Source of the DNA: Apteryx mantelli
Taxonomy: Eukaryota; Chordata; Aves; Apterygiformes; Apterygidae
Reading direction: 5' to 3'
Assembly (NCBI RefSeq): GCF_036417845.1
Contig: NC_090017.1
Coordinates: forward strand, 62,001-126,000
DNA length: 64,000 nucleotides
Shown here: piece after piece, positions 1 to 64,000 of the stretch
Layout: each line of letters opens with the position of its first letter
Position numbering within the stretch: the stretch's first letter is position 1
The notes under the pieces: generated by a model
The model's database searches: none
Told to the model about the DNA's origin: nothing
What the model saw: the letters and a program-made list of their open reading frames with translations, nothing else
Translations under genes and position numbers: made by a program

Positions 1-2842
1 ACTCGCCTGTTCGGGCAGGGCGATGCGCTCGCCGCTGCCCAGCGTCAGGACGCGGCAGTCGTCCAGGGCCGAGCTCAGCGCCTCCATCCACAGGGCGTCG
101 GCGGGGCCGTCCAGCACGATCCACTTGTCCTCCGGCTTCTCGTCTGCGGCGCCCGGGGCCCCGTCAAGCGCCCGCGGGTGCCCCCCGGCCCCGCCAGCAC
201 CCGCGGGTGCCCCCCGGCCCCGTCAAGCACCCGCGGGTGCCCCCCCGGCCCGCCCTACCGGCGCAGGCGGCGCGCAGCAGCTCCGCGAGGACGCCGTCCA
301 CCCAGCCGCCCGTGTCGGGGTCGTACTCGCCGTACAGCTCGCCCGGGGACAGCGCCTTCGGGTTCAGCACGAAGTCCTGCGGGGGGGGGACGGTGACGGG
401 GACGGGATCAGGCACCAGGCTGGTGGCCGTGCCCCAGCTGGGGTGCCCCCGTGTCCCTGAATCCCCGTGCCTGTGTCCACCCGCCCCTGTGGCCCCCAAT
501 CCCCGCATCCTTGGATCTCCGTCTTCTCCTGTCCCTGCATCCTTGTATCCTCATGTCCCCAGATCCACGGGCCTGTGTCCCCGTGTGCCTGCATCCCCAC
601 GTCCATGTGCCCACGTCCCCACGTCTGCATGTCCCTGTGTCCCCACATCCCCATGTCCCCACATCCCCATATCCATGCGCCTGTGTCCCCGCATCTCTAT
701 GCCTCTGTATTCCCGTCTCCATGCCCTTGTGTCCCTGTATCCCCACATCCCTGTGTCCCAACATCCCTGCATTCTGGGGTCCCTTCATCCTGGTGTCCCG
801 CATCCCCGTGTCTCCGCATCCCCACGTCCCCATGTCTCCGCATCCCCATGTCCGTGTCCCTGTGTTCCCCCATCCCCACGTCCCCGTGTCTCCGCATCCC
901 CGTGTCTCCACATCCCAACAGCCCTGTGTCTCCGCATCCCCATGTCCATGTCCCTGGGTTCCCCCATCCCCACGTCCCCATGTCTCCACATCCCCACGTC
1001 CCCGTGTCTCCACACCCCCGTGTCTCCGCATCCCCACGTCCCCGTGTCTCTGCATCCCCATGTCCTTGTCCCTGTGTTCCCCCATCCCCACGTCCCCATG
1101 TCCCCGCGTCCCCGCGTCCCCGTGTCCCCGCGCCCCGGGGCTCACCCGGACGAGGCGGCCGCAGGGGTGGCGGGCGCGGGCCAGGCCGCCGAGGGCGCTC
1201 TGCAGGGCGCGCCACGTGGCGCTCTTGCCGCTGCCGGGGGGGCCGGCCAGGACGGCGGGCCGCCGCCTCCGCCCCGTCTCCCACAGCTGCCGCACCTTGG
1301 CCACCGCCGCCGCCGTGGCCTGCAGCCCCGCCGCCGCCAGCGCCACCGCCGCCGCCGCCGCCACCTGCCCCGCCACGCCACGCCCCGCCTCAGCTGGGGG
1401 CGGGGCCTGGCAGAGGGGGCGGGGCCAGGATGCCAGGGGGCGGGGCTGGCAGGGGGCAGGGCTTGGCAGAAGAGCAGGGCCAGGACCAGGGAGGGGGGCG
1501 GAGCTGGGCTCAGTGGGGGGTGGGGCCTGGCAGGGGGCAGGGCCTGGAAGAGGGGGCGGGGCCAGGATGCCAGGGAGGGGGGCGGAGCTGGGCTCAGTGG
1601 GAGGTGGGGCTGGAGCCAGGCAGGGGGTGCGGCCTGATGGGGCTGGGTGGGAGGAGTGGGGACAGAATGCTGGGGGTGGGGCTAGGCTATGGGGGTGGAG
1701 CCTGGGGTGGGGTGGGGCGGGGCTGGGCAGGAGGGGCGGGGCCAGAATGCTGGCAAGGTAGAGCAGGCCTGTGCAGGGGCGGAGCTGGGCTGCAGGGGCG
1801 GAGCTGGGCTGCAGGGGTGGGGCCAGGATGTGGGAGGAGCAGAGCTGGGCAGTGAGGGGGGTGGAGCCAGGGTTCAGGGGGGCGTGGTGTGGCTGTGGGG
1901 GTGGGGCCAGGTGCAAGGGGCAGAGCCAGGCAGGGGGCAAGGCCAGGCAGGCACAGACATCCAGGCAGCAGTGGGGACCAGCAGTGGGGAGGCGGAGCCT
2001 GGCAGCAGGGGGCGGGGCCCGGCGGCAGGGGGCGGGGCCCACCTCGCTGCCCTCCTCGTCGTAGTCACAGTCATCGCCGTCGCCCGGCGGGGGCTCGGTG
2101 CCCGGGAAGAGGTCGCGCAGCAGCGCCCGGAAGGGCGCCAGGTCCTCGGGCGCCAGCCCCGGTTCCAGCGTTGCCGCCGCCGCCTCCAGCAGCACCTGCG
2201 GAAGCCCAGAAAGGGCCGGAGACCGTCCCTGCACAGTCCCCAGGGTGTCCCCATCCCTGGCGTTCTCCATCTCCCAGCAATCCCTGTCCCTGGGGTGTCC
2301 TCATCCCTGTGACTCTCTCTTCGTAGTGGTCCCTGGCCCTGGAGCGTCCTTGTCCCCAGGGTGTCCCCATCCCCGGCGTTCCCCGTCCACCAGCAATCCC
2401 TGTCCCCGGGGTGTCCTCGTCCCCGCAACTCTCTCTTCCCAGTGGTCCCTGGCCCCAGAGTGTCCTTGTCCCCAGGGTGTCCCCATCCCCGGCGTTCCCC
2501 GTCCCCCAGCAATCCCTGTCCCCAGGGTGTCCCCATCCCCAAGATGTCCCTGTCTGTGTGTGTGGGGGGGGGGGTTGGTGATCCCAGTCCCTGGGGAGAC
2601 CCTGCCCCACAGTGTCCCCATGCCTGGTGTTCCCCGTCCCCAGAGCGTCCCCGTGCCCGCGCCGCCCCCAGGGTGCCCCGCACCTCGTCGTCGCCCAGCT
2701 GGGGGTGGCGGCGGCGGGCGGCGCCGGCGCGGCGCAGCAGCGGCACCAGCGCCCGCAGCCCGAACCCGGCCTCGTAGTGGGGCTGCGGCGAGAGCTGGGG
2801 CGGCGCCAGCGAGCACAGCGCCTGCAGCCGCCGCGCCAGCGC
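1..2842 (-). CDS. DNAH2: DNAH2 exons from the end of AAA1 through AAA2
   Basis: Exons 2684-2842 ([20 protein letters not shown]), 2043-2195 (ALLRDLFPG), 1146-1364, 259-376 and 1-143 finish AAA1 and enter AAA2. The AAA2 P-loop [14 protein letters not shown] is intact. It is followed by [15 protein letters not shown], the Walker B-like KWIVLDGP, and [14 protein letters not shown] at the left edge. All junctions in this block keep frame. AAA2 is regulatory in dyneins and here looks normal, unlike AAA1 next to it. Confidence 0.92.
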
Positions 2843-5800
2843 CTGCCCCCGCGCCCGTCAGCGCCCGCCCCAGCACCCGGCACCCGCGGGGCGCCCCCGC
2901 GGCACCCACGAGAGACCGCGAGCACCCAGGGAGCACCCACAAGGGACCGCGAGCACACGGGGGGCACGGGGGAGCACCCACGAGGGACCACGAGCACACG
3001 GGGGGCACAGGGGGCACCCACGAGGGACCGCGAGCGCCCAAGGGGCACGGGGGGGCACCCAAAGAGGAACTTGAGCACCCATGAGGGAGCACGAGCACCC
3101 AGGGGGCACCCACGAGGGACCGGGAGCACCCACGAGGGACCGGGAGCACCCATGAGGGAACCCGAGCACCCAGGGAGCACCCACGAGGGACCGGGAGCAC
3201 CCAAGGGACACAGGGGGCACCCACAAGGGACCACGGGCACCCAGGGAGCACCCACGAGGAACCAGGAGCACCCGAGGGGCACGGGGGGCACCCAAGGGAC
3301 ACAGGAGGCACCCACAAGGGACCACGAGCACCCAGGGGGCACCCATGAGGGAGCACGAGCACCCAGGGGGCACCCACGAGGGACCGGGAGCACCCACGAG
3401 GGACCGGGAGCACCCACGAGGGACCGGGAGCACCCAGGGAGCACCCACGAGGGACCGGGAGCACCCAAGGGACACAGGGGGCACCCACAAGGGACCACGG
3501 GCACCCAGGGAGCACCCACGAGGAACCAGGAGCACCCGAGGGGCACGGGGGGCACCCGAGGGACACATAAGCACCCACAAGGGACCACGAGCACCCAGGG
3601 GGCACCCATGAGGGAACACGAGCACCCAGGGAGCACCCACGAGGGACCACAAGCACCCGAGGGGCACAAGGGGCACCCACGAGGGACCATGAGCACCCAT
3701 GAGGGAACCCATGAGGGAACGCAAGCACCCACGAGAGACCACGAGCACCCAGGGAGCACCCACGAGGGAACGCGAGTACCCAAGGAGCACAGAGGAGCAC
3801 CCACGAGGAACCACGAGCACCCATGAGGGACCCTGAGCGCCCAAGGGGCATGGGAGGGCACCCAAAGAGGAACTTGAGCACCCACGAGGGACCGCAAGCA
3901 CCCACAGGGCACAGGGGAGCACCCACGAGAGACCACGAGCACCCAGGGAGCACCCACGAGGGACCGCGAGCGCCCAAGGAGCATGGGGGGCACCCAAAGA
4001 GGAACTTGAGCACCCACAAGGGACCGCAGGCACCCGCAGGGCACAGGGGGGCACCCAAGGGGGACCGTAAGCGCCCAGAGGAGATGGGGGGGCACCCGCG
4101 AGGGACGGGGGGCACCCGCGAGGGACGGACGGACGGACGGACGGGGGGCGCCGGGCTGCCCCACCTTGCAGTCGCCGAAGCCCTCGGCGAGCAGCAGCCC
4201 CTCGGCGACGAGGGCGGCGTCGGGCGCCGCCATGGCCACGGGGCGCAGCAGCTCCTGCAGCCCGGGGGGCAGCTCCGCCGCGCCCCCCCCCCTCTGCGGC
4301 CCCCGGCGGCGGGGGGGGGGGGGGGGGAGGGGGGGTCAGCGCCCCGCCCCCGCCAGCCCCCCCCGGCGCCCCCCCGGCCCCGGGTCACCCTCCCTGTCCC
4401 CCCCCCAGCCCTTCTGTGATGCCCCCAGTGCCCCCCAGCCTGGCCCTGCCCTCCCCCCCCCCAGGCTCCACGGCCCTGTTCGCGGTCCCCCACGGTCCCC
4501 ACAGCCCCGTCCCTGTCCCCACGGCCCAGTGCCACCGTCCCCATCCCCTGGAGTCCCCATGCTGCCACCCCCAATCCCCCAGAGCCCCCAGGCCATCGCT
4601 CCTGTCCCCTGGAGTCCCTGTGCTGCCACCCCTGGCCCCCAGGGCCCCCAGGTCCCCATACCTGTCCCCTAGAGTCCCCATGGTGCCACCTCTGGTCCCC
4701 TGGAGCCCCCAGGCCACCATCCCCTAGAGTCCCCATGGTGCCACCCCCAGTCCCCCAGAGCCCCCAGGCCCCCATCCCCTAGAGTCCCCACGGTGCCACC
4801 CCCGGTCCCCCAGAGCCCCCAGGCCACCATCCCCTACAGTCCCCATGGTGCCACCCCCTGTCCCCTGGAGCCCCCATCCCTGTCCCCTACAGTCCCATAG
4901 TGCCACCCTGGTCCCCCAGAGCCCCCAGGCCATTGCTCCCGTCCCCTACAGCCCCCATGCTGCCACCCCTGGCCCCCAGAGCCCCCAGGCCGCTGTCCCT
5001 GTCCCCTAGAGTCCCCGTGGTGCCACCCCCAGGCCCCCGGAGCCCCCAAGCCCCCACCCCCTAGAGTCCCCACGGTGCCACCCCTGTCCCACCACCCAGT
5101 GCCACCACCCCTGTCCCCATCCCTGTGGCACTGTCCCCATTCCCTATAGTCCCCACAGCAGCCCATAGCCCAGTGCCACCCTCCCTGTCCCCACCATCCC
5201 CACGGCCCCGTCCCCCCCGCGTGGCTGCCGCCGCCGCCGCCGCGGTGCCCTACCCAGGTCGGCGGTGACGAAGAGGCCGCAGGAGGGGCGCAGGGCCACG
5301 GCGCGTCCCTCCAGGGCCACGGCGGCCCGGCCGGCGCCCAGGGCGGCCAGGAGGGCGCCCAGCTGCTGCGCCGCCACCGCCAGCGTCGGCGGCGCCAGGC
5401 GTCCCAGCGCCTCCAGGCAGCCCCAGGCGCCCGTCTGCGGCGGTGAGCAGCGCCGTGGGGGCCGGGCTCCCCCCACGGCACGGCACGGCACGACGCGGCG
5501 CGGTGTCCCCCCACGCCGTCGCCTCACCTGCGCCAGGCCGGCGAAGAGGCGCCCCAGGGCGGCGCAGTCGAGCCCGCCGCCGGCGCAGCTCAGCACCAGC
5601 ACCCGGGCGCCCAGCGCCTTGCCCAGCTCCTTGACGGTCTCCGTCTTGCCGGTGCCGGCGGGGCCGCTGAGGGCGCCGCCGCGGCGCAGGTGCAGCGCCA
5701 GGGTGAGGGCCAGGAAGCACCTGCGGGGGTGGTGGGGGGTGGGGGGCGTCAGGCGGCGGCGGCGGTGGGCACCGGGGGTGTTTCGGGGCGGGGGGCGCGG

Positions 5801-8800
5801 GCACCTCTCGGTGAGGGGGGTGACGACGAGGCGCCCCGAGTTGCCCAGGTACTCGTAGCCGTAGGGCAGCTGGGCGCAGGTCTGCCGGGCCACGCAGTCG
5901 TCGGCGTCCTGCGGGGAGAGGCGTCACCGCCGTCACCGCCACCGCCGCCCACTGTCACCCGCCGTCACCGTCGCCCGCCGCTCACCTTGTCCCAGTAGAG
6001 GCGCAGCTGGCCGAGCCACTCGAAGGCCTGGGCGTCGGGGGCGCCGCCGCGGTACAGGCGCTCGGCCACGTCGCGGGCGTGCGCCTCCACCGTCACCAGC
6101 GCCGCCAGGCGGAGGCGCGGGCCCTCGGGCAGGCTGCCGCGCAGCGCCTCCGCGTAGCGCCTCAGCACCGCCGCCTGCGCGGGCACCGCGGCGCCGGTGA
6201 GCTGCCGCCGCCGCCGCCGCTCGGCAAAGCGCCACGCAGCTCGGCGAGGCAACAGGCGTCTCGGCAAAGCGCCGGGATGGCTCGGTGAGGCGCCACGGCC
6301 GCTCGGCAAAGCACCGGGACGGCTTTGCTCGGCCCCAAGCGTCTTGGCAAAGCACCGGGACGCCTCAGCTCAGCGCCAGACACCTCGGCAAAGCGCCAGG
6401 ACAAGTCGGCAAAGCGCCGGGACGCCTCAGCTCAGTGCTGGACATCCCGGCAAAGTGCTGGATGTCTCGGCTCAGTGCCGAGCGTCTCGGCAAAGCACCG
6501 GGATGTGTCGGTGCGACACCACGGCCGCTCGGCAAAGCACCGGGACAGCTCGGCAAAGCACCGGGACAGCTCGGCAAAGCACCAAGCGCCTTGGCAAAGC
6601 ACCAGGACGTCTTGGCGAGGCACCGTGGCCTCTCGGCAAAGCGCCGGATGTCTCGGCTCAGCGCCGGGAGCCTCGGCTGAGCGCCGGGACGCCGGGGCTG
6701 GGCCCTCACCTGCTTCTTCCTCACGTCCTTGAGGAAGCGCCGGTCGCCGTGCTCCTTGCTCTGGGCCAGGCTGCGCGAGACGTCAGCCGTCCACTGGATC
6801 TGGCTCGCCGCGATCACCAGCTGCGGCGGGCGGGGGGCCGATCAGGCAGCGTCGCCCCCGGCGTCCCCAACGTCCCCCCAGCGTCTGCAACGTCCCCCCA
6901 GCATCTCCCCCATGTCCCCAGTGTCCCCCTGGTGTCCCCAGAGCCCCCCAGCGTCCCCAGTGTCCCCTGGTGTCCCCAGAGCCCCCTCAGGGACCTTGGC
7001 AGGGAGCCGCAGGAGCCACCCCCACCCCTTTTTCCAGGGCCCCCTCCTGTCCCCATTCCTCGAGGAAGAGGAGGGTGCAGCGGCACCGCTACGACCCCCC
7101 CCCCTTGGCCGCCTCCTCTCGGCCCCCCCCCCCCATACTGGGGAGCCCCAAAGCGGGGGGGCGCCCGGCAGGGGCCCAGGCGTCCGGGGCGGCTCACCTG
7201 GCCGGGCCACTCCTTGGCCCACTTGTCCCTCTTGGCGGGGCTTTTCCGCAGGGCGAGGAGGCAGGAGCGGAGCAGCTCCCGCAGGGTGTCCCGCATGGCG
7301 CGCTCCACCTCGCGCAGCTGCTCCTGGGGAAGGGGGGGGGGAAGGGGGGGCGCAGGGCTGAGCGGGGGGGGGGTTTCGGGGGGGCTCCCGGCGCGCCCCG
7401 GCCCGCGCTCACCTCCAGGGGCCCCTCCAGCGGCAGGGGCCGGCTGAACTCCACGTACTCGCCGTCCGCGGCCAGCATGCCCGACGCCTCCGCCCGGCCG
7501 CCTGGCCCCGTCTGCGGCGAGGGGGGGGGGGAGGAAGGGGGGGGCAGCGGGGCTGGCGGCCGCTCTGGGGCCGCGACGAGCCCCCCCGGCCCGCTGATGG
7601 GGGGGGGGGGGCCGCGATCGAGCCCCCCCGGCGCGCCCGAGCCCATGGGGATCCCCAATCCGACAAGGGGCCCAATCCAATGGGCAGCCCTGATCTGACA
7701 GGGATCCCCAATCCAGCAGGGATCCCTGGATCCAATAGAGTCCCCAGTCCAACGGGGATGCCCCATCCGACAGGGGTCCCAGTCTGACAGGCGTCCCTGA
7801 TCCAGCAGGGATCCCTGGATCCAATGGAGTCCCCAGTCCAACGGGGATGCCCCATCCAACAGGGTTCCCTGATCCAGTGGGGTCCCCAAGCTGATGGGGA
7901 TCCCGATTTGATAAGGATCCCCAATCCGACAGAGACCCCAATCCGATGGGGATCACTGATCTGACATGGGGACTCGATCCGACAGGGACCACCGCTCCAA
8001 CAAGAATCCCAATCCGATGGGGATCCCTGATCTGACAGGTGTCCCAATCCAACACGGCTCCCTGATCCGATGGGGGTCAGGATCCGACAGGGGCACCCGA
8101 CCCAATGCAGATACCTGATCCAACATGGATCCCCCAACTGACAGGGGTCCCCGATCCGAAATGGATCCCCACCCAATGGGCATCCCCGCTCCGACAGGAA
8201 TCCCCGACCCGAAATGGGTCCCCCACCCAACAGGGGTCCCCGCTCCAAAATGGATCCCCACGCGACGGGCGTCCCCGCTCCGACAGGAATCCCCCACCCA
8301 GCTGGGATCCCCGCTCCAACGGGAACCCCCCGCTCCGAGGGGTGTCCCCGCTCCGATACGGATGCGCGGCGGCAGCGGCGGGCGGCACCTGGAGCACCCG
8401 GAGGCGGCGGAGGCCCTCGAAGCAGCGGGCGAGCGGCGCCTGCAGGGCGGGGGGCGCGGGGGCCCGGCCCAGCGCCGCCAGCAGCTCCTCGTCGCCCACG
8501 AAGCAGAGGCGGGCGAAGGCGAGGCGCTTGCTCTCCAGGAAGGCGCCCAGGCGCCGCCGGACGCCCTCCAGGGCCCCGCGCAGCGCCAGCAGCTCCTCCA
8601 GGAGGCCTGGCGGCGGCGGCGGCGAGGGGGGGGGGGGTCAGCGGGACGGCGGCGGCAAGGGGGGGGACGCGGCGGCGGTGACGGTGGCGGCACCCACCGG
8701 GGCGTTGCGTCGCCCGCAGCGCGTTGCGCTCGCCGCTCAGCCGCTCCATGACGTCCTTCCAGGCGGCGTCGACCCGGGCGAAAGCGGCCGACTCCTCGGG

Positions 8801-11800
8801 CAGCTGCTCGCGGGCGTCCTCGGCCGCGAAGATGTTCTGGAAGAGGGGGGACGGTGGGAAGGAAAAGGGGGGAGGGCCGGGATCCAGGATCCCCCCCTCC
8901 CCTCGCGGCGGTGGCCCCTCACCTCCAGGTGCATCCAGTGGCGCTGCGCGGCCAGCGCCGCCTCCGTCACCTCCAGCGCGAGCGAGAGGTCGCGCTCCCA
9001 GCGCTCCAGCTGGGCGCCGAAGGGCTCGGCGTGCCGCGAGGCCTTCATGGCGCCCAGGGAGACCTGCTGCTCCTCCAGCGCCCGCAGCAGCTGCTCCGTG
9101 CCCCTGCGGCGGACGGCGGGTGGGTGGGGGGGGGCTGCGGCGGGGGGGCACGGGGGGGGGGACACGGTGCAGGGGGACGCGGCCTCACTGCAGCTGCCGG
9201 TGGCCCTTGTCCTTGTAGGGGACGATGTCCAGCGTGGTGCGCTCCCACGTCTCGGCCAGGTCCTGCAGGGCCTGGGGTGGGGGGGGAGGGAGGGGGGACA
9301 CGGGAGGAACACGCGTGGGGGGGAGCGGCACGCGTGGGGACGCACACGCAGGGGGGATGGGGCACGGACGTGGGGACGGACGCATGGGCGAACGGGGGCG
9401 GACACGGGGATGACACGGGGACAGACACACAGCTGGATGGACACGTGTGTATGCATGAGGATGGACACGCATGCACACGGGGACAGACATGCGCACAGAC
9501 ATAGGGACGGACACCTGTGTGCACACAGGGACAGACATGCGCACAGACATAGGGACACACGTGTGCACACGGGGACAGACGTGCATGGACACAGGAACAG
9601 ACACACGTGTGCACATGGGGACAGACGTGCACACGGGAACAGGGACGGACACGTGAAAGGACACTGCTCCAGACGTACCAACAGACACGCACAGATGGGG
9701 ACAGACATACACACAGGGATGGACACACGCATGGACGCACATGGATGCGCGCACATGGACACAGGAACAGACGTGCGCACGTGGACACGCACACAGATGC
9801 ACGCAGGGACACAGGGACGGATGTGTGCAGGGACACGGACACACAAGCGCATGGGCATAGGGATGGACGTGTGCACGGGGACGGACATGCGTGCGGACAC
9901 GTGGACGGACACGCGGACGCGGGGGGACGGAGGGGGCCCGGTGGCGGCGGCGGCGCCCTACCCGCTCGAGGGCGAGCTCGCGGGCGGCGGCGGCGGCCAC
10001 GGCGGTGACGGCGGCCGCGTGCCGGTGCAGCCCCAGCCGCAGCAGCGTCTCCAGGCGCGGCTCCTCCGCCTCGGGCTCCAGCGGCCGCTGCAGCAGCGCC
10101 TGCACCTCCGCCCAGTGCCTGCCGCCGCCCCGCGTCACCTGGCGTCACCTGCTGTCCCCGTCACCTCCGCCTGAACCCCCACCAACCCCGTCACCTCCCC
10201 CTGAACCCCCACCAACCCCCGTCACCTCCCCCGAACCACCAGCCACCCCCAAACCCTCCCATCAACCCCCATCACCTCCCACCAACCCCCGTCACCTCCC
10301 ACCAACCCCCGTCACCTCCCCCTGAACTGCTGACAACCCCCGTCACCTCCCAACAACCCCCATCACCTCCCACCAACCCCCGGCACCTTCCCCTGAACCC
10401 CCAGCCAACCCCGTCACCTCCCCCTGAACACCCACCAACCCCCGTCACCTCTCCCTGAACCACCAGCCACCCCCAAAACCTCCCATCAACCCCCATCACC
10501 TCCCGCCAAACCCCGTCACCTCCCCCTGAACCACCAACAACCCCGTCACCTCCCCCGAACCACCAGCCACCCCCAAAACCTCCCGTCAACACCCATCACC
10601 TCCCACCAAACCCCGTCACCTCCCCCTGAACCACCAACCACCCCCAAAACCTCCCATCAACCCCCATCACCTCCCACCAAACCCCGTCACCTCCCCCTGA
10701 ACCCCCACCAACCCCGTCACCTCCTCCGAACCACCAGCCACCCCCAAAACCTCCCGTCAACCCCCATCACATCCCACCAAACCCCGTCACCTCCCCCTGA
10801 ACTGCCAACAACCCCCGTTACCCCCATCAACCCTCGTCAGCACCCACCAACCCCCGCTGTCTCCTGCCAAACCCCGTCACCTGCCCCTGAACCTCCGACA
10901 ACCCCCGTCACCCCATCAACCCGTCACCGCCTGCCAACCCCTGCCAAACCCCATCGCCCCCCCCACCTCCAAAACCCTCGTCACCACCCGCCACCCCCCA
11001 ACGCCTCCCGTTGACCCGTCACCTCCCGTCACTCCCTGCTGCCCCTCGTTGCCGTCACCTCCCGTCACCCCCTCAACCCTCAGCACTGTCGCCTCCCCTC
11101 ATCCCTTGTCACCTCCCACCAACCCCGTCGTTCCCTGCCGATCCCTGTCACCTCCTGCCAGCGCCCCATCGCCTCCTGTCGACCCCGTCAGTCCCCACCA
11201 ACCCTCGTCAGCCCTGTCACCTCTTGTCAACCCCCCACACCCTGCGTCAACCCCGCCCTGTGAACCCCATCACCCATCCTCAACCCCATCAGCTCTTGTC
11301 ACCCCATCAACCTTGTCACCTCTGTCACCCCTTGTCCCTCAGCCCTGTCACCTAGTCAACCCCCATCATCTCTCATCACACCATCAGTCGTGTCACCTCT
11401 CTGTCACCACCCATCAGCTTGTCACCCCCCTCGTCACCACCACCCTCCCACCCACCCACCACCCCGTCTTTCCTCCTCAGCCCCTTGCCACCCGTCTCAC
11501 CCAGCCCTGTCACCCGTTGTCACCCACTATCACCCGTTGTCACCCGCGCCGGCTCACCTCGGCCGCATGGCCGGGTTCCTCAGGGCGTCGACGAGCGGCA
11601 CCGTCCGCCGGAAGTCGTCCACCAGCGCCGCCGTCGTCTCCACCACGTCCCAGCGGCGGCCCTGGGCGGGACGGGGCGGGTTGGGGGGCAGGTTGGGGGG
11701 CGCCGGGCCCCCCCCCAGGACCCCCCCGCGGCCCCTCACCTCGAGCTCGCGGCTCAGCCGGAGCAGCCGGCGGGCCAGCTCGGTGGCCGCCGCCTCCGCG

Positions 11801-14800
11801 CGCTCCGTCTCCAGCGTCCGGAAGCTGCTCCGCTTCCACTCGGCCCAGCGCCGCTCCCACTCCTGGGCGATCTCCCACGCTTCCTGCAGCCGGTCCAGCT
11901 CCTGGGCGACACGAGCGTGCCGGGGCTCAGCCCCGCGGCGGTGCCACCCTCCCCTCCCCTCCCCTCCCCTCCCGCCGTGGCCGTGGCGCCGGCGCCCACC
12001 TTCTCCAGCCGCTGCAGCTCCTTGGAAGGCGGCTGCTCGATCCTGAAGACGCCCAGGTCGCCGCGCAGCGCCCGCTCCTCCGCCTGCACGGCGGCCAGCG
12101 CCCGGCGCGCGGCTCCGATCTGCTCCAGCGCCGCCGCGCAGCCCGTGCCGCTGGCGAAGGGCCCTGCGGGAGGGCCGACGGCGCCCGCCTGAGCCCCCGG
12201 GGGCTGCGCGGAGGGGAGGGGGGGGCGCGGGGAGGGGGGGGCTCACCGGCGGCGGCGAAGTCCCGCAGCAGCCCCCGCGCTTTCTTCTGGAGGTCGTCGG
12301 CGCGGCGCACCAGGCCCGCGCGGAACTCGTCCTCGCGGCGCCGCAGCGCGGCCTCGCCCTCGCGCAGGGCCCGCTCGAAGGCCAGCTGCTCGCCCTCCAG
12401 GGCGCCCAGCAGCCGCAGCGCCTGCGGGGGGGGCGCAGCGGGGGTTGAGAGGGGGCGGCGGGGGGGGGGGGCGCGCGGGGTTGGGGGGGGACAGGCGCCG
12501 GGCGGCCTCACCTCCTCGCTCACGGCCACCTCGTACTTCTCGAGGACGGCGAACTGCTCGCGCAGGGGCGCCGCGCCGGCCCGCACCTCCGGCAGCTCCC
12601 GCTGCAGCGTCTCCAGCAGCCGCAGGCTGGCGCTCAGCTCCTCCAGCGTCTCCGGAGGGCGGAGGATGCTGCGGGGGGGGGGGGGGAACGGGACGAGGTG
12701 GGACCCCCGGTGCCACTCGGCAGCGCCCCCCCCCGGCCCCACCCCGGGGGGCTGGCGGGGAAGCGAAGGGCCTGGGTGGGGCAGAGAGGTGCCGGGGAAG
12801 GGCCGTGGGGGGCCGGGGAAGGGCCCACGGCACCCGGGCAGGGTCCTCGGCACTGGGGAAGGGCCGTGGGGGGCTTGGGAAGGGCCATGGGGTGCTGGGA
12901 AGGGGCCCACAGCACCCAGGAAGGGCCGTGAGGTGATGGGGAGGGTCGTGGGGTGCTGGGGAAGGGCCCACGGCTATGGGGAAGGGCTGTGGGGGGCCGG
13001 GGAAGGGATCATGGCACCCAGGAAGGGCCATGGGGGGCTGGGGAAGGGCCCATAGCACCTGGGAGGGGCCCCCAGCCCTGGGGAAAGGCCACGGGGGGCC
13101 GGGGAGGATCACAGGGGGCCGGGGAAGGGCCCACGGCAATGAAGAAAGGCCACGGGGGCCCGGAGAGGGTCATGGGGTGCCGGGGAGGGTCCGTGGGGCG
13201 CCAGGGAAGGGCCCACAGCCCTGGGGAAAGGCCGTGGGGGGGGCCGGGGAGGATCATGGGGTGCCGGGGAGGGTCTGTGGGGTATCGGGGAGGATCATGG
13301 GGGGCCGAGGAAGGGCCCACTGCAATGAAGGCCACGGGGGGCCGGGGAGGGTCCGTGGGGTGCTGGAGAGGGTCTGTGGGGTGCTGGGAAGGGCCCACAG
13401 TCCTGGGGAAAGGCCGTGGGGGGCCGGAGAGGATCACGGAGCACCAGGGAGGGTCTGTGGGGTGCTGGGGAAGGGCCCACGGCAATGGAGAAAGACCACA
13501 GGGGGCCGGGGAGGGTCATGGGGGGCCAGGGAAGGGCCCATGGCAATGGGGAAAGGCCGTGGGGGGGCCGGGGAGGATCATGGGGTGCCGGGGAGGGTCT
13601 GTGGGGTATCGGGGAGGATCATGGGGGGCCGAGGAAGGGCCCACTGCAATGAAGGCCACGGGGGGCCGGGGAGGGTCCGTGGGGTGCTGGAGAGGGTCTG
13701 TGGGGTGCTGGGAAGGGCCCACAGTCCTGGGGAAAGGCCGTGGGGGGCCGGAGAGGATCACGGAGCACCAGGGAGGGTCTGTGGGGTGCTGGGGAAGGGC
13801 CCACGGCAATGGAGAAAGACCACAGGGGGCCGGGGAGGGTCATGGGGGGCCAGGGAAGGGCCCATGGCAATGGGGAAAGGCCGTGGGGGGGCCGGGGAGG
13901 ATCATGGGGTGCCGGGGAGGGTCTGTGGGGTATCGGGGAGGATCATGGGGGGCCGGGGAGGGGCACATGGCAATGGAGAAAGGCCGTGGGGGGCCGGGGA
14001 GGGGCGCGGGGGGCGCGGGGGGGGCTCACGCCTGGCCGTTGCGGCGCAGGTAGGCGTGCAGGGCGCGGAGGCGGGCGGCGGCCATCTCCCGGAGCAGGCC
14101 GGTGAAGCGGCCCTGCCACTCGCCGCAGTGGCGCACCACGGCGCCCTTCAGCTGCCCGCAGTCGAGCAGCACGAACTGCACGCTCGCCGCCGTCTCCTCC
14201 TTCTGCGCGTTGTTGGCCACCTCCATGTAGCTGCGCCCGGAGCCCCGTCAGCGCCCGCGCGGGGACACCGGCACGGGGACACCGGCGCGGGGAGGGGGAC
14301 ACCAGGAGGGGGACGCCGGGCTACGAACGGGGACGAGGAGAAGGACCCAAGAACGGGGACGGGTGCCGGGACGTGGCCACCACAAGCTGGGAAGAAGACG
14401 CCAACGCGGGGACGCCAAGGCAAGAATGGGTGCCGGGATGGGGACACCGGGATGGGAAGGGGACACCGGGATGGGGAACCAGGAAAGAAAGATAGGAACA
14501 TGGGGACACTGGGCCAAGAATAGGTGCCAGAAGGAGGACACCAGGCTGGAATGGGGGACACCAGGCTGGGGACACCAGACCGCAAATGGGTGCCGGGAGG
14601 GGAACGCTGGGATGGGGACACAGGGCTGGGAACTGGGACAAGAAAGGGAGACACTGAGATGGGGACACCAGAATGAGAAAAGGTGCCGAGAGGGGGACAC
14701 CAGACTGGGATGGAGACACTGGTATGGGGCCACCAGACTGGGACGGTGACACCAGGATGGGGACACCAGGCTAGGAACCGGCACCAAGAAGAGGACACCA

Positions 14801-17800
14801 AAACAGCAACATGGGGCCAGAAACAGGCGTCGGGAAGGAGACACCAGGCTGCGATGGAGACACCAGGATGGAGACACCAGGATGGGAACCAGGACCAGGA
14901 AGGGGACACCAAAATGGTGGCATGAAGCCAGGAACGGGTATCAGGATGGAGACACGGGGTTGGAGACACGGGAGCAAGGAGAGGGCGGGCAGGAGCGGCA
15001 GGGGGCCGTGCCCTCACCGGGCGATGTCGGCGTCGAAGGAGGACACGAGGGGGTTGAGGTGGCGGTAGCGGTTGATGAAGGCGTCCTTGTCGACCTCCCA
15101 GATCTCCCGGTAGCCGGCCCACGTCTTGAGGTAGCCCCGGAGCAGCGAGGCGTTGGCCAGCACGCCGGCGCCGATCTGGGCCCGCAGCTTGGCGATCTCC
15201 TCGTCACGCTCTGCGGGTGGGCGGCGAGCGTCACCCGCACCGCACCGCGCCACGCCGCGGTGCGTCACCCGCCCGCCCGCCTCCTCACCCACGAGCAGGC
15301 AGATGGGCTCGCGCCGCGGCCGCCACTGGCCCAGCAGCTCCGGCAGGCGGGGGAAGGCCGAGAGGCAGGAGATGAGGTGGCCGGGGATGTCGTTCACCAT
15401 GGCGGCCAGCTCGGCCAGGCTGGGCGAGAAGGCCACCTGCGACGGAGGGGGAGGACGGACAGACAGGGGGACGCGGTGACGCGGCGCGGCGTGGGGGAGC
15501 GCTTCCCCCCCCGCCCCGCGCGGGGCTCACCTGCGCCGGCGCCTCCGCCTCGCTCTCCGCCAGCATCACCCGCACGCGGAAGAGGGAGCTGGGCGAGCTC
15601 TTGCCGTCGCCCACGATGGCCCTGGCCAGCTCCTGCAGGGACCGTTTGACGTTGAGCCTCAGCGCCTCCTCCACCATCTTGTCCATCTTCACGGTGTAGT
15701 TGAACCACTGCTGCTGCACCTGTAGCGGCAACGGGGGTAGGGGCGGGCGCAGCGGTGGGTGCCAGCGCGGGGTCAAGCGGAGCAGGGACACCCAGCCCAG
15801 CCCGAGTGGGTCCCGGCCCACGACGGGGGCTTTCGGGTTGCCCCCCCCCAGAGCGGGCAGGGAAGCGCCGCTACCTCGGGGCCGTCGCGGCTGAAGACGT
15901 CGTAGGCGCGGCGCAGGATGCGGCCCGCCTCGGCATGCAGGGCGCCCAGCGCCTCCTGGGCGCGGGCCCGGTGCCGCCGCTGCTCCTCGGCGAAGTCGAG
16001 GCCGGCGTAGAGGCGCCCGCCCGGCAGCCGTACCAGCAGCGCCTCGCTCATGCGCTGCGCCTGCCGCGCCACCGCCGCCGTGGCCGCCTTGAACTCCGTC
16101 ACCAGCGCCTGCACCTGCCGCCGCGCGGGGAGGGGGGGGTGCTCAGCGCCGCCGCGGGGAAGGGGGGGCCCCCCACGCTTTTGGGGAGGGCGCCGAGGGA
16201 CCCCCCGTCTCACATCAGGACATTGGGCCCTGAGGAGGTTTTAGCGCTGCAGCCAGTGATGGAGCCTCTTCTCTGCTGGGGTGGGGGACGCGGAGAGGCA
16301 GGAGGGGACAGGAACTGGCAGGGGGGACAGGGAGGTGGTGGGGGGGACGTGGGGATGCAAAGGGTGGGACACAGAGAGGTGGGAGGGGACAGGGAGCTCA
16401 TGGGGGGCATAAGGAGGCATGGGAGAGGGACACGGCGCTGGAGAGGGAGACATGGAAGTGGTGGGGGGACAGGGAAGCACGGGGGGGACACAGCTGAAGG
16501 GGGGCACAGAGACGCGAGGAGGGACGGGGGCTGGCAGAGAGGGAACATGGAGTCGGAGGAAGGGAACACGGAGCTGCAAGGAGGGGGGACGCAGAGCCGT
16601 GGTGGGGAGTGGGGCAGGGGGACGGGGAGCCGCCGCGGGGAGCGGGACGGCGGGTGGGGGGCCCGGCGGCGGGGCGGCACCTTGCCGGCGTGCAGGCGGC
16701 ACTCGCCGATGAAGCGGGCGCTGGCGCCCTTGTGGGACCAGAGCAGCTTGCGGAGGCCCGGCTGGATCCTGCGGTCGAGGCAGCGGATGCGCTCCCCGAA
16801 GAGGGCCCGCTCCTCCGGCGCCAGCTCCCGCACGATCCTGCCGGTGTGGCAGCAGCGGTCCTCAGCGCCTCGCCAGTGCCGCCGCCGGTGCCGCCGCGCG
16901 CGGGGAGAGGGGGACGGTGCGCACCTGTTGTAATCGCGCACCACCAGCAGCAGGTTCTCGCGCAGCGCCCGCAGGTCCTCCCGCCGGCGGCACGCCTCGG
17001 CCGCGCAGGGCGGCGCCTCGAAGAGCAGCCGCTCCCAGCAGCGCGTCTCCGCCAACAGCGTCAGCAGGTGCCTGCGGGCGGCGGCGGCGGCAGCGGGGTG
17101 AGCGGCCGGGGCGGTGACACCGCGGCAGGGGGTGACAGCGGCGCGGCACACGGGGTGGGGACGGGGGACGCCTCACTTGTCGAAGTTGACGTCGAGCAGG
17201 CCGGGCGCGTGGGCGCTGGGCGCCAGCAGCGGGGCGTCAAGGCGCGCCAGGCAGTCGTGCTCCAGCGCCCGGCTCCACTCCCGGAAGCTGCGGCGCTCCA
17301 GCTCGTCCAGGGCCCGCGCCAGCTGCCGGTGCGCCTGCCGGCTCTCCTCGCCCGCGCCCGCCTCCGCCAGGAAGGTGGCTTCGGCCAGGCGCTGCGGGGA
17401 GCCGGAGCCGCCGCGTCACCGGGACGCTCCGAGCTCCCGCCGGGCCTTTTCCCCGCCGCCGCCACGACACCGGCTCCGCGCAACGCGGCTCAATCGGTGC
17501 CGAAAGGGGGAGAGGCGGCGGCGGCGGCGTGGGGGGAGCGGGTGGGGGGCGCGGCGCACCTTGGCGGGGCGGGCGAGGCGGCGCCGCAGGACTCCCGCCC
17601 AGTGGGCCAGGCCCGAGTAGCGGCAGCCCCAGGGCGAGGGCGGCGGCCGCTGGCGGCTCAGCTCCTGGTTGACCAGGGCCAGCTCGGCGCCGAACAGCGA
17701 GTAGACGTGCGCCGTCTTCCTGTCGAAGGCGCGCCGCACGGCCTGCGAGGGGAGCGGGGGGACGCGCCGTGAGGCAGAGCCGAGACCCGCCGCCGAGGCA

Positions 17801-20800
17801 TCCCGGCAGAATAAAACACCCCCCGGCCCGAGCGGGAGCCAGCTGAACAGGCGTCTCAACCACCCGCTCGGGTTGTAGAGCCCCGAAGCGCGGGGCAGTC
17901 GTCACCGCGCGCTGTGTGTGTGTGGGGGGGGGGGGGGCCGCGCGGCGCACCTCGCGGGCGGCGAGGGGCTGGAAGGCATCCTGCAGCGCCACGCCGTGCT
18001 CCACGTCCCGCACGGTCTCAAAGGCGGCGGCCAGCAGGTTCTGCGTCATCACCTCCAGGTCCTTGACACCGGCGCGGAACCTGGCGGGGGGGGGGGGGGG
18101 GGACACGGGGACGCGCTCGTGGCCTGCGCCATCCCCGGGGCGGGTGCCGGGGGGCCGCGGCGCCGCCTCCTCACCGGCTGAAGGCGTCGTGCCAGCGGGG
18201 GTTTTTCACGTCGAGGACGTCGCCGGCGGCGGCGCGCAGCGCCCGCAGGTGCTTCCCGAAGGTCTCCTCGATCTCCGCCAGGCTCTGCGCCAGCTGCGGC
18301 CCCCGCTGCCCGGAGAAGCGGGGCGGGGGGCTCTGCTGCCCGTCCTCCCAGCGGCCAAAGTGCTCCTGGCAGTCGCACACCTGGCGGCGGGGGGCACATG
18401 GGCGTTGTCACCGCGCGCGGGGGGGTGTCACCGCACACCGGGGGGGGCGGGGGGGTGTCACCGCGCGCGGCCCCACCTCCAGGAGGTCCTTGCAGCGCTG
18501 GGCGAAGGCGTCCGCCTGGGCGAAGATGCTGCTCTGGTCGAGGACCCAGCCCTGCTCCGAGAGCCTGGCGGCAGCCGCAGGGCAAGGGGGGGCGCTCAGG
18601 GGGGGCCGCGCGGTGCTCAGCGCCCCCATGGGCATGCCAACGCCCCCCCGGGGGGGCATGGGGCAGGGGGGCAGCCAGAGCCCCCGCACCACCAGCCCTC
18701 GGCAGCGCCTTGTCGGCCACTGAACCACCCCGCAGGCGGAAAGCGGAAGAGGACAATTAACACCCGCGCTTAATTAACACTCAAGGGCGCCTGTTTCCGC
18801 ACACCGTCCCCCAGCAGCAGGACGGATTCGGGCAACAGGAATTGGGGCACTTCCATTTGGGGGGGGTGGGGGTTCCCTCTCCTCGCTCCCCCCTCTGGAG
18901 AGTCCGGGACAGAAAGGGGGAGCCAGAGGGAGACGAGAGGCCACCAAGGGCCAAATCCCACTGTTCCGGGGCCGCCCCCACCCAGGGACAACCCAAACGC
19001 TTCCCGCCCGGAGCGGGGAGCCCCCGACCTGTTGTGCATGCGGGCGGCGCGCAGGTAGCTCTCCTTCCAGGCCTCCATGCAGCAGACGCAGTCACGCAGG
19101 CGGCGGCGGCTGGAGGCCACGTAGCCCTCGAAGAGGCGCTCGGGGGCCACGTGGCGGCAGCACAGGCCGATGAGGTCGTTGCTCACCTGGCGGAGCGGCG
19201 CGTGAGCGCGGCGGTGGCAGCAGCACCGGGGGGGGGGACGCGGCACACGGCCACCGCCGGCACGCGGCTCACCTTGCGCAGCAGGGCGGCGACGCGCTGG
19301 CGCGAGTTGTAGTGGGGCGAGCGGAGCCAGACGACGCGCACCAGGCCGAGGAGGCGCGGCAGGCGCGGCGGCAGGGCGGCGGGCGCCAGTGCCCCCAGCT
19401 CCCGCAGCGGCTCCTCCAGCACCCGCAGGAAGCGCGCGTTGGAGCGCGCCTCCTCGGAGCCGGCCTGCGCGGAGGAGGCGGGTGGGACGGGGGCCTCCCC
19501 CGAACCCCCCGTGGGCCCCCCCCCGACCCCCCGTGGGCCCCCCCCGACCCCCGAACCTCGATCTGCCGGGCGAGCTCCTGGAAGGGCGCCAGGTAGGAGG
19601 AGCGGGCGCGGGCCAGCAGGGTGGCGAGGCGGCGCACGCCGGGGCGCACCAGCTGCCGCCGCACGGCGCACAGGTGGGCGCAGCGGCGCTGCCAGAAGCC
19701 GATCTCCTCCAGCGGCCCCGCGCTCTCCCGGCTCTCCGTCGCCTCCTGCGCCCGCAGCACCTCCTTGATCTGCCGCGTCCAGTGGATGACGGAGGCTGCG
19801 GGGTGGGGGGGTGGCTCAGGGCGCCGTTTCGGCTCGCGTTGCCCCAAACGGGCAGCGTCCGCGCTCATTCCGGTTGCCCCGTTGCAGCCAGGTTGAGGGG
19901 ACACGTGCGGGTGCCGGCAGGAGTTTCGGGAAACCCAGCGCAGGATTTTCCGCCCGTCCGCAGCGAGGAATTTGAAGGAGGGCACGCTCACGGGGAGGGG
20001 GGGCGCGGCAAGGACGTGCGTGCCGGGAGGGGGCCGTTCGTGCCGCCGGCAGCAGCCGGTCACTCACGCTCCAGGCGCTGCACCAGGGCCCTGTCGGCGG
20101 CGGCCGCCTCGGGCTCGGCGGTCAGGGCTTCCACGGGGACGTAGAGCACGGTGCGGCCCCGCAGGCGGGAGCAGGTGTCTGGGGAGGCGGCAGCGGTCGG
20201 GCTGCAGCGCGGGGGACCCGCCGTGCCGCCCCGCGCCGCCCCGGCACCGCCGCTTACCCACGAGCGAGGTCATGAAGCGGTAGGCCTCGGCGAAGAACTC
20301 GCCGCGCACGCTCTCGGGCCAGGCGGCGCCGCCACCGCAGAGCCGCGGCAGCAGCAGCGTCTCGAGCAGGCGCCGCAGCGAGGCCAGGCAGGGCCGGCGC
20401 ACCGTGCCGAACTGCACCGCCCGCCCAAAGTTGGCTGCCGTGATCTCGGCGCTGCTCAGGCGGATGAAGAAGGCGAGCTGCTCCGGTTCCTGCCGGAGAA
20501 AGCCCGGGATGGGGCCGCCCGCCGGGGGGGCCGCGACAGCATCCCGTTATGCTGAGGGAGGCGGAGGCCCCGGTGCCGCCCGGAGCCAGGCGCGGCCGCA
20601 GGGTTTTGCCCCGGGGCAGGACAGGAGGGACCCGCGCGCGCTGCACGGCGTGGCGCGGCGCAGCACCCACCTGGAGCGGCATGGCGTGCTGCACCCGCAG
20701 GCCGGCGGCCTCGTCCACATAGACGACGAGCAGCTGGGTGGTGCCGTCCTTGAGGAAGAGCTCGAGGGCGGCGTCGTGCTGCGCCGTCCACGCGTGGGCC

Positions 20801-21410
20801 CCCAGGCCGCTGAGCGCCAGGCGGCTCCGGAGGCAGGCGCGCTGCGGGGGAGGCCGTGCCGGCAGCAGCGTTAGGGCCGGAACGGGAGCGGAGAGGAGAC
20901 ACCCGGCAGGCGCCGCACCTGCCATCTCTCAGCCGCCTTAACTTCTCCGTTTTGGGGTAAAGAAAGGGGCTCGAGGCTTCTCCCCACCGCCCGAAGGAAA
21001 CGGGGCAGGGCAGGAGCGAGGGGCCCCGGCGGAGGGGATGAGAGGGGCTGCGCGGCCGCGGCGCCCCCGCCCCGAGGGCTCCCACCTACCGCGTCCGCCT
21101 CCTGCTGCTCCGAGGGAAGGAGCTCAGCAGCCTCCTCTTCCTCCTGGCCCGGGGGCTTCGGGGACGCGGCCTCTGGCAGCAGAGGGGAAAGTGTTGGGGC
21201 TCCCGCTGCGGCGCCTCGCGGCCACCCTGGGGCAAGTCCCCACGTGCACGCGCCCGCCTGCGGTCCCTGGGGCCAGGCGGTACCGGAGTCACGGGGAGAC
21301 GATGGTGGCGGTAGCGAGGCAGCACGGTTCTGCTCCTTGGCAGTGAGGGGCTGGGGCTGCGGGCTAGGGCGCTGCTTGCCCCACGGGGCGGTGTGGCTCC
21401 GGGCATCCAT
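1..21410 (-). CDS. DNAH2: DNAH2, axonemal dynein heavy chain 2 (5' part, 42 exons, runs off the left edge)
   Basis: Inner-arm axonemal dynein motor subunit of motile cilia and flagella. Conserved DNAH2 stretches occur in order: [98 protein letters not shown], then AAA1 and AAA2. Exons in transcription order: 21090-21410, 20671-20841, 20258-20489, 20068-20178, 19557-19795, 19273-19464, 19029-19186, 18477-18564, 18175-18380, 17951-18080, 17560-17742, 17177-17391, 16925-17071, 16681-16837, 15875-16114, 15531-15719, 15289-15436, 15018-15210, 14030-14230, 12512-12668, 12247-12421, 12000-12163, 11740-11901, 11558-11661, 9962-10118, 9189-9271, 8923-9103, 8698-8836, 8389-8606, 7413-7511, 7198-7323, 6710-6820, 5986-6174, 5805-5908, 5528-5720, 5254-5434, 4165-4291, 2684-2842, 2043-2195, 1146-1364, 259-376, 1-143. 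Boundaries were set by GT/AG sites and the phases I checked. AAA3-6, stalk and microtubule-binding domain lie outside. Confidence 0.95.
420..1140. repeat. Minisatellite, CATCCCCACGTCCCC-type, DNAH2 intron
   Basis: Imperfect 10-60 bp units built on CATCCCCACGTCCCCRTGTC. Fills the intron between exons 259-376 and 1146-1364; C-rich on the + strand. Confidence 0.9.
1380..2040. repeat. GGGGCGGGGC-rich minisatellite, DNAH2 intron
   Basis: Repeats of GGGCGGGGCCAGGATGC and GCGGAGCTGGGCT. Many units match the Sp1 GC box, probably by composition. Confidence 0.85.
2200..2680. repeat. Minisatellite of about 70-bp units, DNAH2 intron
   Basis: Units contain CAGGGTGTCCCCATCCCC and GGCGTTCCCCGTCC. Four or five imperfect copies fill the intron. 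Confidence 0.85.
2870..4140. repeat. Minisatellite GAGCACCCACGAGGGACCG, DNAH2 intron
   Basis: About 40 copies of a unit near 30 bp, with higher-order copies (for example 3100-3300 and 3340-3540 are very similar). Open in several frames, giving spurious long ORFs. Confidence 0.95.
4165..5908 (-). CDS. DNAH2: DNAH2 AAA1 exons (main ATPase site, Walker B altered)
   Basis: Four exons (5805-5908, 5528-5720, 5254-5434, 4165-4291) encode AAA1. The upstream [20 protein letters not shown] and the P-loop [19 protein letters not shown] are intact. The family Walker B sequence CFDEFNR reads CLEALGR here: Asp is Glu, and the catalytic Glu is Ala (codon at 5408-5410). The sensor segment, normally ITMNPGYAGR, reads VTADLG, so its Asn is also missing. 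As written, AAA1 could bind but probably not hydrolyse ATP normally. Joining 5254-5434 to 4165-4291 keeps frame only if the C run at 4283-4292 is one base shorter, which could be a sequencing error or a real change. Confidence 0.85.
4420..5200. repeat. Minisatellite CCCCTAGAGTCCCCATGGTGCC, DNAH2 intron
   Basis: Units of about 55-65 bp (gene-strand wording: GGGACTCTAGGGGA, GGGGGCTCTGGGGG) between exons 4165-4291 and 5254-5434. Confidence 0.9.
5986..12668 (-). CDS. DNAH2: DNAH2 tail-to-linker exons 20-33
   Basis: Fourteen exons carry the region before the motor ring. Recognisable elements are [15 protein letters not shown] (12000-12163), [19 protein letters not shown] (11740-11901), [12 protein letters not shown] (9189-9271), [10 protein letters not shown] and QRHWMHLE (8923-9103), [10 protein letters not shown] (7413-7511), [12 protein letters not shown] (7198-7323), [10 protein letters not shown] (6710-6820) and LRLYWDK (5986-6174). 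Order and spacing agree with a full-length axonemal heavy chain. Introns here hold three of the longer minisatellite blocks (10.1-11.5 kb, 9.3-9.9 kb, 7.6-8.3 kb). Confidence 0.9.
6190..6700. repeat. Minisatellite CTCGGCAAAGCACCGGGAC, DNAH2 intron
   Basis: About 18 copies of a unit near 30 bp between exons 5986-6174 and 6710-6820. Confidence 0.93.
7630..8350. repeat. Minisatellite GGGATCCCCRATCCGACAG, DNAH2 intron
   Basis: About 30 imperfect units of 20-30 bp. One longer unit (SPLDWGL-like in translation) recurs at about 7710 and 7810. Confidence 0.9.
9290..9930. repeat. Minisatellite ACACGGGGACAGACATGCGCAC, DNAH2 intron
   Basis: Purine-pyrimidine alternating CACGTG-like units of 20-60 bp between exons 9189-9271 and 9962-10118. 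Alternation could favour Z-DNA. Confidence 0.88.
10150..11540. repeat. Minisatellite CACCAACCCCCGTCACCTCCC, DNAH2 intron
   Basis: A 1.4-kb, nearly G-free block on the + strand with units of 20-30 bp and superunits of about 100 bp. No exon is supported inside. Confidence 0.93.
12760..14010. repeat. Higher-order minisatellite, 324-bp superunit, DNAH2 intron
   Basis: Units of GGGGAAGGGCCCACGGC and GGGGGCCGGGGAGGGTC. A 324-bp superunit starting near 13261 is repeated almost without change from about 13585, implying recent duplication. Here the + strand is G-rich, the reverse of most other blocks. Confidence 0.95.
14030..21410 (-). CDS. DNAH2: DNAH2 N-terminal tail exons 1-19
   Basis: These exons encode the tail that dimerises the heavy chain and binds intermediate and light chains. 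The first proposed exon starts [10 protein letters not shown] and ends in an acidic stretch ([11 protein letters not shown]). It has no clear similarity to the mammalian N-terminus, so the start is provisional. From 20841 leftward the match is clear: [14 protein letters not shown], then WPESVRGEF. Exons are 88-321 bp with short introns, except around 16.1-16.7 kb and 14.2-15.0 kb, where minisatellites fill the gaps. Codons are strongly GC-biased, giving long Ala/Arg/Leu/Gly runs absent from the mammalian orthologue. Confidence 0.88.
14260..14990. repeat. Minisatellite GGGGACACCAGGCTGGGA, DNAH2 intron
   Basis: Imperfect units of 20-60 bp between exons 14030-14230 and 15018-15210. Confidence 0.9.
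16230..16620. repeat. Short GGGGACACGGAG-type repeats, DNAH2 intron
   Basis: Loosely repeated GGGGGACACRGAG units, more decayed than the other blocks. Confidence 0.7.
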
Positions 21411-21699
21411 GGCGGCTGCAGAGGAACCGGGGTGGTGGTGGGGGGGGGGGGAGGGGTTGAGCCGTCGGTCTTCCCCCTCCCACCCCAGCTGCCCCCCAAA
21501 TTTGCCCCAGTGCCTCCAAGGGGCCTCTCCCCGCTCTGCTGCCCCACACCCCTCCAGCCCCCATTGCCCAGACCACCTCCAAATGCTCCTTCTCCTCCCC
21601 TGTTGACCCTTGCCCCCCCCAACTGCCCCCAGGACCTCCCTACCAGCCCCTTCTGTTCACTAACTGTCCCCGATCCTCCCCAACTGTCCCAGCACTCTT

Positions 21700-22375
21700 C
21701 TTCCAAGGGCCTAACCTCTCCCCAACTGACCCTTCTCCTCACAAACCACCCTCCTAGCCCCCCCAACCGCCCCTTCTCCTCACAAACTGCCCCCCTGATC
21801 CTCCCCAACCGCCCCTTCTCCTCACAAACCGCCCTCCCAGCCTCCCCAACCACCCCTTCTCCTCACAAAATGCCCCCCTGATCCTCCCCAACCGCCCCTT
21901 CTCCTCACAAACCGCCCTCCCAGCCTCCCCAACCACCCCTTCTCCTCACAAACCGCCCTCCCGGCCTCCCCAACCACCCCTTCTCCTCACAAACTGTCCC
22001 CTCACCCCCATCAACTGCCCCTTCTCCTCACGAATTGGCTCCCGACCCTCCCCAACCACCCCTTCCCCTCGCAAATCACTCCCCAGCTCCCACTTCCCCT
22101 CACAAATTGCCCCAGGCACCTCCCAATTGCCCTTTCTCCTCACAAATTGCCCCCCGACCCCCACTTCCCCTCACAAATTGCACCCAGACGCCTCCCAATT
22201 GCCTTTTCTCCTCACAAATTGCCCCCCGACCCCCACTTCCCCTCACAAATTGCACCCAGACGCCTCCCAATTGCCTTTTCTCCTCACAAATTGCCCCCCG
22301 ACCCCCACTTCCCCTCACAAATTGCCCCCAGACGCCTCCCAATTGCCCTTTCGCCTCACAAATTGCCCCCAGGGC
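21700..22375. repeat. Minisatellite CCTTCTCCTCACAAACCGCC between DNAH2 and its candidate promoter
   Basis: Left half has units of about 40 bp. Right half (22080-22375) has a 62-bp unit repeated about four times nearly exactly: CCCCTCACAAATTGCACCC followed by GACGCCTCCCAATTGCC. Confidence 0.93.
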
Positions 22376-22379
22376 CGGC

Positions 22380-22740
22380 GCCCACCTGCCCCACACACGC
22401 CCTCCAACGGCTCTCACACCGCAGGCTCCACCCACCGCCGCGTCTCCCCGGGCAACGGCACAACGGAAGCAGCGGGCCAATGGGTGAGCGGCGGGGCGGG
22501 ATGCCAGACTCCCGGCAGGCCAATGAGAGAGCGCGGGGCAGGGCAGGGCGCGAACCGCCCCGGCGCCAGGTGCCGCTGTCAATCAGCAGCGCAGCGCGCG
22601 CCGCCAGCGGCCGCTGAGTGGGGCAGGCCGCGCTGTCAATCAGCGGCAGCGAGGCGCCTGATTGGGCGGCGGGAGCGGAAAAGGGCGGGACCGCTAGAGA
22701 AAAGGGGACAAACTCCCACAATGCACCGCGGAGGGGGGGG
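22380..22740 (-). promoter_or_regulatory. DNAH2: Candidate DNAH2 promoter with X-box, CCAAT boxes and ZNF143-like site
   Basis: CpG-rich segment about 1 kb upstream of the proposed DNAH2 ATG. GTCTCCCCGGGCAAC at 22442-22456 fits the RFX X-box of motile-cilia genes (GTNNCC, spacer, RGYAAC). CCAAT boxes occur at 22477-22481 and 22520-22524 (+) and as ATTGG at 22661-22665. CTCCCACAATGCACCGCG near 22713-22730 resembles the ZNF143 site. If the start is here, DNAH2 has a 5' UTR intron or a long leader crossing the 21.7-22.4 kb minisatellite. Confidence 0.55.
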
Positions 22741-22839
22741 GACCCTGCTGTTACCCCTGTCGGGGCAGGGCCAGCGGGGGGCGGGGCTCTGGATGAGGGC
22801 GGGGCCAGAGGGGAGGCGGAGCTTGGCACTTGGGCGGGG

Positions 22840-23215
22840 CCAGCACACACCTGTCCACACCTGTGGGCACTGGTGGGTGTCGCTGGCATCAGTGTGGGTG
22901 TAGCTGAGGGTAACTGGGGTGCCAGTGCGGGTGTAGTTGGGGTGTAGCTGGGGGGGGGGGGTCAGTGCAGGTGTAGCTGAGGGTAATTGGGGTGTTTGCA
23001 GGGGTGTAGTTGTGTTCATGGGGTTGTAGGTGCAGGTGTCGCTGAGGGTAGTTGGGTGGTCAGTGCAGGTGCAGTTAGGGGTCAGCGCGGGTGTAGCTGG
23101 GGCTAGTTGGGGTGTCAGTGCAGGTGTAGCTAGGGGTAAGCTGAGGTGTCGGCACGGGTGTAGCGGGGGTGTGGTCAGGGTGTTGGTGCAGGTGTAGCCG
23201 CCCTGCACCCCCGGT
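22840..23215. repeat. Minisatellite GCAGGTGTAGCTGGGG downstream of WRAP53
   Basis: Imperfect units of 25-35 bp rich in GGTGTAG and GGGGTGTCAGTG between the WRAP53 3' end and the DNAH2 promoter. No gene recognised; EFNB3, expected here by human synteny, is absent. Confidence 0.85.
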
Positions 23216-23256
23216 GGCAGCACAGACTCACGGGAGACGCGGTTAAGTAGAAACAC

Positions 23257-23262
23257 TTTAGT
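23257..23262 (-). terminator. WRAP53: Probable WRAP53 poly(A) signal variant ACTAAA
   Basis: The + strand TTTAGT gives ACTAAA about 150 bases past the WRAP53 stop codon (23413-23415). ACTAAA is a known weak variant. No AATAAA or ATTAAA was seen nearby. Confidence 0.4.
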
Positions 23263-23412
23263 GCGAACCCCCACCGCAACCCCGGCACAACACCCGAACA
23301 CACACGCGCACATCCCCACGCAACCCCCCCCCACGTGACCCCCCGCACACACACAATCTTGCACACGCATGTCCCTGCACACACACGACTCCCGCACACG
23401 CGTGTCCCCCCC

Positions 23413-26400
23413 CTAGGCCTCCTCCTCGGCGGTGTCGCCCCCTCCCCACCACCAGAGCTGCAGGCAGTTGTGGCCCCGGGCGGGGGGGCCTTCGGCCTCC
23501 TCCTCCTCCTCCTCCTCGGCGCTGGCCCAGGGCTCTGGGAAGAGCCGCTGCCCCGACGCCGTGGCCAGCAGCGGCAGGCTGGGGTGCAGGCTGTGGGCCC
23601 AGGCAGCCGGCATCAGCCGTGCCGCACAGGCGGCCGCAAGCCCCCCCACCACCATCCGCAGGGACCCAGATGTCCAGGACCACCCCCCCCATCCGCAGGG
23701 ACCCAGGCATCCGGGCTCCCCCCTCCCCAGGGAACCAGGTTATCTGGATGCCCCCAATCTCCTCCCAAGGGACTCAGGGGTCCCAGTGCCCCCCCCACCC
23801 TCAGGGACCTAGGCGCCCCCCCTCCCCAGGGACCCAGGTGTCCGGGTGTCCCCCCCCGAGGGACCCAGGCATCTGGGCTCCCCTTCCCCATGGATCCAGG
23901 CGTCCAGGCTCCCCCCTTCCCCAGGGACCCAGGCGTCCAGGCACCCCCCTCCCCAGGGACCCAGGTGTCCGGAAGCCCCCCCCCCCCCCCCCCGAGGGAC
24001 CCAGGTGTCCGGGTGCCATCTCTAAAGGACCCAGGAGTCCGGGCTCCCCCTCCGCATGGATCCAGGTATCCAGGCTCCCCCCTTCTCCAGGGACCCAGGT
24101 GTCCGGGTGCCCCCCCCCCAAGGGACCCAGGTGTCCGGGTGCCATCCCTAAGGGACCCAGGCGTCCGGGCTCCCCCTCCCCAGGGACCCCGGCATCCGGG
24201 CACCTCCCCCCCGAGGGGCCCCGGCGTCCGGGCACCCCCCCCCCCCCGGGGCCCGCACCCACCTGGCGCCGTTGACGCAGTCGCGCAGGGCGCGGAAGCG
24301 CAGCAGCGGCGGCAGCAGGGGTTGGGGCCCGGCCGCCGGCGCCGCCCGCGTGTCCCACACCCGCACGCAGCCCCCCGAGTCGCCGCTCACCAGGAACCGC
24401 CCGCTCCTGCGGCGCACAGGCACGTTGTCACCCCCCCCCCAACAGGGACACAGGTGCACGGGCACGTTGTCACCCCCCCTCCCATGGGGGACACAGGCGG
24501 CCGGGGACATCGTCACCCACCCCAGGGCCCAGGCGTCCGGGCACCCCCCAGGCTCCCCCCCCCAGGGCCCACATGTCCTGGTGTCCCGTCCCTCCCACCC
24601 CCTCCCGCCAGGTCCCAGGTATCCGGGTGCCCCCCAGGCGTCCCCCCCCCCCGGGGCCCAGGCATCCGGACACCCCCCAGCCCCCCCCTTCCCTGGGGGC
24701 CCAGGGATCCAGGCGCCCCTCAGGCTCCCCACCCCGGGGCCCAGGTGTCCGGGTGCCCCCCCCCCCCCAGAGCCCAGGTGTCCAGACACTCCCCAGGCTT
24801 CCCCCCACCCTGGGGCCCAGGCGTCCGGGTGCCCCCCAAGGTCCCCAGCATCCCCCCCCACTGGAGCCCAGGCGTCCAGAAACCCCCCAGCCCCCCACCC
24901 CACCCCAGGACCCAGGTATCCGGGTGCCCCCCAGGGCCCAGGCATCCCCCTCCCTGGGGGCCCAGGCGTCCGGGTGCCCCCCAGGTTTCCAGCCCCCCCC
25001 CCCCCCCCGCGGGGCCCAGGCGCCCGCACGCACGGGTCGAGGTCGAAGGCCACCCGCTGGTTGGTGGCCACCGGCCGCTCCAGCACCAGCAGCGTCTGGT
25101 CCAGGCGCCGGATGTCCCAGCACAGGATGTGCTGCGCCTGGGGGGCGGGGCCTATCAGCAGGCCACACCCCCACCACGCCCACCACCTGGTTCAACCAAG
25201 GGCCCCCCCCCCCCACTGCCCAGGCCTGGCCCCTTGCCCTGGCCACGCCCCCTGCCCCAGGCCACACCCCCCTTCCTAGGCTGAGCCCCACCCCCTGCCC
25301 AGACCCTGCCCCTCTTGGCCACACCCCCTGCTCCCCCAGCCACCCCCCACCTGCCTGACCCCACCCCCAGCCCTGTGGCTCCACCCCCAACCACCACAGA
25401 CCCCACCCCCTGCCCTTGGCCCCACCCCCAGCCCTGGGGCCCTGCCCCATCCAGGCCCCACCCTCACCTCAGACCCCACCCCCTGCCCTCGGCCCCACCC
25501 CCCACCTGAGAAACCCGCCCCTAAGGCCCAGCCCCACCCCCAGACCCAAAGCCCCACCTCTGCCTTCAAACCCCGCCCCACCCAGACTCCACCCCCTACA
25601 GCTGGGACACCCCTCCCCAACACCTTGGCCCCACCCCCACCACACACCCGAGGCCCCGCCCACCTTGCGCCCCCCGGCGAAGAGGCGGAGCCCGTCAGGG
25701 GTGAAGCGGAGGTGGGTGGGGGCGGCGGGGAGGCGGGGCAGCAGGGCCACGGCCCCGCCCCCCGCCCGCGGGTACAGCCCCAGGCTCCGCCCATAGGAGC
25801 CGCAGGCATAGAGCGCCTGGGCGGGGCTGCAGGCCAGGCAGCCAATCAGGCCCCGCTGGCCCCGCCCCCCCGCTGCAGGAGCCCGTCAGCAGCCACATCC
25901 TGGGGAAGGGGGAGGGGCATGCCAAGCCCCACCCCCCTCCCACCACCCCTCACTGCCAGGCCACACCCCCTGGACTGGCCACACCCCTCCCAGCACCCAG
26001 TCCAGCCCACAGCCCCTGGGGGGAGGTGGTGCCTCCAGGCCCCGCCCACCCCCACAGGCCCCGCCCCCACCCCAAGCTCCGCCCCCCACCCACTCCAGCT
26101 TCGCAGACAGCCCTGAACACATTGGCCCCGCACACGCGTGTGCTCACTGCAGGGGTCACGTGTCACGGATGCCCCTGCCCCCCACGTGTCCCCGCACACG
26201 CGTGTGCTCCCCGTGTGTGGGCCACATGTTCCCACACGTGTGCTCCCTGTGCGTGGGCCGTGTATCACACCCCCCATGTCCCTGCACACACGTGTGCTCC
26301 CTGTGAGCTGCGTGTCCCCCCACACGCGTGTGCTCCCCGTGTGTGGGCCGCGTGTCCCCGCCCACGCGTGTGCTCACCATGCGTGGGCCGCGTGTCGCAG

Positions 26401-29400
26401 GCCCCCCCGTGTCCCCGCCCACGCGTGTGCTCCCCGTGCGTGGGCCGCGTGTCCCCGCCCACGCGTGTGCTCACCGTGCGTGGGCCGCGTGTCGCAGACG
26501 CGCCCCGGGTGGCCGGTGGCGAAGACCCTCACGGCGCCGTCGAAGCCGCACAGCAGCTCGGTGCCGTCGGGCGAGAAGCAGAGGCTCCGCGCCGCTTCCA
26601 GCTCGTCCTGCCGCCCCGGACGCCTGGGTCCCTCGGACGCCGGGGCCCCTTGGGATCCACCAGCCCTCCCGCCCCGGACGCCTGGGCCCCTCGGAATCCA
26701 CCCGCCCTCCCGCCCCGGACGCCGGGGCCCCTCGGAATCCACCCCCTGGATGTCTGGGCCCTGCTCCCACCCGGACGCCTGGGCCCTCCCGTCCTGGACG
26801 CCTGGGCCCTCACCAGGTGGTTGTAGGCGCGGAAGGAGCCCCCCGCCCCCCCCCGGACGCCTGGGCCCCCCCGTCCCGGACGCCTGGGCCCTTACCAGGT
26901 GGTTGTAGGCGCGGAAGGAGCCGCGCAGGCTCCCGTCGAAGGCGTCCCAGAGGTGCACGGGGTTGTCCCGGCTGCTGCTGGCCACCCTGCGCCCCCCCCC
27001 CACGCTCCCAGTATGCCCAGTGCTCCCAGTAACCACCTCAGTGACCTCCCCCAGTGCTCCCAGTATGCCCAGTGCTCCCAGTAACCCCCTCAGTGACCTC
27101 CCCAGGGCTCCCAGTAACCCCCAGCACCCTCCCCCAGTGCTCCCAGTATGCCCAGTGCTCCCAGTAACCCCCAGCGCCCCCCTCCAGGGCTCCCAGTAAC
27201 CCCCAGCGCCCTCCCCTGGTGCTCCCAGTAACCCCCAGCACCTCCCTCCAGGGCTCCCAGTATCCTCCAGTGCTCCCAGTAAGTCCCCAGTAGCTTTCCC
27301 CTGTGCTCCCAGTATCCCCCAGTGCTCCCAGCATGCCCCCACTCCCCTCAGTAACCTCCCTGTATCCCTCCCAGTAACCCCCAGTGCTCCCCCCCATGAC
27401 TTCCCAGTGTTCCCAGTAACCCCCAGCTCCCTGCCCAGGGTCCCCCAGCACCCCCAGTCTCCCAGTTCCCCCCCCAGTCCCCCCACCCCAGTGCTCCCAG
27501 TCCCTCCCAGTGCCTCCCAGTGCCCCCCGGTCCCCCCAGCCCCCTGTCCCCGTGCTCCCAGTGCCTCCCAGTGCCCCCCAGTGCCCCCCAGTGCTCACAG
27601 GCAGGAGGAGGGCCGGGCCGAGGCCATGCCGGGCAGCCAGCAGTAGTCGTAGATGGTGTCGCCCTCCGGCACCCGCAGCGCCGGCACCTGCGCCCGGACG
27701 CCTGGGTCCCTCGCCCGGGACCCCCGACCCCCCCCCAGACCCCCCAATACCCGCCGGGACCCCCCCAAATCCCCCTGCATCCCCCAACACCCCCCGGGTG
27801 CCCCTAAGTGCCCTGGGGACCCCCTAAATAGCCCCCAGACCCCCCTAAACACCCCCTAGATGCCCCATGGGGCCCCCCAACACCCCTAAAGGCCCCCCGG
27901 GACCCCCCAGGTACCCCGGGGACCCCCCCAAACACCCTAGGGGGCCCCCAGCATCCCATGGGACCCCTTAAATACCCCTGGGACACCCCCCCCAGATACC
28001 CCCTAGGACCCCCAAACACCCCCTGGGCCCCCCTAGATACCCCAAGGCCCCCCCAAATATCCCCTGGGACCCCCAAATGCCCCTGGGACCCCCCCAGATA
28101 CCCCAAGGACCCCTAAATACCCCATGGGGCCCCCTAAAACCACCCTAGGACCCTCTAGGGACCCCAAGGGCCCCCCTAAACACCCCTTGGGACCCCCCCA
28201 AACACCCCCCTGACACCCTAATGCCCCCAGAACCCCCCTAAGCACCCCCTGAGACCCCCAAATACCTCCTGGGCCCCCCCCAATCTACCAAGGGCCCCTA
28301 AATACCCCCCCGGGACCTCCAAATACCCCCCAGGACCCCTTAAAATACCCCAGGACCCCCCCAACCCCCCCAGGACCCCCCCCCGATGCCCCCCGGGGCA
28401 GGTACCAGCTCGGGCAGGGCCCCCCCCGGGGCCCCCCCCAGCGCCGGGGGCAGGTCGTAGATGCGCAGCGTGTTGTCGTTGCTGCAGGTCAGCAGGCAGG
28501 AGCCGTCGGGGGCCCTGCGGGGGCCCAGGCGTCCAGGAGGGCTCGGGGCAGCCCCGGCCTCCACAACCCCCTCCCCCCTGCCAGGGGCCCAGGTGTCCGG
28601 GACCCCCCCCTCCCTCCCCCCCCCCGATTGCTCCCAGGCACCCAAGTGTCCAGGACCCCCTGCATTACTATGAGGGGCCCAGGCGTCCGGGACCCCCGAT
28701 TGCTCCCAGGGGCCCAGGTGTCCGGGACCCCCTGTGTCACTACCAGGGGCCCAGGCGTCCGGGACCCCCGATTGCTCCCAGGGACCCTGGCGTCCAGGAC
28801 CCCCCCCCCCCCCAACCACTGCAAGGGGCCCAGGCGTCCAGGCCGGGCTCCCCCCCCTCCCCGATTGCTGCCAGGGGCCCAGGCGTCCGGGACCCCCAAT
28901 TGCTCCCAGGGGCCCAGGCATCCGGGACCCCCCCAACCACTACAAGGGGCCCAGGCGTCCGGGCTGAGCTCCCCCCCCTCCCCGATCTCTGCCAGGGGCC
29001 CAGGCTTCCGGGTGCCCCCCCCCCCCAAGGGGCCCAGGCGTCCGGCTCACCACTTGCAGCCCTTGAGGAAGTTCTCGGGCCGCCGGCCGTACTCCTCCCG
29101 CGCCTCCGCCACCAGCCGGGGGGGCCGCTGCAGCTCCGCGGGGGGGGGCCTGCGGGACCCAGGCGTCCGGGACCCCCCCACACGCATCACACCGGGGGGC
29201 CCAGGCGTCCGGGACCCCCCCCACCAGGACCCAGGTGTCCAGGACTCCCCTCCCCCAATCACACAGGGGGCCCAGGCGTCCGGGGACCCCCCCCCCCACC
29301 AGGACCCAGGCGTCCGGGACCCCCCCACACGCATCACACAGTGGGCCCAGGCGTCCGGAGACCCCCCCACACACACATCACGCCGGGGGGCCCAGGCGTC

Positions 29401-29907
29401 CGGGACCCCCCCCACTCCCCCCACCAGGACCCAAGCGTCCGGGACCCCCCCCTCACATCACACCAGGGGGCCCAGGCGTCCGGGGACCCCCCAGGGACCC
29501 CCCCACCCCCAGGGGACCCAGGCGTCCTGCCCCCTCCCCCCTGGAAGGGGGGGGGCCCAGGCATCCAAAACCCCCCCACACACACACCAGGGGGACCCAG
29601 GCGTGAGGGACGCCCCCTCCCCTACCCACAGTGGGCCCAGGCTTCCGGGGGGGGTGGAGGGGCCCAGGCGTCCTGCCCCCCCCCCCCAGAGGGGGCCCAG
29701 GCGTCCGGGACACTCACGGCTCCTCCTCGGGGTCCTGGGGCTCGGCGGGGTCCCCCCCCTCGGCGGGGGGGGCTGCCGGGGGCTGCGGGGAGGGGGGAAG
29801 GAATCAGCACGGCCGCGGGCCCAGGCGTCCGGCAGCCCCCCCCACCCGTCCGGGACCCCGGGACCCCCCCCCCCGCTCCCCGCACCTTCCTCCATGGAGG
29901 CCGCCAT
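23413..29907 (-). CDS. WRAP53: WRAP53 (TCAB1/WDR79), telomerase and Cajal-body WD40 protein
   Basis: WD40-repeat protein that binds the CAB box of scaRNAs and telomerase RNA and brings them to Cajal bodies. Diagnostic blocks in order: [146 protein letters not shown] and the end LQLWWWGGG. Exons: 29886-29907, 29718-29782, 29051-29149, 28406-28514, 27599-27687, 26896-26986, 26475-26607, 25664-25872, 25034-25137, 24263-24406, 23413-23590. Start MAASMEE is the best candidate. The frame from exon 1 through exons 2-3 is off by one base across G/C homopolymers, so the short acidic N-terminus (about 30 residues before RPENF) is uncertain. From exon 3 on every junction keeps frame. Confidence 0.95.
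23640..25025. repeat. CCCAGGCGTCCGGG minisatellite, WRAP53 introns
   Basis: Two blocks (23640-24250, 24440-25025) of a 14-16 bp core CCCAGGYRTCCGGG spaced by C runs. The same core recurs to about 49900 in four genes. Confidence 0.95.
25140..25660. repeat. CCACCCCC-rich low-complexity intron of WRAP53
   Basis: Degenerate CCACRCCCCC repeats, nearly G-free on the + strand, between exons 25034-25137 and 25664-25872. Confidence 0.75.
25900..26510. repeat. WRAP53 intron: CACCCC-rich part, then minisatellite copies of the exon 7 edge
   Basis: 25900-26125 is low-complexity. From 26130 to 26510, units of about 40-65 bp (ACGCGTGTGCTCMCCGTGCGTGGGCCGCG, spoken in parts) repeat six or more times, and the real exon 7 3' edge (26475 on) is one of them. 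Confidence 0.9.
26610..26895. repeat. CCCGGACGCCTGGGCCC minisatellite with a partial copy of exon 6, WRAP53 intron
   Basis: Same core as the dispersed minisatellite but in opposite orientation. At 26808-26841 it includes a 30-bp copy of the end of exon 6. Confidence 0.92.
27000..27595. repeat. Minisatellite CCCAGTGCTCCCAGTA, WRAP53 intron
   Basis: About 35 copies of a 10-20 bp unit between exons 26896-26986 and 27599-27687. Confidence 0.95.
27715..28395. repeat. Minisatellite GGGACCCCCAAATACCCC, WRAP53 intron
   Basis: Units of 15-20 bp filling the intron. The transcript strand is G-rich, with many G3-G6 runs. Confidence 0.93.
28520..29710. repeat. CCCAGGCGTCCGGGACCC minisatellite, WRAP53 introns
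   Basis: Units of 35-60 bp around the CCCAGGCGTCCGGG core on both sides of exon 29051-29149. Confidence 0.95.
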
Positions 29908-29949
29908 GACGGCCGAAGCCCCGCCCCCTCCCCAGCGGGGAAACCTCGC

Positions 29950-30145
29950 ACAAGTCTCGCGAGAGCGGAAGCGGTGGGCGGGGAAAAAAGAGAACCACAC
30001 CCGTCCGCCGCGTTTATTGGCTACAAATCGCGCGAGATTTCGCGCCCGCCGCTTCCCCCTCCCTCCCCGCCGCGCAGCCCGATGACGTCACGCCCGCCGG
30101 CTCCGGAGCAGTCTCGCGAGAGTTCCGGCGAAGTCTCGCGAGGTT
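29950..30145 (-). promoter_or_regulatory. WRAP53: WRAP53 promoter: CRE, TCTCGCGAGA elements, CCAAT
   Basis: Within 200 bp upstream of the proposed ATG (29907) are exact TCTCGCGAGA palindromes at 29955-29964 and 30112-30121, a 9/10 match at 30134-30143 and a partial one near 30028. There is also a palindromic CRE TGACGTCA at 30083-30090, a CCAAT on the transcript strand at 30015-30019 and a GGAAG ETS-like core near 29966. TCTCGCGAGA is a known core element of housekeeping CpG-island promoters, fitting a ubiquitously used telomerase factor. Confidence 0.75.
30013..30018 (-). terminator. TNFSF13: Possible TNFSF13 poly(A) signal AATAAA inside the WRAP53 promoter
   Basis: The transcript strand reads CCAATAAACG: an AATAAA about 1.23 kb after the TNFSF13 stop, overlapping a CCAAT box for WRAP53. 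It is the only canonical signal I found between 31246 and 29950. A closer non-canonical site cannot be excluded. Confidence 0.45.
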
Positions 30146-30174
30146 TCGTTGCTTGGCTTGGAAGAGGGGGGAGG

Positions 30175-31245
30175 GGACCCAGGCGTCCGGGCAGCGACTT
30201 CACCCCCCAACGGGGGGGACCCAGGCGTCCGGGCCGTCCTGGAGCAGTGACACCGGGGCCACGGGGGTGCCCGGACGCCGGGGCCCCTGGTTCCCGGACG
30301 CCGGGGCCCCTCATTGCCCGGACACAGGGGGGTCCCAGTTCCCGGACGCCTGGGCCCCTCACTGCCCGGACTCCGGGACCCCTGGTTCCCGGACGCCAGG
30401 GCCCTTCATTACCCGGAGGCGGGGGGGTCCCGGTTCCCAGATGCCGGGGCCCCTCGCTGCCCGGATGCGGAGGGTCCTGGTTCCTGGACGCCGGGGCCCC
30501 TCATTGCCCGGACACGGGGGGGGGTCCTGGTTCCCCGGACACTGGGGCCCCTCGCTGCCCAGACTCCGGGGCCCCTGGTTCCCAGACTCCAGGGCCCCTC
30601 ATTGCCCAGATGCCGGGGGGTCCCGGTTCCCGGATGCTGGGGCCCCTCGCTGCCCGGATGTGGAGGGTCCTGGTTCCCGGATGCCAGGGCCCCTCATTGC
30701 CCGGACACGGGGGGGGTCCCGGTTCCCGGATGCTGGGGCCCCTCGCTGCCCGGACTCCAGGACCCCTGGTTCCCAGACTCCAGGGCCCCTCATTGCCCAG
30801 ATGCCGGGGGGTCCCGGTTCCCGGATGCTGGGGCCCCTCGCTGCCCGGATGTGGAGGGTCCTGGTTCCTGGATGCCGGGGCCCCTCATTGCCCGGACACG
30901 GGGGGGTCCCGGTTCCCAAACTCCAGGGCTCTTCACTGCCCAGATACCAGGGCCCCTCGCTGCATGGATGTGGAGGGTCCTGGTTCCTGGACGCCTGGGC
31001 CCCTCATTGCCCGGACACAGGGGGGTCCCAGTTCCCGGATGCCTGGGCCCCTCATTGCCCGGACACAGGGGGGTCCCAGTTCCCGGACGCCGGGGCCCCT
31101 CATTGCCCGGACGCAGGGGGGTCCCAGTTCCCGGACGCCGGGGCCCCTCGCTGCCCGGACGCAGGGGGGTCCCAGTTCCCGGACGCCGGGGCCCCTCGCT
31201 GCCCGGATGCAGGGGGTCCCAGTTCCCGGACGCCTGGGCCCGGCG
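30175..31245. repeat. Minisatellite of 60-66 bp units between the WRAP53 promoter and the TNFSF13 stop
   Basis: Units: GTTCCCGGACGCCGGGGCCCC then TCRYTGCCCGGACRCRGGGG. About 16 copies in the reverse orientation of the core. Probably part of the TNFSF13 3' UTR. Confidence 0.95.
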
Positions 31246-34200
31246 CTAGAGGCGGACGATGCCCAGGAAGGTGCCGTGGGCGCTGAGGTCGAAGGAGGCG
31301 TTGGCCCGCGGCACCCGCAGGTGCAGGCGGTCGCCGCTGCGCAGCCGGAACACGCCTGCGACACGCCGCGCACACGGGGGGACACACATGCACACAGGGG
31401 GACAGCACACGGGGGGACACGCACATGGGGACACACACATGCACACGCCATGCACATGGGGACATGGAAACAGGGACACGCACATGGGGACGTGCACACG
31501 GGGACACGCACACGCCACGCACATGGGGACACGGACACGGGGACACGCACATGGGGACACACACACAGCATGCACATGCCACGCACATGCCACATGGGGA
31601 CATTGGCACACGGGATGCACATGGGACACGAGGGACGGGGGACAGGGGGGACACGGGGTCAGTGATGGTCTTTGACCCCCCCCAGTCCCTCCCAGTCCCC
31701 CCAGTTCCCTCCCAGTTCCCCCAGTCCATCCCAGTCCCTCCCAATCCCTCCCAGTCGATCCCAGTCCCTCCCAGTTCCCCAGTCCCCCCAGCCCCCCAGT
31801 GGATCCCAGTGCCCCCAGTCCCCCCCAGCCCCCCCAGTCCCCTCCAGTTCCCCCCAGTCCCCCCAGTTGATCCCAGTCCCTCCCAGCCCCCCAGTTCCCC
31901 CAGTTCCCCAGTCCCCCCCAGCCCCCCCCAGTGGATCCCAGCAGATCCCAGCACCCCCAGTCCATCCCAGTCCCTCCCAGTTCCTCAGTCCCCCAGCCCC
32001 CTCAGTGGATCCCAGTCCCTCCCAGTCGATCCTGGTTCCCCCCATTCCCCCCAGCCCCCCCCACCCCCAGCAGATCCCCGCAGATCCCCGCAGATCCCCG
32101 CGCCCCCAGTGGATCCCAGTCCCTCCCAGTGGATCCCAGTCCCCCCAGCAGATCCCAGCGGATCCCAGTGGATCCCTGCACCCCCAGTCCATCCCAGCCC
32201 CCCCAGCCCCCCAGTGGATCCCAGTCCCTCCCAGCTGATCCCAGCAGATCCCAGCAGATCCCCGCAGATCCCCGCGCCCCCAGTGGATCCCAGTCCCTCC
32301 CAGTGGATCCCAGTCCCCCCAGCAGATCCCAGCGGATCCCAGTGGATCCCTGCACCCCCAGTCCATCCCAGCCCCCCCAGCCCCCCAGTGGATCCCAGTC
32401 CCTCCCAGCTGATCCCAGCAGATCCCAGCAGATCCCCGCAGATCCCCGTGCCCCCAGTGGATCCCAGTCCCTCCCAGTGGATCCCAGTCCCCCCAGCAGA
32501 TCCCAGCGGATCCCAGTGGATCCCCGCACCCCCAGTCCATCCCAGCCCCCCCAGTGGATCCCAGTCCCTCCCAGTGGATCCCAGTCCCCCCAGCCCCCCC
32601 CCAGCGGATCCCGGCGGATCCCGGCGCCCCCCCCCCCCGTACCGGCGGTGAAGCAGGAGGCGTGGGCGCGGGGGGGGGCGGCCATGCTGCGGACGCAGCG
32701 CAGCAGCGGCTGGGGGGGGCCCCGGCGCCCCCCCCGCACCAGCACCTGCCCCATGGTGAACGTGGGGTCCGTGAACAGCACCTGCCCCCCGCGAAACACG
32801 CCTCAGCGCGCGCATCGACACGCCTCTGCACGCCTCGACACGCCTCGACACGCCTCCGCACGCCTCGACACGCCTCCACACGCATCCGCACGCCTCCGCA
32901 CGCATCCACACGCATCCACACGCATCCACACACATCCACACGCCTCAGCGCGCGCATCCACATGCATCAACACCCATCAACACACGCCTCGACATGCATC
33001 AACATGCTACCGTGCACACCTCTGCATGCCTCCATATGTGTCCACATGCCTCAACACACCTGAGCACGCCTAGACACGCTACAGTGCATGCCTCTACACG
33101 CCTCCACACACCTCCATGTGCCTCAGCACGTGCCTTGGCATGCCTCAGCATGCCTCAACATGCCTCAGCACACGCATCAGCACACCTCGACACGCCTCCG
33201 CATGCCTCAACACGCTACAGTGCACACCTCGACATGCCTCGACATGCCTCCATGCGCCTCAGCACACCTGCGCACGCCTCCACACACCTCCACACGCCTC
33301 CACACGCTACAGTGCATGCCTTGACACGCCTCAACATGCCTGAGCACGCCTGTGCATGCTTGCACACGCCTCTGCACACACCCCTGCATGTGTCATGCCC
33401 CAACATGCCTCAACACGCACCAACACAGCTCACACACGCCTGCATGCAGCGCTTACATGTGTGGGGCTGGCACGGAAGGGGGGACTGGGGACATGGGGAC
33501 ACGTTGGGGACACGTTGGGGACAAGTTGGGGACATCGGGGACACGGGGACATGGGGACACATTGGGGACAAGGGTGTCACCTGGCTGTAGACGAGGTAGA
33601 GGCCGGGACACCAGATGGGGACATGGGGACACGGGGATGTGGGGACACATTGGGGACACATTGGGGACATGGGGACACGTTGGGGACATAGGGACACATT
33701 GGGGATGTTGGGGACACGTTGGGGACGTTGGGGCCGCAGGTGTCACCTGGCTGTAGACGAGGTAGAGGCCGGGGTGCCACATGGGAACATGGGGGCAGGG
33801 GGACACATTGGGGACACGGGGACACGTTGGGGACATTGGGGACACGTTGGGGACGCGGGTGTCACCTGGCTGTACACGAGGTAGAGGCCAGGGCACCAGA
33901 TGGGGGTGTGGGGACACATTGGGGGACACGTTGGGGACACATTGGGGACATGGGAACACGGGGGACACGTTGGGGACATTGGGGACGCGTTGGGGCCGCG
34001 GGTGTCACCTGGCTGTAGACGAGGTAGAGGCCGGGGTGCCACATGGGAACATGGGGACGTGGGGACACATTGGGGACACGGGGACATTGGGGACACATTG
34101 GGGACACGGGGGACACGTTGGGGACATTGGGGACGCGTTGGGGACGCGGGTGTCACCTGGCTGTAGACGAGGTAGAGGCCGGGGCTCCGCACGGTCACCA

Positions 34201-37200
34201 GGGGCCCCGCGGGCTCCAGCGCCCGGCCCTGGCGCAGCGCCGGCTCCCAGGCCACCTCGGTGACGTCCCCCTCGCCTGTCCCACCGCGGTGGCACCACCG
34301 TCACCGCCGTGTCACCACCATGGGACCCCCCCCCCCCATGGGACCCCCCCCCCCCGGCCACCTCGGTGACGTCCCCCTCCATGTCACCTCCATGGCACCC
34401 ATGGGACCCCCCCCCCCCAGGCCACCTCGGTGACATCCCACTGTGGTGGCACCCATGTCACCTCCATGTCACCTCCATGGCACCCATGGAACCCCCCCCC
34501 CCCAGGCCACCTCGGTGACATCCCACCGTGGTGGCACCCATGTCACCTCCATGTCACCTCCATGGGACCCCATGGGACCCCCCCCAAGCCACCTCGGTGA
34601 CGTCCCCCTCCATGTCATCTCCATGGCACCCATGGGACCCCCCCCAGGCCACCTCGGTGACGTCCCACCGTGGTGGCACCCATGTCACCTCCATGTCACC
34701 TCCATGGCACCCATGGGACCCCCCCCAGGCCACCTCGGTGACATCCCACCGTGGTGGCACCCATGTCACCTCCATGTCACCTCCATGGGACCCCCCAGGC
34801 CACCTCGGTGACGCCCCCCTCCATGTCACCCTCATGGCACCCATGGGACCCCACGGGACCTCAGGGACCCCCCCCCCCCAACCGCAGGACCCCCGACCCC
34901 AGGCCACCGGGGGCCCAGGCGTCCGGGACACCCCCCCCCTGCCCCCCCCCCATCCTGGGGACCCTCCAGCCACCGGGGGCCCAGGCGTCCGGGGACACGC
35001 ACCGACGCTGAAGCGGCTGTTGGGGACGAGGTGCAGCACAGCCCGGGTGCCTGGGGACGCGTCACCCGTGTCACCTGTGTCCCCCCCCATGTCCCTCCAT
35101 GTCCTTCCATGTCCCCCCATGTCCCCCCATGTCCCCCCATGTCCCTCCATGTCCCCCATGTCCCCCATGTCCCCCTATGTCCCTCCATGTCCTCCATGTC
35201 CCCCTATGTCCCTCCATGTCCCCCATGTTCCTCCATGTCCCCCATGTCCCCCATGTCCCTCCATGTCCCTCCATGTCCCTCCATGTCCCCCCATGTCCCC
35301 CATGTCCCTCCATGTTCCTCCATGTCCTCCATGTCCCTCCATGTCCCCCCATGTCCCCCCATGTCCCTCCATGTCCCTCCATGTCCCCCATGTCCCCCAT
35401 GTCCCTCCATGTCCCCCCATGTCCCTCCATGTCCCTCCATGTCCCTCCATGTCCCTCCATGTCCCCCATGTCCCCCCATGTCCCTCCATGTCCCCCCATG
35501 TCCCCCATGTCCCTCCATGTCCCTCCATGTCCCTCCATGTCCCCCATGTCCCCCCATGTCCCTCCATGTCCCCCATGTCCCTCCATGTCCCTCCATGTTC
35601 CTCCATGTCCCTCCATGTCCCTCCATGTCCCCCATGTCCCCCCATGTCCCTCCATGTCCCTCCATGTCCCCCATGTCCCTCCGTGTCCCTCCATGTCCCC
35701 CCATGTCCCCCCATGTCCCCCCATGTCCCTCCATGTCCCCCATGTCCCTCCATGTCCCTCCATGTCCCTCCATGTCCCCCCATGTCCCCCATGTCCCTCC
35801 ATGTTCCTCCATGTCCTCCATGTCCCTCCATGTCCCCCCATGTCCCCCCATGTCCCTCCATGTCCCTCCATGTCCCCCATGTCCCCCATGTCCCCCATGT
35901 CCCTCCATGTCCCCCCATGTCCCTCCATGTCCCTCCATGTCCCTCCATGTCCCTCCACGTCCCCCCCGTCCCGTGTCCCCGCACTCACGGGACTCCCAGG
36001 CTCTCGCCGGGGGGGTCCCCAGCTCCCGGCGGTCGCGGCCGCCCCAGGGGTCCTGCGAGGGCGCAGGGGTCACGCCGGGGGCCCAGGCGTCCGGGTGCCA
36101 CCCCCACCCCCCCCCCCCAGCCGGCACCCGGCACGTACGTGTCGCCCAGCCCGGCGCACACGTGAGGACACGCCTGGACACGCAGCGCCACCGGCTGCCG
36201 CCAGCCCCGGGGCCCAGGCGTCCGGGAGGGGCCTTGCTCCCGCCGCGAGGCCTCCCTGCCCCGAGGGGCCCAGGCGTCCGGGGACCCAGGTGTCCGGGAC
36301 CCACCCAACCTGGGGGCCCAGGCGTCCGGGACCCCCCACCCCAGGGGCCCAGGTGTCCAGGACCCCCCACCCCCAGGGACCCAGGTGTCCAGGACCCACC
36401 CAACCTGGGGGCCCAGGCGTCCGGGACCCCCCACCCCCAGGGACCCAGGCGTCCGGGCCCAGGGGACCCAGGCGTCCGGGGGCCCAGGTGTCCGGGACCC
36501 CCCACCCCAGGGGGCCCAGGTGTCTGGGACCTCCCACCCCAGGGGGCCCAGGCGTCCGGGACCCCCCACCCCAGGGGCCCAGGTGTCCGGGACCCCCCAC
36601 CCCAGGGGGCCCAGGCGTCCGGGACCCACCCAACCTGGGGGCCCAGGCGTCCGGGACCCCCCACCCCCAGGGACCCAGGCGTCCGGGCCCAGGGGACCCA
36701 GGCGTCCGGGGGCCCAGGTGTCCGGGACCCCCCACCCCAGGGGGCCCAGGTGTCTGGGACCTCCCACCCCAGGGGGCCCAGGCGTCCGGGACCCCCCACC
36801 CCAGGGGCCCAGGTGTCCGGGACCCCCCACCCCAGGGGGCCCAGGCGTCCGGGACCCACCCAACCTGGGGGCCCAGGCGTCCGGGACCCCCCACCCCCAG
36901 GGACCCAGGCGTCCGGGCCCAGGGGACCCAGGCGTCCGGGGGCCCAGGTGTCCGGGACCCCCCCACCCCAGGGGGCCCAGGTGTCTGGGACCTCCCACCC
37001 CAGGGGGCCCAGGCGTCCGGGACCCCCCACCCCAGGGGCCCAGGTGTCCGGGACCCCCCACCCCAGGGGGCCCAGGCGTCCGGGACCCACCCAACCTGGG
37101 GGCCCAGGCGTCCGGGGGACCCGGGTGTTCGGGGACCCAGGCGTCCGGGACCCCCCAACCCCAGGGACCCAGGTGTCCGGGGGCCCAGGCGTCCGGGACC

Positions 37201-37433
37201 CCCCAACCCCAGGGACCCAGGTGTCCGGGGACCCAGGCGTCCGGGACCTCCCACCCCAGGGGGCCCAGGCGTCCGGGGGGCCCCGGCGTCCGGCTCACCT
37301 GCAGCCGCCCCCGCAGCTCCTCCAGCTGCGCCCGCAGCGCCCCCAGCTCCCGCCGCTGCTCCAGCACCGCCGCCAGGCACAGCAGGGCCCCCAGGGCCGC
37401 CCCCCCCGCCAGCCACCGCCCCCCCGCCCCCAT
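31246..37433 (-). CDS. TNFSF13: TNFSF13 (APRIL), TNF-family ligand
   Basis: Type II membrane or secreted cytokine that in mammals binds TACI and BCMA and supports plasma cells. Six exons: 37299-37433, 35989-36052, 35003-35050, 34157-34275, 32643-32781, 31246-31355. Phases are consistent, giving about 204 residues. Exon 1 encodes MGAGGRW, a hydrophobic segment (LAGGAALGALLCLAAVL) and a heptad-like stalk. The TNF-homology domain has VLHLVP, GDVTEVAWEPALRQGR, GLYLVYSQVLF, DPTFTMGQV, the disulphide pair RCVRSM/SCFTA and the end HGTFLGIVRL, all APRIL-specific. The basic heparan-binding QKQKKQ motif of human APRIL is not seen before VLHLVP. Introns are unusually repeat-rich, and exon 4 lies between minisatellites containing copies of its own edges. 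Confidence 0.95.
31365..32640. repeat. Minisatellites of TNFSF13 intron 5
   Basis: 31365-31650: GGGGACACGCACATG units. 31680-32640: CCCAGTGGATCCCAGTCCC units, with a superunit near 177 bp repeated about three times (starts near 32093, 32270, 32447). Confidence 0.93.
32800..34155. repeat. Minisatellites of TNFSF13 intron 4
   Basis: 32800-33450: ACACGCCTCCACACGCATC units. 33470-34155: GGGGACACRTTGGGGACA units interleaved with four copies of the 3' edge of exon 4. Confidence 0.95.
34290..34870. repeat. Minisatellite of TNFSF13 intron 3 containing copies of the 5' edge of exon 4
   Basis: Units of 60-85 bp: GGCCACCTCGGTGACRTCCC, then GTGGCACCCATGTCACCTCC, then a C run. About seven copies. The exon's own GDVTEVAW coding segment is the homologous part. 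Confidence 0.93.
35080..35965. repeat. Minisatellite ATGTCCCTCC / ATGTCCCCC, TNFSF13 intron 2
   Basis: About 90 copies of a 9-10 bp unit with an occasional TTC or CTC variant. A roughly 540-bp superunit seems to recur (35220-35400 resembles 35760-35940). Confidence 0.96.
36070..37295. repeat. CCCAGGCGTCCGGG higher-order array, TNFSF13 intron 1
   Basis: The core repeats every 25-35 bp. A superunit of about 240 bp, marked by GACCCACCCAACCTGGGGG, occurs near 36390, 36622, 36855 and 37084 with few differences. Confidence 0.95.
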
Positions 37434-37439
37434 GGGCCC

Positions 37440-38405
37440 AGGCGTCCGGGCCGCGCTCCCCCTGCCTCTGACCTGCCTCCCTCCCCCCCCGAACTGCTCC
37501 CAGGGGCCCAGGCGTCCGGGACCCTCAGCTGCTACCAGGGGCCCAGGCGTCCGGGGCACTTCACCTCTCCCAGGGGCCCAGGCGTCCGGGACCCCCAACT
37601 GCTACCAGGGGCCCAGGCGTCCGGGACCCTTGACCTCTCCCAGGGGCCCAGGCGTCCGGGACCCCTCCCGACCACTACAAGGGACCCAGGTGTCCGGGAC
37701 CCTTGATCTCTCCCAGGGGCCCAGGCGTCCGGGACCCCCTGCGTCACTACCAGGGACCCAGGCGTCCGGGACCCCCGATTGCTCCTGAGGGCCCAGGCGT
37801 CCAGGACCCCCCCCCGACCACTACAAGGGGCCCAGGCGTCCGGGCTGGGCTCCCCTCCCCCGATCTCTGCCAGGGGCCCAGGCGTCCGGGCGCTCCCCCC
37901 CCTCGCCCCACCTGCCCCTACCCCTGCGCCGAGGACCCAGGCGTCCGGGCGCCCCCGAGCCCTGCGGTCTTGGTGCTGCTGGCGAGAGGGAGCCCAGGCG
38001 TCCGGGTGCCCCCTCCTTCCCCCCCTCCCCCCCCCCGGCAGGGGCCCAGGCGTCCGGGGTGGCCCCGAGCCGGGATCTTGCGCAAGGTGGGGAGGAACCT
38101 GCAGGGCCGGAAACCTCCGGCTCCTGCCAAGGGACCCAGGTGTCCGGGCGCCCCGCCCTGCCCTGCCCCGGGGACCCAGGCGTCCGGGAACCTGCTCCTG
38201 CCAAGGGGCCCAGGCGTCCGGGCACCCCGCTGCCCCAGGGGCCCAGGCGTCCGGCAACCTGCTCCTTCCCAAGGGGCCCAGGCGTCCGGGTGCTCTGCTC
38301 CCGCCAAGGGGCCCAGGCGTCCGGGGAACCCGCTCCCACCGGAGGACCCAGGCGTCCGGGTGCCCCCCCCGCCCCCAGGGGCCCAGGCGTCCGGGCGCCA
38401 CCACG
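37440..38405. repeat. CCCAGGCGTCCGGG array upstream of TNFSF13
   Basis: The whole gap from the TNFSF13 ATG to the TNFSF12 3' end is this minisatellite. No TATA or CCAAT box is visible, so any TNFSF13 promoter lies in or next to repeat DNA. Confidence 0.93.
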
Positions 38406-38409
38406 CAGA

Positions 38410-38470
38410 CCGTCTCGTTTTCTCGTATCTCTATTTTATACATAATTATAATTTCTGATATAAAATCTCC
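38410..38470 (-). terminator. TNFSF12: Probable TNFSF12 3' end in an isolated AT-rich patch
   Basis: A 60-bp AT-rich island in a GC-rich stretch. On the transcript strand it has GTATAAAATAG with the signal variant TATAAA at 38435-38440, about 690 bases past the TNFSF12 stop. The implied 3' UTR is mostly GGACGCCTGGG-type minisatellite. No canonical AATAAA is seen nearer the stop. Confidence 0.6.
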
Positions 38471-38594
38471 CCCTGCCGCCCTCCCCCCCCCCCCCGCAGG
38501 CTGGGTGCCCCGGGGGGCGGGGCCTCCTGTGGCTCCGCCTCCTCACCCCACAGCCAATGAGGCCTGGCCCTGGGGGGGGGGGGGGAGGCCGGTG

Positions 38595-39120
38595 CTCCCA
38601 GGCTGCCCCAGGGGGCCCAGGCGTCCGGGCCCCCCCCCCCCCTCCGAAGGGACCCAGGTGTCCGAGTCACCCTCAGAGGAACCCAGGAGTGCAGGTTCCC
38701 CCCCCCCCCAAGGGGGCCCAGGCGTCCGGGCCACCCCCAAGGGACCCAGGCGTCTGGTCCCCTGCCGAGGGGGCCCAGGTGTCCGGGTCACCCCTCCCCA
38801 AAGGGACCCAGGCGTCCGGGTCATCCCCAGAGGGACCCAGGCATCCAGCCCCCCCCAAGGGACCCAGACACCCCCTCGAGGGGGCCCAGGCGTCCGGGGC
38901 CCCCCCCACCTCCTCGAGGGGGCCCAGGTGTCCGGGCCACTCTCCCCCCTCGAGGGGGCCCAGGCGTCCGGGTCACCCCCCCTCGAGGGGGCCCAGGCGT
39001 CCGGGCCACACACCCCCCTCGAGGGGGCCCAGGCGTCCGGACCCCCCCCACCTCCTCGAGGGGGCCCAGGCGTCCGGACCCCCCCCCCCCCCGCCTCCTC
39101 GAGGGGGCCCAGGCGTCCGG
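38595..39120. repeat. CCTCGAGGGGGCCCAGGCGTCCGG array in the TNFSF12 3' UTR
   Basis: Core minisatellite with an XhoI-like CCTCGAGGG element in the distal half; immediately follows the TNFSF12 stop. Confidence 0.92.
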
Positions 39121-39128
39121 GCCGGCCC

Positions 39129-42100
39129 TCAGCGCACCTGGAAGAGGCCGAAGTAGGTGAGGTAGGGCTCGGGCTTGAGGCGGACGCGGGGCAGGGTGCG
39201 CAGCGCCAGGGGGGCGGCGGGCGGCAGCGCCAGGAGCCCCCCCAGGCGGCAGCCCCGCAAACGGGCCCCGGCGTCGCCCGGCCGCGGCGGCGGCAGCTGC
39301 TCCAGGCACCGCAGCGCCAGCGCCCCCCCCACCGCCACCTCCAGCTTCAGGTAGGCCGTGCCCGCCTCGTCGAAGTGCGCCTGCCGGGGGGGGGGGGGGA
39401 CGGGCCCAGGCGTCCGGGTGAGCGGGGCGTCACCCCCCCCACCCCGACCCTGCGCACGCCCCTGGGGGCCCAGGCGTCCGGGGGCCCAGGTGTCCGGGTG
39501 AGCGGGGGCGTCACCCCCCCCACCCCGACCCTGCGCACGCCCCTGGGGGCCCAGGTGTCCGGGGGCCCAGGCGTCCGGGTGAGCGGGGCGTCACCCCCCC
39601 CACCCCAACCCTGCGCACGCCCCTGGGGGCCCAGGCGTCCGGGTGAGCGGGGCGTCACCCCCCCCACCCCGACCCTGCGCACGCCCCTGGGGGCCCAGGC
39701 GTCCAGGTGAGCGGGGGCATCACCCCCCCCCCCACCCTGACCCTGCGCAAGCCCCTGGGGGCCCAGGTGTCCGGGTGCTGACCTCCCCCCTCACCCCCCA
39801 GGGCCCAGGTGTCTGAGGGGCCCAGGCGTCCCGGCACTGACCCTCCACCCTCCTGGGACCCTGGTGTCCAAGGGGCCCAGGCGTCTGGGGGCCCGGGTGT
39901 CTGAGGGGCCCAGGCGTCCTGGCACTGACCCTCCACCCTCCTGGGACCCTGGTGTCCAAGGGGCCCAGGCGTCCGGGGGCCCAGGTGTCTGAGGGGCCCA
40001 GGCGTCCCGGCACTGACCCTCCACCCTCCCAGGGCCCAGGTGTCCAAGGGGCCCCGGCGTCCGGGTGCTGATTCTCCCCCCTCCCGGGGCCCCGGTGTCC
40101 GAGGGGCCCAGGCGTCCGAGGGGCCCCGGCGTCCGGCGCACCTGGCTGTAGAGGTAGTAGAGGCCCGGCCGGGCCACGCGGAAGCCGCCGCTCGCCGGGT
40201 CGTAGCTCAGCGGCGACGTCGCGTTGAGCCGCGACTCGGCCCAGCCCCGGATCGTCCCGTCCGCCTCTGCGCGGGGACACGGGGGGGGGGGCAGCGTGGG
40301 GCCGTGGGGACACCGTGGGGACATCGGTGGGATACGGGGATGCTGGGGGCATGGGGACATGGGGACACTGGGGGGACACTGGGGGGACACCATGGGGGGA
40401 CATGGGGACACCATGGGGACACCAGGGACATGGGGACACCGTGGGGACATCGGGGGGACATGGGGATGCCGGGGGCACGGGGACACCATGGGGACACCAT
40501 GGGGACATGGGGTGACATGGGGACATCATGGGGACATGGGGACACCAGGAGGACATGGGGACACCATGGGGACATGGGGTGACATGGGGACCCTCCAGGA
40601 CACCATGGGGACAGAGACCCCCCCCCGGGGACAGCCCCCCTTCCCCCGGCTGGGAGGGACCCAGGCGTCCGGGCCCCCCCCCCCGTTACCTGCCAGGATC
40701 CCGTCCCGCGACGCTCCGGCCTGAACTGCAACGGCAGCACCCGGTCACGGGCGCCCGGACGCCTGGGCCCCCCGGACGCCTGGGCCCCCCGGACGCCTGG
40801 GCCCTCGCGGGCTGGGGGAAGGGCGCCCGGACGCCTGGGTCTTCCATCCGGGGGAGGGGATCTGCCCCTGGGTGCCCCCCCCGGCCCCCCAGGTGCCCCC
40901 CACCCCTGGGTGCCCCCCCGGCCCCCCCTCACCTTCGTAGTGGGCGGCCCAGGCCGGGGCGGCAGCAGCTTTGCGGCTTCGGGGCCTCTTCCGGGGCGCT
41001 GCAACGGCAGTGAGGGTGCAGGGGCCCAGGCGTCCGGGGGGCCCAGGCGTCCGGGCATGGCCCCATCCCCCCCCAGGGGGCCCAGGTGTCCGAGGGGCCC
41101 AGGCGTCCGGGCATGGCCCCATCCCCCCTGGGGGGCCCAGGCATCCGGGGGGCCCAGGCATCCGGGCACGGCCCCATCCCCCCCCAGGGGGCCCAGGTGT
41201 CCGAGGGGCCCAGGCGTCCGGGCATGGCCCCATCCCCCCTGGGGGGCCCAGGCATCCGGGGGGCCCAGGCGTCCGGGCACATCCCCACCCTTCCAGGGCA
41301 CCCAGGAATCCAGGGGGCCCAGGTGTCCGGGCATGGCCCCATCCCCCCTCATGGGACCCAGGCGTCCAGGGGGCCCAGGTGTCCGGGCATGGCCCCATCC
41401 CCCCCCAGGGGGCCCAGGCGTCCGAGGGGCCCAGGCGTCCGGGCATGGCCCCATCCCCCCTCATGGGACCCAGGCGTCCGAGGGGCCCAGGCGTCCGGGC
41501 ACTCACCAGCGCGCCGGTGCCGGGGCGGCCGGGGCTGCTCCTGGCTCAGGCCCCGGGGCAGGAGCTGCAAGGGGGGGGGTGGAAATGGGGGTAAAAAGGG
41601 TGTAAATGGGGCAAATGGGGTGTGAACGGGGAGAAAGGGGGGTAAAGGGGGTGTAAACGGGGGGTACCGGCACCTACCCCGGGCGGCTCCAGCGCCGACG
41701 CCCCCCCCTGCAGCAGCGCCTGGGGAGAGACGGGGCCGTGACCCCCCCGGGACCCAGGCGTCCGGGCTCTGCCCCCTCCCCCGCCCGGACGCCTGGGCAC
41801 CCCTGGCCTGGCCGTGCTAGTGGGGTTCGCGCCGGGCTTTTGCACGGGGTTTGTGAGACGTTTGCACAGCGTTTGCACGGCGTTTGCACAGCGTTTGCAC
41901 GGTGTTTGCACAGCGTTTGCAAGGAGTTTGCACAGCGTTTGCACGGCGTTTGCACAGCGTTTGCACGGTGTTTGCACAGCGTTTGCATGGAGTTTGCACA
42001 GCGTTTGCACGGCGTTTGCACAGGGTTTGCACAGGGTTTGCATGGTGTTTGCACAGGGTTTGCACAGCGTTTGCATGGTGTTTGCACGGCGTTTGCACAG

Positions 42101-43583
42101 CGTTTGCATGGTGTTTGCACAGCGTTTGCACGGCGTTTGCATAGCGTTTTGCACGGGATTTGCACCGTTTGCCCAGCGTTTGCACGGTCCTTGCACAACG
42201 TTTGCACAGCGCTCGCGCTGCACCTGCAGCAGGTTTGCGTGACGTTTGCAGCGGGGTCGCGGCGCGTTTGCACGGCGCTCGCAGTGAACTCGCAGGGCGT
42301 TTGCTGTGCGTTGGCAGCTTTTCCGCCGTGCGTTTGCAGCCCGTTTGCAGTGAGTTTGCAGCGCCCGTGTGCAGCATTAGCAGAGCATTTCCAGTGCAAT
42401 CACACTGCCTTTGCGTTGCGTTTGCACTGTGCTCCCAGCGCAATTGCACAATATTTGCAGCAGAATCACGCAGTATTTGCAGCGCGATCACCCAGCCTTC
42501 GGAGTGCCTCTGCGGCGTGTTTCCAGTGCAATCGCACTGTATTTGTGGTGCTATCGCACATCTTTTGCAGCGCATTTGCGATGTGTCGCCAGGGCAATCG
42601 CACAGTATTTGCAGTGCAATTGCACCTGTTTGGCAGTGGCATCACACGAACTTTGCAGTGCGTCGGTGGCATATTTCCAGTGCAATCGCACAGCATTTGT
42701 GGTGTAATTGCACACCTTTTGCAGTGCACTCGCAGCATGTTCCCAGTGCAATTGCATGGCATTTGCAGTGCAATCGCACAACTTTTGCAGTGCAATCGCA
42801 CAAACTTTGCAGTGCGATAGCACAACTTTTGCAGTGCGTTTGCAGCGTGTTGCCAGTGCAATAGCACAGTGTTTGCAGTGCAATTACACAACCTTTGCAG
42901 TGCAATCGCCCTGTATTTGCAGTGCAATCGTACAACCTCTGCAGTGCGTTCGCAGCGTGTTGCCAGTGCAATCGCACAGTGTTTTCAGTGCAATCGCCCT
43001 GTGTTTGCAGTGCAATCGCACGACCTTTGCAGTGCAATCGCACAACCTCTGCAGTGCAATCGCCCTGTATTTGCAGTGCAATCGCACAACCTCTGCAGCG
43101 CGTTTGCAGCGTGTTGCCAGTGCAATCGCACAGTGTTTTCAGTGCAATCGCCCTGTATTTGCAGTGCAATTGCATGACCTCTGCAGTGCAATCGCACGAC
43201 CTCTGCAGTGCAATCGCACAACCTTTGCAGTGCAATTGCACAACTTCTGCAGCGCGTTCGCGGCGCGTTGCCGGTGCAATCACACGGTGTTTGCAGTGCA
43301 ATTGCACAACTTTTCCAGTGCGTTCGCGGCGCGTTGCCGGTGCAACCGCGCGGCGTTCGCAGCGCAATCGCGCCGCCCCCCCCGCGGCCCCGTCGCGCGC
43401 CCCCCGCCCCCCCCACCGCCCCGCGCGGCCCCTCACCTGCGCGGCGGGCGCAGCGCCGCGGGCCCAGGCGCCGAGCGCCAGCCCCAGGCTGAGGCCGGCC
43501 AGGCTGAGCGCGGCGCCGGCGGCGGAGCCCAGCAGCACCAGGCGGGCGCCCCGCAGCGCCCCCGAGCCCCGGAGCCGGCCCAT
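39129..43583 (-). CDS. TNFSF12: TNFSF12 (TWEAK), TNF-family ligand
   Basis: Type II membrane cytokine; in mammals it signals through Fn14 (TNFRSF12A). Seven exons: 43437-43583, 41678-41719, 41507-41564, 40933-40998, 40690-40725, 40142-40266, 39129-39380. All phases agree and give about 241 residues (human 249). Exon 1: MGRLRGSG, then one hydrophobic membrane segment. A basic furin-like stretch RKRPRSRK (exon 4) precedes AAHYE as in TWEAK. The TNF domain shows DGTIRGW, LNATSPLSY (glycosylation sequon), RPGLYYLYSQ, HFDEAGTAYLKL, LALRCLE and the hallmark end LTYFGLFQV. Exon 6 ends in phase 0, as does TNFSF13 exon 1. The in-frame start has a good context, and upstream sequence is promoter-like repeat. 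Confidence 0.96.
39395..40135. repeat. Minisatellite of about 60-bp units, TNFSF12 intron 6
   Basis: 39395-39770 has units GTGAGCGGGGCGTCACCC then CCCTGCGCACGCCCCTGGG. 39770-40135 has GGGCCCAGGTGTCYGAGG units. Confidence 0.93.
40280..40620. repeat. Minisatellite GGGGACACCATGGGGACATG, TNFSF12 intron 5
   Basis: Units of 10-30 bp between exons 40142-40266 and 40690-40725. Confidence 0.93.
41025..41505. repeat. Minisatellite of 60-bp units, TNFSF12 intron 3
   Basis: Eight or nine copies of GGCCCAGGCGTCCGGGCATG then GCCCCATCCCCCCC, several nearly identical. Confidence 0.95.
41830..42300. repeat. GTTTGCACAGC / GTTTGCACGGC minisatellite, TNFSF12 intron 1
   Basis: About 28 copies of a 15-16 bp unit (GCGTTTGCACGGT, GCGTTTGCACAGC), interspersed with GTTTGCATGG. 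Confidence 0.97.
42300..43375. repeat. GCAGTGCAATCGCACAAC minisatellite, TNFSF12 intron 1
   Basis: A derivative of the preceding unit: TTTGCAGTGCAATCGCACA at about 20 bp, with larger copies (GTTGCCAGTGCAATCGCACAG). About 45 units. Confidence 0.96.
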
Positions 43584-43589
43584 CGCCGC

Positions 43590-44490
43590 CCGGGCCTGGG
43601 CCTGCGCCTGGGCCTGCGCCTGGGCCTGGGCCTGCGCCGGGCGCTGCACGCGGGGCGCGACGGGACGGGACGGCGGCGCCGCCGCAGGAAGCAGGACGTG
43701 GGGGCGAGCGCGGGGGGAGCGCGGCCCGGCCGCCGGGGCCTCGCGCCGCAGCGGCCGGGCTGCAAAGCGGCCGGGAAAGGGGGGGGACGCGCGGAGCGTG
43801 CAAAAGAAACGCGTGCGCGCGCGCGTGCAAAGCAGCCAGGGGACGGCGCGGAACGGCCGGGAGAGCGAGCGTGCGCGTGCAAAGCAGCGGCACGAGCGTG
43901 CAAAGCAGCCAGGAGAGGGTGCAAAGCGAACGCGGATGAGCGAAGCGGCGAGGGGACGGTGCAAAGCAGCCGGGAGAGGGGGCGAGACGAGCTGGGGGGG
44001 GGTGTGTGTGTGTGTGTGCAAAGCAGCGGCACGAGCGTGCAAAGCAGCCGGGAAGGGGGTGCGGAGCGTGCAAAATAAACGCGTGCGTGTGCAAAGCAGC
44101 GAGGGGGCTGCGCAAAGGAGCCGGGAGAGGGAGCGTGCGCGTGCAAAGCAGCGGCGCGAGCGTGCAAAGCGGCCGCCGGAGGGTGCGGAGCGAGCGCGCG
44201 CGTGCAAAGCCGCAGGATTACGGCGCGGGGCGAGCGTGCAAAGCGAGCGCGTTGATGGTGCGAAGCAGCCCGGAGAGCTGCAGCGCGGCGGCAGCGGCAC
44301 CGCCAAACCCGCGCACACGCGTGTGCAAGCGTGTTGCACGCGTGCACACCCGACCCGAAGCCCCCCCCCCCCCCGGTCCTTGCACCCAGCAAAATTGGGG
44401 TGCAGGGACGGCGGGATCCAGGCACCCGCAGTGGTGGCGGTGGTGGGGGGGAAGGGGGTGTTTTTTGGGGTGAAAAAGGGGGGGTTTGGG
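43590..44490 (-). promoter_or_regulatory. TNFSF12: TNFSF12 upstream CpG-rich region built from GTGCAAAGCAGC repeats
   Basis: Between the TNFSF12 ATG and the minus-strand tRNA the DNA is CpG-dense. From about 43800 to 44280 it consists of imperfect repeats of a GAGCGTGCAAAGCAGC-like unit, the same TTTGCACG core (reverse complement) that fills intron 1. No TATA or CCAAT box was recognised near the start codon. Confidence 0.5.
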
Positions 44491-44497
44491 CCCCGCC

Positions 44498-44579
44498 TGG
44501 CAGCGGTGGGATTCGAACCCACGTCCCCGCGGGGACTGGAGCCTAAATCCAGCGCCTTGGACCGCTCGGCCACGCTACC
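44498..44579 (-). tRNA. tRNA-Leu (anticodon UAG), minus-strand copy
   Basis: Reverse complement gives an 82-nt cloverleaf: acceptor GGTAGCG pairs with CGCTGCC, discriminator A, A box TGGCCGAGCGG, anticodon loop ATTTAGG (UAG), long variable arm typical of Leu tRNA and B box GGTTCGAATCC. No intron. A T run (the A run at 44472-44476 on the + strand) lies just downstream as a Pol III terminator. Confidence 0.95.
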
Positions 44580-44797
44580 GCCGCGCCGGGCCCCGCGTCC
44601 GCCCCCTCAGCCTCCCCCCACGGGGCCCAGGCGTCCGGGACGGGACGGGGGGGCCCAGGCGTCCGGGATGGGGGGGGGGGCTTTTTTGCAAAGGGGGGGG
44701 GGGGGTCGGCTCTGGGAAGGGGGCCCAGGCGTCCGGGCAGGTTTGTCCCCCCCCCCGCTCCGTGATCCCCAGCATCCGGGCAGCCCCCCAGCACCCC

Positions 44798-44879
44798 GGT
44801 AGCGTGGCCGAGCGGTCTAAGGCGCTGGATTTAGGCTCCAGTCCCCGCGGGGACGTGGGTTCGAATCCCACCGCTGCCA
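44798..44879 (+). tRNA. tRNA-Leu (anticodon UAG), plus-strand copy
   Basis: Same 82-nt gene on the opposite strand, differing from its partner by one base just before the D-arm closes (GGTCTAAGG versus GGTCCAAGG). The plus copy matches the usual vertebrate tRNA-Leu-TAG at that site. A run of six Ts near 44908 serves as terminator. The pair is divergent, 218 bp apart, in the gap between POLR2A and TNFSF12. Confidence 0.96.
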
Positions 44880-45005
44880 GCGGGGGCCGGACCCCCCCCC
44901 CCCTTCCTTTTTTCCACCTCCCTCGGCCCGTTCCCGGACGCCTGGGCCCCTTCCCGGCGCCGCACGGACAACGCGAAGGAGCCAGAGTTGAAAATTAGTA
45001 AAACT

Positions 45006-45011
45006 TTTATT
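45006..45011 (-). terminator. POLR2A: POLR2A poly(A) signal AATAAA
   Basis: The + strand reads TTTATT within ACTTTTATTTGCC, so the transcript carries AATAAA about 325 bases after the POLR2A stop codon. This gives a short 3' UTR (about 45338 down to 44990). The local AT-rich patch stands out from its GC-rich surroundings. Confidence 0.85.
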
Positions 45012-45335
45012 TGCCCAAAAAAAAAGCAAAGTTACAAGCGGTTTCCGTCCCCGCATACAGGCGGGGCGGGGGGACGGACCCGCCCCCGCCACCGGTACAC
45101 CCGAAGCCGCCACCGCGCGGTGCCCCGACCCCCTACGATCCCCCCCCACAGGCACCCCGTGCCCCCCACCCCACCCCGGGGCCTCGTTAGCTAACGAGGC
45201 CCATAAATTACACCGTCTGCGTGGGGGCGGGTGACGCGGCCCCCCGCAACCCCCTGGCCGGGGGAGTCCTCCCCCGGGCCCCCGCCCCGATTTCGGGGTC
45301 ACCCCCAAAGCCTGCGCCGGGCCCCTACCCCCGGC

Positions 45336-64000
<18,665 letters not shown>

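Follow-up and report, generated by a model that had tools for sequence, protein, structure and literature searches.

In Apteryx mantelli, the 3′ edge of exon 4 of the TNFSF13 gene occurs repeatedly, along with its splice donor, in the adjacent intron. This array joins the already described phenomenon of exon stuttering as a new example. In chicken, where the phenomenon was characterized, a lateral part of an exon and its donor or acceptor are copied into the adjacent intron (Hron et al., 2026; PMC12954441). For the Apteryx array, we judge the explanation to be very probably exon stuttering on a dot-type microchromosome of this bird, with the extra donors as a tolerated by-product. The analysis centered on a 64,000-nucleotide stretch of DNA (the window) within contig C41 (640,892 bases), and the genome searched comprised 1.50 Gb in 408 contigs.

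TNFSF13 lies on the minus strand of the window, where six joined exons give an open frame of 204 codons and a stop. In this gene model, the coding part of exon 1 extends from the ATG over 37299..37433 (own-genome match at C41:99296-99433) and is followed by exon 2 (35989..36052), exon 3 (35003..35050), exon 4, the stuttering exon (34157..34275, with acceptor GGGACAG and donor GTGACACC), exon 5 (32643..32781), and the coding part of exon 6 up to the stop (31246..31355). The initial annotation had likewise placed the end of exon 4 at 34157. In the PDB, the encoded protein matches APRIL (1u5x, E 1.8e-43; 1xu1, 3.9e-43) and 4zch, a fusion entry with APRIL as its first part (1.4e-82), while BAFF is a much weaker match (E about 4e-19). 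A TNF domain is also found in the protein (Pfam TNF, 41.6 bits). The six-exon model is sound, and its product is nearest to APRIL among PDB entries. One flank of the gene holds POLR2A, recognized by its domains, and a TNF-family exon at 40136-40255, which we read as probable TNFSF12 from its place and sequence; the other flank holds WRAP53 and DNAH2. The human counterpart of this block contains TP53. Only about 2.8 kb (28490-31245) lies between TNFSF13 and the WRAP53 segments, and the TP53 block of human is absent there. Scanning the genome for p53 domains, with 11 candidates scored, gave matches at C9 and C26 only; these loci are perhaps TP63 and TP73.

A 32-nt motif, GGTGTCACCTGGCTGTAGACGAGGTAGAGGCC, spans the end of exon 4 and its donor and is present in five copies, all on the minus strand. 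The copy at 34149..34180 (A1) is the true exon end with its donor, and four extra edges lie in intron 4 at 34001..34032 (A2), 33858..33889 (A3), 33739..33770 (A4), and 33573..33604 (A5); A3 has one mismatch and the remaining four copies are exact. From 33573 to 34149, the copies are spaced 166, 119, 143, and 148 nt apart, and the spacers are a minisatellite of 11-nt, TGGGGACACGT-like units arranged head to tail. On the transcript strand, CAG/GTGACA is found in all five copies. The motif search thereby bears out the initial annotation, which had described the exon 4 edge and donor as repeated five times in tandem at a spacing of 119-166, with minisatellite between the copies and the donor kept in each. 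At up to three mismatches, the motif had zero matches in 100 dinucleotide shuffles of the window; at eight mismatches, the search found one further place, 40134, which is the corresponding exon end of the neighboring TNF gene. The copied source begins at 34157, the last base of the exon, and 24-28 nt of exon 4 are carried. The four extra edges are held within a minisatellite array at 33485..34148, where a G4 motif covers 73% of the plus strand vs. a mean of 6% in shuffles. The head-to-tail 11-nt units between the edges resemble an ordinary intronic minisatellite (VNTR). Unlike an ordinary VNTR, however, the higher-order unit of 119-166 nt contains a piece of coding exon and a donor.

The opposite edge of exon 4 is repeated as well, a feature that had been overlooked in the initial annotation. 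In intron 3, the 5′ exon 4 edge recurs seven times within an array at 34356..34815, on the minus strand; the cores of these copies end at 34373, 34437, 34522, 34604, 34664, 34745, and 34815. These copies fall into two kinds of unit, and none of the seven keeps the CAG/GCGAG of the true acceptor. One further weak match to this edge lies far off, at 10012.

Two other genes in the window show the same pattern. Among 52 coding segments, which were chosen by eye with the TNFSF13 exon spans added and with plus-strand and repeat-like rows omitted, three had copies in an adjacent intron scoring above 42.1 bits (TNFSF13 exon 4, one WRAP53 exon, and one POLR2A exon), compared to a best score of 30.2 bits in shuffled sequence for the same screen; because the segments were chosen in this way, 3/52 provides no rate for all exons. 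The WRAP53 exon has one extra edge at 26778..26840 (minus strand; source 26860-26922), which carries 45 nt of the exon. The POLR2A exon has two, at 53000-53034 and 53084-53146 (minus strand; source within 53181-53420), which carry up to 63 nt of the segment. All three are donor-side copies, given where the POLR2A exon appears to end. For another POLR2A segment (48040-48279), distant matches at 34908 and 37178 were discarded as repeat.

A second version of the region was found in the same assembly, on contigs C230 (60,878 bases) and C308 (37,617 bases). All 54 anchor segments had a colinear place in it, 26 on C230 and 28 on C308, after eight short off-diagonal matches were set aside. Identity was at least 97.5% in 50 of the 54, the lower ones being 311-400, 17966-18115, 18995-19204, and 31246-31355. 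Both contigs end inside intron 4 of TNFSF13. With the true edge counted, exon 4 has five donor-side edges in C41 vs. three in C230, and eight acceptor-side edges vs. four; the true acceptor sequence is kept in 0/3 of the acceptor-side copies of C230. WRAP53 has one extra edge in C41 vs. four in C308, and POLR2A has two in each version. The POLR2A edge copies (window 53000-53146 vs. C230 24042-24199) differ between versions, while their source segment is identical. Introns 1, 2, and 3 of TNFSF13 measure 1246, 938, and 727 nt in C41 vs. 1102, 5810, and 430 nt in C230, and intron 2 (L017:1070-6879 vs. window 35051-35988) is filled with a CCCTCCATGT-type repeat. In exons 1, 5, and 6 of TNFSF13, C230 and C308 show single-base gaps relative to C41, which reflect either sequencing error or a broken version.

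C230 and C308 are probably the other haplotype of the region. The complete colinearity of the anchors, their high identity, and the break inside intron 4 are expected of haplotype contigs and suggest that the two versions are allelic. We consider it unlikely that the second version is instead a segment duplicated to another place in the genome. The single-base gaps could mean a decaying copy, but could equally be sequencing error in G runs. A duplicated segment would alter only the matter of allelism and would leave the verdict on the array unaffected.

The second version also bears on the possibility that the array is a false assembly repeat of one true edge, to which we give hardly any credence. 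Assembling long repeats is difficult, and the break in the second version does fall in the same intron. However, the units differ from one another by 8-16% and in length, which is not expected of a false repeat, and C230, which was assembled apart from C41, has more than the one true edge. With three edges on this separate contig, a collapsed or misassembled repeat with one true copy appears unlikely. Between versions, unit A2 of C41 is 97.3% identical to unit B2 of C230, vs. 84-92% for A2-A5 among themselves. We read A2, A4, and B2 as one putative unit type and assign A3 and A5 to a second, with B3 a poor fit to both. The four extra donor-side units of C41 alternate x, y, x, y; of the two extra units in C230, the first is clearly x. 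Comparing unit pairs gives 87.4% identity within C41 and 92.4% between the nearer C41 pair and the pair of C230, so the extra pair of C41, instead of being a recent gain, may be an old one that has disappeared from C230.

The initial annotation had proposed that five equivalent donors might yield length variants or simply be tolerated. We gauged donor strength by the energy with which each site would pair to the sequence taken as the start of U1 RNA. By this measure the five C41 donors are indeed equal, and they are the top five of 178 GT sites from 34157 to 32800. Splicing at the extra C41 donors would lengthen exon 4 by 148, 291, 410, or 576 nt. Two of the four shift the frame; of the two in-frame extensions, one runs into a stop, and that to the donor at 33866 (291 nt) alone gives a stop-free insert, of 97 aa. 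Both extra donors of C230, which would extend the exon by 151 and 302 nt, are out of frame. The frame of exon 4 is open from 34273 down to 33746, with a TGA at 33745-33743; the minus-strand stretch previously given as free of stops, 33743-34255, is open as far as 33746, but its last three bases are that stop. When the bases of the 664-nt array were shuffled 1000 times, 275 of the shuffles had an open frame at least as long as the longest one in the array. The length of that frame is therefore attributable to base composition, and we rejected it as a sign of function.

Over the three genes and both versions, GT is kept in 11 of 15 extra donor copies and lost in four. TNFSF13 keeps it throughout (4/4 in C41 and 2/2 in C230), WRAP53 in 1/1 copies of C41 and 2/4 of C308, and POLR2A in 1/2 of each version. 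Among gap-free columns of the six extra TNFSF13 units, 3/35 are variable in the 35-nt border vs. 24/71 in the rest (Fisher p 0.0046). This lower variability could reflect constraint, although the rest of the unit is slippage-prone repeat. In the WRAP53 control, 2/35 border columns and 7/47 of the rest are variable, and one of the two border changes hits the donor itself; for this reason, the TNFSF13 border was not accepted as proof of function.

It is conceivable, but very unlikely, that the extra donors are functional, being bound by U1 and either giving longer APRIL forms or tuning exon 4 splicing. Their equal, top-ranking pairing energies, the GT kept in all six extra TNFSF13 donors, and the less variable border would agree with such a role. 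Against it stand the single stop-free in-frame donor among four in C41 and the two frameshifting donors of C230, the unequal copy number between versions, the loss of GT in 4/9 WRAP53 and POLR2A copies, and the true acceptor sequence being found in 0/7 (C41) and 0/3 (C230) acceptor-side copies. A still more improbable variant casts the array as a reserve of U1 docking sites, present in different numbers on different alleles; individual birds would then differ in exon 4 splicing or in an APRIL form that carries the 97-residue insert. Of the two outcomes initially envisaged, tolerance is better supported than length variants, which have little backing, only one of the four extra C41 donors being suitable.

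Our preferred explanation, exon stuttering with tolerated donors, treats the edge copies as most likely a mutational by-product. We infer a route that starts with copying errors in DNA that is very rich in GC and prone to repeats; slippage, unequal exchange, or the repair of breaks would duplicate a stretch across the exon-intron border. The edge copies would then expand and shrink as part of the intron minisatellite. Coding exon 4 would be left intact, with the first donor most likely the working one and the extra donors tolerated. GC content in the region is 63-79% per 2 kb, and tandem repeat makes up 52.5%; composition, repeats, and gene content suggest that C41 may be a dot chromosome. The richness of the array in G4 motifs fits a route through replication or repair errors, without proving it.

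The paralogue TNFSF13B offers a control in a different setting. It is located on C1, a 222.9-Mb contig, in 30 kb of sequence with 38.7% GC and 0.5% tandem repeat. Within these 30 kb, its four matched exon pieces gave no further copy scoring above 28.2 bits. The intron that corresponds in position to TNFSF13 intron 4 spans about 95 nt. A match on C13 was considered as TNFSF13B and rejected, having a single matching exon on comparison; it is presumably EDA. Elsewhere in the genome, a cytochrome b search gave one locus, C5:76869236-76869688, an old nuclear insertion of the mitochondrial gene that contains stops. Among single chains, the globin exons of this genome score best against hemoglobins taken to be from birds, and its beta-globin exon is not identical to the top chains.

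As reported in the main text on chicken, exon stuttering affects 236 introns of 115 genes, 190 of them on dot chromosomes, with a median of 36 nt of exon (range 20-187 nt) and four copies, and the copied part lies within 1 base of the exon border in over 90% of cases (Hron et al., 2026; PMC12954441). Of 192 such introns, 183 vary in length among birds, and other birds are mentioned there in passing. As speculation, the same authors invoke meiotic conversion, or errors of replication or repair where DNA is GC-rich or forms G4 (PMC12954441). The Apteryx copies resemble the chicken cases, as there described, in being imperfect tandem copies of a lateral exon part and splice site with their source at the exon border. 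They also resemble them in lying in GC-rich, repeat-filled introns, and in being absent from the compared paralogue on another chromosome, here TNFSF13B. Variation in intron length, which in chicken occurs also within individuals, would be a further likeness if the two Apteryx versions are alleles of one bird. The exon parts copied in TNFSF13 (24-28 nt), WRAP53 (45 nt), and POLR2A (up to 63 nt) are inside the chicken range. Unlike the chicken cases, they occur in a different bird, and TNFSF, POLR2A, and WRAP53 have no occurrence in the main text of PMC12954441. The stuttering of both edges of one exon, as in TNFSF13 exon 4, is likewise a case that we did not encounter in the chicken descriptions consulted.

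Taken as exon stuttering outside chicken, the TNFSF13 array brings the phenomenon to a B-cell cytokine gene, to both edges of a single exon, and to two versions of unequal copy number. It provides a small locus in which to study the origin of such copies and the way splicing settles on the correct donor when five identical donors are present.
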